Assembly (NCBI RefSeq): GCF_031323975.1 | Contig: NZ_JAVIWS010000001.1 | Span: 496,001-560,000 of the forward strand | DNA from: Escherichia ruysiae | GTDB taxonomy: Bacteria > Pseudomonadota > Gammaproteobacteria > Enterobacterales > Enterobacteriaceae | Reading direction: 5' to 3' | DNA: 64,000 nucleotides | Part shown: piece after piece, positions 1-64,000 of the stretch | Position numbering within the stretch: position 1 is the first letter of the stretch | How the letters are laid out: each line of letters begins with the position of its first letter | Translations under genes and position numbers: made by a program | Notes under the pieces: generated by a model | The model's database searches: none | Seen by the model: the letters and a program-made list of their open reading frames with translations, nothing else | What the model was told of the DNA's origin: nothing

Positions 1-510
1 AGTATTCTCGCCTGCTGCCATAAAAAATCCATTTTGTCTGAAAGGTTAAATCAGGCACATCATACTCCCCCCTTCAGTTCTTAAATAAAATCAACGCTCT
101 ATCTTCTGCACAAGATGCAGTTGCCATATTCAAATGTATGGATTCCTGGTGTTCACCGACAGCAACGGAGCCACTGATATGCTCTGTCACCCGGATTTAA
201 CGGGAGGATACAAGGTGCGGTGCCTGCCGTCCCTGAAGCGGAAGAGATACCGGAGTGCATCCGATCTGCTGAGCAATAGCATTCACAACAACTGAAGGTG
301 TATTCAGGATAATGGCCCTGTATTGGTCATTCCAGCTAGCAGGGAAAGCTCGTCAGTAAGCAAACGCGACTCGTCCCGGTCAAAAAAGTCTGTTCCTGTG
401 TAAACATCAATCATCGTAGATGACAGCATCGTGGAAAAACGATTCTGTGAAGGGTTTCATAAAAACAAGTGTGAAAGGAATAAAAGGCAGAAGTAAAAGT
501 AAAGAGTCAT
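1..510. other. gene-poor left end with possible decayed coding fragments
   Basis: No gene of convincing length lies here. On the minus strand a 41-codon frame (304-429, containing IDVYTGTDFFDRDES) is followed in another frame by a stretch (about 186-345) reading ILNTPSVVVNAIAQQIG. The two protein-like fragments lie in different frames and are separated by stops. This looks more like the worn 3' end of an old gene than random sequence, but I recognise no family. A plus-strand frame at 134-295 (53 codons) has no clear ribosome binding site. K-12 has aldA on this side of ydcF; I do not see it in the visible 500 bases. Confidence 0.3.
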
Positions 511-550
511 GCCCGTTTGCCAACGGTATTTCACAAACGGGCAATTTTTA
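511..550. terminator. hairpin terminator next to the ydcF 3' end
   Basis: A 9-bp inverted repeat, GCCCGTTTG (511-519) and CAAACGGGC (534-542), is followed on the plus strand by AATTTTTA. The T-tract is on the plus-strand side, so it best terminates rightward transcription entering from the left. It may also stop ydcF transcripts. Confidence 0.5.
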
Positions 551-1348
551 ACGTAGTGAACGACTTTCCATCGCTTCAATAAGCACAGCGTCGTGTTTCA
601 GCGTCTGCCAGGCCTGGGTGACTTCAGCGGGAAAGTCAACGTGAACGATAAAATCGCGCCCGCGTGGCCCATAGCCATCGCTATCATCGCGTAAACGCGG
701 CAGCTCGCCAGTGAGTAGTGATAGATAACGCTCAACTGGCCATAATCCTTCCAGTGGATTAGCAAATGCAACACTGTCTGCGTCATTCACTAATTGTGGT
801 ATAAATCCCGGATAACTTAACCAGCGTGGTGCATCGGGGTTGTCCCCGGTCATACGTCGGAACGTCGCCATCGTGCGCCGCTGCATGGTGGGGTCCTGCA
901 CGACGATAGCCGTGTGAACCCGTTCTTTGGCCTGATTCAGTAACGCGATACTGAAGCGGGCATTTTCTCCGCAGTTTGTTGACTGGTCTTCAATCAAGAT
1001 TTTTTCATGTGGAATATGCCAGAACTGATGGGCAATATCCGCCAGGATGGTAGCTTCTGACCTGCCTGTTGTGCGAATGGTGTTGTAATGCGGATGCCGG
1101 GCGATGGCACTGTATAAAAACGTTGTCGAGTGACCGATACCACCGCTGATCAGTAAAGGAATTTGCTGATCTCTGGCAATCTTGCAAGCGGCGTCGATAG
1201 TAGGGATAACCGCATTACCTGCAAGGATCACGCAATCAGCCTGATACGGAGCAGCACCGGAGAAATCATCCTGCGCCAGCCATCGACCGATAACGTTTAT
1301 GGCATCTATGGTTGCCGGCGAAAGCGTCGGAAACGGGGTAATATTCAT
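548..1348 (-). CDS. ydcF: YdcF, DUF218 family protein
   Basis: 266 residues, the same length as the K-12 protein and nearly identical to it from memory. It belongs to the DUF218 (YdcF/SanA-like) family, with a Rossmann-type core. E. coli YdcF has been reported to bind S-adenosylmethionine, but its cellular reaction is unknown. Visible landmarks are the early VILAG segment and the mid-protein DPTMQRRT segment, typical of the family. The start at 1348 (MNITPF) is preferred over the upstream in-frame ATG at 1408 because it has the strong SD GGAGGAACC and gives the family length. It is probably a single-gene unit downstream of hrpA on the same strand, separated from it by a terminator. Confidence 0.95.
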
Positions 1349-1560
1349 GGTTCCTCCTTCTCGTTCCCTTAAGAATACTGCGTGAGATAATAATGAGAAG
1401 CGGAGCACTCTGAAAGGAGGAAGTCGTATTTCGTTAACCGCCTCTGCGCAAACATGGCATATGTTTTACAGAAAAGCTGTAGATAAACATTATTCATCTT
1501 GCAGCAGAGAATTGTATTTTTCTGAACTCCTGAATTTTGCCCTTACCGTTTTTAGAATTA

Positions 1561-1600
1561 ATATAAAACCCGGCGCTAAATGCTTACCGGGTTTTAGATT
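1561..1600 (-). terminator. hrpA rho-independent terminator
   Basis: Inverted repeat AAAACCCGG (1565-1573) / CCGGGTTTT (1587-1595). Read on the minus strand it comes about 25 bases after the hrpA stop and ends in a T-rich stretch. Confidence 0.75.
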
Positions 1601-1619
1601 TATCAACCAGATTGCAGCG

Positions 1620-4600
1620 TTATCCGTTAATCTGCTCCATCGCCTGCAAAATACGCTTGTCAGAAATAGGATAAGGCGTACCAAGTTGTTGAGCGAAGTA
1701 ACTGACGCGCAACTCCTCTATCATCCAGCGAATCTCTTTCACGTCTTCATCCTCACGACGTGCTGGCGGCAGTTTGTTGATCCACTGCTGCCACGCCTGC
1801 TGGACGTTTTCGACTTTCAGCATCTGAGCACGGTCACGATGCGGGTCAACCGCCAGTTTTTCCAGTCGTTTTTCAATCGCCTGCAAATAACGCAGCGTGT
1901 CACCCAGACGTTTGAAACCGTTACCGGTGACAAAACCGCGATATACCAGCCCGCCCATCTGCGCTTTGATATCTGAAAGTCCCAGCGCCATCGTCATATC
2001 AACGCGCCCTTTCAGGCGTTTATTGATATTGAACACCGCTGTGAGGATTTGCTCGACCTGCTTCGCAATATCCACCACCGTATCGTTCAGTTCGGCACGC
2101 ACTTTTTCATGCAGCCCAGCAAAGCCTTCTTCCGTCCAGACAGGGCCACCGTTGGCATCGATCAATTTATCCACACCGCAGGAGATACAGTCGTCGATCA
2201 GATCCAGCACTTTGCCATACGGGTTAAAGTACAGCCCTAACTTGGCTTTGTTTGGTAACTTTTCATGCAAGTACTTGATCGGCGATGGAATATTCAGCAG
2301 TAGCAAACGGCGAAGACCGTTCCACATCGCTTGCTTCTGTTCCAGCGGATTATCAAACAGTTTGATCGCCACACTGTCGCGCTCATCCACCAGCGCCGGC
2401 CACGCCTTCACTTTGTAGTTGCCGCGCTTCTGCTCGTAGCTTTCCGGCAGTTGCCCAAAGCTCCAGATATGTAAGCCGCTCTGCTCGATACCGTCATCCG
2501 CCACCGCAGACAGCGTTTCCTGCACTTTGCCTTTCAGCGCGTCTTTCAGATCTTGTAGCGAGCGCCCTTCTTTTAGCTTCTTGTTTTTGTCATCCACCAC
2601 GCGGAAGGTGATTTTCAGGTGATCGGGCACCTGATCCCAGTGCCAGTCCTCGCGGTCAACGGTAACGCCGGTCATCCGCCGCAGCTCGCGCTCAAGGCTG
2701 TCGAGCAACGGCAGCTCCAGTGGCGTGACGCGGCCTAAGAACGCTTCGGCGTAGTTTGGCGCGGGTACAAAATTACGCCGTACCGGTTTCGGCAACGATT
2801 TAATCAGAGCAATCACCAGTTCGCGGCGCAGACCGGGGATCTGCCACTCAAAACCGCTCTCTTCCACTTGGTTAAGTAACGGCAGCGGAATATGTACCGT
2901 CACGCCGTCCGCATCCGCCCCCGGCTCAAACTGATAACTTAAACGCAGCTTGAGATTGCCCTGATGCCAGAAGTTCGGGTAATCCAGCTTGCTGATTTTT
3001 TCCGCCCCTTCTTTGATCAACATGCTCTTTTCAAAGTTCAGCAAATCAGGCGTTTCGCGGCTGACTTTTTTCCACCAGCTGTCGAAGTGACGTGCGGAGA
3101 TCACATCGTGGCTGATGCGCTGGTCGTAAAACTCAAACAACGTTTCGTCGTCCACCAGAATATCGCGCCGACGTGATTTGTGTTCCAGCTCTTCTACTTC
3201 CGCCCGCAGTTTCAGGTTTTCGCGGAAGAATACGTGCCGCGTCTGCCAGTCACCTTCCACCAGCGCGTGGCGAATAAAGAGTTCACGACATAATGCCGGA
3301 TCAATCTGGCTGTAGTTGACCTTACGCGCAGCAACAATTGGCAACCCGTAAACGGTGACTTTTTCCGTTGCCATCACCGCGCCTTGCGCCCGTTCCCAGT
3401 GCGGTTCGCTGTAGGTGCGTTTAATCAAATGCTGAGCGACGGGTTCTACCCATTCCGGATCGATGCGTGCCGCAATACGCCCCCACAGACGGCTGGTTTC
3501 TACCAGTTCCGCCACCATTACCCATTTCGGTGGCTTTTTGAATAAACCAGAACCGGGGAAGATGGAGAAACGCGCGTTACGTGCGCCGGTATATTCCTGT
3601 TTATCGGCATCTTTCATGCCGATATGCGAAAGCAAACCGGTCAGTAAGGCGATATGAATTTCGCGATACTCCGCCGGTTCGCTGTTAACCGGAATGCCAA
3701 GTTCTTTTACTACCTGGCGCAACTGGGTGTAGATATCCTGCCATTCGCGCACACGCAGATAGTTGAGATAATCGGTACGACACAGGCGACGGAAGGCGTT
3801 TGAAGAAAGCGCCTTTTGCTGCTCGCCAAGATAATTCCACAGATTCACAAACGCCAGGAAGTCAGACTCTTTGTCGTGGAAGCGACGATGTTTTTCGTCC
3901 GATGCCTGCTGTTTGTCCATCGGACGTTCGCGCGGATCCTGAATGGAGAGCGCGGACGTGATAATCATCGCCTCACGCACGCAGCCATGTTTTTGCGCTT
4001 CCAGCACCATACGCGCCAGACGTGGGTCGACAGGCAACTGCGAGAGCTGACGACCGAGCGGCGTCAGTTTATAGGCGCTGGCCTGTTCATCAGTGGTGAT
4101 CGCGCCCAGCTCTTCGAGCAGACGCACACCGTCCTGAATATTGCGTTTATCCGGCGCTTCGACAAACGGGAACGCGGCAATATCGCCCAGCCCCAGCGCG
4201 GTCATCTGCAAAATAACCGAGGCCAGGTTGGTACGCAGAATTTCCGGGTCGGTAAACTCCGGGCGCGAGAGAAAATCGTCTTCGGAATAGAGACGAATAC
4301 AGATCCCTTCTGACACACGTCCGCAGCGACCTTTACGCTGATTAGCAGAAGCCTGCGAAATCGGCTCAATCGGCAAACGCTGCACTTTCGTGCGATAGCT
4401 ATAGCGGCTGATACGCGCCGTACCGGGGTCGATAACGTATTTAATACCCGGTACGGTCAGCGACGTTTCCGCGACGTTGGTCGCCAGCACAATGCGCCGT
4501 CCGCTGTGCGACTGGAAGACGCGGTTTTGTTCGCTGTTAGATAGTCGTGCGTAAAGCGGCAAGATTTCGGTATGACGCAGATTCAGCTTGTTCAGCGCAT

Positions 4601-5522
4601 CGGCGGTATCGCGAATTTCCCGCTCGCCGCTCATAAAGATCAGGATATCACCAGGGCTTTCCTGGCTTAGCTCTTCTACGGCATCGAAAATAGCCTGCAA
4701 CTGGTCGCGTTCGGTGTCATCCGCTTCTTCAACAATCGGACGATAGCGCACTTCCACCGGATAAGTGCGACCGGAGACTTCGATGATCGGCGCATTATTA
4801 AAGTGGCGTGAGAAACGTTCAGGATCGATGGTCGCCGAGGTGATGATCACTTTCAGATCTGGACGACGCGGCAGCAACTCTTTCAGATAACCGAGCAGAA
4901 AATCAATGTTCAGGCTACGCTCGTGCGCTTCGTCGATGATGATAGTGTCATACTGCATCAGCAGGCGATCCTGCTGGATTTCCGCCAGCAAGATACCGTC
5001 AGTTATCAGTTTGACCATCGTATTGTCGCTTACGTGATCGCTAAAACGAACCTTATAACCGATACAACCACCGGGCTCGGTCTGCAACTCTTCAGCAATA
5101 CGGTTCGCTACCGTTCGTGCCGCCAGGCGACGCGGCTGGGTATGGCCGATCAGCCCTTTAATCCCGCGCCCCAGTTCCATACAGATTTTCGGTAACTGGG
5201 TGGTTTTACCGGAACCCGTTTCACCGGCGACAATGACGACCTGGTGATCGCGAATCGCTTCGAGAATGTCCTGTTTTTTCTGACTAACCGGTAAATTTTC
5301 CGGATAAGTAATCTCCGGACGCGCCGCTTCACGCAGCAGGACTTTCCCTGCTGCCAGGTCAATCTCTTTTGCCATTTCCTGGAAAATAGCCTGTTGTGCA
5401 TCAGGATTTTTAACCTTCTTCACACCATGCAGACGGCGGGAAAAACGCAGTCTGTCGCGCAGCATCAGCGAATCCAGCCGCTGCTGCAAAGCAGTAAAGG
5501 TCAATTTTTGTTGTTCTGTCAT
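1620..5522 (-). CDS. hrpA: HrpA, DEAH-box RNA helicase
   Basis: 1300 residues, the K-12 length. HrpA is a cytoplasmic DEAH/RHA ATP-dependent RNA helicase. It was first linked to processing of daa fimbrial mRNA and more recently to rescue of stalled or collided ribosomes. Walker A, AGETGSGKT, lies near residues 99-107, and the DEAH box is at about 197-200 within IIIDEAHERS. The second RecA lobe carries SATID and a QRKGRCGR motif VI. A helicase-associated domain and the long HrpA-specific C-terminal region (DUF3418) follow. It is divergent from azoR, with a 200-base intergenic region between them. No break or missing motif was seen. Confidence 0.97.
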   Translation of the reverse strand: MTEQQKLTFTALQQRLDSLMLRDRLRFSRRLHGVKKVKNPDAQQAIFQEMAKEIDLAAGKVLLREAARPEITYPENLPVSQKKQDILEAIRDHQVVIVAGETGSGKTTQLPKICMELGRGIKGLIGHTQPRRLAARTVANRIAEELQTEPGGCIGYKVRFSDHVSDNTMVKLITDGILLAEIQQDRLLMQYDTIIIDEAHERSLNIDFLLGYLKELLPRRPDLKVIITSATIDPERFSRHFNNAPIIEVSGRTYPVEVRYRPIVEEADDTERDQLQAIFDAVEELSQESPGDILIFMSGEREIRDTADALNKLNLRHTEILPLYARLSNSEQNRVFQSHSGRRIVLATNVAETSLTVPGIKYVIDPGTARISRYSYRTKVQRLPIEPISQASANQRKGRCGRVSEGICIRLYSEDDFLSRPEFTDPEILRTNLASVILQMTALGLGDIAAFPFVEAPDKRNIQDGVRLLEELGAITTDEQASAYKLTPLGRQLSQLPVDPRLARMVLEAQKHGCVREAMIITSALSIQDPRERPMDKQQASDEKHRRFHDKESDFLAFVNLWNYLGEQQKALSSNAFRRLCRTDYLNYLRVREWQDIYTQLRQVVKELGIPVNSEPAEYREIHIALLTGLLSHIGMKDADKQEYTGARNARFSIFPGSGLFKKPPKWVMVAELVETSRLWGRIAARIDPEWVEPVAQHLIKRTYSEPHWERAQGAVMATEKVTVYGLPIVAARKVNYSQIDPALCRELFIRHALVEGDWQTRHVFFRENLKLRAEVEELEHKSRRRDILVDDETLFEFYDQRISHDVISARHFDSWWKKVSRETPDLLNFEKSMLIKEGAEKISKLDYPNFWHQGNLKLRLSYQFEPGADADGVTVHIPLPLLNQVEESGFEWQIPGLRRELVIALIKSLPKPVRRNFVPAPNYAEAFLGRVTPLELPLLDSLERELRRMTGVTVDREDWHWDQVPDHLKITFRVVDDKNKKLKEGRSLQDLKDALKGKVQETLSAVADDGIEQSGLHIWSFGQLPESYEQKRGNYKVKAWPALVDERDSVAIKLFDNPLEQKQAMWNGLRRLLLLNIPSPIKYLHEKLPNKAKLGLYFNPYGKVLDLIDDCISCGVDKLIDANGGPVWTEEGFAGLHEKVRAELNDTVVDIAKQVEQILTAVFNINKRLKGRVDMTMALGLSDIKAQMGGLVYRGFVTGNGFKRLGDTLRYLQAIEKRLEKLAVDPHRDRAQMLKVENVQQAWQQWINKLPPARREDEDVKEIRWMIEELRVSYFAQQLGTPYPISDKRILQAMEQING

Positions 5523-5713
5523 AACGTTAGTGGGCAGTAGTCTGCCTGATTAATTTTCTTTTAAATGATAGATATAGAGTACCACATCGCGGCTTTCTAT
5601 GCGTTGTTCAATAAATTCGAACATAGACTTCGATTTATTGCGCTATCTCTGTGGCAGGATTGTGAATAAAGTGTCAACAAGCAACGGGGCATCGCCCATT
5701 CAAACATCTATAA

Positions 5714-6328
<615 letters not shown>

Positions 6329-6336
6329 GTTTTAAG

Positions 6337-6366
6337 AGGCCTCCTGCAACTGTGGGAGGCTTTTTA
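6337..6366 (+). terminator. azoR rho-independent terminator
   Basis: GCCTCC (6339-6344) pairs with GGAGGC (6355-6360), then TTTTTATT. It starts 10 bases after the azoR stop. Confidence 0.85.
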
Positions 6367-6370
6367 TTGT

Positions 6371-6409
6371 TATCCCTGAACGACCTCTTGAGGAGGTTGT
6401 TTAGGGATA
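6371..6409 (+). repeat. 17-bp imperfect inverted repeat between the azoR and ydbA terminators
   Basis: The left arm 6371-6387 (TATCCCTGAACGACCTC) and right arm 6393-6409 (GAGGTTGTTTAGGGATA) match at 15 of 17 positions. Both differences are C to T changes in the right arm, giving G-U pairs in a plus-strand RNA but A-C mismatches in a minus-strand RNA. No T-tract follows. It may be a 3' stability hairpin for azoR read-through RNA. Confidence 0.6.
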
Positions 6410-6412
6410 ACG

Positions 6413-6455
6413 ATAAAAAAAACCGCAACCTGTATCAGCGTTGCGGTTTTTGTGT
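6413..6455 (-). terminator. ydbA terminator
   Basis: AACCGCAAC (6421-6429) pairs with GTTGCGGTT (6440-6448). On the minus strand the stem is followed by TTTTTTTAT, directly after the autotransporter gene. Confidence 0.85.
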
Positions 6456-6468
6456 CGCAGATTAAAAA

Positions 6469-9400
6469 TCAGAACGTTTTCTTAAAGTTCAGCATCACGC
6501 CTTTATCGCTGATGCCGTCCTCTTTCCAGTGGTAAGCGTCCAGATGCAGCGAACTTTCTTTGCTGCTGTACTTCACGCCAACGCTTGCCAGGCTATTGAT
6601 ACCGCCGCCCTTCTGCCCGTCGTCAACATTAAAGTACTGACTGCCAGCTCCGGCAAGACTTGCTGTACGCTGGCTCTTCGCATAACTCAGGTTTGGGCCA
6701 CCTTCCAGCGTCGCGTTCGCGCTCCAGCCGTCTTTACCTGCGTAGTCCAGTTTCAGGCCAACGATGCCGTCCACCGCCGTTTCGCTGCCGCTGTTCATAT
6801 TCAGGTTAAAGTCACCGGCGTTGCGTTCCTGATAACCGCCTTCCAGCGTGTGGCGCAGTTTCACTCCGGCATACGGCGTTATTTTCAACCCTTCGCGTGG
6901 TTCAAAGGTTTTCGCCCCTTCGCTGCGGAACTCCAGGTACTGCTGTTTCACGTTGGTATCGGCTGTTTTACTGACGTCGCCGTAGGCTACGGCACGGCTG
7001 CTGTCGAGGTTATGAACATCATAACGCAGGGCGTTATTCCAGCTCATCCCGTTTTCGAACGCCATCTGGTGCTTCAGTCCAAAGAACTGGCTGTAGCCGC
7101 CGGTTACGCCGTTGTCCCCTGCCGAGTCAGAACCGTTACCATCCAGACGGGCGATCCCATACTCCAGGCTCAGGCTCTGGCTTTCACTCAGGTCGAGAGT
7201 TTTACGCAGCGCCAACATGTCATATTGCGTGTCGTTGCCCAGTTCCGCGCGCGGATCGCCTTTTGCCACCACGTTGAACGCCAGACCGTTGCCCACCTTC
7301 GGTGCGGCATCCGCCAGCATACTGAAGCGGTTGCTTAACACCCGTGCTTCACGGAATACGGTGGTCGCCTGACTGCCGCTGATTTGCTTAAGCGCACTGT
7401 TAAGCTCCGCCGTGGTGCCTACGTTCAGACTGGTGTATAGCTCGTTATTGGTGTAACCCGCGTCCAGCGCCTGCGCAACATCATTCACCGAGGCATCGGT
7501 AGCCACATCGGTATAAGCGTTTTTGTTCATGGTGACGTCAACGTTACCGCTGGCATCGGTGCTACCCTGCGCATTCCACACCACAGAGGTGGAGGTGATG
7601 GCATCAGCATCCGTCAGGTTACTGCCCTGCACCACGTTATCGAAGGTGACTGTGGTGTCTGCTGTGCCTGCGGCGAAGCCGGTGTTGATTTCCACGCCGC
7701 TCATGCTGGCATTGTTTACTTTCAGCTTACCGGCGCTGCCATCAGCGTTGGTTCCCACAACGTAGCCGTTGAGGCTGTTGGTGCCGCTCTCTTCGCCCGT
7801 TGTGTTATCAACAAACGATGTCACCGTGGTATTCGGCACATCCGGCAACGTGTAATCGCCGTAATGGACTTCGGTGGAGTTACCGTTGTTACCGTTAATA
7901 CCTTCCACGTTCACGCTGTCGCCCTGTTTGATCAGGCCTGACCCGGTTACGCCATCGGCGATCACTACCGTACCGTTGTTGACTACGTGGCCATTCGTCC
8001 CCAGCACACTGAACGCATAAGAATCATTGGCATAGATATTAATGGTGCCATTGTTCTCAATAACTGCGTCCGCCGTGGCATTGGCATCCAGTTGCATACC
8101 AATCAGGCCGGTATCGGTCGTGCCTTCCGTTCCCAGATTAATAATGCCCTTATTGACCAGTTGCGCGTTATTATTCCCTTCCATCGCCACGGTATTATTG
8201 CCGCTGATGTTCATGGTGCCGTCATTCTGCGCGACATAGTTGGTGTGCGTGAATTTCACGGCGCTGGCGTTATCATGATCGAAATTAATCTCGCCTTCAC
8301 TCATGTTCCAGAAGAACGCGTCCGTAGCTGCGGCGTTACTGGCGCTGACAACGACTGATTTGGCGATTGAATCCACTTTACCATTGTTAATAAAGCGCCC
8401 GTTCCCCCCCCAAATATTGACTGCGCCGTTGTGGGAGGAGTTCGTCAGTGACATATGCCCGGTGTTGTAGAGCGTGCCAGACTGGTTGATGTGAACGGCG
8501 TTTTTGTTGTTATCGAGAATAAATTCGCCGTGGTTGTTAAAAACGGCATTGTTATCGATTTCCAGCATCCCGGCATTATTGTCTTCGCTGCTGTTGCCCA
8601 GAATCCAGGTGCCGTCGTTATTCACCACTGCATTATTGGTTAATTTAGAACCATGTTTTACAATGCCGTCTTTTTGGTTATTGAAGATGCCGTTCTGCTG
8701 GTCGATGCGACTGGTGACGGTGCCGCTGTTGTTAAAGACGCCCGCTTTCTGCACCAGTTTATTAACCGTGCCAGAGTTGTTCACCTGCGAAGTATTTTTG
8801 CCAGCATACATTGTTACCTGGCCAGAAACCGTGCCATCGTTATTCAGCGTGCCGCCATCAACATCGATATTGCTAAGTGTACCCGCGTTATCGACCTCTC
8901 CGCCTTCGTTCAGTTTAATCTGGTTGTTGATATTTCCTGTTGCGGTATTTTCCAGTTCACCGTTCAGCACCGTCACCACTGGGCCAGAAATCGTACCGGA
9001 GTTGATGACGCTGCCTGGCGTGGTGTTAGTAATCACCACAGACTGAGCGAAATTCGTTGACTGCCCTTCGGTGCTGAGCGTGTCTCCCCCGGTGTAGACC
9101 AGGCTAACTGCCGGATCGGTCGGGTTATACTCACTGGAATTTTCACAAACGCCCAGCGTGCAAATGGTACCGTAATTAATAATGGTGCCTGAACCGTCGG
9201 TATAAAAAGCCTGGCCGACACCGGTATTAATATTAATCACGCCGGTCTTGTCGTTAATCGCCACGCCACTGCCAATCGCGCCCATCGCAAATAGCTGGTT
9301 ATCCTGCTGCTTAGTGACGTCTTCATCCGCCGTCAGATTGATAGTGCCCTGGTTTACCGCTGTACCGCCATTAAGTGCTAGCATACCAAAACCTTCATTC

Positions 9401-12400
9401 TTGACGTTGATGGTTCCGGTATTTAGCCCGGTAGCATCAGCCCAACCGGCGTCGGTTGAGCCTATCAGCATACCACCGCCCATCAAGTAAACAGTATCAG
9501 TTTGCCAATAAGTTTCACTGGTGATATCGCCGTTCTCATCCATAGTCGGAATAAAGCTATCGACGTTTATTTCTCCGTCATTGCTGGCGGTACCTTTTGA
9601 TGCAGAAACCCCATAGGTTCCTGCACCACGCAGATTGATTGTCGCGCCACTTTGGTTTTCGGCTTCCCCATAACCGCTTGCGAGCACCGCGTAGTAGGTT
9701 CTGTTAAGCCATCCCAGGGGATAAACGCCTTCTCCCCCTCCACCAACTGGAGAGAGCGTAGATGTCAGATTAATTACCCCACCTGAGGCATTGGATGCGA
9801 AGCTATCTTGCCCGTTAGAGCGCATTACTGCTGTTTTACCATCACTCGAACTGTCTGTTCCGGTTTTAACATTCATTGTTCCAGTATTGACGATCCTGGC
9901 ACCGCTAACAGCAGTCATGATTTCTTTCGCCGCCGAGGCGTTAATGATTCCTTTATTCTCTGCACTCGAACCAATACCATTCGCCGAAATGATCGAGTTA
10001 TGACCAAAAAAATTGGAGTCGCGAACCGGGCTGAAAATATCCGTAACGGAATTTTCATCAATTATAACCTGACCGCCTCCCGTAACATAAAAAAGCGACA
10101 CTGTACTGCGCACTGCGGTAACATCCAGAACAGAATGCCCACTGATATTAACCGTACTCTTACCAGAGACATTAATACCATTAATAACATGACCGCCGGT
10201 ATCCCCTGTTATATTTATACCGCCATTCAGATTAATGACATTATCATCCCCAATAACAACCACACCATCCAGTTCAGGCTGTTCGTCGTGTGCAGCACCA
10301 AATAAAGGAGAGTAGGCTTCAATATTTAAATTACCGCTTAAATTAACCGTGTTATTTTCACCGGTAACAATTAAACCGTTAAGATGTTCATCGGATGTCG
10401 TCGGCGATGTGCTCATATCTGAGGCCAGATTGATGTCACCCTCCAGCGTTACCTGGCTATCATTTCCGGCAATACTTATGCCCGTCGCCCCCTGGAAATT
10501 ACCGCTGTCATCCCGCTCATGCGTGACATTTATATCGCCACGCAGAGACACCAGTTCACGATCGCCAACGAGGGAAACACCAATGGCATTTTGCGAAACA
10601 TTAAGTTCACCGATGTTACCGAACTGCTCATCATCACCTTCGATCAGTACACCAACAGAATCTTTGTCGATAACGGTGATTTTACCAGTATTGCCAATTT
10701 TGGCATTTTTACCTTTTATATCAATACCATGCGAGGAACCACTGACGTAAAGATCGCCGTTCTGAAGAATGCTTACATCATCACCCATAACTCGCGTTCC
10801 GACGGTATTTTTACCATCTACGGACATATCACCGGAAATTTCAAGATTGTTGCCGTTGCCAGATAAATTTACGCCCGTCGCATTTTCGCCCGCAATGCTC
10901 AGCTCATACGTTGTCAGCGTGATGCTGTTATCGTTGCCGTTTACTTCCAGACCCGTAGTGGCGTCGTTAACAGACATCTTGCCTGAAAGTGAAACACTAC
11001 CTTCGTTACCGGCAACTTTAATCCCTGTACCGCTATTGTTAGTGGTGATATCCCCCACGTTGACAAAGGTTGCATTATCGCCATCGATCAGTACACCGAA
11101 TGGATTACCTTCGTGCCCCTTATCACCAACAGTAATATCACCAATGTTCATGAACGTGGCGTCACTGCCATCCAGCAATACGCCGATGGATTTATCATCC
11201 ACCACGGTAATATTGCCTTTGTTACTGACAATGGTGCCATTCCCCGTAACGTCAATACCGTGTGCAGCGTCACTGACGTAAAGATCGCCTTCCTGCTTGA
11301 TAAGTGCGTCATTACCAACAATTTTGGTCGCTGCCGAGTTTTCGCCATCGACGGTCATATTCCCTTTATTATCGATAGCGGCATCGTCACCGTTAATCAG
11401 ACTACCGGTACCGCCGTTGGTAAATATGGCGTCGCCCTGGGTATTAATCGTCGAGTTGTTGCCGTTAACAATAACGGCTGTACCGCCATTCACTTCGGTT
11501 TCGCCATTGTTATTGATGGTGATGTCATCACCAGTCAGGATACCCACCACGGAACCTTCGCCAATCGCAGTGGTTTTCCCGTCATTGTTCAGAACAATAT
11601 TATCGCCTTCCACGGTCATTACCGTACCGCCATTCAGCGCAGTGTTGCCGCCCAGGTCGGTAATAATGGCGTCACTCACTTTGATATCGTTGCCTGTTGT
11701 TCCATCAACCACCACGCCGGCTTCTTTGGTGATGTGGATTTTGCCTTCGTCGTCGTAGCTCCAGATGATTCCGCCCGCTTTGTTAACGCCTTCGAAGACT
11801 GCCGTGTTGCTGTCTTCATTTACTTTCCACTGCTTAACGATTGTCTGGCGACCATCTTTTGCCGTCAGGGTATAGCTGCCATCCGCATTCTCGGTGTAGG
11901 TAAAGGTTGCATTACGGATCTGCACCGTTTTTTCAGCTTGATCCCAGGTAACGTTGTTGTTGTATTTGATCGGATCCGGTTTGTCATCCGGCGGTACTGG
12001 CGTGTCTCCGCCATCGTCTGGCGGTACTGGTGTGTCTCCGCCATCGTCCGGCGGTACTGGCGTGTCTCCGCCATCGTCCGGCGGTACTGGTGTGTCTCCG
12101 CCATCGTCCGGCGGTACTGGCGTGTCTCCGCCATCGTCCGGCGGTACTGGTGTGTCTCCGCCATCGTCCGGCGGTACTGGCGTGTCTCCGCCATCGTCCG
12201 GCGGTACTGGCGTGTCTCCGCCATCGTCCGGCGGTACTGGCGTGTCTCCGCCATCGTCCGGCGGTACTGGCGTGTCTCCGCCATCGTCTGGCGGTACTGG
12301 CGTGTCTCCGCCATCGTCTGGCGGTACTGGTGTGTCTCCGCCATCATCCGGTGGTACTGGTGTATTACCGCCATCATCCGGCACCGGAGACGGATCGTCG

Positions 12401-12684
12401 TGATGATTATTATCATCGTGTAGGGCATAGACCGCGACACCAGTTACTACCGCCGCCAGACCAGCGGCGGCCCAGGGTAAAACGGCACTGTCTTTAAGAT
12501 CTCTACATTCTGCAGGTAAATGTTCAAGCTGTTCTTTATTTAATATTTGAATATTTGCCGGACATGATATTTTGCTGGATTTCCGTGTTTCGTCTGCTGA
12601 CTCGGTTGTAGTGGTATCCGCAGCCCATGTCTGGCTACTTAACGCCATCGCAACACATACAGACAACAATTTTTTCCTTTGCAT
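6469..12684 (-). CDS. ydbA: giant YdbA/BigA-type autotransporter adhesin
   Basis: 2071 residues, uninterrupted. An N-terminal signal peptide (about 1-22, ending SSQTWA-AD) is followed by a two-Cys segment, a hydrophobic stretch near 70-88 (VLPWAAAGLAAVVTGVAVYA), then an acidic proline-rich linker (about 98-231) made of the 10-residue repeat DGGDTPVPPD. The passenger (about 235-1780) consists of short repeats rich in N, G, T and D (for example GDDITINNNG), the signature of a right-handed beta-helix. Residues from about 1785 form an autotransporter beta-barrel ending in F (NFKKTF). The N-terminus resembles K-12 YdbA, which is split by insertion sequences there, and Salmonella BigA. I think this locus corresponds to the adhesin called UpaH in uropathogenic strains, but I am less sure of that. 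It is a surface-exposed protein, probably for adhesion or biofilm. SD AAGGAG lies just before the ATG. Confidence 0.9.
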   Translation of the reverse strand: MQRKKLLSVCVAMALSSQTWAADTTTTESADETRKSSKISCPANIQILNKEQLEHLPAECRDLKDSAVLPWAAAGLAAVVTGVAVYALHDDNNHHDDPSPVPDDGGNTPVPPDDGGDTPVPPDDGGDTPVPPDDGGDTPVPPDDGGDTPVPPDDGGDTPVPPDDGGDTPVPPDDGGDTPVPPDDGGDTPVPPDDGGDTPVPPDDGGDTPVPPDDGGDTPVPPDDGGDTPVPPDDKPDPIKYNNNVTWDQAEKTVQIRNATFTYTENADGSYTLTAKDGRQTIVKQWKVNEDSNTAVFEGVNKAGGIIWSYDDEGKIHITKEAGVVVDGTTGNDIKVSDAIITDLGGNTALNGGTVMTVEGDNIVLNNDGKTTAIGEGSVVGILTGDDITINNNGETEVNGGTAVIVNGNNSTINTQGDAIFTNGGTGSLINGDDAAIDNKGNMTVDGENSAATKIVGNDALIKQEGDLYVSDAAHGIDVTGNGTIVSNKGNITVVDDKSIGVLLDGSDATFMNIGDITVGDKGHEGNPFGVLIDGDNATFVNVGDITTNNSGTGIKVAGNEGSVSLSGKMSVNDATTGLEVNGNDNSITLTTYELSIAGENATGVNLSGNGNNLEISGDMSVDGKNTVGTRVMGDDVSILQNGDLYVSGSSHGIDIKGKNAKIGNTGKITVIDKDSVGVLIEGDDEQFGNIGELNVSQNAIGVSLVGDRELVSLRGDINVTHERDDSGNFQGATGISIAGNDSQVTLEGDINLASDMSTSPTTSDEHLNGLIVTGENNTVNLSGNLNIEAYSPLFGAAHDEQPELDGVVVIGDDNVINLNGGINITGDTGGHVINGINVSGKSTVNISGHSVLDVTAVRSTVSLFYVTGGGQVIIDENSVTDIFSPVRDSNFFGHNSIISANGIGSSAENKGIINASAAKEIMTAVSGARIVNTGTMNVKTGTDSSSDGKTAVMRSNGQDSFASNASGGVINLTSTLSPVGGGGEGVYPLGWLNRTYYAVLASGYGEAENQSGATINLRGAGTYGVSASKGTASNDGEINVDSFIPTMDENGDITSETYWQTDTVYLMGGGMLIGSTDAGWADATGLNTGTINVKNEGFGMLALNGGTAVNQGTINLTADEDVTKQQDNQLFAMGAIGSGVAINDKTGVININTGVGQAFYTDGSGTIINYGTICTLGVCENSSEYNPTDPAVSLVYTGGDTLSTEGQSTNFAQSVVITNTTPGSVINSGTISGPVVTVLNGELENTATGNINNQIKLNEGGEVDNAGTLSNIDVDGGTLNNDGTVSGQVTMYAGKNTSQVNNSGTVNKLVQKAGVFNNSGTVTSRIDQQNGIFNNQKDGIVKHGSKLTNNAVVNNDGTWILGNSSEDNNAGMLEIDNNAVFNNHGEFILDNNKNAVHINQSGTLYNTGHMSLTNSSHNGAVNIWGGNGRFINNGKVDSIAKSVVVSASNAAATDAFFWNMSEGEINFDHDNASAVKFTHTNYVAQNDGTMNISGNNTVAMEGNNNAQLVNKGIINLGTEGTTDTGLIGMQLDANATADAVIENNGTINIYANDSYAFSVLGTNGHVVNNGTVVIADGVTGSGLIKQGDSVNVEGINGNNGNSTEVHYGDYTLPDVPNTTVTSFVDNTTGEESGTNSLNGYVVGTNADGSAGKLKVNNASMSGVEINTGFAAGTADTTVTFDNVVQGSNLTDADAITSTSVVWNAQGSTDASGNVDVTMNKNAYTDVATDASVNDVAQALDAGYTNNELYTSLNVGTTAELNSALKQISGSQATTVFREARVLSNRFSMLADAAPKVGNGLAFNVVAKGDPRAELGNDTQYDMLALRKTLDLSESQSLSLEYGIARLDGNGSDSAGDNGVTGGYSQFFGLKHQMAFENGMSWNNALRYDVHNLDSSRAVAYGDVSKTADTNVKQQYLEFRSEGAKTFEPREGLKITPYAGVKLRHTLEGGYQERNAGDFNLNMNSGSETAVDGIVGLKLDYAGKDGWSANATLEGGPNLSYAKSQRTASLAGAGSQYFNVDDGQKGGGINSLASVGVKYSSKESSLHLDAYHWKEDGISDKGVMLNFKKTF
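11991..12390 (-). repeat. 13-unit 30-bp tandem repeat (VNTR) inside ydbA
   Basis: A 30-bp unit is repeated about 13 times, 12 of them nearly identical (12001-12360), each encoding the decapeptide DGGDTPVPPD. Third-position variants (cgtgtct versus tgtgtct; tcc versus tct) form a 60-bp higher-order pattern in 12001-12180, suggesting recent unequal duplication. Because 30 is a multiple of 3, gain or loss of units changes linker length without changing frame. Confidence 0.95.
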
Positions 12685-13089
12685 ATATAACTCCTTAAAA
12701 AATAGTTCCCGCGTAACAAACTACGCAAAACGTAAAAACAGAAAGCACTAAATGCCTGCAACGAAACATTCATTAAATAATAGTTATGTTATTTGTATGG
12801 TGAATATTAAGTCGAAGCAGTTTAAAAACCACATCAGAGCATTTATTAAATTATATTCTGCGAGCAAGTCATTTCAAACAATAATTAAAAACAGGCGAGA
12901 AAAAGACATTAATAATCCATTTACATCATGAATAGATTATTGGCTCACATCCACACAAATGATGAATTGTAATTAACAGACGAGATAATAATAGAATATA
13001 TAAACAGATCTGTTAATAAGACCTGCTTGGCTAAAAACACAAAGAATCATATAAACATATGTAATAAACATGTTGTTGTGAAATATAAT
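12685..13089. other. AT-rich intergenic region upstream of ydbA
   Basis: About 400 bases of very AT-rich sequence, probably holding the ydbA promoter on the minus strand. No open frame worth calling was seen. In K-12 the fea, tyn and paa genes lie between ydbL and ydbA; here there is only this spacer. Confidence 0.6.
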
Positions 13090-13413
13090 TTATTTTCGCA
13101 ACCATATACCATTAATCCCCTGTACATATTCACCCGGCTTCGCACGCGCGACAAGTTTTTGCCCTGCCAGTTTCGCTATCTCATCTGTGGATACATTATT
13201 CTGTTTTGCCAGTTGCTGGTAACTACGATTACGAGCTTCATTAATATCTCTTACCAATGCCTGTGTTTCAGCATCCGTTTCCAGCGCCACCAGGTAACCA
13301 TTAAGCGTTTCACCGACCCGCCCCTGACTTCTGGCTTCATTCAGAGTTAATGCCATCGCACTGCTACTCATCAGGCCAATAATCCACACTATTATGAGTA
13401 ATGTTCTTTTCAT
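13090..13413 (-). CDS. ydbL: YdbL, periplasmic DUF1318 protein
   Basis: 107 residues with an N-terminal signal peptide (about 1-21, ending SSAMA). It is the third gene of ydbH-ynbE-ydbL. Published work on E. coli reports that YdbL is a periplasmic, chaperone-like partner that modulates YdbH-YnbE assembly. I chose the second of two adjacent ATGs (13413) because GAGG lies 5 bases before it; the first leaves only 2. Several residues differ from my memory of K-12 (for example SQGRVGETLNG), pointing to a lineage not very close to K-12. Confidence 0.9.
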   Translation of the reverse strand: MKRTLLIIVWIIGLMSSSAMALTLNEARSQGRVGETLNGYLVALETDAETQALVRDINEARNRSYQQLAKQNNVSTDEIAKLAGQKLVARAKPGEYVQGINGIWLRK

Positions 13414-13420
13414 CATGACC

Positions 13421-13606
13421 TCAAAAAAGATCGCTACGAGTTTTAAGCAGGTCTTCAACATCTTTGTCCGCTTTGATGATGATCTCATGCTCAATTTTAA
13501 CGTTCATATTAATGGTGATTGGCTCCTTCGGCGCAGCCACCTCTATGCGCGGAGTGCAACCAACCAACATAAAAGAGGACGCGAGCGCGGCTATCACTAT
13601 TTTCAT
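13421..13606 (-). CDS. ynbE: YnbE, outer-membrane lipoprotein
   Basis: 61 residues. A short lipoprotein signal ends in the lipobox LVGC, so Cys17 would be lipidated. Family knowledge: YnbE multimerises and docks onto the C-terminus of YdbH by beta-strand augmentation, completing a bridge from inner to outer membrane used for glycerophospholipid transport. The start overlaps the ydbH stop by 4 bases (ATGA), so translation is probably coupled. The ydbL start follows 7 bases after its stop. Confidence 0.93.
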   Translation of the reverse strand: MKIVIAALASSFMLVGCTPRIEVAAPKEPITINMNVKIEHEIIIKADKDVEDLLKTRSDLF

Positions 13607-16242
13607 TGTTTTTCCTCACATTCTTTTCCTGACGGGCAGTCATTTTCCGGGATACGGGCATTCTGTTCCAGCCACGCCTGGAGATTATCGCCAAAGCGTA
13701 AACTGCGCCATAACGTAAAAATATTCTCTTCGTGACTGTAATTAAGATTCACAGTGCCTGTTTTGCCATCAACCCGACTATTACCGCTAATCGTTGCCTG
13801 CATGGTTAACACACCGAGATTATCTAAATTAATTTTTGTCGATGATCGATTAATTTCCATATAGCGCAACCAGTTGATGGCGGTTCCAGCGGTCATATTG
13901 TCTTTTGCTACTGCATCCGCAGTGTCTTTATCCAGACGTAAGGTCATTGGCCCGCTATTTGCCAGCCAACCGTCTTTCACTATCCATTTTTCATTGTTTA
14001 GCCATAACGGCAGTGCACCACTAAATGCCCCGGACATGGCGAATTGTTTCGGATTGACGGCGCTAACCAGTTCGCTGGATGAGAGATTATTCAGCCGCAA
14101 CAGCGCCGGGTCATGTTGCGGCATACGTAATTGTTTCATCAGCACGTTACCGCCTAACACATCGACGCTAACATCAGTCAACAGCAATGGTTCTTCTTCT
14201 GTCCACGGATAGCGCCCTTGCAAATCAGCCGTAATATTTTTCGCTGTCACCAGATTAATCACTTCGGCAATTCGCAACGTAACGGGGCCGCGAGTCCCCA
14301 GATGCCAGGCTCCATCGGCAAAACGGAAAGGCAGGACAAAATCGACACCGTTAACCTGATTATCTGGCATCCAGGCACTACCGCCTTTCAACACGCCGTG
14401 CCCTCCCGCGCGGAATCCTTGTTCCGGCGCAGCTGAAAATGCGACCTGGGCATACAGTTCGCCATCGCGTAAGTTCATCTTCCAGTCGGGTGGCACCAGC
14501 GGCTGGAATACAGTCAGTGATTGTTTAGGCCACCAGGCGTTACCGCGCAGACGAATACCGTCCCAGCGACCATTTACCCGAACCGGACCAATCTCGCCAG
14601 CATGTAAATCGCCTTTGAAGAGGAAATAAGTTGGTTCGCGCCCTTCAACACTAAATTTTAAGGTTGATGGCGGTAACACGCTGCCCCCCGTGAAAAGCGT
14701 TTGCCCTGCATCCAGCGAAAGCGCACCACTAAAAGACGGATTCTGCGTGTCGCGTACCCAGACAACAGGTTTCTCAAGAATTAAGCGCGGCTTTTCTACC
14801 GTCATCGTGCCATATTGCAACTGGTCGAAACCGGTCGAAAGATCGGTAAGCGTAATCGTGCTGTCATGCCACTCACCTTTTCCTGCGACATCCCAGGTGG
14901 CATTCATCGGGGTAAAACTGCCTTTTCCCCAGTAACGCCACTGCCAGCGTCCTGCATCAGGGAGAAAATCATTCGCCTGACCATCCATATGCAGCACAAA
15001 GTCGCCCAGTTCATTTTCATGTGCCTGCAAAATGGCCTGTAAACGCCCGTCAATACCACGTTGGGTGACTTTTACTCCCGCTAAAGGCCAGCGAATTTCA
15101 TCGATGTCCAGTGAATCGATGACTCTTCCCTTTGAACGTAATAACGCGCCAGGTTCAAAGGCCAGCGTTGGGTCAGCCAGACTTCCGCTTAGCTGCGCCG
15201 GTAAGCGAGCATATAAAATAAGATCCGCCTGTTTCGCTTCACCGGTCAGTTGCAGTGGCATCTGACTGTTATCCATGCTTAATTTTCCTGGGCCAAAATT
15301 AAGCACCGCATTGCCCTTACCTGCTTGCCCCTGGGTCAGCACACTCAGTCGACCACTAACCCATGCGTTCTCAAGCCCGGCCTGCCAGTTATCGACTTTG
15401 ACACCCAATCGCCCACTAAGGGGAAAACCTTCATATGGCCAGCTCCAGCGACCATCACTGACAGTCAATTGCTGACGGGTAATTTCCCACGGTAAATCGA
15501 GCAACGGATCGCCGGTATCTCGTGCCATCACAATCAATTGCCCGCTATTTTCCTGCCACTCGAGTTCAGCATCCACCAGCGACGGTTCCTGCGGCAAATT
15601 CAACGTCGCGGTAGCATGACCACTTACAGGAAGCCCATCCGGCACTAGCGGCAGAGTAAATTCCCCCACCAGTTTTACCAGCGGCTGATTTTCAAACGCG
15701 GCAACATCCAGTTCGCTGACTGTAAATTGTTGCCCTTTAAGCAGGCCTTGAAATTTAACTTTTTCGCCCTGATAACGCAGTTGCTGGATATCAGAGGTTA
15801 ATGCGAGAGAGAGTTTTCCCTGCCATTCCTGCCAGGGAGAAAAAATCAGTTTATCGATATTGATCCAGGTGTTAGGCAACATGGCCTGCCACTGCGCGAG
15901 GGTTTTCGGGGCGGCTGGAGATTGCTCTGTCTGCGGCAATTTCGCCAGGCAAGCAGAATCAAGTTCTACCGTGCCAACGTTCAATAACCAGCGGCTGGGA
16001 TGTGAAAGGCTGGCGTTGGTGATATGCGCAAGCTGACAATCTCCCACCAGATAACGGAGATCGGGAATGATTAAACCTTTACGCGTAATGCGTGGGCTTT
16101 CATCTAATGCAATACGTGTCCCGAGCGGTAGCCAGATGCCCACCAGCGTGGGAACCCACAATCCGAGCGTCATTAGCAACGTCAACGGCACAAGAATAAT
16201 CAGTAATAGCAGCGCGAGAACAGCTTTATATTTACCCAACAT
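13603..16242 (-). CDS. ydbH: YdbH, AsmA-like intermembrane lipid transport protein
   Basis: 879 residues, the K-12 length. One N-terminal transmembrane helix (about 7-30, ALLLLIILVPLTLLMTLGLW) anchors it in the inner membrane. The rest is periplasmic, built of amphipathic beta-strands typical of AsmA-like bridge proteins. Family knowledge: YdbH, TamB and YhdP are partly redundant carriers of phospholipid to the outer membrane. First gene of ydbH-ynbE-ydbL, divergent from ldhA with about 200 bases between them. Confidence 0.94.
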   Translation of the reverse strand: MLGKYKAVLALLLLIILVPLTLLMTLGLWVPTLVGIWLPLGTRIALDESPRITRKGLIIPDLRYLVGDCQLAHITNASLSHPSRWLLNVGTVELDSACLAKLPQTEQSPAAPKTLAQWQAMLPNTWINIDKLIFSPWQEWQGKLSLALTSDIQQLRYQGEKVKFQGLLKGQQFTVSELDVAAFENQPLVKLVGEFTLPLVPDGLPVSGHATATLNLPQEPSLVDAELEWQENSGQLIVMARDTGDPLLDLPWEITRQQLTVSDGRWSWPYEGFPLSGRLGVKVDNWQAGLENAWVSGRLSVLTQGQAGKGNAVLNFGPGKLSMDNSQMPLQLTGEAKQADLILYARLPAQLSGSLADPTLAFEPGALLRSKGRVIDSLDIDEIRWPLAGVKVTQRGIDGRLQAILQAHENELGDFVLHMDGQANDFLPDAGRWQWRYWGKGSFTPMNATWDVAGKGEWHDSTITLTDLSTGFDQLQYGTMTVEKPRLILEKPVVWVRDTQNPSFSGALSLDAGQTLFTGGSVLPPSTLKFSVEGREPTYFLFKGDLHAGEIGPVRVNGRWDGIRLRGNAWWPKQSLTVFQPLVPPDWKMNLRDGELYAQVAFSAAPEQGFRAGGHGVLKGGSAWMPDNQVNGVDFVLPFRFADGAWHLGTRGPVTLRIAEVINLVTAKNITADLQGRYPWTEEEPLLLTDVSVDVLGGNVLMKQLRMPQHDPALLRLNNLSSSELVSAVNPKQFAMSGAFSGALPLWLNNEKWIVKDGWLANSGPMTLRLDKDTADAVAKDNMTAGTAINWLRYMEINRSSTKINLDNLGVLTMQATISGNSRVDGKTGTVNLNYSHEENIFTLWRSLRFGDNLQAWLEQNARIPENDCPSGKECEEKQ

Positions 16243-16449
16243 GGGTAGTTAATATCCTGATTTAGCGAAAAATTAAGCGTTCAATACGGGTATTGTGGCA
16301 TGTTTAACCGTTCAGTTGAAGGTTGCGCCTACACTAAGCATAGTTGTTGATGAATTTTTCAATATGGTCATAGCTTTCAATTATATTTTAAATTTTGTAA
16401 AATATTTTTAGTAGCTTAAATGTGATTCAACATCACTGGAGAAAGTCTT

Positions 16450-17439
16450 ATGAAACTCGCCGTTTATAGCACAAAACAGTACGACAAGAAGTACCTGCAA
16501 CAGGTGAACGAGTCCTTTGGCTTTGAGCTGGAATTTTTTGACTTTCTGCTGACGGAAAAAACCGCCAAAACCGCCAATGGCTGCGAAGCGGTATGTATTT
16601 TCGTAAACGATGACGGCAGCCGCCCGGTGCTGGAAGAGCTGAAAAAGCACGGCGTTAAATATATCGCCCTGCGCTGTGCCGGTTTCAATAACGTCGATCT
16701 TGATGCGGCAAAAGAACTTGGGCTGAAAGTAGTCCGTGTTCCAGCCTACGATCCGGAAGCCGTCGCTGAACACGCTATCGGTATGATGATGACGCTGAAC
16801 CGCCGTATTCACCGCGCGTACCAGCGTACCCGTGACGCCAACTTCTCTCTGGAAGGTCTGACTGGCTTTACCATGTATGGCAAAACAGCGGGCGTTATCG
16901 GCACCGGTAAGATCGGTGTGGCGATGCTGCGCATTCTGAAAGGTTTTGGTATGCGTCTGCTTGCGTTCGATCCGTACCCAAGTGCGGCGGCGCTGGAACT
17001 TGGTGTGGAGTATGTTGATCTGCCGACCCTGTTCTCTGAATCAGACGTTATCTCCCTGCACTGCCCACTGACGCCGGAGAACTACCACCTGCTGAATGAG
17101 GCAGCGTTTGAACAGATGAAAAACGGCGTAATGATCGTCAACACCAGTCGTGGCGCATTGATTGATTCTCAGGCGGCAATTGAAGCTCTGAAAAACCAGA
17201 AAATTGGCTCGCTGGGGATGGACGTGTATGAAAACGAACGCGATCTGTTCTTTGAAGATAAATCCAACGACGTGATCCAGGATGACGTGTTCCGTCGTCT
17301 GTCTGCCTGCCATAACGTGCTGTTTACCGGACACCAGGCATTCCTGACGGCAGAAGCTCTGACCAGTATTTCCCAGACCACGCTGCAAAACTTAAGCAAT
17401 CTGGAAAAAGGCGAACCCTGCCCGAACGAACTGGTTTAA
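16450..17439 (+). CDS. ldhA: LdhA, fermentative D-lactate dehydrogenase
   Basis: 329 residues. It reduces pyruvate to D-lactate with NADH in the cytoplasm during mixed-acid fermentation. The NAD-binding glycine motif is GTGKIG, near residue 152. The catalytic Arg lies in NTSRGALID, the Glu in DVYENERD and the catalytic His in FTGHQAF, all as expected for the D-2-hydroxyacid dehydrogenase family. GGAGAAAG precedes the ATG. It is a single-gene unit with its own terminator. Confidence 0.98.
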   Translation: MKLAVYSTKQYDKKYLQQVNESFGFELEFFDFLLTEKTAKTANGCEAVCIFVNDDGSRPVLEELKKHGVKYIALRCAGFNNVDLDAAKELGLKVVRVPAYDPEAVAEHAIGMMMTLNRRIHRAYQRTRDANFSLEGLTGFTMYGKTAGVIGTGKIGVAMLRILKGFGMRLLAFDPYPSAAALELGVEYVDLPTLFSESDVISLHCPLTPENYHLLNEAAFEQMKNGVMIVNTSRGALIDSQAAIEALKNQKIGSLGMDVYENERDLFFEDKSNDVIQDDVFRRLSACHNVLFTGHQAFLTAEALTSISQTTLQNLSNLEKGEPCPNELV

Positions 17440-17444
17440 TCTTG

Positions 17445-17476
17445 CTGCTCCCCTGCAAGTCAGGGGAGCTTATTCA
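17445..17476 (+). terminator. ldhA rho-independent terminator
   Basis: GCTCCCCTG (17447-17455) pairs with CAGGGGAGC (17461-17469) across a 5-base loop, then TTATT. It starts 7 bases after the stop codon. Confidence 0.8.
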
Positions 17477-17520
17477 GATAATCCCCAAAGATCTTTCATC
17501 CTCTATTCTTAAAATATGTT

Positions 17521-17556
17521 TTGCAGGACGGATAAGACGCGTCGCGTTGCATTCGG
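17521..17556. repeat. partial REP-like element
   Basis: The sequence TTGCAGGACGGATAAGACGC and its following GCGTTGCATTCGGCA resemble a degenerate REP (repetitive extragenic palindrome) unit between ldhA and hslJ. Confidence 0.5.
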
Positions 17557-17595
17557 CAGTCAGCACCTGATTTATACCTTAAGTTGAGAACCAAA

Positions 17596-18018
17596 ATGAA
17601 GAAAGTAGCCGCGCTTGTTGCGTTAAGCCTGCTGATGGCGGGATGTGTAAGTAATGACAAAATTGCTGTGACGCCAGAACAATTACAGCATCACCGCTTT
17701 GTGCTGGAAAGTGTCAACGGTCAACCTGTTACCAGCGATAAAAACCCGCCAGAAATCAGCTTTGGTGAAAAGATGATGATTTCCGGCAAAATGTGCAACC
17801 GCTTTAGCGGCGAGGGTAAACTTTCTGGCGGTGAACTGAAAGTTAAAGGGCTGGCAATGACCCGCATGATGTGTGCCACTCCTCAGCTTAATGAACTCGA
17901 TCACACCATCAGCGAAATGCTGAAAGAAGGTGCGCAAGTCGATCTGACTGCGAACCAGTTAACGCTGGCCACCGCAAAACAGACATTAACCTATAAGCTG
18001 GCGGATTTAATGAATTAA
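17596..18018 (+). CDS. hslJ: HslJ, META-domain heat-inducible lipoprotein
   Basis: 140 residues. Signal peptide with lipobox LMAGC, so it is probably a lipoprotein. The META/DUF306 domain carries conserved Cys residues (MCNRFSG and MMCATP). In E. coli it is heat-inducible and associated with novobiocin resistance; its biochemical function is unknown. The start at 17596 (MKKVAAL) gives the family length. Its stop codon overlaps that of ydbJ on the other strand. Confidence 0.93.
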   Translation: MKKVAALVALSLLMAGCVSNDKIAVTPEQLQHHRFVLESVNGQPVTSDKNPPEISFGEKMMISGKMCNRFSGEGKLSGGELKVKGLAMTRMMCATPQLNELDHTISEMLKEGAQVDLTANQLTLATAKQTLTYKLADLMN

Positions 18019-18281
18019 TAGCTGCCACAGCTTCCGGCGGCAAGTGACTGTTCGCTACAGCGTTTGCCGTTGGGTAATGCACACATGCCAATAGCCGTTC
18101 CGTCAAGTTGACGGGCAACGGATAGCGAACCACCAATCATCGCGCAATTCGCTTCACCGCTACTGGACATGGACGCTTTTAAACCAGGCGCCACATGCGC
18201 CGCAGTTGCCTGCTGAACTGGTTCACTACTACACGCCGATAACAATAAAGCGGCACACCCGACCCACAACGCTGCTCGCAT
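18015..18281 (-). CDS. ydbJ: YdbJ, DUF333 lipoprotein
   Basis: 88 residues, function unknown. The N-terminal signal ends in the lipobox LLSAC, so it should be a lipoprotein. The mature part is the Cys-rich DUF333 domain (NCAMIGG, GMCALPNG, RCSEQ). It runs convergent to hslJ: the palindrome TTAA at 18015-18018 supplies the last codon of both genes. SD AGAGGAAG precedes the ATG. Confidence 0.92.
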   Translation of the reverse strand: MRAALWVGCAALLLSACSSEPVQQATAAHVAPGLKASMSSSGEANCAMIGGSLSVARQLDGTAIGMCALPNGKRCSEQSLAAGSCGSY

Positions 18282-18554
18282 CTTTACTTCCTCTAATCTT
18301 TAAACCAAACGACACCGCCGTAAATAATAGGCAGCACAGACGACTACGTCGAGAACAACTATGTGTGTTGCAACGCATTGTTACTTTTTTATCGCTATTT
18401 TTTTGTCCACTGTTTGATCAAAACATTCATTACGCAGATATGAGGGACACAAAAGCGAAAATGCAACAGAAGGCCATTTGCTAAAATTGAGAGATAACTA
18501 CTGGGCGCGCAGCTTTTTCGTGTGCCCCTCATTTGCGCAATGTAAGGGTGTCGT

Positions 18555-21500
18555 ATGATCACAATTGACGGTAATGGCGCGGTAGCTTCGGTGGCATTTC
18601 GCACCAGTGAAGTTATCGCCATCTACCCTATTACCCCAAGTTCCACGATGGCGGAACAGGCCGATGCCTGGGCCGGAAACGGCTTGAAAAACGTGTGGGG
18701 AGATACGCCTCGTGTGGTTGAAATGCAGTCAGAAGCTGGTGCTATCGCGACCGTGCACGGCGCGTTGCAAACGGGTGCTCTCTCGACATCGTTTACATCA
18801 TCGCAGGGTTTACTGCTGATGATTCCGACGTTGTACAAACTGGCGGGCGAACTGACGCCGTTTGTACTGCATGTAGCAGCGCGTACCGTCGCTACTCATG
18901 CACTCTCTATTTTTGGCGATCATTCAGATGTGATGGCCGTGCGCCAAACCGGTTGCGCCATGTTGTGTGCAGCAAACGTTCAGGAAGCGCAGGACTTCAC
19001 CCTCATTTCGCATATCGCGACACTAAAAAGCCGTGTGCCGTTTATTCATTTTTTTGATGGTTTCCGCACGTCCCACGAGATCAACAAAATTGTTCCACTG
19101 GCTGACGACACGATTCTTGAACTGATGCCGCAGGCAGAAATTGATGCCCACCGCGCCCGCGCGCTGAACCCGGAACATCCGGTGATTCGCGGTACATCCG
19201 CCAATCCTGATACTTACTTCCAGTCTCGTGAAGCTACTAACCCGTGGTACAACGCAGTTTACGACCATGTTGAACAGGCGATGAATGATTTCGCCGCCGC
19301 TACGGGTCGTCAGTATCAGCCTTTTGAATACTACGGGCATCCACAAGCAGAACGGGTGATTATCCTGATGGGATCTGCCATCGGTACTTGTGAAGAAGTG
19401 GTTGATGAGTTACTTACCCGTGGCGAAAAAGTCGGGGTGCTGAAAGTTCGACTATACCGCCCGTTCTCCGCCAAACATTTACTGCAAACATTGCCAGACT
19501 CTGTGCGAACTGTCGCGGTGCTGGATCGCACCAAAGAACCGGGCGCCCAGGCAGAACCACTGTATCTGGACGTAATGACCGCGCTGGCGGAAGCCTTTAA
19601 TAATGGCGAGCGTGAAACACTGCCACGCGTCATTGGCGGGCGCTATGGCTTATCGTCCAAAGAGTTTGGCCCGGATTGCGTGCTGGCAGTATTTGCCGAA
19701 CTTAACACAGCCAAACCAAAACCCCGTTTTACCGTCGGTATTTACGATGATGTAACCAATCTGTCGCTACCATTGCCAGAAAATACCCTGCCAAACTCCG
19801 CGAAGCTGGAAGCCCTGTTTTATGGTCTGGGCAGTGATGGCAGCGTTTCCGCGACCAAAAATAATATCAAGATTATTGGTAACTCCACGCCGTGGTATGC
19901 ACAGGGTTATTTTGTTTACGACTCCAAAAAAGCCGGTGGTCTGACAGTTTCTCACCTGCGCGTGAGCGAACATCCAATTCGTTCTGCATATCTGATTCCC
20001 CAGGCTGATTTTGTTGGCTGCCACCAGTTGCAGTTTATCGACAAATATCAGATGGCAGAACGTCTGAAACCCGGCGGCATTTTCCTGCTTAACACCCCGT
20101 ACAGTGCCGATGACGTCTGGTCGCGGTTGCCGCAAGAAGTGCAGGCAGTACTGAATCAGAAAAAAGCACGCTTTTATGTCATTAACGCAGCGAAAATCGC
20201 GCGTGAATGTGGACTGGCGGCTCGTATTAACACCGTAATGCAGATGGCGTTTTTCCACCTGACGCAAATTCTGCCTGGCGACAGCGCCCTGGCCGAGTTG
20301 CAGGGGGCGATTGCCAAAAGCTACAGCAGCAAAGGCCAGGATCTGGTGGAACGTAACTGGCAGGCACTGGCGCTGGCGCGAGAATCCGTGGAAGAAGTCC
20401 CGTTACAGCCGGTCAATCCGCATAGTGCGAATCGTCCACCGGTGGTTTCCGATGCTGCACCTGATTTCGTTAAAACCGTTACCGCTGCGATGCTCGCCGG
20501 ACTTGGCGATGCCCTCCCCGTTTCGGCGCTGCCGCCAGACGGCACATGGCCGATGGGAACCACGCGCTGGGAAAAACGCAATATCGCCGAAGAGATCCCT
20601 ATCTGGAAAGAGGAACTCTGTACCCAATGTAACCATTGCGTCGCCGCTTGCCCACATTCAGCTATTCGCGCAAAAGTGGTGCCGCCCGAAGCAATGGAAA
20701 ACGCCCCTGCCAGCCTGCATTCACTGGATGTAAAATCGCGCGATATGCGCGGGCAGAAATATGTGTTGCAGGTCGCACCGGAAGATTGCACCGGCTGTAA
20801 TTTGTGTGTTGAAGTTTGCCCGGCGAAAGACCGCCAGAATCCAGAGATCAAAGCCATCAATATGATGTCGCGTCTGGAACATGTGGAAGAAGAGAAAATC
20901 AATTACGACTTCTTCCTCAACCTGCCGGAAATTGACCGCAGCAAACTGGAACGTATTGATATTCGGACTTCGCAGTTAATCACACCGCTGTTTGAATATT
21001 CTGGTGCTTGTTCCGGTTGTGGCGAAACGCCATATATCAAATTGCTGACTCAACTCTATGGCGACCGGATGTTAATCGCTAACGCCACGGGCTGTTCGTC
21101 AATTTACGGCGGTAATCTGCCGTCCACACCGTATACCACTGATGCCAACGGTCGAGGCCCAGCATGGGCGAACTCACTGTTTGAAGATAACGCCGAATTT
21201 GGCCTGGGCTTCCGCCTGACGGTCGATCAGCATCGTGTCCGCGTGTTGCGTCTGCTGGATCAGTTTGCTGATAAAATTCCTGCGGAGTTACTGGCAGCGT
21301 TGAAATCAGATGCCACGCCAGACGTTCGTCGCGAACAGGTTGCCACGCTGCGCCAGCATCTCAAAGATGTGAGTGAAGCTCATGAACTACTACGCGACGC
21401 TGATGCGCTGGTGGAAAAATCAATCTGGCTGATAGGTGGCGATGGCTGGGCTTACGATATCGGCTTCGGAGGTCTGGATCATGTATTAAGCCTGACGGAA

Positions 21501-22079
21501 AACGTCAACATTCTGGTGCTGGACACGCAATGCTATTCCAATACCGGTGGTCAGGCGTCAAAAGCCACGCCGCTCGGCGCGGTGACTAAGTTTGGCGAAC
21601 ACGGTAAACGCAAAGCGCGTAAAGACCTCGGCGTCAGTATGATGATGTACGGTCATGTTTATGTGGCGCAGATTTCTCTCGGCGCGCAGTTGAACCAGAC
21701 GGTAAAAGCAATTCAGGAAGCGGAAGCCTATCCTGGGCCGTCGCTGATCATTGCTTACAGTCCATGTGAAGAGCACGGTTATGACCTGGCATTGAGTCAC
21801 GACCAGATGCGCCAACTCACCGCAACCGGCTTCTGGCCGCTGTATCGCTTTGATCCACGTCGTGCTGATGAAGGCAAACTGCCACTGGCGCTGGATTCAC
21901 GTCCGCCATCAGAGGCTCTGGAAGAGACATTGCTCCATGAGCAACGTTTCCGCCGTCTGAATTCGCAACAGCCAGAAGTGGCGGAACAGTTATGGAAAGA
22001 TGCCGCAGCCGATCTGCAAAAACGCTATGACTTCCTCGCGCAAATGGCAGGAAAAACGGATAAAAGTGGCACCGAGTAG
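18555..22079 (+). CDS. ydbK: YdbK/NifJ, pyruvate:flavodoxin (ferredoxin) oxidoreductase
   Basis: 1174 residues, a single-chain pyruvate synthase/oxidoreductase. It interconverts pyruvate and CoA with acetyl-CoA and CO2, passing electrons to flavodoxin or ferredoxin. The N-terminal domain (TYPITPSSTMAE-type segment) binds pyruvate and TPP. Two [4Fe-4S] ferredoxin motifs lie near residues 690 and 745 (CTQCNHCVAACP and CTGCNLCVEVCP). A C-terminal CSGCGE Cys pair and the TPP-binding GDGWAYDIG complete the enzyme. In E. coli it is induced by oxidative stress and supports hydrogen production when overexpressed. Translation starts at 18555 (MITIDGNG). Confidence 0.96.
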   Translation: MITIDGNGAVASVAFRTSEVIAIYPITPSSTMAEQADAWAGNGLKNVWGDTPRVVEMQSEAGAIATVHGALQTGALSTSFTSSQGLLLMIPTLYKLAGELTPFVLHVAARTVATHALSIFGDHSDVMAVRQTGCAMLCAANVQEAQDFTLISHIATLKSRVPFIHFFDGFRTSHEINKIVPLADDTILELMPQAEIDAHRARALNPEHPVIRGTSANPDTYFQSREATNPWYNAVYDHVEQAMNDFAAATGRQYQPFEYYGHPQAERVIILMGSAIGTCEEVVDELLTRGEKVGVLKVRLYRPFSAKHLLQTLPDSVRTVAVLDRTKEPGAQAEPLYLDVMTALAEAFNNGERETLPRVIGGRYGLSSKEFGPDCVLAVFAELNTAKPKPRFTVGIYDDVTNLSLPLPENTLPNSAKLEALFYGLGSDGSVSATKNNIKIIGNSTPWYAQGYFVYDSKKAGGLTVSHLRVSEHPIRSAYLIPQADFVGCHQLQFIDKYQMAERLKPGGIFLLNTPYSADDVWSRLPQEVQAVLNQKKARFYVINAAKIARECGLAARINTVMQMAFFHLTQILPGDSALAELQGAIAKSYSSKGQDLVERNWQALALARESVEEVPLQPVNPHSANRPPVVSDAAPDFVKTVTAAMLAGLGDALPVSALPPDGTWPMGTTRWEKRNIAEEIPIWKEELCTQCNHCVAACPHSAIRAKVVPPEAMENAPASLHSLDVKSRDMRGQKYVLQVAPEDCTGCNLCVEVCPAKDRQNPEIKAINMMSRLEHVEEEKINYDFFLNLPEIDRSKLERIDIRTSQLITPLFEYSGACSGCGETPYIKLLTQLYGDRMLIANATGCSSIYGGNLPSTPYTTDANGRGPAWANSLFEDNAEFGLGFRLTVDQHRVRVLRLLDQFADKIPAELLAALKSDATPDVRREQVATLRQHLKDVSEAHELLRDADALVEKSIWLIGGDGWAYDIGFGGLDHVLSLTENVNILVLDTQCYSNTGGQASKATPLGAVTKFGEHGKRKARKDLGVSMMMYGHVYVAQISLGAQLNQTVKAIQEAEAYPGPSLIIAYSPCEEHGYDLALSHDQMRQLTATGFWPLYRFDPRRADEGKLPLALDSRPPSEALEETLLHEQRFRRLNSQQPEVAEQLWKDAAADLQKRYDFLAQMAGKTDKSGTE

Positions 22080-22106
22080 CGTCGTCGGATAAGGATTATC
22101 CAGAAC

Positions 22107-22147
22107 GAAAAAAAAGCCCGAATGAAAGTTCGGGCTTGTCTTTTTAT
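22107..22147. terminator. bidirectional terminator shared by ydbK and micC
   Basis: AAGCCCGAA (22114-22122) pairs with TTCGGGCTT (22129-22137). Rightward it is followed by GTCTTTTTATTT and leftward by an 8-base run of T, so one hairpin can end both ydbK and MicC transcripts. Confidence 0.85.
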
Positions 22148-22218
22148 TTGTTGGGAAAGAAATAACTATAGCAATGACCCAACAACAAATAATATCTGTG
22201 ACAATAAAGGCATATAAC
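22108..22218 (-). ncRNA. micC: MicC, Hfq-dependent sRNA repressing ompC
   Basis: Read on the minus strand, the RNA begins GTTATATGCCTTTATTGTCA, the 5' segment of K-12 MicC that pairs with the ompC leader. It ends in the conserved AAAAAGACAAGCCCGAA stem and a T-run. Position is also right: between ydbK and ompN, opposite to ompN. About 111 nt. The middle (roughly 22140-22190) differs clearly from K-12 as I remember it, while both ends are kept. Role: base-pairs with the ompC ribosome-binding region through Hfq to block translation, opposite in effect to MicF on ompF. Confidence 0.88.
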
Positions 22219-22445
22219 CCACGCAGAATAACGCATCATTTTTTAAAAGTATAATTTTTATTTTGTATGTATAACCATCAAATCATTCACCAAACCAATC
22301 ATCATTTCTCAGGAATTATTTGATTAAGGTTTTACTTAAGGCGTAACAAATGACATTTATCGGCTAATGGAACTTTTCCTTTAGGATGTTTTCACTTCCC
22401 AAACGGGGAGAAAAAGGCAAATAAAATAACTAAAGGATTTTTTCA

Positions 22446-23579
22446 ATGAAAAGCAAAATACTGGCACTCTTAATCCCTGCCCTGCTCGCCGCAGGTGCTG
22501 TACATGCAGCAGAAATTTATAATAAAGACGGCAATAAATTAGATCTTTATGGCAAAGTTGATGGCCTGCATTATTTTTCTGATAGTTCTGCAAAAGATGG
22601 CGATCAGAGCTATGCACGTCTTGGATTTAAAGGCGAAACACAAATTAACGATCAACTCACTGGCTATGGTCAGTGGGAATACAATATTCAGGCAAACAAT
22701 ACTGAATCCTCAAAAAACCAGTCCTGGACTCGTCTGGCATTCGCCGGATTGAAGTTTGCAAATTACGGTTCTTTCGATTACGGACGTAATTACGGTGTAA
22801 TGTACGACGTAGAGGGCTGGACCGATATGCTGCCAGAATTTGGCGGTGACTCCTACACCAATGCAGACAACTTTATGACCGGTCGTGCTAATGGCGTAGC
22901 GACATATCGTAATACTGATTTCTTCGACCTGGTTAATGGTCTGAACTTCGCAGTGCAGTATCAGGGTAATAACGAAGGTGCAAACAACGGTCAGGAAGGC
23001 ACCAACAACGGACGTGATGTTCGTCATGAAAACGGCGACGGCTGGGGGCTTTCCACAACCTACGATTTAGGTATGGGCTTTAGCGCGGGCGCGGCATACA
23101 CCTCCTCAGACCGCACCAATGATCAGGTCAACCATACTGCGGCAGGTGGCGATAAAGCCGATGCCTGGACTGCCGGATTAAAATATGATGCTAACAACAT
23201 TTATCTGGCAACCATGTATTCCGAAACGCGTAATATGACACCATTTGGCAACAGCGATTACGCCGTTGCGAACAAGACCCAGAACTTTGAAGTCACTGCC
23301 CAATATCAGTTTGACTTTGGTCTGCGACCGGCAGTGTCTTTCCTGATGTCTAAAGGGCGTGACCTGAATGCTGCCGGTGGTACTGATAATCCGGCCGGTG
23401 TTGACGATAAAGATCTGGTCAAATACGCCGACGTTGGCGCGACATATTATTTCAACAAAAATATGTCTACCTATGTTGATTATAAAATTAACTTGTTGGA
23501 TGAAGATGACAGCTTCTACGCTGCCAACGGTATCTCTACCGATGATATTGTCGCTTTAGGTCTGGTTTATCAGTTCTAA
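22446..23579 (+). CDS. ompN: OmpN, quiescent general porin
   Basis: 377 residues, an OmpC/OmpF-type trimeric outer-membrane porin. Signal peptide about 1-21 (ending VHA-AE), then a 16-stranded barrel. The constriction loop contains PEFGGDS, and the protein ends in VYQF with the terminal Phe needed for Bam-dependent assembly. In K-12 OmpN is poorly expressed and forms channels resembling OmpC; it is co-induced in some conditions with MicC, encoded just upstream on the other strand. SD AAAGGA precedes the ATG. Confidence 0.96.
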
Positions 23580-23585
23580 TCCTGC

Positions 23586-23612
23586 CTGCCCGCCTCTCTG
23601 GCGGGCTTTTTC
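23586..23612 (+). terminator. ompN rho-independent terminator
   Basis: GCCCGCC (23588-23594) pairs with GGCGGGC (23600-23606), then TTTTTCT, just after the ompN stop. Confidence 0.88.
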
Positions 23613-23638
23613 TACTTATTGAATCCTGCTTAATCTAA

Positions 23639-24154
<516 letters not shown>

Positions 24155-24159
24155 AAACT

Positions 24160-24188
24160 AACGCCCGCACGTCGCTGCGGGCTTTTTG
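24160..24188 (+). terminator. uspF rho-independent terminator
   Basis: GCCCGCA (24163-24169) pairs with TGCGGGC (24176-24182), then TTTTT. Confidence 0.85.
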
Positions 24189-24330
24189 ATTCATTTCGCA
24201 AATGTGCTGACATTTTCCCCTCTAATCCGTACCATACACGCCACAGTTTTTATATCAGATTTCTTATGCTGGACATTCCGGCATGACGCATACTCTTCTG
24301 ATGCCATATAACGAATTGAGTCGCTTTTAA

Positions 24331-25266
24331 ATGTCGCAAAATCAAGAAATTAGTAAGAAAGAACAATACAACCTGAACAAATTGCAAAAACGTCTGCGTC
24401 GTAACGTAGGCGAAGCCATTGCTGACTTCAATATGATTGAAGATGGCGATCGCATTATGGTTTGCCTCTCCGGTGGTAAGGACAGCTATACCATGCTGGA
24501 GATTTTGCGTAATTTGCAGCAAAGTGCGCCAATCAGTTTTTCGCTGGTTGCCGTTAACCTCGACCAGAAACAACCTGGCTTCCCGGAACACGTTCTGCCG
24601 GAGTATCTCGAAAAGCTGGGCGTTGAGTACAAGATTGTTGAAGAGAACACTTACGGTATCGTGAAAGAGAAGATTCCTGAGGGCAAAACTACCTGCTCAC
24701 TGTGCTCTCGTCTGCGTCGCGGTATCCTTTACCGCACTGCAACGGAGCTGGGTGCGACGAAGATCGCGCTGGGTCACCATCGTGACGATATCCTGCAAAC
24801 GTTGTTCCTGAATATGTTCTACGGCGGCAAGATGAAAGGTATGCCGCCGAAACTGATGAGCGATGATGGCAAACATATCGTGATTCGTCCGCTGGCCTAC
24901 TGCCGCGAAAAAGATATTCAACGTTTTGCCGATGCGAAAGCGTTTCCGATTATTCCGTGCAACCTTTGCGGTTCACAGCCTAACCTGCAACGTCAGGTGA
25001 TTGCCGATATGCTGCGTGACTGGGATAAGCGTTATCCGGGGCGAATTGAGACGATGTTCAGCGCGATGCAGAATGTTGTGCCGTCTCATTTGTGCGATAC
25101 CACTCTTTTCGATTTCAAAGGCATTACCCACGGTTCCGAAGTGGTTAACGGCGGTGATCTGGCGTTTGATCGCGAAGATATCCCACTACAGCCAGCGGGC
25201 TGGCAGCCTGAAGAAGATGAGAATCAGCTGGATGAATTACGGCTGAATGTGGTTGAAGTGAAATAA
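24331..25266 (+). CDS. ttcA: TtcA, tRNA 2-thiocytidine(32) biosynthesis protein
   Basis: 311 residues, complete. It thiolates C32 of some tRNAs using ATP and an iron-sulfur cluster. The PP-loop SGGKDS lies near residues 47-52. The cluster-ligand CxxC pairs are CSLC (about 122-125) and CNLC (about 211-214). In K-12 the Rac prophage is integrated near the 5' end of this gene; here the frame is continuous with no prophage. Confidence 0.97.
24355..24380. other. unoccupied Rac prophage attachment site (attB) in ttcA
   Basis: The 26 bases here are, on the minus strand, TTGTTCAGGTTGTATTGTTC followed by TTTCTT. This matches the Rac core I remember from att site descriptions. It occurs once in the window and the gene reads through it, so the site is empty. 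Confidence 0.6.
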
Positions 25267-25274
25267 CCAGGATA

Positions 25275-25350
25275 GCGCCCGATGCGCAAGATTATCGGGC
25301 AACTGTTGTTTAGGCCGGATAAGACGCAACCAGCGTCGCATCCGGCATTA
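25275..25350. repeat. REP/BIME element between ttcA and dbpA
   Basis: Holds a palindrome GCCCGATGCG...ATCGGGC (about 25277-25300) and a REP-like unit beginning GGCCGGATAAGACGC with GCGTCGCATCCGGCA (25313-25347). It lies between convergent ttcA and dbpA, the usual REP position, and may protect both 3' ends. Confidence 0.75.
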
Positions 25351-25360
25351 CAACATTTCA

Positions 25361-26734
25361 TTATTTTAATAACCGCACCCGGCACGTTTTCCCTTTAATC
25401 TTCCCGCCCTGTAACTGCTTCCATGCCTTATGGGCAACACCCTGACGCACTGCGACATAAACATGCGCCGGATGCACAGTGATTTTGCCAATATCTGCGC
25501 CATCAAGACCAATATCGCCCGTCAACGCACCTAACACATCACCCGGTCGCATTTTGGCTTTTTTCCCGCCATCAATGCACAACGTCGCCATCTCTGCTTC
25601 CAGCGGCACAATGGAACTACTGGCTGGCGGCGTTTGCCAGTTAAGTTTTATCTGCAACATGTCAGAAATGATATTGGCGCGCTGTGCTTCTTCCGGGGCA
25701 CAGAAACTGATCGCCAGTCCGCTATTTCCTGCACGCGCTGTACGCCCGATGCGATGTACATGAACTTCGGGATCCCACGCCAGCTCAAAGTTCACTACCA
25801 GCTCAAGAGATTTGATATCCAGACCGCGCGCTGCGACATCGGTCGCTACCAGCACGCGGGCGCTACCGTTAGCAAATCGTACCAGGGTCTGATCGCGATC
25901 ACGTTGCTCCAGGTCGCCATGTAACGACAATGCACTTTGCCCTACTTCATTAAGCGCGTCACACACAGCCTGACAATCTTTTTTGGTATTGCAAAACACC
26001 ACGCAAGAGGATGGCTGATGCAAACTTAATAACCGTTGCAACAGCGGAATTTTGCCTTTGCTGGATGTCTCATAAAATTGTTGTTCAATGGGTGGCAGAG
26101 CATCTGTTGAGTTAATTTCAATCGCCAAAGGATCGCGTTGAACACGACCGCTAATCGCGGCAATTGCATCTGGCCAGGTCGCCGAAAACAAAAGCGTCTG
26201 ACGAGAAACCGGTGCAAAACGGATCACCTCATCAATGGCATCACTAAATCCCATATCCAACATGCGGTCGGCTTCATCCATCACCAGCGTATTCAACGCA
26301 TCCAACGATACCGTGCCTTTTTGCAGGTGATCCAGCAAACGACCCGGCGTTGCCACGATAATATGCGGCGCATGTTGCAGCGAATCACGCTGCATACCGA
26401 ACGGTTGACCACCGCACAAGGTCAAAATTTTGGTATTCGGCAGAAAACGCGCCAACCGACGTAACTCCCCGGCAACCTGATCCGCCAGCTCACGCGTAGG
26501 ACACAGTACTAAAGCCTGGGTCTGAAACAGCGACGCATCAATTTGCTGTAACAACCCGAGGCCAAATGCCGCCGTTTTGCCGCTGCCGGTTTTCGCCTGC
26601 ACGCGAACGTCTTTTCCGGCAAGGATCGCCGGAAGCGCGGCGGCCTGTACCGGTGTCATGGTTAAATAACCCAACTCATTAAGGTTAGTGAGCTGGGCGG
26701 GAGGCAAAACGTTCAGGGTAGAAAAAGCGGTCAC
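25361..26734 (-). CDS. dbpA: DbpA, DEAD-box helicase for 23S rRNA
   Basis: 457 residues. A cytoplasmic ATP-dependent RNA helicase that acts in 50S assembly and is activated specifically by hairpin 92 of 23S rRNA. Q motif followed by Walker A AKTGSGKTA (about 46-54), PTRELA, the box VMDEADRM and SAT in lobe 1; ARGLD and HRIGRTAR in lobe 2. The C-terminal part (about 385-457) is the RNA-binding domain giving rRNA specificity. No defects seen. Confidence 0.97.
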   Translation of the reverse strand: MTAFSTLNVLPPAQLTNLNELGYLTMTPVQAAALPAILAGKDVRVQAKTGSGKTAAFGLGLLQQIDASLFQTQALVLCPTRELADQVAGELRRLARFLPNTKILTLCGGQPFGMQRDSLQHAPHIIVATPGRLLDHLQKGTVSLDALNTLVMDEADRMLDMGFSDAIDEVIRFAPVSRQTLLFSATWPDAIAAISGRVQRDPLAIEINSTDALPPIEQQFYETSSKGKIPLLQRLLSLHQPSSCVVFCNTKKDCQAVCDALNEVGQSALSLHGDLEQRDRDQTLVRFANGSARVLVATDVAARGLDIKSLELVVNFELAWDPEVHVHRIGRTARAGNSGLAISFCAPEEAQRANIISDMLQIKLNWQTPPASSSIVPLEAEMATLCIDGGKKAKMRPGDVLGALTGDIGLDGADIGKITVHPAHVYVAVRQGVAHKAWKQLQGGKIKGKTCRVRLLK

Positions 26735-26763
26735 AATCTATTCTCGTGGTCATCGACGCAAAA

Positions 26764-26937
26764 TTAGCAGGCGCGTATCCTCGCAGATCTACGCTCACGA
26801 TGCGACAATTTAATCGGTTCTTCATCTGGCGGCGGGTCGGGCATAGGTTGCGGACGAGGAATCGGATCAGGCACAGGAATGGGATCGCCAGGAATCGGTT
26901 CAGGGACAGGAATTTGCAAATAAATGAGTGTCGTCAT
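26764..26937 (-). CDS. ynaL: proline-rich small protein (YnaL-like)
   Basis: 57 codons, start ATG at 26937 behind an excellent SD (GGAGGGAAAT). The first half is a run of PxP repeats (PVPEPIPGDPIPVPDPIP, then RPQPMPDPPPDE), and the C-terminus is basic (SHRERRSARIRAC). It lies between FnrS and dbpA on the same strand as both. I believe it is the recently annotated K-12 small protein YnaL, but the name is from memory. Function unknown. The poly-PxP tract might need EF-P for translation, which is inference. Confidence 0.6.
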   Translation of the reverse strand: MTTLIYLQIPVPEPIPGDPIPVPDPIPRPQPMPDPPPDEEPIKLSHRERRSARIRAC

Positions 26938-26994
26938 ATTTCCCTCCGGTCATTGGGTGGACTCTTAAAGGGTAGACGCTGACAAATAACAGGC

Positions 26995-27116
26995 AAAAAA
27001 AAGCCGACTCATCTAAGTCGGCGTCGTACGAATCAATTGTGCTATGCAGTAATTCAAAAAAGGAAGTAAGACAATATGGAGCGCAACGCCCATCGCTTGA
27101 CGTTGCATTCACCTGC
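26995..27116 (-). ncRNA. fnrS: FnrS, FNR-activated anaerobic sRNA
   Basis: The minus-strand RNA begins GCAGGTGAATGCAACGTCAA and ends in the hairpin GCCGACttagatgaGTCGGC plus 8 T, matching E. coli FnrS from memory with only the terminal loop changed. Position between zntB and dbpA is also right. Length about 122 nt. Role: Hfq-binding sRNA made without oxygen that lowers mRNAs of aerobic enzymes such as sodA, sodB and maeA. Its activator gene fnr is also in this window (35151-35903). Confidence 0.93.
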
Positions 27117-27151
27117 GAGGAAGATATTGCCCTGAATGGGTAGAGAGTTTA

Positions 27152-27165
27152 TTGACTTCGCTCAA
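27152..27165 (-). promoter_or_regulatory. FNR box of the fnrS promoter
   Basis: On the minus strand it reads TTGAGCGAAGTCAA, a good match to the FNR consensus TTGATNNNNATCAA. Its centre lies about 42 bases before the inferred FnrS start, the class II activator position, with a TATCTT-like -10 element closer to the start. Confidence 0.85.
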
Positions 27166-27211
27166 ACTTTACGGCGTTTTTGTATACAGGAAGTAGACAA
27201 ATTTTCTTTTG

Positions 27212-28246
<1,035 letters not shown>

Positions 28247-28452
28247 TTACGCAAAATCTCATCACCCCATTACCCTGAAATGATTAATAAAATCCTGTCA
28301 AAATTAAATACAGAAAGCAAAATACTTTTCCTGATTTGAAAACGTGTAAAGCGTTAAATAGCGTCTATCATTATCAGAATTATCTGATCATTTGTCGTGG
28401 CATTTTTGCGATCAGGTAGTAACAAAAGATTGATAAAAATAACGGGATTTCA

Positions 28453-29685
28453 ATGACTACGCACAACTTCAATACTCTGGACTTATTAACAAGTCCTGTC
28501 TGGATCGTTTCCCCTTTCGAGGAAAAATTAATTTATGCCAATAGTGCTGCGCGACTGTTGATGCAAGAACGCACTTTTAGTCAGCTACGTACCGGGCTCT
28601 ATTCCATCTCCTCGCAAAACGAACTGCCAAAATACCTGACAGACCTGCATAACCAGCTTGATATTGTAGAAATCCTCACTGTCCAGCGTAATGGTGAAGA
28701 TACAGCATTAAGCTGTCGGTTGACCCTCAACGAGATTAGTGACACTGGAAAAGTCATTATATTTGAAGGAATGGAAACACCCGCAACTCTGGGTTTAAAG
28801 GCCAGCCGTTCAGCGAATTATCAACGTAAAAAACAAGGGTTTTATGCTCGTTTTTTTCTGACTAACTCCGCGCCAATGTTGTTGATAGATCCCTCGCGTG
28901 ATGGCCAAATCGTCGATGCTAATCTGGCCGCGCTTAATTTCTATGGCTATAACCATGAAACAATGTGTCAGAAACACACCTGGGAAATTAATATGCTTGG
29001 GCGTCGCGTTATGCCTGTCATGCATGAAATTTCACGTTTGCCCGGCGGGCATAAACCCCTCAATTTTGTCCATAAACTGGCAGATGGTTCCGTTCGACAC
29101 GTACAAACTTATGCTGGGCCAATTGAGATTTACGGTGACAGGTTAATGTTATGTATCGTACATGATATTACTGAGCAAAAAAGGCTGGAGGAACAGCTGG
29201 AACATGCTGCCCACCATGATGCGCTAACGGGGTTACTTAACCGTCGACAGTTTTACCACATAACTGACCCAGGACAGATGCAGCACCTGGCAATCGCTCA
29301 GGACTACAGTTTGTTGCTCATCGACACCGATCGTTTTAAACATATCAATGACTTATACGGTCATCAGAAAGGGGATGAAGTGTTATGCACGCTTGCCCGT
29401 ACACTCGAAAGCAGCGCCCGCAAAGGCGATTTGGTGTTTCGCTGGGGTGGTGAAGAGTTCGTCTTATTATTGCCCAGAACCCCTCTGGATACTGCACTTT
29501 CCTTGGCTGAAACGATCCGCTTGAGCGTGGCAAAAGTGAGCATTTCGGGCTTGCCGCGCTTCACCGTCAGTATTGGCGTGGCGCATCACGAAGGAAATGA
29601 AAGTATCGATGAACTGTTTAAACGGGTCGATGATGCGTTGTATCGGGCAAAAAATGATGGACGCAACCGCGTGCTGGCAGCATAA
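28453..29685 (+). CDS. dgcM: DgcM, diguanylate cyclase controlling csgD
   Basis: 410 residues. PAS domains in the N-terminal and middle parts (about 10-115 and 130-240) are followed by a C-terminal GGDEF domain with an active GGEEF signature in RWGGEEFVLL (about 320). It makes cyclic di-GMP and, by family knowledge, works with PdeR and MlrA to switch on csgD, curli and biofilm. Divergent from zntB with about 250 bases between them. No truncation seen. Confidence 0.95.
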   Translation: MTTHNFNTLDLLTSPVWIVSPFEEKLIYANSAARLLMQERTFSQLRTGLYSISSQNELPKYLTDLHNQLDIVEILTVQRNGEDTALSCRLTLNEISDTGKVIIFEGMETPATLGLKASRSANYQRKKQGFYARFFLTNSAPMLLIDPSRDGQIVDANLAALNFYGYNHETMCQKHTWEINMLGRRVMPVMHEISRLPGGHKPLNFVHKLADGSVRHVQTYAGPIEIYGDRLMLCIVHDITEQKRLEEQLEHAAHHDALTGLLNRRQFYHITDPGQMQHLAIAQDYSLLLIDTDRFKHINDLYGHQKGDEVLCTLARTLESSARKGDLVFRWGGEEFVLLLPRTPLDTALSLAETIRLSVAKVSISGLPRFTVSIGVAHHEGNESIDELFKRVDDALYRAKNDGRNRVLAA

Positions 29686-29705
29686 GCCACGGAAGCGTCC
29701 CGTGA

Positions 29706-30269
29706 TCAACGGCTGCGTTTAGCGTGGCGCTCCCAGTTTTCCTGCTTCGCCTGCGCCGTTTTACGGAGTGCGACGTAACACGCCCCGCTGCCGCCATGAT
29801 GCGGTAGCGCGGTACAATATGCCTGGACATCATCAAATTCAGTCAGCCAGCGCGCCACATAGCTGCGAACAATGTTGGCGTGCGATTTATCGTCCCGCCC
29901 TTTGCCATGAATAATCAGCACGTTACGTAAACCATCCGCCAATGCCTGTTGAATAAAAATGAACACCATTTTGCGGCACTCTTCCACCGGCTGACGTAGA
30001 AGATTCAGGCTGGCCTGCTGCGGATATTTACCGCTGCGTAACTTATCCAGCACCCCATGTTGCAGCCCTTCCCGCCGAAACTCCAGCGGCTGGCTTCGCG
30101 GGATGATGTCGAGAAATCCAGTAGTAAGGAAATTATCAAGTTGCAGCGTGTCGATACGCTGCGGCGCACGTTGGTTACGCGTTGGATGCCAGTGGACATC
30201 TGTAGCGCGCTTCAGTGGCTGGACATCTTCCATGGCGTCAAGAAACAGCGATTTGTCGTCAAGGTTCAT
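29706..30269 (-). CDS. smrA: SmrA, Smr-domain DNA endonuclease
   Basis: 187 residues. The C-terminal Smr domain (about 90-175) has its signature HGKGR in LIIHGKGRDDKS and the DxH-type NLL segment before it. E. coli SmrA has shown DNA-binding and nicking activity in vitro; the in vivo role is unknown. Convergent with dgcM. SD GGAGG precedes the ATG. The accessory efflux cassette begins on its upstream side. Confidence 0.93.
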   Translation of the reverse strand: MNLDDKSLFLDAMEDVQPLKRATDVHWHPTRNQRAPQRIDTLQLDNFLTTGFLDIIPRSQPLEFRREGLQHGVLDKLRSGKYPQQASLNLLRQPVEECRKMVFIFIQQALADGLRNVLIIHGKGRDDKSHANIVRSYVARWLTEFDDVQAYCTALPHHGGSGACYVALRKTAQAKQENWERHAKRSR

Positions 30270-30442
30270 GTAACCTCCTATGCACCTTCACACATCTGAT
30301 ATTTGCTGCATCGTTCACTTCACAGATTGAAACAATACTTTGCTCCATACCTGCTGGTGTCTGCACAGGCGGGGCATTTTATACTAGCCTGGTGACAGTA
30401 TCGAACAGTTTAGACCGGGTTTAATTCAGCACAGGCATCCGA

Positions 30443-31966
30443 TCAGGGTGATTTGTTCATCGCAGGAGTCAACATAAATGCGATGAGTAACAGACCACTA
30501 ATTAGCAGAAAGGTATCCGAAAATGCCATAGTTTGTGCCTCCCGCAACATCAATTGACTCAACAATTTGGTTGAAGCCAGTATTTCCGATGTCTGGTCAC
30601 TTCCACTGCGATTAAAAAATAAAGCACTTCTGGAAATGAAGTCATTCACCGTATGGGGAACAGAAACCATTTTTTCACCCATTCTCAAAAAATGAAAATT
30701 AGTTCGGTTATTGAGAATAGTGCCACACAGGGCAATACCAATCGCGCCCCCAAGATTACGTGTTAAATTAAATACACCTGAGGCTAACTTCAGCCGTTCT
30801 TTGGGAATTCTTCCCAGCGTTAATGTTACGATGGGAGCCATCGCAAACTGCTGCGAAATCCCTCTGATGGCCTGTGGAAACAGTAACTCCTGCCATCCCC
30901 ATTCGTGGGTTATAGGGGTAAAAAGATACATTGAAAACACAAATCCCCCCAGCCCCGCCATCAACAGCCATCGCAGATTTATTTTTTTAGTTAACCAGAA
31001 GTAAAAGGGAACAGAAAGTAACTGGAAGATACCTGTTGTGCAAACGGCAAAACCTATCTCTTCGGCATTTAATCCGCGAACCCGCCCCAAAAATACAGGT
31101 ATTAAATATACAGTAGAGAATATCCCAACTCCTCCAGAAAAAGAAAAAAAACATCCCAGCGTAAAATTTTTATCCTTAAAAGCATGAAGATCCATGATCG
31201 GATTGGATATTGTAAGTGTACGCGCAGCAAATAAAGTAAAACTCACCAATGCCAGAACTGATGTCAGCAAAATAGTATTGTCATTCAACCATCCCCAGCG
31301 CGCTCCTTCTTCAAGGGTATATTCCAGACATCCTAGTGTCAGAGCCAACAGGATAATACCAGGATAATCAGCAACTTTCAGTAAAGAGAGATCAGGTTTA
31401 TCAAAATTAACCAGAAAAGGAATACTCAAAACTAAATATATGCCCGGTAATATATTGATATAAAATAGCCATCGCCAGTCGAGGTTATCAGTGATCCAGC
31501 CCCCCAGAGTTGGCCCTAGCGTCGGTGACAATGAGGCCAGCGCACTGACTACCGCAGCAGCCAACCCCAACTCTTTGCCCTGGTAATAAATAAATGCCGT
31601 CGTGAAAACTAAAGGGATCATGGATGCGCCAGCAGCTCCCTGTAAAGCACGAAACAAAATCATGCTCTGAATATTCCATGCAAGACCACAAGCGATACTC
31701 ATTAAAGTAAATATTCCCGCAGATAGCGTAAAAAGCCAACGAGTGGAAAATACCCGTGACAGCCACCCAGAGAGCGGAATAATAATAATCTCAGCAATTA
31801 AATAGCTGGTCTGAAGCCAGGCCATTTCGTCTTTACCTGCGGACAGACCACCACCTATTTCATTTAGGGATGACGAAACAATTTGAATATCAAGCTGAGC
31901 AATAAATAACCCAATACACATACTGGCGAAGGCAATATGTTTACGCATAGCCATCCCCATCATCAT
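30443..31966 (-). CDS. EmrB-like MFS multidrug exporter (DHA2 family)
   Basis: About 507 residues with some 14 predicted membrane helices, the DHA2 pattern. Motif A-like GWLSRVFSTRW follows helix 2, and a motif C-type LSPTLGPTLGGW lies near residue 150. It should pump drugs or other small toxic compounds out of the cytoplasm, with the adjacent HlyD-type adaptor and an outer-membrane channel such as TolC. The first ATGs overlap the adaptor's stop codon (ATGATG/TGA), so translation is coupled; the true start could be 31966 or an ATG up to 18 bases downstream. The cassette is absent from K-12 at this position. It is not the standard emrB locus, so no symbol is given. Substrate unknown. Confidence 0.9.
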   Translation of the reverse strand: MMMGMAMRKHIAFASMCIGLFIAQLDIQIVSSSLNEIGGGLSAGKDEMAWLQTSYLIAEIIIIPLSGWLSRVFSTRWLFTLSAGIFTLMSIACGLAWNIQSMILFRALQGAAGASMIPLVFTTAFIYYQGKELGLAAAVVSALASLSPTLGPTLGGWITDNLDWRWLFYINILPGIYLVLSIPFLVNFDKPDLSLLKVADYPGIILLALTLGCLEYTLEEGARWGWLNDNTILLTSVLALVSFTLFAARTLTISNPIMDLHAFKDKNFTLGCFFSFSGGVGIFSTVYLIPVFLGRVRGLNAEEIGFAVCTTGIFQLLSVPFYFWLTKKINLRWLLMAGLGGFVFSMYLFTPITHEWGWQELLFPQAIRGISQQFAMAPIVTLTLGRIPKERLKLASGVFNLTRNLGGAIGIALCGTILNNRTNFHFLRMGEKMVSVPHTVNDFISRSALFFNRSGSDQTSEILASTKLLSQLMLREAQTMAFSDTFLLISGLLLIAFMLTPAMNKSP

Positions 31967-32994
31967 TTTTCATCAATACTAACAGTGACTGACAGCCCCG
32001 GACGAAGGAGTTGCTTTAATTCTGTTGGCCTGTCAAAGGCAATCCGTACCGGAACACGCTGGACAATTTTGGTAAAATTTCCGGTGGCATTTTCTATCGG
32101 GATCAAACTGAAACTGGCACCTGTCGCTGGGGCGAGACTCTCAACATAGCCCTTGAACACTTTCCCTTTGAGCACATCTGCGCGGATCTCAGCCTTCATT
32201 CCAGGCTTCATTCCCGCTATTTGGTTTTCTTTAAAATTTGCATCAACCCACAACTCACTGACTGGTACTAGTGAAACTAACGATGTGCCGCCCTCCACCC
32301 AACTGCCTGTATGGGCGCTGCGGTTTGCGACAATGCCATCAATCGGCGCACGAACAAGGGTATATTCCAGATCCAGTAGTGCCTGAGTCAGAGCGGCCTG
32401 AACTTCTTCGATACTCGCACGTGCATTTTCTTCCTGAGCAGATAAAACCGCCAGCCGTTGCTTCTCCACCAGGAAATCGTTCGCGGCTTTGCGCTCCTTT
32501 GCTGCGGCCTGCTGGTAGTCAAACCTGGCGTTATCAATAATTTGTTGCGATATTGCCGCTGATTGTGCGAGTTTTTCATAACGTTCAGTATCTCGCAGGC
32601 GCTTTTGCGCCTCATGTTTTACTGCCTGCCATGTTTCACTGGCACTTTGAATTATCGACTGCTGCATCGCAATAGTGGCTTGAATACTTTCGAGATTGGC
32701 TTTGCTACTTTTTATTTTTGCCTCAAGCCTGGCGACATTTGCACGATAATCCCGATCATCGAGACGCAGGATAATATCGCCTTTTTTTACGCTCTGATTA
32801 TCGAGCACCTCTATAGCAGAAATATAACCAGAAACTTTACTTGCCACCGTGGTGATATTACCACCAATGTAAGCATCATCCGTCGTCTGTATAAATCTTC
32901 CTTTGCTTACCCACCAGATAAAAAAGACAACGCCAGCCAAAAGAATACCGATCGCAACCACCCCAATAAGCTGTTTTTTAGAAATTATCATCAC
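31963..32994 (-). CDS. EmrA-like HlyD-family membrane fusion protein
   Basis: 343 residues. One N-terminal membrane helix (about 9-30, GVVAIGILLAGVVFFIWWVS) is followed by the biotinyl-lipoyl segment (DDAYIGGNITTVASKVSGYI), a long alpha-hairpin (about 85-205), and a second lipoyl half with VRAPIDGIVANR. This is the periplasmic adaptor that links an MFS pump to an outer-membrane channel. It is first in the operon, overlapping the pump gene by 4 bases, and divergent from the AraC-type regulator 93 bases away. Confidence 0.92.
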   Translation of the reverse strand: MMIISKKQLIGVVAIGILLAGVVFFIWWVSKGRFIQTTDDAYIGGNITTVASKVSGYISAIEVLDNQSVKKGDIILRLDDRDYRANVARLEAKIKSSKANLESIQATIAMQQSIIQSASETWQAVKHEAQKRLRDTERYEKLAQSAAISQQIIDNARFDYQQAAAKERKAANDFLVEKQRLAVLSAQEENARASIEEVQAALTQALLDLEYTLVRAPIDGIVANRSAHTGSWVEGGTSLVSLVPVSELWVDANFKENQIAGMKPGMKAEIRADVLKGKVFKGYVESLAPATGASFSLIPIENATGNFTKIVQRVPVRIAFDRPTELKQLLRPGLSVTVSIDEK

Positions 32995-33087
32995 TCTTTA
33001 CACCGTATATATCCGGAAACTTGCATACGTCATATTTAAAATTTAACATGGCTTATTTGATGATTTCTGACAAAATACCTACTGTAA

Positions 33088-33903
33088 ATGACAATCACAC
33101 TGCAACCCAAAGCATCACCAGGGCATCACATTATCGGACTGGATTCGGAACATCTGAATGGAGGCACAGTTCCCTGGCATAAACATCTCTATGCCCAGTT
33201 GCTTTACCCGGCTGAAGGCGTCGTTCGTGTATGGGCTGGAGAAAGCGTCTGGCTAGTCCATGCCAGCAGCGCGCTTTGGCTGCCTCCACAAATGCCGCAT
33301 AAGTTTGTTGCGACGGGCAACGTACTTTTAAAAACCGTACTGGTTTCAGAAGCGGAAAGTGAAACGCTGGGAAAAGTTTGCTTCATGACCGGTATTTCAC
33401 CCCTGTTAAGGGAATTACTAATTGCAATTAACCAACTTCCACCGTCGCAAAATACCACAGATAAACAACAGTTACGTTTTTCAGCCCTCGAGACACTGAT
33501 ACTTCAGGAAATAAAAATGGGGGTGAAAATGTCACTTGAACTCCCCTGGCCAAATGATGAGCGGCTACAGCAGCTTTGTGAGAATTTGCTAAACAACCAA
33601 GGGTATCTGCCAACACTGGATAATCTGGCGGATAAAATTAACGTCAGTAGCCGTACACTCATGCGCTTATTTGTTAAAGAAACGGGATTAACATTTCGCC
33701 ACTGGGTTCAGCAAATGCACGTTATTTCTGCAGTAACGCTTCTTGATGATGGATATTCGTTGGCCAAAATTGCCCATCGTCTGGGCTATGCCTCAGCCGA
33801 ATCGTTCGGCAATATGTTTAAGCGTCGAACGGGTTACTCGCCCGGTAAATTTACCAGTCGATTAGCGATGCATGATTATGCAATCACGAGACGAATGATT
33901 TAA
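33088..33903 (+). CDS. AraC-family transcriptional regulator of the efflux cassette
   Basis: 271 residues. N-terminal cupin-like sensing domain (about 10-110) with HxxH-type metal or ligand residues (PWHKHLYAQ). C-terminal AraC double helix-turn-helix (about 165-265): first helix pair NLADKINVSSRTLMRLF, second ending in the signature segment GYASAESFGNMFKRRTGYSPGKF. It is divergent from the adaptor-pump operon, the usual arrangement for a local activator or repressor, so it probably controls both directions from the 93-base spacer. Inducer unknown. Confidence 0.88.
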   Translation: MTITLQPKASPGHHIIGLDSEHLNGGTVPWHKHLYAQLLYPAEGVVRVWAGESVWLVHASSALWLPPQMPHKFVATGNVLLKTVLVSEAESETLGKVCFMTGISPLLRELLIAINQLPPSQNTTDKQQLRFSALETLILQEIKMGVKMSLELPWPNDERLQQLCENLLNNQGYLPTLDNLADKINVSSRTLMRLFVKETGLTFRHWVQQMHVISAVTLLDDGYSLAKIAHRLGYASAESFGNMFKRRTGYSPGKFTSRLAMHDYAITRRMI

Positions 33904-33912
33904 CTTATATTT

Positions 33913-33930
33913 TCGTGAAATCTGTCACTG
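33913..33930 (+). promoter_or_regulatory. CRP-like site upstream of mcaS
   Basis: GTGA (33915-33918), 6 bases, then TCAC (33925-33928), a near-symmetric CRP core. The site lies about 52 bases upstream of the inferred McaS start. A -10 element TATAAC is at 33962-33967. CRP activation of mcaS is known in K-12. Confidence 0.65.
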
Positions 33931-33973
33931 AAGAAAATTGGCAACGGATGGGCAAAACCGTTATAACACTGTC

Positions 33974-34068
33974 ACCGGTCACCAGGAACCCAGGCCGGAT
34001 TTAAGACGCGGATGCACTGCTGTGTGTACTGTAGAGTCTGGCGGATGTCGACAGGCTCTATTTTTTTA
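33974..34068 (+). ncRNA. mcaS: McaS, biofilm/motility sRNA
   Basis: The RNA begins ACCGGTCACCAGG and ends in the hairpin TAGAGTCTG (34032-34040) / CAGGCTCTA (34052-34060) plus a 7-T run. This matches K-12 McaS (formerly IsrA) from memory, with very few changes, at about 95 nt. Role: Hfq- and CsrA-binding sRNA that represses csgD, activates flhD and pgaA, and responds to CRP. In K-12 it lies between smrA and abgR. Here abgR is only a remnant downstream. Confidence 0.9.
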
Positions 34069-34075
34069 TTCATTT

Positions 34076-34207
34076 TTAGCTCTGTAAATAACCACATTCT
34101 CGCCGGGATTGGGTGATGAATGACGAGATCAGTGGTGCCTGGCGGCTATCACGCTGCTGAATCAAATAACAGGTCGCCTTCGGTAAAATTTCGCTGACTG
34201 GAATTAT
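34076..34207 (-). pseudogene. abgR: abgR 3' remnant (LysR-type regulator C-terminus)
   Basis: The minus-strand frame ending at 34076 reads IIPVSEILPKATCYLIQQRD and finishes RRECGYLQS before a TAA. This corresponds to the last 43 or so residues of K-12 AbgR (…PVSEILPKA…RRECGYLQS) from memory. A TGA lies a few codons upstream of the similarity and no start, DNA-binding or remaining effector domain is present. It is a relic left by deletion of the abg operon. Confidence 0.82.
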
Positions 34208-34291
34208 TCCAGCCTCGATCCATGTGAAGGATTGCCCTCATTTCTTCAGGCTGAAAAATCAAAAAATCGCTTTATGCTACCAGACTGCGAC

Positions 34292-34423
34292 AAACCAGAC
34301 GCGAAACCAGCTACTTACTCTTTGTTAGTCTTAATCTTTTTGGTGGTATGGCTGCTAATGTTGCTGGCGTGGTATCTTATCGGTCTGCCTATTGGTTCGG
34401 GGATTTACCCACGTTTGTCTTAA
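34292..34423 (+). pseudogene. abgT: abgT 3' remnant (p-aminobenzoyl-glutamate transporter C-terminus)
   Basis: The plus-strand frame reads [13 protein letters not shown], then [20 protein letters not shown] and GSGIYPRLS before the stop. K-12 AbgT ends in nearly the same residues (KPDAK…[16 protein letters not shown]…GIYPRLS), also immediately before ogt. A few residues are missing between the TY and LIFL parts. The surrounding 63-codon frame (34232-34423) mimics a small membrane protein but is better read as debris. Confidence 0.82.
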
Positions 34424-34440
34424 GTATTAAGAGAGAACGG

Positions 34441-34956
34441 ATGCTGAGATTACTTGAAGAAAAAATTGCCACGCCACTGGGACCGCTGTGGGTGATCTGC
34501 GATGAACAATTTCGTCTGCGGGCGGTTGAATGGGAAGAGTACAGCGAACGCATGGTGCAGCTGCTGGACATCCATTATCGCAAAGAAGGTTATAAGCGCA
34601 TTTCTGCCACCAACCCAGGTGGTTTAAGCGACAAGCTTCGTGACTATTTCGCCGGGAATCTTAGCATTATTGATACGCTTCCTACCGCCACGGGAGGCAC
34701 GCCATTTCAGCGCGAAGTCTGGAAGGCACTGCGCACTATCCCCTGCGGGCAGGTAATGCATTACGGTCAACTGGCTGAATATCTGGGTCGACCAGGTGCA
34801 GCGCGTGCCGTTGGCGCAGCAAATGGCTCTAATCCGATCAGCATCGTCGTCCCTTGCCACCGGGTTATTGGACGAAACGGCACGATGACAGGATATGCAG
34901 GCGGAGTGCAGCGAAAAGAGTGGTTATTGCGCCATGAAGGCTATCTGCTACTGTAA
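34441..34956 (+). CDS. ogt: Ogt, O6-alkylguanine-DNA alkyltransferase
   Basis: 171 residues, K-12 length. A constitutive cytoplasmic suicide protein that transfers alkyl groups from O6-alkylguanine or O4-alkylthymine to its own Cys in the PCHRV motif (about 138-142, [12 protein letters not shown]). The DNA-binding part carries [24 protein letters not shown] chose the ATG at 34441 (MLRLLEE) rather than 34348 because the upstream codons encode the abgT debris in another frame. Confidence 0.95.
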
Positions 34957-35117
34957 ACCTTAAACAATTTGTGCCGATTTTTTCACAGTTTTATGTAAAG
35001 TTACCCTTAACAATTTAAAGCTTTTCAAAGGGATAGACATAAATTTACATCTATTATCGGAATTCTCCGCTGTTAAGGTTTGCTTAGACTTACTTGCTCC
35101 CTAAAAAGATGTTAAAA

Positions 35118-35131
35118 TTGACAAATATCAA
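35118..35131 (+). promoter_or_regulatory. FNR autoregulatory box upstream of fnr
   Basis: TTGACAAATATCAA matches the FNR consensus TTGATNNNNATCAA with one change. It sits about 20 bases before the fnr start codon, over or near the transcription start, where FNR is known to repress its own gene. Confidence 0.85.
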
Positions 35132-35150
35132 TTACGGCTTGAGCAGACCT

Positions 35151-35903
35151 ATGATCCCGGAAAAGCGAATTATACGGCGCATTCAGTCTGGCGGTTGTGC
35201 TATCCATTGCCAGGATTGCAGCATCAGTCAGCTTTGCATCCCGTTCACACTCAACGAACATGAGCTTGATCAGCTTGATAATATCATCGAGCGAAAGAAG
35301 CCTATTCAGAAAGGCCAGACGCTGTTTAAGGCTGGTGATGAACTTAAATCGCTTTATGCCATCCGCTCCGGTACGATTAAAAGTTATACCATCACAGAGC
35401 AAGGCGACGAGCAAATCACTGGCTTCCATTTAGCAGGCGATCTGGTAGGTTTTGACGCTATTGGTAGCGGTCATCACCCGAGTTTCGCCCAGGCGCTGGA
35501 AACCTCAATGGTATGTGAAATCCCGTTCGAAACCCTGGACGATCTGTCTGGTAAAATGCCGAATCTGCGTCAGCAGATGATGCGTCTGATGAGCGGTGAA
35601 ATCAAAGGCGATCAGGACATGATCCTGCTGTTGTCGAAGAAAAATGCAGAAGAACGCCTGGCTGCTTTTATCTACAACCTGTCCCGTCGTTTTGCCCAAC
35701 GCGGCTTCTCCCCTCGTGAATTCCGCCTGACGATGACTCGTGGCGATATCGGTAACTATCTTGGCCTGACGGTAGAAACCATCAGTCGTCTGCTGGGTCG
35801 TTTCCAGAAAAGCGGCATGTTGGCGGTCAAAGGTAAATACATCACCATCGAAAATAACGATGCGCTGGCTCAGCTTGCTGGTCATACGCGCAACGTAGCC
35901 TGA
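35151..35903 (+). CDS. fnr: FNR, oxygen-sensing global regulator
   Basis: 250 residues, identical to K-12 as far as I can recall. The [4Fe-4S] ligands Cys20, Cys23, Cys29 and Cys122 are present ([10 protein letters not shown] and SMVCEIP). A cyclic-nucleotide-like barrel is followed by a Crp-type HTH with [12 protein letters not shown] recognition. Without oxygen it dimerises to activate anaerobic genes (including fnrS here) and repress aerobic ones. The start is the ATG at 35151 (MIPEKR), the experimentally known start; upstream ATGs overlap the promoter and FNR box. Confidence 0.98.
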
Positions 35904-36054
35904 TTTTTCCGCATAATCGACTATCCTTCTGTCATATCATTAAATTTTTCTGATTTATTGATCTGGCAGAAGGTTCATCACTGTTTCATTCACCAGATAT
36001 GGGTTAATCTTTTAATTACAAACTGCGTTGACAGTTGTTGTAAGGAGACCCTGT

Positions 36055-37005
36055 ATGGCTATGTATCAGAACATGCTCGTTGTTATCGATCCTAACCAGG
36101 ACGATCAACCGGCATTACGGCGAGCTGTTTATTTACATCAACGGATTGGTGGCAAAATTAAAGCCTTTTTGCCGATTTATGACTTCTCATACGAAATGAC
36201 TACCCTGCTCTCCCCGGACGAACGTACCGCGATGCGTCAGGGCGTCATCAGCCAGCGTACTGCCTGGATCCATGAGCAGGCAAAGTATTATCTCAACGCT
36301 GGCGTCCCGATTGAAATTAAAGTGGTATGGCATAACCGTCCTTTCGAAGCCATCATTCAGGAAGTGGTTAGCAGTGGGCACGATCTGGTGCTAAAAATGG
36401 CGCACCAACATGACCGTCTGGAAGCGGTTATTTTCACCCCTACCGACTGGCACCTGTTACGCAAATGCCCAAGCCCGGTGTGGATGGTGAAAGACCAGCC
36501 GTGGCCGGAAGGTGGTAAGGCGCTGGTGGCGGTGAATCTCGCCAGTGAAGAGCCATATCATAATGCGCTCAATGAAAAACTGGTGAAAGAAACGATCGAG
36601 CTGGCGGAACAGGTAAATCACACCGAAGTCCATCTGGTTGGCGCCTACCCCGTAACACCTATCAATATTGCCATTGAACTGCCGGAATTTGATCCAAGTA
36701 TTTATAACGATGCCATTCGTGGACAACATTTGCTGGCGATGAAAGCCCTGCGGCAGAAATTCGGCATTAATGAAAACATGACGCACGTTGAAAAAGGTCT
36801 GCCAGAAGAAGTGATTCCAGATCTGGCCGAACATCTGCAGGCGGGGATTGTCGTTCTTGGCACTGTGGGACGCACCGGTATCTCTGCGGCATTCCTTGGT
36901 AATACGGCTGAACAGGTGATTGATCATCTCCGCTGCGATTTGCTGGTGATTAAACCTGACCAGTACCAGACGCCTGTAGAACTGGATGACGAAGAAGACG
37001 ATTAA
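36055..37005 (+). CDS. uspE: UspE, tandem universal stress protein
   Basis: 316 residues comprising two Usp domains (about 1-150 and 158-305), the UspE pattern. The second domain has the ATP-type [18 protein letters not shown] segment. It is linked in E. coli with motility, adhesion and DNA-damage resistance. The start at 36055 (MAMYQN) sits behind AAGGAG. It follows fnr in the same direction by about 150 bases and ends in a bidirectional terminator. Confidence 0.95.
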
Positions 37006-37024
37006 TTGTTTATCAATTACTTGC

Positions 37025-37054
37025 AAGGCCCGATATCTCGGGCCTTTCTTTTAT
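37025..37054. terminator. bidirectional terminator between uspE and ynaJ
   Basis: AAGGCCCGA (37025-37033) pairs with TCGGGCCTT (37038-37046), then TCTTTTATTT on the plus strand. It lies between the convergent uspE and ynaJ. Confidence 0.8.
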
Positions 37055-37312
37055 TTACTTCTCATCACCACCGAGGAAATAAATTCCCAGCGGGATTGCC
37101 AGCAATACAGTAAAGACCAGACTATAAACAAGAATCATCGATGACTGAATCACATACATTGATGTCGTCCAGTCAGAAAGCGGAATATTATATTGTTCGA
37201 TAACACCGCCGATAGTCGCGCGAGTCACAACTGACGCCGCAATAATGAAAACCGCCAACAGACCAAAGAGAAACTTCTTCCCCTTTGCTGACTTCAGCTT
37301 CGCCATGATCAT
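37055..37312 (-). CDS. ynaJ: YnaJ, small inner-membrane protein (DUF2534)
   Basis: 85 residues. Two hydrophobic segments (about 13-33, FLFGLLAVFIIAASVVTRA; about 55-76, SSMILVYSLVFTVLLAIPLGI) suggest a two-pass membrane protein. Matches the DUF2534 family member YnaJ at the same locus in K-12. Function unknown. An in-frame ATG at 37306 (MAKLK) is an equally possible start. Confidence 0.85.
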   Translation of the reverse strand: MIMAKLKSAKGKKFLFGLLAVFIIAASVVTRATIGGVIEQYNIPLSDWTTSMYVIQSSMILVYSLVFTVLLAIPLGIYFLGGDEK

Positions 37313-37555
37313 GATGTAATCCTTATGCAGATAAACCCTTTGTTACTTGTGTGTAACAATATCATGACATTTCCTCGTTGTCTGCCCCGAAAGCACGAGA
37401 TTGTTGTCGTTCAAATCATCAACCCATTGATAAATTCGCTAATGTTGCTACTTCCTTCCCTGTCTATTGATGATATGAATGAATTATCGCGATAAAATAC
37501 CCCCGCCAGGGGTTTCCGGCATGACATCAATTATCTGGAGGAGCCTGATAAAACA

Positions 37556-38587
37556 ATGATCGCTGAACTGTTTACAAATAATGCGCTTAATCTGGTCATT
37601 ATTTTCGGTAGCTGCGCAGCATTGATTCTGATGAGCTTTTGGTTTCGTCGTGGAAATCGTAAAAGAAAAGGATTCTTATTCCATGCGGTTCAATTTTTGA
37701 TCTACACCATAATTATCAGTGCTGTCGGCAGCATCATTAATTATGTTATTGAAAATTACAAACTCAAATTTATCACCCCAGGCGTTATCGATTTTATCTG
37801 TACGTCACTGATTGCGCTTATTCTGACGGTTAAGTTATTTCTCCTGATTAATCAGTTTGAAAGGCAACAGATAAAAAAAGGTCGAGATATCACCAGCGCG
37901 CGGATTATGTCGCGCATCATCAAAATCAGCATTATCGTGGTGATTGTTCTGCTTTATGGCGAACATTTCGGCATGAGCCTTTCCGGTTTGTTGACCTTTG
38001 GTGGTATTGGTGGTCTGGCTGTCGGTATGGCCGGTAAAGATATTCTGAGTAACTTCTTTTCCGGGATTATGCTCTATTTCGATCGCCCCTTTAGTATTGG
38101 CGACTGGATCCGTTCACCGGACAGGAATATCGAAGGCACAGTAGCAGAAATTGGCTGGCGTATTACAAAAATCACCACCTTTGATAATCGCCCACTGTAC
38201 GTACCAAACTCGCTTTTTTCGTCCATTAGCGTAGAAAACCCGGGGCGAATGACCAACCGGCGTATTACCACTACTATTGGTTTACGTTATGAAGATGCCG
38301 CAAAAGTTGGGGCTATTGTCGAAGCCGTACGTGAGATGCTGAAAAATCACCCTGCTATCGACCAGCGACAAACCTTACTGGTTTATTTCAACCAGTTTGC
38401 CGATTCGTCATTAAATATTATGGTCTATTGCTTTACTAAGACCACGGTCTGGGCCGAATGGCTGGCCGCCCAGCAGGATGTTTATTTGAAGATTATCGAT
38501 ATTGTGCAGTCGCACGGCGCGGATTTTGCGTTCCCCAGCCAGACGCTGTATATGGATAATATTACACCTCCCGAACAGCTTAAATAA
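37556..38587 (+). CDS. ynaI: YnaI, MscS-like mechanosensitive channel
   Basis: 343 residues, K-12 length. A very-low-conductance heptameric channel of the MscS family in the inner membrane that opens on membrane stretch. Several N-terminal helices (about 5-25, 37-58, 73-100, 120-135) lead into the pore-lining helix with [16 protein letters not shown] (about 155-170), the YnaI-type pore with Met. A beta domain ([12 protein letters not shown]) and C-terminal alpha/beta domain follow. GGAGGAG precedes the ATG. Confidence 0.96.
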
Positions 38588-38595
38588 AACTCAAC

Positions 38596-38640
38596 AAAAC
38601 CGGATGACGATAATAATATTCGACATCCGGTTTTATTTAT
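38596..38640. terminator. bidirectional terminator between ynaI and the caspase/GH25 island
   Basis: AAAACCGGATG (38596-38606) pairs with CATCCGGTTTT (38624-38634), giving T-runs on both strands. It insulates the island from ynaI. Confidence 0.8.
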
Positions 38641-38644
38641 TACC

Positions 38645-40570
38645 TCAATTTACCGCAGCCAGAGCGACATTATTCTCACCCGCTTTAAACTGGGCATACT
38701 GTTCTTCAGTACCAAAGAATACTTCTGACTCTGTGCTGTGACCAATGCCCGGCACCTTTTCGTTTCCTGAATATTGCCAAAGTGTCCAGGGATTACGCCC
38801 CTCAAGCTTCACACCAGCTTGTCCCCAATACCCCATCCACACCATATACTGGTCGAACCGACTGTCCATGAAATGGGACAAATTATTATGATTGCCATAA
38901 AATATTGGTATTTTATGGTAATTTTTATATATCAGGGCAGCAAAACGTAAAATATCATTCCGTGCATTCACCATTCCCGATTTTTTAAAACAAGCCAGTT
39001 GGGTTGTATCTTCACCTTCTGGATTCACCAGTAAAATACCGGGAGGCAACATTTTCGGGTCTTCAGGCAGCAGGCTTTTTGCTGTTTCCAGTTGCGCCTC
39101 AGGAGTGCGGCAAAAATCAAATTTAAAATAGCCTCCGCGATCAAATTTTGAATCTGCTAATTGCTTCCAGTGAGCCTTAAACGACGAGTCTGGCCCTCTC
39201 CAGCCAACCACTCTCACGTAGACAAAACGCGCAGGTGATTTCTCCTGAAACAATTTCCAGTCGATTTCGCCATCGTTAGACGAGATATCATGGCCACTGA
39301 TCGGGTAAATATCCGGTGTTTTGAAGATACGGATATCAGGTCGGTTGGGAATTGCACTTACGGGGCCATAAGGAATTTCAATAGGTATTATATCTTTGTT
39401 CTTTGGTTCATCTGGCGCAGTAGGCGGTTCTTTAATAGAATATGCGGTCTTATCAACATTCGTAAATTCATCTGCATTCCCGGCTGATAATTGTGTTTTT
39501 TTATCCAGATGACTGACCGCAGGATCGTTAATAAAGAAGAATCCACCCGGTCCGGCTGGGTTTTCTGTTGCTCCTATCCAGGCATCACTAAGATGTATTC
39601 CTTTCCCTTCCTCGTCCAGTTTTTCATTGATTTTTATATATTGGTCGTTCACATAGATAAACAAACTTAATGTTCGGGTAATGCCCGCGTAGTATTCCTT
39701 TTTACCATCAATTTTTACCATATACGATTTCCCGAAGCGTTCGTCGGCAATGCCATCAGCAACTCCTTTTATAAGGCTATCAAAAAATACACTGCCTTTA
39801 TCTTTTTCCAGGGAATAAACTTCTGTTTTATCATCACCAGCGGCTATCGCATACGCACCTGGTTTACTATACGCGTTTGAATTCCCTGCGCCATCTGTCA
39901 TGCCAAAAAGACCTGAACCAAAACAAGCATTGACTAAAGTCAAAATATGGAAATAACGCTTTGCCAGAATGTTGAGTTGAGCATTCAAAGCTGGCATTTC
40001 ATACATACCTTTTGAACCATCGATATCTGTAGCATTACTCAAAACAAATGCCGGTGCCTTATCAGAATTACCATTTTGAGTGCCAAAACGCCCATGACCT
40101 GAATAAGCAATTAACAAGCGAGCTTTCTTATCAAACATCATCCCTCTGGCAGGGAGATATTCTTTCAGAAAATAATTAATGTTATCCAGTGACGCATCCT
40201 GATCTTTCAGTAAAATAACCTCATCAAACTTTTGCCCATTAATAAGAAAATCAGCCATTCTTTGACCGTCTACTGCAGCTGCTGGAATATCTGCATGTAA
40301 CAGTGGATATTTTTAAATTGAAATAATCAGCCCAATCGCGCGGGTTTTCGCTGCATCCTGATCTGGTATTTTTAACGCATCACTGATTCGGATATCCAGT
40401 TTACCAGGAGCCTCAGGCCCATAATGGATAAAAAAACGACAATACTCATCAGGAACCATTGCACCATTTTTACAAATATCATCTGCACGTGCATCTGATA
40501 TTCCCTGTGATATTCCGGCAACGAATAGCCCCAGAACTGATATACATAAAGTAAGCCATCGTCTGTTCAT
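38645..40570 (-). pseudogene. exported caspase-like (C14) protease fused to a degenerate GH25 domain, broken by one in-frame TAA
   Basis: Read as one frame of 641 codons plus stop with a single TAA at codon 86 (40313-40315). Codons 1-29 encode a signal peptide (cleavage ARA-DD). The frame then enters the first strand of a caspase fold (KTRAIGLIISI), is interrupted, and continues KYPLLHADIPAAAVDGQRMA in the same frame. The catalytic His is in YSGHGR (about 159) and Cys in VNACFGSG (about 216), in caspase order and spacing. A proline-rich linker (about 375-415) leads to a GH25-like domain (about 420-641). Its first Asp is kept (GHDIS), but the usual DxE is NPE (516-518), suggesting loss of wall hydrolysis. 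The piece from ATG 40258 lacks a signal, the first strand and a convincing SD. It follows the GH25 gene by 3 bases. Function unknown. Confidence 0.85.
40313..40315 (-). other. premature TAA in the caspase/GH25 gene
   Basis: Frame check: the next codon begins at 40312 and the downstream ATG at 40258, 54 bases apart, so both parts share one frame. The sequence around it, ISI-stop-KYP, matches the common caspase-like motif I-S-K-Y-P if the stop was TCA (Ser), a single C to A change. A sequencing error is also possible. Confidence 0.85.
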
Positions 40571-40573
40571 AAG

Positions 40574-41560
40574 TTAAAATTCCTGCACGCCCAAAGTGGT
40601 ATAAAATTCAGCAATTGGACCTTTATAAATACTGGCATCAAACTTCTTACTCGATCCTAAATTAAGCTGTGCTGCGTCGGTGAACTGCCAGATCGCCCAT
40701 TTTGTCTGGTTGATTGAACGCGGGGTTTCACTGGCCTGAGCCTGATTAGAGTAATCAGCCAGCCACAGTTTGTGATCTGCAACCTGGGCAAAACTATTTT
40801 CCCCACCAACGGCATCTTTCCACCAGGCTCGCGCAGTGTAGATAACCGGTTTACGCCCTAAATCGGCTTCGACCTGTGCGGTAAACGCCTTGATCATCGT
40901 TATAATTTCAGCAGGTTTACGCTTTTGCCAACGATCCTTACCCGTTGATGAGTCCACATCCCACTCCACATCCACCGCCGGTGGCATATCCGTTGCGCGT
41001 AATCCCCCGTTAGCTTTAATAATTTTAACAAACGTCATCGCCTGCTTACGTCCCCATGTTTCAGCGTCGTCTGCCGGAGTGCCGCTGGAAAGAAAATGAT
41101 ATGCTCCACGGTGTAATTTTACCCCCCGTTCCGTATCCCCGGCCCGTTGCCAGAAACCGGAAAATTCGGGATCGACATAACGCGTTCCTTGACTGGACTT
41201 CATATACAGAAACACAGACTTATTTTTTGCCAACAGTTCGATTGGAAAATTCTTACCGTTATGATGGCTGATATCCACTCCAAATAAAGAACTTGGTCGC
41301 GGTTGATTTAATACCGAGTCATAAGAGACATCAGTCGGAAATTTAAAGTATTTTTTTACTGCGAACGTGTCATATTCCATTTCACGGGAAAGATCTGATC
41401 CCAGGATTTTTACAAATAACTCCTGTCGTGAGAGATCATGAGTTAAGTTTTCCAGTCCCAGTGATGCGGCATTGGGAAGCGGCTCTGCGGCCAGACTAAA
41501 AGAAGAATAATGAGAGAGGAATAGAGAGATAACTAACGGAATAGCAGAGGCTTTTTTCAT
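40574..41560 (-). CDS. exported GH25 muramidase (lysozyme)
   Basis: 328 residues. A signal peptide (about 1-24, ending FSLA-AE) sends it to the periplasm or beyond. An unrecognised N-terminal segment (25-90) precedes the GH25 domain (about 91-325). The domain has its catalytic set: FGVDISHH (Asp96) and PAVDVEWD (Asp197, Glu199, Asp201), plus the terminal WQFTD strand. GH25 enzymes cut the beta-1,4 MurNAc-GlcNAc bond of peptidoglycan. It is the first gene of a two-gene unit; the caspase/GH25 gene starts 3 bases after its stop. It has an AT-rich upstream region of 280 bases. No immunity-like small gene is visible beside it. Not part of K-12 at this locus. Confidence 0.88.
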   Translation of the reverse strand: MKKASAIPLVISLFLSHYSSFSLAAEPLPNAASLGLENLTHDLSRQELFVKILGSDLSREMEYDTFAVKKYFKFPTDVSYDSVLNQPRPSSLFGVDISHHNGKNFPIELLAKNKSVFLYMKSSQGTRYVDPEFSGFWQRAGDTERGVKLHRGAYHFLSSGTPADDAETWGRKQAMTFVKIIKANGGLRATDMPPAVDVEWDVDSSTGKDRWQKRKPAEIITMIKAFTAQVEADLGRKPVIYTARAWWKDAVGGENSFAQVADHKLWLADYSNQAQASETPRSINQTKWAIWQFTDAAQLNLGSSKKFDASIYKGPIAEFYTTLGVQEF

Positions 41561-41800
41561 TTTACCACCCCATTTTTAGCTGTGTGTTTATTTTCAAATG
41601 AAGATGTTTTACAAGTGATGAAATGCATTCACGTTGTAAAAAAAGTAAAGCACAGCTTATATTTGGAGTATGTAATACAGCAGACAAATAAAATTTATGA
41701 TTAGAGTTTGTACTTAATATAAACTGGAAATTTCACAGTCTCATCTTGAGAGCAATCTTTTATAGGGTAAATTTAAAAAAGAGAGAAATTTTATTGGGGT
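41561..41800. other. AT-rich spacer with the likely island promoter
   Basis: About 240 very AT-rich bases between the GH25 gene and the mppA terminator. It must hold the minus-strand promoter of the GH25/caspase pair. No open frame was seen. Such AT richness fits H-NS-type silencing of acquired DNA, which is inference. Confidence 0.4.
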
Positions 41801-41803
41801 TGT

Positions 41804-41836
41804 AAAATCTGGCGCAACTTTTTGCGCCAGATGAGA
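41804..41836 (-). terminator. mppA rho-independent terminator
   Basis: ATCTGGCGCAA (41807-41817) pairs with TTGCGCCAGAT (41822-41832). On the minus strand it is followed by TTTACAA, 10 bases after the mppA stop. Confidence 0.85.
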
Positions 41837-41842
41837 ACATAA

Positions 41843-43456
41843 TCAATGTTTTACAATATACATAGTCCGGCTATAAGCCACATCTTCCGGGTTATTAATG
41901 GGATAACCTTTCAGCCACGGCTTGATTAGCCGTCCATTGGTATATTGATAAATTGGCGCAATCGGTGCTTGCTCTATGAGGATTTTCTCTGCCGTGTTGT
42001 AATCGGCGTTGCGTGCTTTAACGGTGTTTTCAGTCGATGCCTGAGCCAGCACTTTGTCGTATGCCGGATTGTTAAAGCGGGAAATATTTCCTGAGTGTGT
42101 TGACGTTAACAGCGTCAGGAAGGTTGATGGTTCATTATAATCCCCCACCCACGAGGCGCGGATAACATCAAAATTGCCGGTATTACGGCTGTCGATATAG
42201 GTTTTCCATTCCTGATTTTGCAGTTTGACATCTACGCCAAGATTCTTTTTCCACATCGACGCCACAGCGATAGCAATTTTCTGGTGATTTTCCGAAGTGT
42301 TATATAACAGTGTAAGTTTCAACGGTTTCTGTGGACCATACCCGGCGGCGCTCAACAATGTTTTCGCTTGGGCATTCAGTTCTTCCTGACTCATTTGTTC
42401 AAACGGCGAAGGTTCTGGCGTAAATCCGGCAGTAACATCTGGCGTGAAATGCCATGCTGGTTTTTCACCTGTACCAAGCACTTTTTCCGTCATCAGGCGG
42501 CGATCAATCGTCATACTTAATGCCAGACGCACTCGTTGATCTGCCGTCGGCCCTTTTTGCGTGTTAAATGCATAATAATACGTCCCCAACTGTGGCGGCG
42601 TGTAAACCTGCCCTGGAATATCCCTCAACAGTTTCTGGTACATATTTTTCGGGAAGGATTCAGTGATATCAATATCGCCTGCGAGATAACGCTTAGTGGC
42701 TGCGGATTCCTGATTAATTGGCAGGAAGGTCACTTTTTGCAGCACCGTTTTGGCGTTATCCCAATAATGGGTATTCGGCACCACGACCAGTTTTTCATTA
42801 ACTACGCGCTCTTTAAGAACATAAGCGCCATTGCCGATCAGATTTCCGGGTTTCGTCCACTCTTTACTACTTTCTACGTTGGCTTTTTGCACCGGGAAGA
42901 AGGCAAAGTTAGCGGTTAAATTCACAAACCACGGCAATGGTTTATCAAGCTGAATTTTCAAAGTATGGGCATCAACTGCGGTGACGCCAAGCTGGTCAGG
43001 CGTGGCTTTACCATCAATAATCGCTTGTGCGTTGTTGATTCCCGCCAGCGCGGCAAACCATGCAAATGGCGACAATGTTTTGGGATCCACCAGACGTTGC
43101 CAGCTATAGACAAAATCTTGCGCCGTTACCGGTGTGCCATCCGCCCATTTTGCGTTATCGCGCAGGGTAAAAGTCCAGATACGATTGTCATTACTTTTCC
43201 ACTGCGTGGCGACACCAGGCACTATCTCCCCTTTCTCGTTTTGATTCACCAGACCTTCAAACAAATCGCGAATGACCTGAATCTCCGGCAGGCCCACTGC
43301 TTTGGCGGGATCTAACGACGCAGGCTCATCTTTAATGTGGCGCACCAGCTCCTGCTTCTCTGCCAGTACTGTGCCGCTCGGAACTTCTGCAGCATACGAC
43401 AGGGAAATGCTGCTGACCAACAGCGCACAACACGTGACTGAAACAGAGTGCTTCAT
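41843..43456 (-). CDS. mppA: MppA, murein tripeptide-binding protein
   Basis: 537 residues, a periplasmic solute-binding protein of the OppA (SBP_bac_5) family. Signal peptide about 1-22 (ending SLSYA-AE). Family knowledge: MppA binds L-Ala-gamma-D-Glu-meso-DAP released from the wall and delivers it to the OppBCDF permease for recycling. Typical segments: LDPAKAVGLPEIQVIRDLFEG near the N-terminus and WTFTLRDNAKWADGTPVTA. Next to mpaA and ycjG, which degrade the same tripeptide. Confidence 0.96.
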   Translation of the reverse strand: MKHSVSVTCCALLVSSISLSYAAEVPSGTVLAEKQELVRHIKDEPASLDPAKAVGLPEIQVIRDLFEGLVNQNEKGEIVPGVATQWKSNDNRIWTFTLRDNAKWADGTPVTAQDFVYSWQRLVDPKTLSPFAWFAALAGINNAQAIIDGKATPDQLGVTAVDAHTLKIQLDKPLPWFVNLTANFAFFPVQKANVESSKEWTKPGNLIGNGAYVLKERVVNEKLVVVPNTHYWDNAKTVLQKVTFLPINQESAATKRYLAGDIDITESFPKNMYQKLLRDIPGQVYTPPQLGTYYYAFNTQKGPTADQRVRLALSMTIDRRLMTEKVLGTGEKPAWHFTPDVTAGFTPEPSPFEQMSQEELNAQAKTLLSAAGYGPQKPLKLTLLYNTSENHQKIAIAVASMWKKNLGVDVKLQNQEWKTYIDSRNTGNFDVIRASWVGDYNEPSTFLTLLTSTHSGNISRFNNPAYDKVLAQASTENTVKARNADYNTAEKILIEQAPIAPIYQYTNGRLIKPWLKGYPINNPEDVAYSRTMYIVKH

Positions 43457-43638
43457 AAGTTACCCTCAAACCTGCGTTAATAATGATGCGTAATTATTTG
43501 TTTCTCCTTGAAGAAATGCAAATAACTTCCGGCAAAAAAGTGATAAAGGATCGATAACATATCGTTGTCGAAAAGGATTTGATAATCCGCAAAATTTGCA
43601 CAACACTGCCTGTAATACTTCTTATATTCGAGACGATT

Positions 43639-44367
43639 ATGACCGTGACCCGCCCGCGCGCCGAACGGGGCGCTTTTCCGCCAGGAACCGAACATTACGG
43701 ACGTTCATTATTAGGTGCGCCGTTGATCTGGTTTCCGGCTTCTGCCGCCAGCAGCGAAAGTGGTTTAATCCTGGCTGGCACCCACGGCGACGAAAATTCT
43801 TCCGTCGTCACCCTCTCCTGCGCATTACGCACGTTAACACCGTCTCTGCGCCGCCATCATGTCGTCCTCTGTGTGAATCCTGACGGTTGCCAGCTTGGTC
43901 TGCGGGCTAATGCCAATGGTGTGGATCTAAACAGAAACTTTCCGGCGGCGAACTGGAAGGAAGGTGAAACGGTGTACCGCTGGAACAGTGCCGCCGAAGA
44001 GCGCGACGTGGTCTTGCTGACCGGCGATAAACCCGGCTCCGAACCTGAAACTCAGGCTTTGTGCCAGCTCATTCATCGTATCCACCCCGCCTGGATTGTC
44101 TCTTTTCACGATCCGCTGGCTTGTATTGAAGATCCCCGACACAGTGAATTAGGTGAGTGGCTGGCTCAGGCATTTGAATTGCCGCTGGTGACCAGCGTCG
44201 GATACGAAACCCCCGGCTCCTTCGGCAGTTGGTGTGCGGATCTGAACCTGCACTGTATTACCGCCGAGTTTCCGCCCATCTCCTCCGATGAAGCCAGTGA
44301 AAAGTATCTCTTTGCAATGGCGAATTTACTGCGCTGGCATCCTAAAGATGCAATTCGCCGGTCGTAA
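43639..44367 (+). CDS. mpaA: MpaA, murein tripeptide amidase A
   Basis: 242 residues, an M14-type zinc carboxypeptidase without a signal peptide, so cytoplasmic. It cuts the gamma-D-Glu-meso-DAP bond of the murein tripeptide. Zinc ligands: HGDE in LAGTHGDENSS and the His in SFHDPLAC. The catalytic Glu is in TAEFPP. I chose the ATG at 43639 (MTVTRP), giving the K-12 length, over an upstream in-frame ATG at 43579. Its 3' end overlaps convergent ycjG by 26 bases. Confidence 0.95.
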   Translation: MTVTRPRAERGAFPPGTEHYGRSLLGAPLIWFPASAASSESGLILAGTHGDENSSVVTLSCALRTLTPSLRRHHVVLCVNPDGCQLGLRANANGVDLNRNFPAANWKEGETVYRWNSAAEERDVVLLTGDKPGSEPETQALCQLIHRIHPAWIVSFHDPLACIEDPRHSELGEWLAQAFELPLVTSVGYETPGSFGSWCADLNLHCITAEFPPISSDEASEKYLFAMANLLRWHPKDAIRRS

Positions 44368-45307
44368 ACTGTAGCGCCGGCTCCACATCCACCGCCAGCC
44401 AGGTCGGCCCATCAAGATCGGCAAAACTGACCTGCGGCACCAGCGGTAAAGCGGCGCTAATAGCACGAGAGGTACACAACATGCAGCCCAGCATCAGACT
44501 AAAACCTTGTGCACGCGCTTCGGTCGCCAATGCCAGGGCTTCGGTCAGCCCCCCCGTTTTATCGAGTTTGATATTAACCATCTCATAGCGCCCTTTCAGC
44601 GCCTTCAGATTGCTACGGGTATGACAACTTTCATCAGCGCAAATGGGTAACGGATGAATAAAATTCTCCAGCGCCGCATCGTCCTGTGCGGGAAGCGGTT
44701 GTTCCAGCATCGCGATGCCTAAGTCAGCCAGCAACTGACATCGCGCTGCCAATCCTTCTGCGCGCCAGGATTCATTCGCATCAACAATCAACGTCGCATC
44801 GGGTACAGCCGAGCGAATTGCCACCATCCGCTCGCTAATAAGATGGTTATCCAGTTTCACTTTCAGCAATTTCGCCCCTGCTTGCCATAGTGCCGCAGCA
44901 CTGCTGGCCATTTGATCAGGCGTACCGATGACAACCGTCTGTGCAGTGGTAATGGTGTCGGGAAGCGTTATACCGATAAATTCAGCCAGCGTCTGCTGCT
45001 GTTTACGTGCACAGAGATCCCACAATGCACAATCCAGCGCATTACGCGCCGCGCCCGCTGGCAGTATTTTTTGCAGTTCTTCACGTGTCAGCCCTTTTTC
45101 CAGTTGCGGCACAACACTCATAATTTGCGCCATTACTGAAGCGTCACTTTCACCATAGCGCGGATAGGGAGTGCATTCCCCAGCACCTTTAACACCATCT
45201 TCTTCCAGTTCAACAACCACCACGCGCGCTTCACTGCGGCTGCCACGAGCAATTACAAACGGGGTATGTAACGGCCAGGCTTCCTCAAATACCTTTACGG
45301 TTCTCAT
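44342..45307 (-). CDS. ycjG: YcjG, L-Ala-D/L-Glu epimerase
   Basis: 321 residues, enolase superfamily (muconate-lactonizing subgroup). It epimerises L-Ala-D-Glu, the dipeptide released by MpaA, to L-Ala-L-Glu so that ordinary peptidases can use it. Catalytic Lys in KVKLDNH (about 150), metal ligands in VDANES and the ICADES segment, and second base Lys in NIKLDKTGG. Start at 45307 (MRTVKVF) behind AAGGAG. Together with MppA and MpaA it forms a local murein-peptide recycling route. Confidence 0.95.
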   Translation of the reverse strand: MRTVKVFEEAWPLHTPFVIARGSRSEARVVVVELEEDGVKGAGECTPYPRYGESDASVMAQIMSVVPQLEKGLTREELQKILPAGAARNALDCALWDLCARKQQQTLAEFIGITLPDTITTAQTVVIGTPDQMASSAAALWQAGAKLLKVKLDNHLISERMVAIRSAVPDATLIVDANESWRAEGLAARCQLLADLGIAMLEQPLPAQDDAALENFIHPLPICADESCHTRSNLKALKGRYEMVNIKLDKTGGLTEALALATEARAQGFSLMLGCMLCTSRAISAALPLVPQVSFADLDGPTWLAVDVEPALQFTTGELHL

Positions 45308-45425
45308 CTTTACTCCTTGTTGCCGCGATGGACTGCGGATTAAGCGCAAATAGCGATTGCTGTGTTATTGACAGTTAGCATAAACTAGGTATGACGTTAA
45401 CTATATGTAAACAGGAAAGATAATC

Positions 45426-45932
45426 ATGTCACAAATCGTTCATTTCCAGGGCAACCCGGTTACAGTCGCCAATTCCATCCCGCAAGTGGGTAGCAAAGCG
45501 CAGACTTTTACTCTCGTGGCAAAAGATCTGTCTGACGTCACCCTCACGCAGTTTGCAGGTAAACGCAAAGTGCTGAACATTTTCCCAAGTATTGATACCG
45601 GTGTTTGCGCCGCATCAGTACGTAAGTTTAACCAACTGGCGACAGAAATCGACAACACCGTTGTACTGTGTATTTCCGCCGATCTGCCGTTCGCCCAGTC
45701 TCGTTTCTGCGGTGCGGAAGGTCTTAACAACGTCATCACCCTTTCCACTTTCCGTAATAGCGAATTTCTGCAAGCTTACGGCGTTGAGATCGCTGAAGGC
45801 CCACTGAAAGGTCTGGCTGCGCGCGCAGTTGTCGTAATTGATGAAAATGACAATGTGATTTTCAGCCAGCTGGTGAATGAAATCACCACTGAGCCAGATT
45901 ACGAAGCAGCTCTGGCGGTACTGAAAGCGTAA
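45426..45932 (+). CDS. tpx: Tpx, thiol peroxidase
   Basis: 168 residues, an atypical 2-Cys peroxiredoxin that reduces lipid and other hydroperoxides with thioredoxin. The peroxidatic Cys61 (TGVCAAS) and resolving Cys95 (SRFCGAE) are at the standard positions. Found in the periplasm or cytoplasm depending on the report; no signal peptide is visible here. About seven residues differ from K-12 in my memory, which is many for such a conserved enzyme. GGAAAGA precedes the ATG. Confidence 0.97.
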
Positions 45933-45938
45933 TTTATT

Positions 45939-45970
45939 ATGCCTGATGGTATTGCGCCATCAGGCATTTT
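45939..45970. terminator. bidirectional terminator between tpx and tyrR
   Basis: ATGCCTGATGG (45939-45949) pairs with CCATCAGGCAT (45957-45967), then TTTTA rightward and AATAAATT leftward, between the convergent tpx and tyrR. Confidence 0.75.
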
Positions 45971-45976
45971 ACGTGT

Positions 45977-47518
45977 TTACTCTTCGCTCTTTTTCTGGCT
46001 CAGGCCGTATTCACGCAATTTGTTGGCAATCGCGGTATGTGAAACGCCCAGACGTTTTGCCAGTTTGCGCGTGCTGGGATAATTGCGATAAAGCTGGGTT
46101 AACACCGAACGCTCAAATCGACTGGTGATTTCATCCAGCGAACCTTCCATCGCATCTTCGCCCACGGCAACGGTTGTCGCGTCATAATCTGGCAGCAAAA
46201 TGTCTTGTGGACGCAGTTCGTAGCCGTCCAGTTGGGTGAGTGCGCGATAGACAGCATTTTTCAACTGCCTCACGTTACCCGGCCAGCCATAACGTGTCAG
46301 CACGGTATTCAGATCGGCAGCCAATTTCGGCCGGGGTACTCCCTGCTCGTCAGCAAAGCGGGCGACGAACAATTCGGTTAACGGCATGATATCCTGCGGA
46401 CAGTCTCGCAGCGGTGGCAGATTCAGCGTCAACACATTCAGGCGATAATAGAGATCTTCCCGAAATACGCCTTTTTGCACCAACTCAACCAGATTCTTTT
46501 GCGTCGCGCAAATCACCCGCACATCGACATGCACCTCGTGATCTTCGCCAACCCGACGGAAAGTGCCATCATTAAGGAAACGCAGCAATTTAGCCTGCAT
46601 TCGCGGCGACATCTCACCAATCTCATCCAGCAGCACTGAACCGCCGTTCGCCTGCTCAAAGAACCCTTTCTTCCCTTCCGGGGCATGTCCAAACAGTTCG
46701 CTCTCAACGGCATCTTCCGGTATAGACGCGCAGTTCAGCGCCAGGTAAGGTTTACCGGCGCGAGGGCTGGCCTGATGACAGGCGTAAGCAAAGAGATCTT
46801 TACCAGTACCCGTGTCACCCGTAATCAGCAGTGGCGCGCTTAACATCGCCAGTTTCTGAGCCTGCTCGACAACGTGTTTCATTTTCGGGCTAACGGCGAC
46901 AATCTGACTAAAGGCGCTGACATCCTGCGCAGCCACATTTTGCAACTGACGCCCCATACGAATCGTCGAGCGCAGCATCACTACCGCACCGGTCAGGACG
47001 TGTTGGTCGTGTTCATCCTGCAAATAAACCGGCGTTATCTCCATCAAGAAATTTTGCCCGTTAATCACCACATGTTCGTTATGCGAATCCTGCGGGTCAC
47101 TCTCCAGCCAGCGTAAAAAATTAAATCCGTTAATCAATTGCGCAGCGGTATGATTGCGTAAACGATCAAGTTTTTGACCAAATAGCTGACAGCTCGCCGG
47201 ATTCGCCATATCCACTTTGCTTTTCATATCGACCGAAAGCACGGGTTCAGGCAACGCCTCAAGCAATGCGCTCAACGCCAGATGTTCGCGCTCGGAAGGC
47301 ATCCATGACACAGTGCGCACATCGGTAACACCTGCAATACGGCGAATTTCCGCCATCAGGCTGCTGAAACTGTCAAAATCCAGTTCGGCAAAATTGAGGT
47401 AAATCCGCCCGATTGGGTCAATCTCAATACCGCGTAAATCGATGCCTCTTAGAACCAGTAGATCGAGTAATTCGCGGGTCAGACCGAGTCGGTCTTCACA
47501 AAAGACTTCCAGACGCAT
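45977..47518 (-). CDS. tyrR: TyrR, aromatic amino acid regulator
   Basis: 513 residues. N-terminal ACT domain (about 1-70), PAS domain (about 80-190), AAA+ central domain with Walker A TGDTGTGKDLF (about 230-240) and Walker B LLDEIGEM, and a C-terminal Fis-type HTH (STRKLAKRLGVSHTAIANKL). The GAFTGA loop used to contact sigma-54 is replaced (GHAPEGKKGFFEQ), as expected, since TyrR acts with sigma-70. It represses or activates aroF, tyrB, aroP, mtr, tyrP and others in response to Tyr, Phe or Trp. The start at 47518 (MRLEVF) gives the K-12 length. Confidence 0.97.
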   Translation of the reverse strand: MRLEVFCEDRLGLTRELLDLLVLRGIDLRGIEIDPIGRIYLNFAELDFDSFSSLMAEIRRIAGVTDVRTVSWMPSEREHLALSALLEALPEPVLSVDMKSKVDMANPASCQLFGQKLDRLRNHTAAQLINGFNFLRWLESDPQDSHNEHVVINGQNFLMEITPVYLQDEHDQHVLTGAVVMLRSTIRMGRQLQNVAAQDVSAFSQIVAVSPKMKHVVEQAQKLAMLSAPLLITGDTGTGKDLFAYACHQASPRAGKPYLALNCASIPEDAVESELFGHAPEGKKGFFEQANGGSVLLDEIGEMSPRMQAKLLRFLNDGTFRRVGEDHEVHVDVRVICATQKNLVELVQKGVFREDLYYRLNVLTLNLPPLRDCPQDIMPLTELFVARFADEQGVPRPKLAADLNTVLTRYGWPGNVRQLKNAVYRALTQLDGYELRPQDILLPDYDATTVAVGEDAMEGSLDEITSRFERSVLTQLYRNYPSTRKLAKRLGVSHTAIANKLREYGLSQKKSEE

Positions 47519-47668
47519 GGGAACCTTCACCTGAGAAAAGAACAATTAATATGATGATATGACACTATTCGAGTGGCAGGAAGATTTCTGTCAACAAAGA
47601 TTGACACAACGACGGATAATCGGGCACTTCGGCGTAAAGATATCCGATCAGCACCCGATATTGCGTTA

Positions 47669-48727
47669 TTATTCGCTGGTCGTTTTGCCCTTTTGCAGCG
47701 TCTCCTTTACCTGACCGATAAGCTGGCGACGAAAATCCCCCAGGCGAGGTTTGTCATCGTCGATCCACGGCAGCGGACGGCAAAGTTCCATAGCTTTAAT
47801 TCCCAGTCGCGCGGTCAGGAGTCCGGCGCCAATCCCCTGGGCAGCACGCGTTGACAAACGAGCAGCGAGATCTTGTGACATCCAGTCCATCCCCACTTCA
47901 CGCACCAGCTCGCTAGCACCGGCAAAAGCGATATTCAGCAATACCAGTTTGAACAGGCGCAAACGGCTGTAATAACCCAGTTCAATGCCATAGAGCGTAG
48001 CAATACGATTAATCAACCGCAGATTACGCCAGGCAATAAACGCCATATCCACCAGTGCCAACGGGCTTACGGCAATCATCAGGGTAGATTCTGCCGCCGA
48101 ACGGCTGATTTCTCTGCGCGCCTGCGCATCCAGCACTGGCTGAACCAGATGTGCGTACAGACTGACGACTTCACGATCGTTCTGCGTTTCATGGATTGAG
48201 GCATACCAGCGTTGCAGCGCCGGATGCGACTGATCAATACCGGCCTGCTGCGCCAGTTTCTCGCAAAATGCGCGCCCTTTGCCAGTGCCGTGACTATGCA
48301 ACAAATCGCGCGCTTCATCGCGTTCGTGCGCACGCTGGCGCAAGCGCCATAAGCGTCGCCACTCTGTTACCACTGAGCCAACGCCAGCCCCGATAATCAA
48401 TGCCCCAGCGGCACAACCGCCCAGTGCTACCCAATCCTGAGTTTGCCAGGCATTCATCGTCCACTGCACGCCCTGGCCAACAACGCTCGCGCCAAACAGC
48501 GCCACCCCACCCATGACCATTTTACGCCACAGACTGCGTTTCGGACGCAGCGCCGCATCCATTACCGCTTCGACTTGCCCCTCTTCTTCCGGCACATCGT
48601 CGAGCGTTGCCGGGGCAAAATTTTGCGCCTGATTTTCATCAAAGGTCTGCTGCGCCTTAAATTTAGGGTTCTGATCGACTTCCAGCGGACCGTCGAAATC
48701 AATACGTGGTTTTAACGGTTCGGTCAT
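47669..48727 (-). CDS. ycjF: YcjF, DUF697 inner-membrane protein
   Basis: 352 residues. Two central hydrophobic segments (about 70-90, [18 protein letters not shown]; about 100-120, [20 protein letters not shown]) and a C-terminal DUF697/TIGR01620 domain. Function unknown. The K-12 protein ends one residue later. Its ATG overlaps the end of ycjX by 4 bases, so the two are translationally coupled and probably work together at the membrane. Confidence 0.92.
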
Positions 48728-50121
48728 CGCAATTTATCTCCTATTAAAAATTCCAGCGCGGCATCAAGGCGAATATGCGGCAGCGGTTTATCGACATCCA
48801 TCACCTGCGGGCGAAACGCTTCAAACTGGAAGCCTTGCTTATCCCAGAACGCCTGACCGGGCAAACGCGCAGGAACTTCACCAGGGTAAACGGTGAGCGG
48901 TGCGCCATCGCTCAGTCGATTACCGCGCAGAGCCGGGATTTTCTCGCCGTTGACGTCGATAATGCCGCTGGTGGTCGCCTGTACGGAGGCCAGCCCCAGA
49001 CAATCCATGCTGATCCCTTCAAACGCCGCATTTTGCCAGGCATCCTGAATCAGTTGTTGCAGTAATGAAACCATATTGGCGTGCTGATCGATGGTCACAT
49101 GATCCGCTTTCGTCGCGGCAAACAGCAATTTGTCGATAACTGGCGAGAACAAGCGGCGGAAAAGCGTACGTTGCCCGTAGTGGAAACTTTGCATCAACTG
49201 CGTCAGCGCCAGACGCATGTCATTAAATGCCTGCGGTCCACTGTTGAGCGGTTGCAGGCAATCCACCAGCACAATCTGGCGGTCAAAACGCAAAAAGTGG
49301 TTTTTATAGAACCCCTTCACCACTTTCTCGCAGTAATAATTAAACCGCTCGCGCAGCATTCCGGCGTTGGTATGCTTATCTGCTTGTGCCAGTTTCGATT
49401 CGCCCCAGGCATCGACATCCGGCCACGGGAAGAATTGCAGCGCGGGTGCGCCTGCCATATCCCCCGGTAGAACAAAGCGCCCAGGCTGAATAAAGTGCAG
49501 CCCCTGCTGTTTGCAGTGGTGGAGATAATCGGTCCACGCGGCGGCGATATCTGCAAGACGGTTTTCGTCGGCAGGCGCTAACGGATCAAGTCCTTCGCAC
49601 ATCATCCGCCATTTTGCCGACCACTCGCCGCGCTGACCATTAAGCAAGCCCGTCATCTGGCGTGACCAACTTAAATAGTCCTGCGCCAGCATTGGTAGAT
49701 CGAGTAGCCACTCGCCGGGATAATCCACAATCTCCAGATACAGCGTGGAGGTGTCTTTGAAGTGACGCAGTAGCGAATCATTCGATTTATAACGCAATGC
49801 CAGGCGGATTTCGCTGACGCCGCGCGTTGGCGTCGGCCAGGCGGGAGGGTCGCCGTACAGCTGCACTAACCCTTCGTCGTAAGTAAAACGCGGAATGCCA
49901 AAATCGCGCTGTGGAATACGCTTCACACCCAGCAGGCGCTCTTCACGCACCGCGCTTAACAGCGGCAAGCGTGCTCCTGCATGAATATTGAGCAACTGAT
50001 TGACCATCGCGGTGATAAACGCCGTTTTGCCACTACGGCTAAGTCCGGTTACCGCCAGTCGCAGGTGCCTGTCGACGCCACGATTCACCAGCGCGTTAAG
50101 TTCATTTTTGAGTCGCTTCAT
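48724..50121 (-). CDS. ycjX: YcjX, DUF463 P-loop protein
   Basis: 465 residues. Walker A-like [10 protein letters not shown] lies at about 25-34, with [15 protein letters not shown] as a probable Walker B/switch segment, so it is a predicted NTPase of the DUF463 family. In E. coli it is heat-shock (sigma-32) inducible; its job is unknown. Here pspE lies right upstream (about 120 bases); in K-12 the ycjM-W/ompG block sits between them. Confidence 0.93.
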
Positions 50122-50239
50122 TGCTGTCCTGTGCCAGAAAGCTGTAGAAAGGATGAGATGCTGGAGATAATAATGTGGGTTAATTTTGATTTATCAAATG
50201 AATAAGCGGCGTTATTTACACCGCTCAATAAGTAATTTG

Positions 50240-50554
50240 TTAACCTTTGACCTTCGGCATCGCAATGTCTTTAAGACCACCGGCGTTCTCAACGTGGGTA
50301 TATCCCATTTCGTTGAGGATCTCTTTTGCCTGCCCGGACTGGCGTCCGGCGTTGCAATACACTTTCACGGTGTCGTTTTTATCCGGAACGGCGGTGGCAA
50401 TGCGCTCTTTCACTTCCTTCAGGGGAATATTGATGGCTCCCTGAACGTGTTCTTGCTGATACTGTTCTGGAACACGAACATCGATCCAGTGTTCAGCAGC
50501 AAAAACAGGCAGTGAAAACGCCAGCGTCAGCGCAAGTAAGCCTTTTTTAAACAT
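50240..50554 (-). CDS. pspE: PspE, periplasmic thiosulfate sulfurtransferase
   Basis: 104 residues. Signal peptide (about 1-19, ending LPVFA-AE) followed by a single rhodanese domain with active-site Cys in VYCNAGRQSG. It moves sulfane sulfur from thiosulfate to acceptors in the periplasm. It is the last gene of the psp operon and has its own promoter in K-12. It is not needed for the phage-shock response itself. Confidence 0.95.
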   Translation of the reverse strand: MFKKGLLALTLAFSLPVFAAEHWIDVRVPEQYQQEHVQGAINIPLKEVKERIATAVPDKNDTVKVYCNAGRQSGQAKEILNEMGYTHVENAGGLKDIAMPKVKG

Positions 50555-50628
50555 GTAAGCGTCCTTCTATGGATGAAAATTGCCATCCATTATACGCCTG
50601 AGATTTAACAATTTTTGCGAAACTCCCC

Positions 50629-50850
50629 TCACCTTTTATAACGCTGCGCCAGTTTATTGGCAGCCCGACTTAACAGCGGTTCCAGCGCCACAGCCAACAA
50701 CATTTTCAGTGGTCGGCGAGCAACAGATTTTATCGCCCAACCCGCCACACCCGCCGGGCCGTAGCGCAGAGCGGTGAGAAGAACCAGCTTGCCTGCTAAT
50801 TTGAAACCAGGCTTCACCTTTTGCCCAGCTTGTTGCCAGCGAGTATTCAT
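50629..50850 (-). CDS. pspD: PspD, peripheral phage-shock protein
   Basis: 73 residues, basic, with one hydrophobic segment near residues 20-45 ([20 protein letters not shown]). Inner-membrane associated and induced with the operon; its mechanism is unclear. The start at 50850 (MNTRW) gives the K-12 length, against an ATG four codons upstream. About 8 bases after pspC. Confidence 0.9.
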
Positions 50851-50858
50851 AACTTTCC

Positions 50859-51218
50859 TCACAATTGACGGAAACGGCTACGCAGCGTGAAGGTATCGGA
50901 AGTGACATAACGTTCCATCTCGCGTAAACGCGTTTCACTGGCAGCCAGTTCACGATCGACTTCATCCAGCAATTCGCTGCTGGAAGGTTGTTGTTCACCA
51001 TACGCCATGTTGTCCGGCATCGGGTCAAGAGCAAATGACAAAATGATGTAAGCAACCAGGGTAAATAGCGCCAGGCCGAAGAAAATCGACAGCACCACGA
51101 GGATACGCACCAGTTTTACCGGTACATCAAAATAATTAGCAATCCCCGCGCAGACGCCGCGCACCATGCCCTGCTGTGGAATACGCCATAATTTTTTATT
51201 GAGATTAATACCCGCCAT
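50859..51218 (-). CDS. pspC: PspC, inner-membrane stress sensor and secretin-tolerance factor
   Basis: 119 residues. N-terminal PspC domain ([22 protein letters not shown]), a central membrane helix (about 38-62, [23 protein letters not shown]) and a C-terminal periplasmic or cytoplasmic coiled segment. With PspB it captures PspA during membrane stress, freeing PspF. Its ATG overlaps the pspB stop. Confidence 0.94.
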
Positions 51219-51442
51219 TAGCGATCCCTCCAGTTCGGATGTTCTGCATCAAGAATGGATTCCAGCGCCTGAATGCGTTCGCGCATCCGTTTTGCTTCAT
51301 CAGCCAGTTGCACTAATCGCTGCTGTTCGCTTTGCGACAATTCACCGCGACTGGATCGGTTGCTGTAATGCAGCCATAACCAGATCGGTAAAACAAACAG
51401 CACAAAAATGGTTAACGGAATAGCCAGAAATAGCGCGCTCAT
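51218..51442 (-). CDS. pspB: PspB, inner-membrane partner of PspC
   Basis: 74 residues. One N-terminal helix (about 3-23, ALFLAIPLTIFVLFVLPIWLW) followed by a cytoplasmic leucine-rich coil (LADEAKRMRERIQALESIL). It works with PspC to transmit the stress signal to PspA. About 53 bases after pspA. Confidence 0.94.
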   Translation of the reverse strand: MSALFLAIPLTIFVLFVLPIWLWLHYSNRSSRGELSQSEQQRLVQLADEAKRMRERIQALESILDAEHPNWRDR

Positions 51443-51495
51443 AAGTACTCCTTAGACGATGAGCGGCGGCGCGTTCGGACGCCGCCTGGATGTTA

Positions 51496-52236
<741 letters not shown>

Positions 52237-52330
52237 TTATCTTTTTGATTTATAAAGATCTGATTGAAGAATCAACAGCAACATGCCAGGATGAATTAGC
52301 GAATTACACTAACAAGTGGCGAATTTCATC

Positions 52331-53308
52331 ATGGCAGAATACAAAGATAACTTACTCGGTGAGGCGAACAGCTTTCTTGAAGTGCTGGAACAGGTTTCGC
52401 ATCTCGCGCCGCTGGACAAACCGGTTTTGATTATTGGCGAGCGCGGCACCGGTAAAGAGCTGATCGCCAGCCGTTTGCATTATCTCTCCTCCCGCTGGCA
52501 AGGGCCGTTTATTTCCCTTAACTGCGCAGCGTTAAATGAAAATCTGCTGGATTCCGAACTGTTTGGTCACGAAGCCGGTGCGTTTACCGGAGCGCAAAAA
52601 CGCCATCCGGGACGATTTGAACGTGCCGACGGCGGTACGCTATTTCTTGATGAACTCGCTACAGCACCGATGATGGTGCAGGAAAAATTATTGCGTGTGA
52701 TTGAGTACGGTGAACTGGAGCGCGTTGGCGGCAGCCAGCCATTGCAGGTGAATGTGCGGTTGGTATGCGCGACGAATGCCGATCTTCCGGCGATGGTCAA
52801 TGAAGGTACTTTTCGCGCCGACCTGCTCGACCGCCTGGCTTTCGACGTGGTGCAACTGCCGCCACTACGCGAGCGTGAAAGCGACATTATGCTGATGGCG
52901 GAGCACTTCGCCATCCAGATGTGTCGGGAAATAAAACTGCCTCTGTTTCCTGGTTTTACGGAGCGTGCCAGAGAAACGTTGCTGAACTATCGCTGGCCAG
53001 GAAATATCCGTGAATTGAAAAACGTGGTGGAACGTTCGGTGTATCGCCACGGCACCAGCGATTATCCGCTTGATGAGATCATTATTGATCCCTTTAAACG
53101 GCGTCCACCTGAAGACACTATCGCCGTTTCAGAAACCACCTCGCTTCCGGCACTGCCGCTGGATTTACGTGAGTTTCAGATGCAGCAGGAAAAAGAGTTG
53201 CTGCAACTCAGTTTGCAACAGGGGAAATATAACCAGAAGCGCGCGGCTGAATTACTGGGGTTAACCTATCATCAATTCCGCGCATTGCTTAAAAAGCACC
53301 AGATTTAG
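52331..53308 (+). CDS. pspF: PspF, sigma-54 enhancer-binding activator
   Basis: 325 residues. AAA+ domain with Walker A GERGTGKEL (about 37-45), the sigma-54 contact loop GAFTGA (present: HEAGAFTGAQ), Walker B LFLDEL and an R-finger region. C-terminal Fis-type HTH (KRAAELLGLTYHQFRALLKK). It has no N-terminal receiver domain; PspA binding to the AAA+ replaces it. Divergent from pspA. Start at 52331 (MAEYKD) gives K-12 length. Confidence 0.97.
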   Translation: MAEYKDNLLGEANSFLEVLEQVSHLAPLDKPVLIIGERGTGKELIASRLHYLSSRWQGPFISLNCAALNENLLDSELFGHEAGAFTGAQKRHPGRFERADGGTLFLDELATAPMMVQEKLLRVIEYGELERVGGSQPLQVNVRLVCATNADLPAMVNEGTFRADLLDRLAFDVVQLPPLRERESDIMLMAEHFAIQMCREIKLPLFPGFTERARETLLNYRWPGNIRELKNVVERSVYRHGTSDYPLDEIIIDPFKRRPPEDTIAVSETTSLPALPLDLREFQMQQEKELLQLSLQQGKYNQKRAAELLGLTYHQFRALLKKHQI

Positions 53309-53324
53309 TGGAGTTGGGCAATGT

Positions 53325-53402
53325 GGCTTGCCGGATGAGGCGATCAAGCCTACAAAATCAATACGCCGTTTGTAGGCCTGATAAGCGCAGCGCATCAGGC
53401 AT
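53325..53402. repeat. BIME (REP pair) between pspF and puuE
   Basis: Two facing REP-like units: TTGCCGGATGAGGCGATCAA with GCCTAC (53329-53352) and GTAGGCCTGATAAGCGCAGC with GCATCAGGC (53371-53400). Convergent gene ends on either side, the typical BIME position. Confidence 0.8.
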
Positions 53403-53417
53403 TATTGCGTTGGGCTA

Positions 53418-54683
53418 TTAATCTCTCAGCGCATCCTGCAAAATTTTCATTGCCGCATCGAACTGCGCATCCGGGATGGTCAGCGGATACAGGAAACGAA
53501 TCACGTTGCCGTATGCGCCACAGGTCAACAGTAACAGCCCCTGCGCCAGCGCGCGTTGCTGAATTTTCTGCGCAATGGCGGCTGACGGCTCGCCCGTTTG
53601 CGGGTCGTTAAATTCTGCCGCAATCATCGACCCCAGACCGCGTACCGCAGCAATGGCCGGAATGCTTTCTTTGGCCTCAATCAGCGTTTGCGTCAGGCGC
53701 TGACCGAGTTGATTCGCACGGTCGCAAAGGGATTCTTTGTCGATAATGTTGAGCACTGCGTGCGCGGCGGCAACTGCCAGCGGGTTCCCGGCGTAGGTGC
53801 CGCCAAGCCCACCCGGTGCAGGCGCATCCATAATGTTGGCATTACCGACCACGCCCGAAAGCGGCATCCCGCCCGCGAGGCTTTTCGCCATCGTCATTAA
53901 ATCCGGCTTATCGGCGTAGTGATCCATGGCAAACAGTTTACCGGTACGCGCAAAACCGCTTTGCACTTCATCAGCAATCATCACAATACCGTGCTCGTCG
54001 CACAGACGGCGAATCGCAGAAACCAGCTCTTTTGGCGCCACGTTAAAACCGCCCTCGCCCTGTACCGGTTCGAAAATAATGGCGGCAACCTGCTTCGCTT
54101 CGATGTCTGATTTAAACAAACGCTCGATGGCGGCGAGAGAATCTTGCGTCGAAATGCCCTGTAAATCTGACGGATACGGCACGTGATAAACCGAACCGGG
54201 GAACGGGCCGAAGCCAATTTTGTACGGTGCGACTTTGCCGGTCAGCGCCATAGTCATATACGTGCGACCGTGGAAGCCGCCGCTAAACGCAATCACGCCA
54301 GGGCGTCCGGTATGGGCGCGGGCGATTTTCACCGCGTTTTCCACCGCTTCCGCACCGGTGGTGAAGAACGCGGTTTTGGCCTGCCCGCTCACCGGGGCAA
54401 GGGCGTTAATTTTCTCCGCCAGGGTGACATAGCTTTCGTATGGCACGATCTGGTACGCCGTATGGGTGAACTGCTGCAACTGCTGTTCCACTGCCGCGAC
54501 CAGTTCAGGGTGGCGATGCCCGGTGTTCAGCACCGCAATGCCTGCGGCAAAATCGATGTACTCGTTGCCCTCTACATCCTTCAGCGTGGCGTTTTCTGCC
54601 GACTGGGCGAAGAAGTTACACATCACGCCAACTCCGCGTGGGGTAGCAGAAAGACGACGCTGATGGAATTCATTGTTGCTCAT
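53418..54683 (-). CDS. puuE: PuuE, 4-aminobutyrate aminotransferase
   Basis: 421 residues, PLP-dependent class-III aminotransferase. It converts GABA plus 2-oxoglutarate to succinate semialdehyde plus glutamate, the last step of the putrescine utilisation pathway. The PLP lysine is in MTMAKSLAGG (about 267); GFHGRTYM and DEVQSGFARTG are family segments. Last gene of the puuDRCBE strand. Confidence 0.96.
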   Translation of the reverse strand: MSNNEFHQRRLSATPRGVGVMCNFFAQSAENATLKDVEGNEYIDFAAGIAVLNTGHRHPELVAAVEQQLQQFTHTAYQIVPYESYVTLAEKINALAPVSGQAKTAFFTTGAEAVENAVKIARAHTGRPGVIAFSGGFHGRTYMTMALTGKVAPYKIGFGPFPGSVYHVPYPSDLQGISTQDSLAAIERLFKSDIEAKQVAAIIFEPVQGEGGFNVAPKELVSAIRRLCDEHGIVMIADEVQSGFARTGKLFAMDHYADKPDLMTMAKSLAGGMPLSGVVGNANIMDAPAPGGLGGTYAGNPLAVAAAHAVLNIIDKESLCDRANQLGQRLTQTLIEAKESIPAIAAVRGLGSMIAAEFNDPQTGEPSAAIAQKIQQRALAQGLLLLTCGAYGNVIRFLYPLTIPDAQFDAAMKILQDALRD

Positions 54684-54720
54684 GTTTCACACCTTTTGAC
54701 TCTTCACGGTTAATCGGAAA

Positions 54721-56001
54721 TTAAACGCCCAGACGATCGCGCAGGCTGTAATAAGCCGCGCCCATCGCGGTAAATGGCACGCGCAGCGTGCGCCCGCCGG
54801 GGAACGGGTAATGCGGTAGATTGGCGAAGGCATCGAAACGTTCGGCGTCGCCGCGCAGCAGTTCGGCAATCAAACGTCCGGCGAGATGAGTACAGGTGAC
54901 GCCGTGGCCGCTGTAACCCTGCATGTAATAGATGTTGGTATCAAGGCGACCAAACTGCGGCATGCGCGACAGGGTCAGCAGGAAGTTGCCCGTCCAGCGG
55001 TAGTCGATTTTGACGCCCTTCAGTTGCGGGAAGGTTTTCAGCAGTTTCGGCACCACCAGGCGCTCAACGTCATCCGGGTCACGTGCGCCATACACCACGC
55101 CACCACCGTACAGCAGGCGGTTATCGGCAGTCAGGCGGTAGTAATCAAGAAGATAGTTACAGTCTTCCACACAGTAGTTTTTCGGGATCAGCGAACGGGC
55201 TAAATCTTCCGACAGCCGTTCGGTGGTGATCACCTGCGTGCCGCACGGCATGCTGCGTTTCGCTAGTTCCGGCTCTACTTTATCGCCCAGATACGCATTC
55301 CCGGCGACAATCACATACTTCGCCGTCACCTGGCCTTTGGCAGTGCGCACAACGGCTGGCGTGGTGTGCTGGATCTGCGTGACCGCAGAAAGTTCATACA
55401 CACGCCCGCCGTTCAGGCGGATGGCATCGGCTTCACCAATGGCGAGGTTCAGCGGGTGAATATGCCCACCGCTGTGATCCAGCAGCGCGCCGGTGTAGCG
55501 ATCGCTGGCTACTTCACGGCGAATGGCGTTGGCGTCCAGCAGCTCCAGCTGTTTATTGCCGTAGCGTTCCCAATTCTCTTTCTGCTCTTCGAGCGTCGCG
55601 AGCTGTTTATCATTCATCGCCACAAACAGGCCGCCGGGGCGGTAGTCGCAGTCAATCTGATAACGTTTGATACGTTCGCGGATGATCTCGCCACCCTCAA
55701 ACATCATGCTGCCGAGCATACGGGCGGTGTCCATGCCGTAGCTTTTTTCGATCACGTCGATGTCGCGGCTGTAGGAGTTCACAAGCTGCCCGCCATTGCG
55801 TCCGCTTGCGCCGAAGCCGATGCGTGAGGCTTCAAGAACCACCACGTCAAAGCCCGCTTCTGCCAGATGCAGCGCGGAGGAAAGCCCGGTATAGCCGCCG
55901 CCAACCACGCAAACGTCGCAGGAAATCGACTCATTCAGCGTGTCGAAAGGCGCATATTTATTCGCACTGGCGGCGTAGTAACTACTGGTATGTTCGGTCA
56001 T
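54721..56001 (-). CDS. puuB: PuuB, gamma-glutamylputrescine oxidase
   Basis: 426 residues, FAD-dependent amine oxidase of the DAO family. N-terminal dinucleotide-binding GGGYTGLSSA (about 34-43). It oxidises gamma-glutamylputrescine to gamma-glutamyl-gamma-aminobutyraldehyde plus ammonia and peroxide. It follows puuC with a 1-base gap. Confidence 0.96.
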   Translation of the reverse strand: MTEHTSSYYAASANKYAPFDTLNESISCDVCVVGGGYTGLSSALHLAEAGFDVVVLEASRIGFGASGRNGGQLVNSYSRDIDVIEKSYGMDTARMLGSMMFEGGEIIRERIKRYQIDCDYRPGGLFVAMNDKQLATLEEQKENWERYGNKQLELLDANAIRREVASDRYTGALLDHSGGHIHPLNLAIGEADAIRLNGGRVYELSAVTQIQHTTPAVVRTAKGQVTAKYVIVAGNAYLGDKVEPELAKRSMPCGTQVITTERLSEDLARSLIPKNYCVEDCNYLLDYYRLTADNRLLYGGGVVYGARDPDDVERLVVPKLLKTFPQLKGVKIDYRWTGNFLLTLSRMPQFGRLDTNIYYMQGYSGHGVTCTHLAGRLIAELLRGDAERFDAFANLPHYPFPGGRTLRVPFTAMGAAYYSLRDRLGV

Positions 56002-56002
56002 T

Positions 56003-57490
56003 TCAGGCCTCCAGGCTTATCCAGATGGTTTTCAGTTCAGTGAATTTTTCAAGGGCGTGCAGGGATTTGTCGCGACCGTTGCCGCTCTGCTTATAACCGC
56101 CAAACGGTACGGTCATATCGCCATCGTTGTAGTTGTTGACGAAGACGGAACCAGCTTTCAGGCGACGGCTCATGCGGTGCGCGCGGGAGAGATCGCGCGT
56201 CCATACCGCCGCACCGAGCCCGTACTGGCTGTCGTTGGCAAGCTGTAGCGCCTGGTCTTCTGATGTGAAACGCGTGACCACCAGCACCGGGCCGAAAATC
56301 TCTTCGCGACTTAGAGACGCATTGGGCTCTACGTCGACAAAGATGGTCGGGCCGATGGCCGCAGTCAGTTCAGCGTTACGACCATCCAGCAGCAGTTGCC
56401 CTTTGCTTTCGCCTTCACGAATAAAGGTGTGTACCGAGTCGGCATGAGCGCAGTCGATTAAGGTGCCCATCGTGGTTGCAGGATCAAGTGGATGCCCCGG
56501 CTGCCAGTTTTGCGCCTGCTGTTTTAACAGGGCTAAAAACTCATCGGCGATGCTCTCTTCCAGCAATAAACGGGTTCCGGCGATGCACACCTGCCCCTGG
56601 TTGTAGAAGATGCCTGCGGCGGTCGCGCTTGCCGCCTGTTGCAAATCCGGGCAGTCAGCAAAAACGATGTTGGCGCTTTTACCACCTGCTTCCAGCCAGA
56701 CGCGTTTCATGTTGCTGTCGCCTGCGTCTTTCAGCAGTTGTTTACCGGTACGCGTGGAGCCGGTAAAGGCGATGGCATCGATATCGTTATGACGAGAAAG
56801 CGCCTGCCCCGCCTCATGACCAAAACCAGTTACTACGTTCAGCACGCCATCCGGCAGACCTGCTTCTTTCGCCAGCCCCGCAAGGCGAATCGCACTGAGC
56901 GGTGATTTTTCAGACGGCTTCAGGACAACGCTGTTACCTGCCGCCAGCGCCGGGCCGAGTTTCCAGCAGGTCAGCAACAGCGGGAAGTTCCACGGGACGA
57001 TGGCGGCAATTACGCCGACCGGTTCGCGCACAATCATCGCCAGCTCATGGCTACTGGTGGTCGCCACTTCGCCGTAAACTTTATCGATAGCTTCGCCGTA
57101 CCAGCGAATGGCGCGCGCCGCGCCGGGAATATCATCACGCAGGCTGTGACGAATCGGTTTACCGGTGTCGAGGGTTTCCAGCAGCGCCAGTTCTTCCGCG
57201 TGGGCTTCCATTAAATCGGCGAGTTTATTCAGTACCACTTTGCGTTTAGCCGGAGAAGAGAGCGACCAGTCGCCGCGTTCAAATACGCTGCGTGCCGCAC
57301 TCACTGCGCGGTCGATATCGGCGCTTTTACCGCGCGCAATATTCGCTAGCGGCGCCTGGGTGACCGGATCAACGGTTTCGAAGGTTTCGTTTTCCGCCGC
57401 AGCGGTATATTCACCGTTAATAAATAAGCGGGTTTCAATGGCGAGACTTAACGCTTTATCCTGCCAGTAAGCCAGATGATGAAAATTCAT
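56003..57490 (-). CDS. puuC: PuuC, gamma-Glu-aminobutyraldehyde dehydrogenase
   Basis: 495 residues, NAD(P)-dependent aldehyde dehydrogenase. The catalytic Cys is in GQVCIAGTR (about 302) and the general-base Glu in WLEAGGKS (about 268); the NAD segment is VAITFTGSTRTGK-like. It oxidises the product of PuuB to gamma-glutamyl-GABA. Start at 57490 (MNFHHL) gives the K-12 length; the frame upstream to 57586 lacks a good site. About 150 bases after puuR. Confidence 0.96.
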   Translation of the reverse strand: MNFHHLAYWQDKALSLAIETRLFINGEYTAAAENETFETVDPVTQAPLANIARGKSADIDRAVSAARSVFERGDWSLSSPAKRKVVLNKLADLMEAHAEELALLETLDTGKPIRHSLRDDIPGAARAIRWYGEAIDKVYGEVATTSSHELAMIVREPVGVIAAIVPWNFPLLLTCWKLGPALAAGNSVVLKPSEKSPLSAIRLAGLAKEAGLPDGVLNVVTGFGHEAGQALSRHNDIDAIAFTGSTRTGKQLLKDAGDSNMKRVWLEAGGKSANIVFADCPDLQQAASATAAGIFYNQGQVCIAGTRLLLEESIADEFLALLKQQAQNWQPGHPLDPATTMGTLIDCAHADSVHTFIREGESKGQLLLDGRNAELTAAIGPTIFVDVEPNASLSREEIFGPVLVVTRFTSEDQALQLANDSQYGLGAAVWTRDLSRAHRMSRRLKAGSVFVNNYNDGDMTVPFGGYKQSGNGRDKSLHALEKFTELKTIWISLEA

Positions 57491-57639
57491 TATGACTCCT
57501 GTTTCACGTCTATCAGATATATGCAGTTTGTGAACGTCAGGGCGCAGAGATCCCCGGGCCGTATGCCCGTTTATTTCTGGCGACATTCTTTATAGATTGC
57601 CGGGCGCATTGCGCTTACCCGGCTTACAGAGCTAAAAGA

Positions 57640-58197
57640 TTAAAACGTGGTGGGTGTATGGGCGCTGATAATTCGGCAAATGCCTGCCGACGTATTGCTG
57701 AAACTGTGCGGGATGCCGGTATTAATGGCATAACTTTGCCCCGCGACGAGGTGATAATCCTGTCCATTAATGGTCAGAACAATTTCACCTTCCAGTACAG
57801 TGCCTATTTCCTCACCCTGATGCTTAATTCTTTCCCCAGTGGTTGTGCCCGGCTGGTACGTTTCAAAGATCATCGCCAACGTGCGATTCGGGTTACCGTT
57901 ATGAACCAGCTTCATTGACACACCCTGACTACCCATTTCAATTAAGTCGTCCTGATTAATGACGACCTGCGGCTCATCAGGTTTTTCCGGCTCGGAAAAG
58001 AATTCCGAGAGTGACAGTCCATACACCTTCAGCAGCTTTTGCAGCGTACTGATGGCAGGGCTGACTTTATCCTGTTCTATCGTACTGATAGCACTGTGAG
58101 TCAGCCCGGAGAGTTCGGCGGCACGACGTTGTGAAAGCCCCTGCTGCTGGCGGATTTCCGACAAGCGTTTTCCTGGCGCCAGTCCCTCATCACTCAT
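57640..58197 (-). CDS. puuR: PuuR, putrescine-responsive repressor
   Basis: 185 residues. N-terminal XRE-type HTH (about 8-60, SQRRAAELSGLTHSAISTIE) and C-terminal cupin (about 105-180, HQGEEIGTVLEGE). It represses puuA and puuD operons and is relieved by putrescine. Second gene of the puuDRCBE unit. The operators it reads are visible in the puuA-puuD gap. Confidence 0.95.
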   Translation of the reverse strand: MSDEGLAPGKRLSEIRQQQGLSQRRAAELSGLTHSAISTIEQDKVSPAISTLQKLLKVYGLSLSEFFSEPEKPDEPQVVINQDDLIEMGSQGVSMKLVHNGNPNRTLAMIFETYQPGTTTGERIKHQGEEIGTVLEGEIVLTINGQDYHLVAGQSYAINTGIPHSFSNTSAGICRIISAHTPTTF

Positions 58198-58223
58198 ATT
58201 TGCATTTCCTTAAACTGTAGTGG

Positions 58224-58988
58224 TCAGAGTCGCTGTTTTTCAGCGATATGGTGCTGACAAGCGGTGATAAAGCCCTCGAACAATATACGCGAAAGCGCGT
58301 ACTCGCTACTGTTCCATTCCGGGTGCCACTGTACGCCCAGCGCAAAAGGATGATTGATGACGCTCACCGCCTCAACTAAGCCATCCGGCGAGCGAGCTTC
58401 AACACGCAACCGTGGGCTAACAACCTTCGCCCCTTGTCCATGCAGAGAGTTTACCCAAAAGTTGCTACATTCAGGTAACAGCGCAGACAGTAATCCCCCC
58501 TCTTCAACCTGAACTTCATGCGACGGCGCATATTGCTGCTCCACCGGCAGTTCGGGATCTTCCCGATGTTCCAGCAATTCAGGCTGTTCGCACAGCTTGC
58601 GATGCAACGAACCTCCGGTTGCCACCACCAGTTCCTGTAAACCCCGGCAGATGGCGAAAATGGGGATGCGCCTTTCGAGTGCAGCGTTAATTAACGCCAT
58701 GCTCAGAAGATCACGCCCGGGATCGGCGTCAGGCTCATCGCCGTTTTCACCATATAGGTGCGGCTGCACATTGCTGGGGCTACCAGGAAGATAAATGCCA
58801 TCAAGTTTCGGCAAAAGTTCTTCAAGTAATGACGGCTCAGCCAGCGCATGGGGAAGCGCAATCGGCAAACCACCTGCGTGAATGATGGCATTCAGGTACT
58901 TTTCTTGCAGAGTCTGGGTCTCATGACCCTTAAGCCTGTTCCTGCACATTACGACACCGATAACAGGATTGTTCATTATATTTTCCAT
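58224..58988 (-). CDS. puuD: PuuD, gamma-glutamyl-GABA hydrolase
   Basis: 254 residues, class I glutamine amidotransferase-like hydrolase. The catalytic Cys is in FAICRGLQEL (about 114) and His/Glu in GVQWHPEW. It splits gamma-glutamyl-GABA to glutamate and GABA. I chose the ATG at 58988 (MENIMNN), which gives 254 residues; the in-frame ATG at 59000 is less likely. Its first codons overlap a PuuR operator. Confidence 0.95.
   Translation of the reverse strand: MENIMNNPVIGVVMCRNRLKGHETQTLQEKYLNAIIHAGGLPIALPHALAEPSLLEELLPKLDGIYLPGSPSNVQPHLYGENGDEPDADPGRDLLSMALINAALERRIPIFAICRGLQELVVATGGSLHRKLCEQPELLEHREDPELPVEQQYAPSHEVQVEEGGLLSALLPECSNFWVNSLHGQGAKVVSPRLRVEARSPDGLVEAVSVINHPFALGVQWHPEWNSSEYALSRILFEGFITACQHHIAEKQRL
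58970..58984 (-). promoter_or_regulatory. PuuR operator over the puuD start
   Basis: On the minus strand AAAATATAATGAACA, exactly the PuuR recognition sequence I recall from E. coli work. It falls in codons 2-6 of puuD. Confidence 0.75.
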
Positions 58989-59046
58989 GCTCAATCTCAC
59001 AAAGTGGACTAAATTATCGCCATTACTGCGGTTTAAATGACCCTTC

Positions 59047-59061
59047 TGTTCAATATTTTTT
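59047..59061 (+). promoter_or_regulatory. PuuR-like operator in the puuA-puuD gap
   Basis: TGTTCAATATTTTTT, matching the complement of the PuuR site (TGTTCATTATATTTT) at all but two positions. Confidence 0.55.
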
Positions 59062-59141
59062 CAATCTAGCAGTGAGTTTTCTTTTTTGCAAACTTAATTT
59101 AACATTTGACAAACATTTAGTTTGCATACAGATTCGAAGAG

Positions 59142-59156
59142 TGGTCATTATATTTT
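59142..59156 (+). promoter_or_regulatory. PuuR operator upstream of puuA
   Basis: TGGTCATTATATTTT differs from TGTTCATTATATTTT at one base. It lies about 45 bases before the puuA ATG. Confidence 0.7.
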
Positions 59157-59200
59157 ACGCTCTGATAACGAGTGGAAAACAAAACCAAAGGCGAAGAATC

Positions 59201-60619
59201 ATGGAAACCAATATCGTTGAAGTAGAAAACTTTGTTCAGCAGTCAGAAGAGAGGCGGGGTAGCGCCTTCACGCAGGAAGTGAAACGCTACCTGGATCGCT
59301 ACCCGAATACGCAATATGTTGATGTTTTACTTACCGATCTGAATGGCTGTTTTCGTGGAAAACGCGTCCCCTTCTCCAGCCTGAAAAAACTGGAGAAAGG
59401 ATGCTACTTCCCGGCTTCGGTGTTTGCGATGGATATTCTGGGCAATGTGGTAGAAGAAGCAGGGCTAGGTCAAGAAATGGGCGAGCCAGATCGTACCTGT
59501 ATCCCTATTCTCGGTTCTTTAACCCCTTCTGCCGCCGATCCTGAGTTTATTGGTCAAATGCTTCTGACCATGGTCGATGAAGATGGCGCTCCCTTTGACG
59601 TTGAGCCGAGGAATGTACTCAACCGCCTGTGGCAGCAGCTACGCCAGCGCGGATTGTTCCCGGTCGTAGCGGTAGAGCTGGAGTTCTATTTACTGGATCG
59701 CCAGCGCGACGCCGAAGGGTATCTGCAACCGCCCTGTGCGCCAGGCACCGATGACCGCAATACCCAAAGCCAGGTCTACTCTGTCGATAACCTCAACCAC
59801 TTCGCCGATGTGCTCAATGATATTGATGAACTGGCGCAATTACAGCTGATTCCGGCAGATGGTGCGGTCGCCGAGGCTTCGCCAGGCCAGTTTGAAATCA
59901 ACCTTTACCATACCGATAACGTGCTGGAAGCCTGCGATGATGCATTAGCCCTTAAACGCCTGGTGCGCTTGATGGCGGAAAAGCATAAGATGCACGCCAC
60001 TTTTATGGCGAAGCCGTATGAAGAACACGCGGGCAGCGGGATGCATATCCATATCAGTATGCAAAATAATCGTGGCGAGAACGTGCTTTCTGACGCGGAA
60101 GGCGAAGATTCGCCGCTGCTGAAAAAGATGCTCGCCGGGATGATTGACCTGATGCCGTCATCAATGGCGTTGCTGGCACCAAACGTGAACTCGTATCGCC
60201 GCTTCCAGCCAGGTATGTATGTACCGACGCAGGCGTCGTGGGGCCATAACAACCGTACCGTCGCCCTGCGTATTCCGTGCGGCGACCGTCATAACCACCG
60301 CGTGGAATATCGCGTGGCGGGTGCCGATGCCAACCCATATCTGGTGATGGCAGCGATTTTTGCCGGTATTTTGCATGGCCTTGATAACGAGCTGCCGTTA
60401 CAGGAAGAAGTCGAAGGCAACGGCCTGGAACAGGAAGGCTTACCCTTCCCGATTCGCCAGAGCGATGCCCTGGGTGAGTTTATCGAGAATGATCACCTGC
60501 GCCACTATTTAGGCGAACGTTTCTGTCATGTGTATCACGCCTGTAAAAATGATGAGCTGTTGCAGTTTGAGCGCCTCATCACAGAAACAGAAATTGAGTG
60601 GATGTTGAAAAACGCGTAA
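59201..60619 (+). CDS. puuA: PuuA, glutamate-putrescine ligase
   Basis: 472 residues, glutamine-synthetase fold. It ATP-dependently joins glutamate to putrescine, the first catabolic step. Metal and substrate segments: VELEFYLLD, EASPGQFEINLYH and the GSGMHIHIS catalytic segment; VPTQASWGHNNRTVALR corresponds to the glutamine-synthetase adenylation-side region. The start at 59201 (METNIV) gives K-12 length. Divergent from puuD, under PuuR. Confidence 0.96.
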   Translation: METNIVEVENFVQQSEERRGSAFTQEVKRYLDRYPNTQYVDVLLTDLNGCFRGKRVPFSSLKKLEKGCYFPASVFAMDILGNVVEEAGLGQEMGEPDRTCIPILGSLTPSAADPEFIGQMLLTMVDEDGAPFDVEPRNVLNRLWQQLRQRGLFPVVAVELEFYLLDRQRDAEGYLQPPCAPGTDDRNTQSQVYSVDNLNHFADVLNDIDELAQLQLIPADGAVAEASPGQFEINLYHTDNVLEACDDALALKRLVRLMAEKHKMHATFMAKPYEEHAGSGMHIHISMQNNRGENVLSDAEGEDSPLLKKMLAGMIDLMPSSMALLAPNVNSYRRFQPGMYVPTQASWGHNNRTVALRIPCGDRHNHRVEYRVAGADANPYLVMAAIFAGILHGLDNELPLQEEVEGNGLEQEGLPFPIRQSDALGEFIENDHLRHYLGERFCHVYHACKNDELLQFERLITETEIEWMLKNA

Positions 60620-60645
60620 TACCCCTTGCGGGGTTGTTTCATCGG
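60618..60645 (+). terminator. weak hairpin after puuA
   Basis: CCCC (60622-60625) pairs with GGGG (60630-60633) across a short loop, then TTGTTT. It may act as an attenuator between puuA and puuP, since puuP is downstream in the same direction. Confidence 0.4.
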
Positions 60646-60764
60646 CCTGAGCGGAGCCAGGCCTGACATTTGCTGGTAATCCAGACATTTCCCGGATGTC
60701 GCGTTATGGAGCACAGGCGGCAACGGGCTTCCGTTAACGATTAAGACTGTGACGAGGAAATGAG

Positions 60765-60932
60765 ATGATGCCGATGATTAAATCCCCGCATGGCGAGGGA
60801 GGCTGCGTATGCGCCCCTCCTGCGACTGACTGGACTCCGCCCCCTTTGCTTCCCTTGCTAAACAGGTTTGATTTCAGGTCGACACGACCGCAAACCTTAT
60901 TACGCAGGGGAGGCAGCAATTATGGCTATTAA
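60765..60932 (+). CDS. candidate 55-residue leader peptide overlapping puuP
   Basis: ATG at 60765 behind GAGGAAATGAG; the frame runs 55 codons and stops at 60932, 11 bases inside puuP. The translation is Pro- and Cys-rich ([17 protein letters not shown]), unlike any family I know. It lies in the 302-base puuA-puuP gap, which otherwise holds only the weak hairpin and a strong puuP SD. Overlap with the start codon suggests a translational coupling role. It could also be chance. Confidence 0.35.
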
Positions 60933-62307
60933 TTCACCACTGAATATTGCTGCGCAACCCGGCAAAACCCGTCTGCGAAAATCACTGAAATTGTGGCAGG
61001 TGGTGATGATGGGTCTGGCCTATCTCACGCCGATGACCGTATTTGATACTTTTGGTATTGTATCTGGCATTAGCGACGGTCACGTTCCGGCGTCCTATTT
61101 GCTGGCGCTGGCGGGTGTGCTGTTTACCGCTATCAGCTACGGCAAACTGGTTCGCCAGTTTCCGGAGGCCGGTTCGGCGTATACCTACGCGCAAAAGTCG
61201 ATTAACCCGCACGTCGGCTTTATGGTCGGCTGGTCATCGCTGCTGGATTATCTCTTTTTGCCGATGATCAACGTTTTGTTGGCGAAAATCTATCTCTCCG
61301 CCCTCTTCCCGGAAGTGCCGCCGTGGGTGTGGATGGTAACCTTCGTCGCCATTTTAACCGCCGCGAATCTGAAGAGCGTCAACCTGGTCGCTAACTTCAA
61401 TACCCTGTTTGTACTGGTGCAGATCTCCATCATGGTGGTGTTCATCTTCCTGGTGGTTCAGGGGCTACATAAAGGGGAAGGTGTCGGCACCGTCTGGTCG
61501 CTACAGCCGTTTATCAGTGAGAACGCGCATCTGATTCCGATTATTACCGGGGCGACGATCGTGTGCTTCTCGTTTCTTGGTTTTGATGCGGTGACCACGC
61601 TTTCAGAAGAGACGCCGGACGCCGCGCGCGTTATTCCAAAAGCCATCTTCCTGACGGCGGTCTACGGCGGCGTTATCTTTATTGCCGCATCGTTCTTTAT
61701 GCAACTGTTCTTCCCGGATATCAGCCGCTTTAAAGACCCGGATGCCGCACTGCCGGAGATTGCACTGTACGTCGGCGGCAAGCTGTTCCAGTCGATTTTC
61801 CTCTGCACCACGTTTGTGAACACATTAGCGTCTGGCCTGGCTTCACATGCCAGCGTGTCGCGTCTGCTGTATGTGATGGGGCGTGACAATGTGTTTCCGG
61901 AGCGCGTGTTTGGCTATGTGCACCCGAAATGGCGCACCCCGGCGCTGAACGTCATTATGGTCGGGATTGTCGCGTTGTCGGCGCTGTTCTTTGATTTAGT
62001 CACCGCTACAGCATTGATTAACTTCGGCGCGTTGGTGGCATTTACCTTCGTCAATTTGTCGGTGTTTAATCATTTCTGGCGGCGTAAAGGAATGAATAAA
62101 AGCTGGAAGGATCACTTTCACTATTTGCTGATGCCGCTGGTTGGCGCGCTGACGGTAGGCGTGTTGTGGGTTAACCTGGAGTCAACTTCACTGACGCTCG
62201 GTCTGGTTTGGGCCTCGTTAGGCGGCGCATATTTGTGGTATCTGATCCGCCGCTATCGCAAAGTGCCGTTGTATGAAGGTGACAGAACACCAGTGAGCGA
62301 GACGTAA
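60922..62307 (+). CDS. puuP: PuuP, putrescine importer
   Basis: 461 residues with about 12 membrane helices, APC superfamily. It imports putrescine by proton symport across the inner membrane, feeding PuuA. The first helix region carries [21 protein letters not shown]. Start at 60922 behind GGGAGG; the frame could be extended to 60868, but that gives a longer N-terminus than K-12. Confidence 0.95.
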
Positions 62308-62317
62308 TGTGTTGGAT

Positions 62318-62356
62318 GCGCTGCGTATTGCCCTGCCTGTTGGCAATACGCAGCGC
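62318..62356 (+). terminator. 15-bp hairpin after puuP
   Basis: GCGCTGCGTATTGCC (62318-62332) and GGCAATACGCAGCGC (62342-62356) are a perfect inverted repeat with a 9-base loop, starting 11 bases after the puuP stop. No T-run follows, so it may protect the 3' end rather than terminate by itself. Confidence 0.6.
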
Positions 62357-62440
62357 CATTATCCATAAAAAGATGTATGACCCGGATCACGAGTGCTATC
62401 ATCCGCCCCTGTGCTTAACGCATTAACCCCAGGGCAGATA

Positions 62441-62686
62441 ATGAACCACGATATCCCACTAAAATATTTTGATATTGCCGATGAGTACGCGACCGAATGC
62501 GCAGAACCTGTCGCAGAAGCTGAACGCACGCCACTGGCTCACTACTTCCAGTTACTGCTCACCCGTTTGATGAATAATGAAGAGATCAGCGAAGAAGCTC
62601 AGCATGACATGGCTGCTGAAGCGGGGATCAATCCCGCACGCATTGATGAGATCGCAGAGTTTTTGAATCAATGGGGTAATGAGTAA
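62441..62686 (+). CDS. ymjA: YmjA, DUF2543 protein
   Basis: 81 residues, acidic, no membrane segment or signal. Matches K-12 YmjA at the same locus. Function unknown. The start at 62441 (MNHDIP) gives 81 residues; the frame to 62393 lacks a good site. It lies between puuP and sapA, all in one direction. Confidence 0.88.
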
Positions 62687-62694
62687 TCCTTTAT

Positions 62695-62720
62695 TAAGGC
62701 CAGTTCGGGCTGGCTTCTTA
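62695..62720 (+). terminator. possible ymjA terminator
   Basis: GCCAG (62699-62703) pairs with CTGGC (62710-62714), then TTCTTA. Short stem and poor T-run. Confidence 0.4.
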
Positions 62721-62925
62721 CGAGCAAGTCAAACGGCACCTCGCTAAGTAGTTCTGTGAGTTATAGTTATAAGAAATCACGGGTACGAATGTTGAACAGA
62801 TGGCGACGCCACATGTGCAACAACCAACCATACTGCCCTCATTGCGACCCCTGAACACAAACGGTAATGGCAAATGTCATTAAATATTAGTAAGATAGCC
62901 TCTTTACATAAAATCCCTTAATATT

Positions 62926-64000
62926 ATGCGCCAGGTATTATCGTCTCTTTTGGTGATTGCTGGACTTGTGAGTGGTCAGGCAATCGCCGCGCCTGAACCC
63001 ACCCCGCACGCTGATATCCGCGACAGCGGTTTTGTCTATTGCGTCAGCGGGCAGGTCAACACCTTTAACCCATCCAAAGCGAGCAGTGGGTTAATTGTCG
63101 ATACCCTTGCCGCCCAGTTTTATGATCGACTACTGGATGTCGATCCTTATACTTATCGTCTGATGCCGGAACTTGCCGAAAGCTGGGAAGTGCTCGACAA
63201 CGGCGCGACCTATCGCTTCCACCTGCGTCGCGATGTCCCGTTTCAAAAAACCGACTGGTTTACGCCTACTCGCAAAATGAATGCCGACGATGTGGTGTTT
63301 ACCTTCCAGCGAATTTTTGACCGTAACAACCCGTGGCATAACGTCAACGGGAGCAATTTCCCCTATTTCGACAGCCTGCAATTTGCTGATAACGTGAAAA
63401 GCGTCCGCAAGCTGGATAATCACACCGTTGAGTTTCGTCTCGCCCAGCCGGATGCTTCTTTTTTATGGCATCTGGCGACCCATTATGCGTCGGTAATGTC
63501 TGCCGAATATGCGCAGAAATTAGAGAAAGAAGATCGTCAGGAACAACTCGACCGCCAACCCGTAGGCACCGGGCCGTATAAACTGTCGGAAAATCGCACG
63601 GGGCAATATATTCGCCTGCAACGTCATGATGAGTTCTGGCGAGGCAAACCGTTGATGCCGCAGGTGGTGGTGGATTTAGGCTCTGGTGGCACCGGACGTC
63701 TGTCGAAACTATTGACCGGTGAATGTGATGTTCTGGCCTGGCCTGCTGCCAGCCAGCTATCCATTTTGCGCGACGACCCGCGTTTGCGTTTAACGCTGCG
63801 TCCAGGGATGAACGTCGCCTATCTGGCATTTAACACCGCCAAACCGCCGCTAAATAATCCGGCTGTCCGTCATGCGCTGGCACTGGCGATTAATAACCAG
63901 CGCCTGATGCAATCTATCTATTACGGTACGGCTGAAACGGCGGCCTCTATTTTACCGCGCGCCTCGTGGGCTTATGACAACGAGGCTAAAATTACCGAAT
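62926..64000 (+). CDS. sapA: SapA, peptide-binding protein of the Sap transporter (5' part)
   Basis: Starts at 62926 (MRQVLSSLL) and is still open at the window edge: 358 of about 547 expected codons. Signal peptide about 1-21 (ending QAIA-AP), then an SBP_bac_5 periplasmic binding domain (VSGQVNTFNPSKAS, LAESWEVLDNGATYRFHLR). In other enterics Sap is linked to antimicrobial-peptide resistance and K+ uptake; in E. coli SapBCDF is also described as a putrescine exporter, fitting its place beside the puu genes. No frameshift in the visible part. Confidence 0.95.
   Translation, partial: MRQVLSSLLVIAGLVSGQAIAAPEPTPHADIRDSGFVYCVSGQVNTFNPSKASSGLIVDTLAAQFYDRLLDVDPYTYRLMPELAESWEVLDNGATYRFHLRRDVPFQKTDWFTPTRKMNADDVVFTFQRIFDRNNPWHNVNGSNFPYFDSLQFADNVKSVRKLDNHTVEFRLAQPDASFLWHLATHYASVMSAEYAQKLEKEDRQEQLDRQPVGTGPYKLSENRTGQYIRLQRHDEFWRGKPLMPQVVVDLGSGGTGRLSKLLTGECDVLAWPAASQLSILRDDPRLRLTLRPGMNVAYLAFNTAKPPLNNPAVRHALALAINNQRLMQSIYYGTAETAASILPRASWAYDNEAKITE

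Follow-up and report, generated by a model that had tools for sequence, protein, structure and literature searches.

The window (the whole stretch of DNA that was analysed, 64,000 nucleotides in length) is a piece of Escherichia chromosome on which ogt, fnr, uspE, ynaI, the islet, mppA, mpaA, ycjG, tpx and tyrR follow one another in this order. The names were taken from the order of genes in L031, an annotated locus of E. coli, with the exception of the last gene, which we take to be tyrR. The flanks of the islet are 92–93% identical to E. coli, and the interval between ynaI and mppA that it occupies measures about 45 bp in E. coli L031, the one genome compared. The 2-kb blocks lying over the islet have GC contents of 0.43 and 0.42, and the remaining blocks of the window range from 0.43 to 0.58. 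Two minus-strand genes lying 3 bases apart had been described here in an initial annotation, and this arrangement was recovered, with frames at 40574–41560 and 38645–40570 and 3 bases between them. The spacing is identical in seven of seven Escherichia carriers, and in all seven the pair is bordered by mppA and ynaI. No third frame of at least 90 aa, which might have been an immunity gene, was found in the Escherichia islet, and a scan of promoters was uninformative, with 10 found against 8.7 expected. The features of the islet are as follows (residue numbers refer to the respective protein):

38588–41842, no strand: the whole islet, between ynaI and mppA
40574–41560, minus strand: gene 1, GH25 muramidase with a predicted export signal, 328 aa, intact
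41486–41560, minus strand: signal-peptide-like segment of gene 1, residues about 1–25, a hydrophobic N-terminus in the sequence
41300–41485, minus strand: conserved N-terminal extension of gene 1 ahead of the barrel, residues 26–87, from the alignment
41297–41299, minus strand: Arg88 codon of gene 1 at the junction of extension and barrel, a candidate processing site
40583–41290, minus strand: GH25 barrel of gene 1, residues 91–326, with D96, D197 and E199 invariant
40571–40573, no strand: gap of 3 bases between gene 1 and gene 2
38645–40570, minus strand: frame of gene 2, a predicted caspase–GH25 fusion, interrupted in this genome
40313–40315, minus strand: in-frame TAA at codon 86 of gene 2, read from the sequence
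39518–40381, minus strand: caspase-fold domain of gene 2, residues 64–351, with H159 and C216, placed by the model of the relative P0002
39359–39517, minus strand: low-confidence, proline-containing linker, residues 352–404 (pLDDT below 50 at residues 352–384 and 387–393)
38672–39325, minus strand: GH25-like domain of gene 2, residues 416–633, catalytic DxE lost, from a profile match and the alignment
38645–40258, minus strand: longest open frame left in gene 2, 537 aa

Domain architecture of the two proteins

Gene 1 matched the GH25 profile of Pfam (PF01183) with 99.7 bits, the cut-off being 27. It was aligned with 62 of the 120 partner hits listed (of 508) to give alignment A3, and D96, D197 and E199, which we take to be the catalytic residues of GH25 enzymes, were found in all 63 rows, the window's gene 1 among them. 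The intact GH25 active site that had been assigned to gene 1 is thus borne out by the DxE residues as well as by the profile match. Compared with other GH25 muramidases (PF01183; 2wag, 1jfx), gene 1 differs by a conserved N-terminal region and a conserved Arg. This extension is not entirely without parallel among GH25 enzymes, since the alignment with 2wag, the best solved match, begins at residue 58 of gene 1; 13 of the 19 solved GH25 entries listed align only from residues 87–92 on. Moreover, the FxFP motif of the extension has a look-alike in most of the free GH25 proteins examined, with F-x-[FY]-P present in nine of the 13 cellular ones. The sequence marks gene 1 as a GH25 muramidase that carries an export signal and has an additional region at its N-terminus, and the gene was without stops in seven of seven Escherichia carriers.

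For gene 2, 102 of the 107 fused hits were used in alignment A2; P0005, P0078, P0099, P0102 and P0107, being partial or remote, were omitted. The initial annotation had read the frame as a caspase-type His/Cys domain followed by a proline-rich linker and a GH25-like domain, and all of these were identified: the motifs YSGHGR and VNACFGSG, a proline-containing linker, and a GH25-like domain matching with 49.8 bits. A caspase fold was confidently predicted in the AlphaFold2 model of the intact Escherichia relative P0002 (mean pLDDT 89.8), which displays both a caspase and a GH25 fold. The caspase profile PF00656 matched P0001, the representative of a 105-member cluster (641 aa, uninterrupted and 99% identical), with 25.4 bits against a cut-off of 21.4, and 26 of the 30 rows of alignment A1 at E ≤ 0.01. 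H159 and C216 were kept in 102 of 102 fused homologues, and the fused GH25 domain, which in this respect differs from other GH25 muramidases, had retained DxE in 14 and lost it in 88. Both DxE residues are missing from P0001 and P0002, to which the window is identical at these positions, and the earlier description of the domain as a pseudo-GH25 accordingly holds in the Escherichia branch and, among the 102 relatives examined, in 88.

Gene 2 also departs from the known caspase homologues, metacaspases and orthocaspases (Peptidase_C14, PF00656) in having a tethered pseudo-GH25 domain, a muramidase partner, and an Asn two residues before the catalytic Cys (N214, Asn in 101 of 102 rows). D101 was Asp in 102 of 102 and lies in helix 96–112 of the P0002 model. 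C33 and C44 occurred together in 97 of the 102 fused homologues and C487 and C527 in 101, and the linker (residues 352–404) held no Lys or Arg column kept in at least 80 of the 102 rows. Hydrophobic N-terminal segments, which were counted by a simple test and not by SignalP, were present in 85 of the 102 fused homologues (0, 16, 4 and 0 at four internal offsets used as controls) and in 56 of the 63 gene-1 rows (0, 0 and 1 of 63 at internal offsets). The signal peptides proposed for both genes are in agreement with such a segment in each of the two frames. As far as sequence can tell, gene 2 combines an export signal and a caspase fold with a tethered GH25 domain whose catalytic acid has been lost in most lineages.

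The full-length gene of 641 codons plus stop claimed for this genome did not hold, as a TAA is found at codon 86 and the longest open frame comprises 537 aa. This remnant is without the signal segment and without the first caspase strand, and in Pfam it matched GH25 alone, with no caspase match even at E ≤ 1. Because of the TAA and of what the remnant lacks, gene 2 has probably lost its activity here, provided that the stop does not stem from an assembly error, and the muramidase alone is therefore expected to work in this genome.

A quick, midpoint-rooted GH25 tree was built from 35 of the 102 fused and 29 of the 63 partner rows, and 27 of its 74 inner branches were weak. The fused domains and the partner domains each formed one clade in it (SH-aLRT 99 and 100%), and a tandem duplication of one GH25 gene was not supported as the origin of the pair. 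Thirteen free GH25 proteins fell on the partner side.

Pairing, selection and distribution

Two independent protein searches gave 107 clusters of fused proteins and 508 clusters of gene-1 proteins, the best 120 of which were used. For 37 of the 107 fused clusters, the size of the longest contig matched exactly that of a gene-1 cluster among the 120 listed of 508, compared with 0–1 matches at each of 16 shifted sizes. Gene 1 was located directly upstream on the same strand in seven of seven Escherichia carriers and likewise in four of four rhizobial plasmid loci covering at least 80% of the fused protein. The plasmid pairs belong to Rhizobium ruizarguesonis, R. lusitanum, R. leguminosarum and Sinorhizobium terangae. 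Homologues of gene 2 are thereby seen to be paired with GH25 genes, in keeping with the two-component arrangement suggested at the outset. The distance matrices of the two genes correlated with r = 0.905 over 42 of 43 pairs (P0102, which is too short, was omitted); none of 2000 permutations reached this value, the highest being 0.54. It should be underlined that this correlation shows shared inheritance and not interaction. Taken at the level of sequence comparison, gene 1 and gene 2 are inherited together, and the pair recurs in distant proteobacteria.

Between the Escherichia lineages, dN/dS was 0.07–0.11 for gene 2 and 0.04–0.06 for gene 1, while the flanking genes gave 0.01–0.03 (mppA) and 0.01–0.15 (ynaI). 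By this measure both genes are under purifying selection in Escherichia. Between the window and L003 there were five nonsynonymous and three synonymous codon changes in gene 2 and six and five, respectively, in gene 1, all of which are small counts.

Uninterrupted homologues of gene 2 were found at L003–L006 and as P0001 and P0002. L003–L006 are not further carriers, because they are identical to the loci L032, L033, L009 and L008. Among the 12 Escherichia genomes searched, gene 2 was open in four, broken in three (this genome, G1028 and G1032, thus three of seven carriers) and absent from five. It was open in G1029, which is of the same species as the window and has the same locus as L003. 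On a further R. lusitanum plasmid (p_3), gene 1 was followed by an apparently split gene 2. The islet had no megablast or blastn match in 5426 complete E. coli genomes, a collection from which the nearest kin of the window were possibly left out; some carriers (L003, L005 and P0005) are labelled E. coli in public databases.

In wide alignment searches, where at most three candidates per genome were scored, full-length loci were present in three of 295 genomes of the family, all of one genus. No others appeared among 369 genomes of the class, beyond GH25-only matches at E ≤ 1e-25, or among 398 genomes of the phylum at E ≤ 1e-60. None was seen either among 399 genomes in the family of G401, a genome chosen via a TctC (PF03401) search aimed at Burkholderiales, an empty result which proves nothing alone. 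Proteins assigned by name to Achromobacter, Ralstonia, Caballeronia and other sources exist, and full-length carriers are therefore rare and not absent; gene 2, moreover, breaks repeatedly. A phage origin was rejected, as none of 50,697 phage records contained the fused protein at 80% coverage and a scan of viral contigs, which gave 43 pattern stretches, was without a relative of the fused gene. At 18 viral loci, distant GH25 relatives of gene 1 are encoded.

Arg88 and the possible function of the pair

At the junction of extension and barrel, Arg88 of gene 1 was Arg in all 62 ungapped rows of the 63 partner rows, whereas the entropy at the surrounding positions (85–87, 89 and 90) was 1.7–3.2 bits. 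The junction Arg was present in seven of seven Escherichia carriers and in five of five rhizobial plasmid partners, in one of them shifted by one residue. Twenty-two free GH25 loci were tried, 15 of which had a readable junction (13 cellular, 2 viral), and an Arg at the same distance from the barrel as Arg88 was found in none of these 15 proteins. Four of the 13 cellular ones had Lys at this distance, however, and three had Arg one residue further out, and these basic residues make Arg88 less distinctive of the pair. In the model of gene 1, the block of residues 81–90 had a mean pLDDT of 86 and was rather well ordered around Arg88, a residue that could be structural instead of a cleavage site.

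The reading we prefer, with a probability of roughly one in three, is that an exported caspase docked on the wall controls its partner muramidase by a cut at the conserved Arg88. The dead GH25 domain would hold the protease on peptidoglycan or peptidoglycan fragments, the caspase would cut after Arg, and the muramidase would be controlled by the cut at Arg88, where the N-terminal extension meets the barrel. Such a protease–zymogen switch would operate outside the cytoplasm with wall cleavage as its output, which may lead to lysis of the own cell under attack or of neighbours. The more specific proposition that the moored caspase activates a pro-muramidase at the Arg, and thereby serves wall-based programmed lysis or defence in proteobacteria, Escherichia lineages among them, is rather doubtful.

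With regard to the specificity of the protease, the S1 residues D365 of MALT1, D95 of TbMCA2 and D163 of gingipain are placed on one equivalent helix, and D462 of MALT1 and D211 of TbMCA2 on loop L4, in the accessible text of PMC4357240. Matched by position, D101 of gene 2 would be the equivalent of the former residues, and N214 would by its placement occupy the L4 position of D462 and D211. An Arg pocket is consequently only half supported, because the L4 position is Asn although the alpha1 residue D101 is invariant. A strict zymogen is not favoured, since gene 2 is broken in three of the seven Escherichia carriers and gene 1 is open in all of them. The weaker constraint on both genes than on mppA also speaks against the mechanism.

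That the proteins instead form an exported pair for attack or scavenging is a tentative possibility. Both enzymes would be released or surface-bound and would act together on other cells, whose walls would be the target of the muramidase and whose exposed proteins that of the protease, with the dead GH25 domain providing the targeting. Export-like segments on both proteins are consistent with such a role, a patchy distribution and carriage on plasmids would suit traits that serve in competition, and phage lysins and autolysins are among the solved GH25 matches. However, the islet offers no third frame of at least 90 aa as an immunity gene, and the conserved Arg88 would be left unexplained.

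The suggestion that the pair is an anti-phage sensor of wall damage or lysins appears unlikely. In this case the dead GH25 domain would bind wall fragments or the products of foreign lysins and switch on the caspase, which would stop or kill the infected cell. Conflict-type genes do lie within about 8 kb in four of four full-length rhizobial plasmid loci, which is suggestive only: CHAT-TPR at L027, a second caspase at L028, caspase-EAD1 together with DO-GTPase1 and DO-GTPase2 at L029, and a Septu-like PtuA/PtuB protein with a patatin at L030. In contrast, P0002 and gene 1 matched none of the PADLOC models at E ≤ 0.001, the Escherichia islet sits among housekeeping genes, and the viral-contig scan was without a relative of the fused gene.

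It is quite unlikely that the locus is a decaying remnant, in which the caspase half is being lost from Escherichia as costly or unneeded and the present copy is idle, while the muramidase may persist. The TAA in this genome, the breaks in G1028 and G1032, the split appearance of the R. lusitanum p_3 copy and the five nonsynonymous against three synonymous codon changes relative to L003 would all suit decay, but there is purifying selection between lineages and four of the 12 Escherichia genomes have uninterrupted copies; moreover, decay describes the local copy and not the family.

A self-releasing fusion of the polymorphic-toxin type, in which the caspase would cut its own linker and free the C-terminal GH25, is very improbable, for although gene 2 has the same domain order with a low-confidence linker, the freed GH25 would lack its catalytic residues in 88 of 102 cases, the linker keeps no Lys or Arg column in at least 80 of 102 rows, and the partner gene is unexplained. 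An ordinary accessory of peptidoglycan turnover, tied to the adjacent mppA-mpaA-ycjG recycling genes, is just as improbable, since the border with mppA and ynaI in seven of seven Escherichia carriers and the position of mpaA and ycjG next in the window are set against other neighbours in the rhizobial plasmids, no match in the E. coli collection, and absence or breakage in eight of the 12 Escherichia genomes.

Relation to known systems and significance

Bacterial gasdermins make membrane pores; the present pair carries putative export signals and would act by cleaving the wall. If the idea of a caspase cut at Arg88 is right, the pair would follow the same two-gene logic of protease and pro-effector as bacterial gasdermin and its caspase-like protease (PMC9079055). 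Caspases combined with a wall hydrolase are described in a 2012 survey of prokaryotic caspase homologues: in four sequences the peptidoglycan hydrolase domain Amidase_2 is fused to a caspase homologue, and in an operon of Geobacter an amidase gene lies beside that of a metacaspase, and the authors suggest programmed cell death (PMC3501461). The hydrolase there is an amidase, here a GH25, and the accessible text of that survey, which also notes exported caspase homologues, does not describe a muramidase partner. In NTP-dependent conflict systems that contain several peptidases, some of the EAD1-linked effectors are a peptidoglycan peptidase and a domain resembling lysozyme (PMC7159879); the present pair has neither EAD1 nor an NTPase, and GH25 as a term is absent from the main text of that paper. 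Exported polymorphic toxins, finally, use a caspase as releasing peptidase and share with gene 2 Sec-type export and a caspase ahead of a C-terminal domain (PMC3482391), whereas here the C-terminal GH25 is mostly dead and the active GH25 is encoded by a separate gene. The parts thus have precedents in amidase-linked and exported caspases, in lysozyme-like EAD1 effectors and in toxin caspases. A caspase–GH25 fusion or pair was not found described in the literature as represented by titles and the beginnings of abstracts, with few subscription journals.

According to the accessible part of the 2012 survey, E. coli is without metacaspases (PMC3501461), in contrast to the several Escherichia lineages which carry a caspase with a predicted export signal that is tied evolutionarily to a muramidase. 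In gene 2 the residues of the protease have been kept and those of the attached glycosidase lost. If the protease does control the muramidase, caspase biology and peptidoglycan cleavage would meet in one small two-protein module.

The caspase-GH25 gene in two further Escherichia genomes

In both Escherichia genomes G1032 (loci L034 and L042) and G1028 (loci L035 and L041), the caspase-GH25 gene is broken, leaving two frames, while the adjoining GH25 muramidase gene is open.

A BigA/YdbA-domain gene in the window

6469-12684, minus strand: BigA/YdbA-domain gene (matches to PF25784 and PF25783)

This gene runs through 2071 codons with no interruption. In E. coli K-12, ydbA is disrupted.

Related loci on rhizobial replicons

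The linker and GH25 part of P0094, one of the fused caspase-GH25 homologues (approximately residues 327-612), aligns with places on many Sinorhizobium and Rhizobium replicons, plasmid records such as H107-H112 among them, and these matching places are without the caspase part. On Rhizobium lusitanum plasmid p_3 (locus L062, 5937-8817), a GH25 gene precedes two reading frames with the appearance of a caspase-GH25 gene that has been split, and about 1 kb beyond them there is a gene with a glucosaminidase domain. The pair on the Sinorhizobium terangae plasmid (locus L029) is adjoined at 12101-17476 by a caspase-EAD1 gene, a gene for an 814-aa protein and DO-GTPase1 and DO-GTPase2 genes, a cluster resembling a conflict system.
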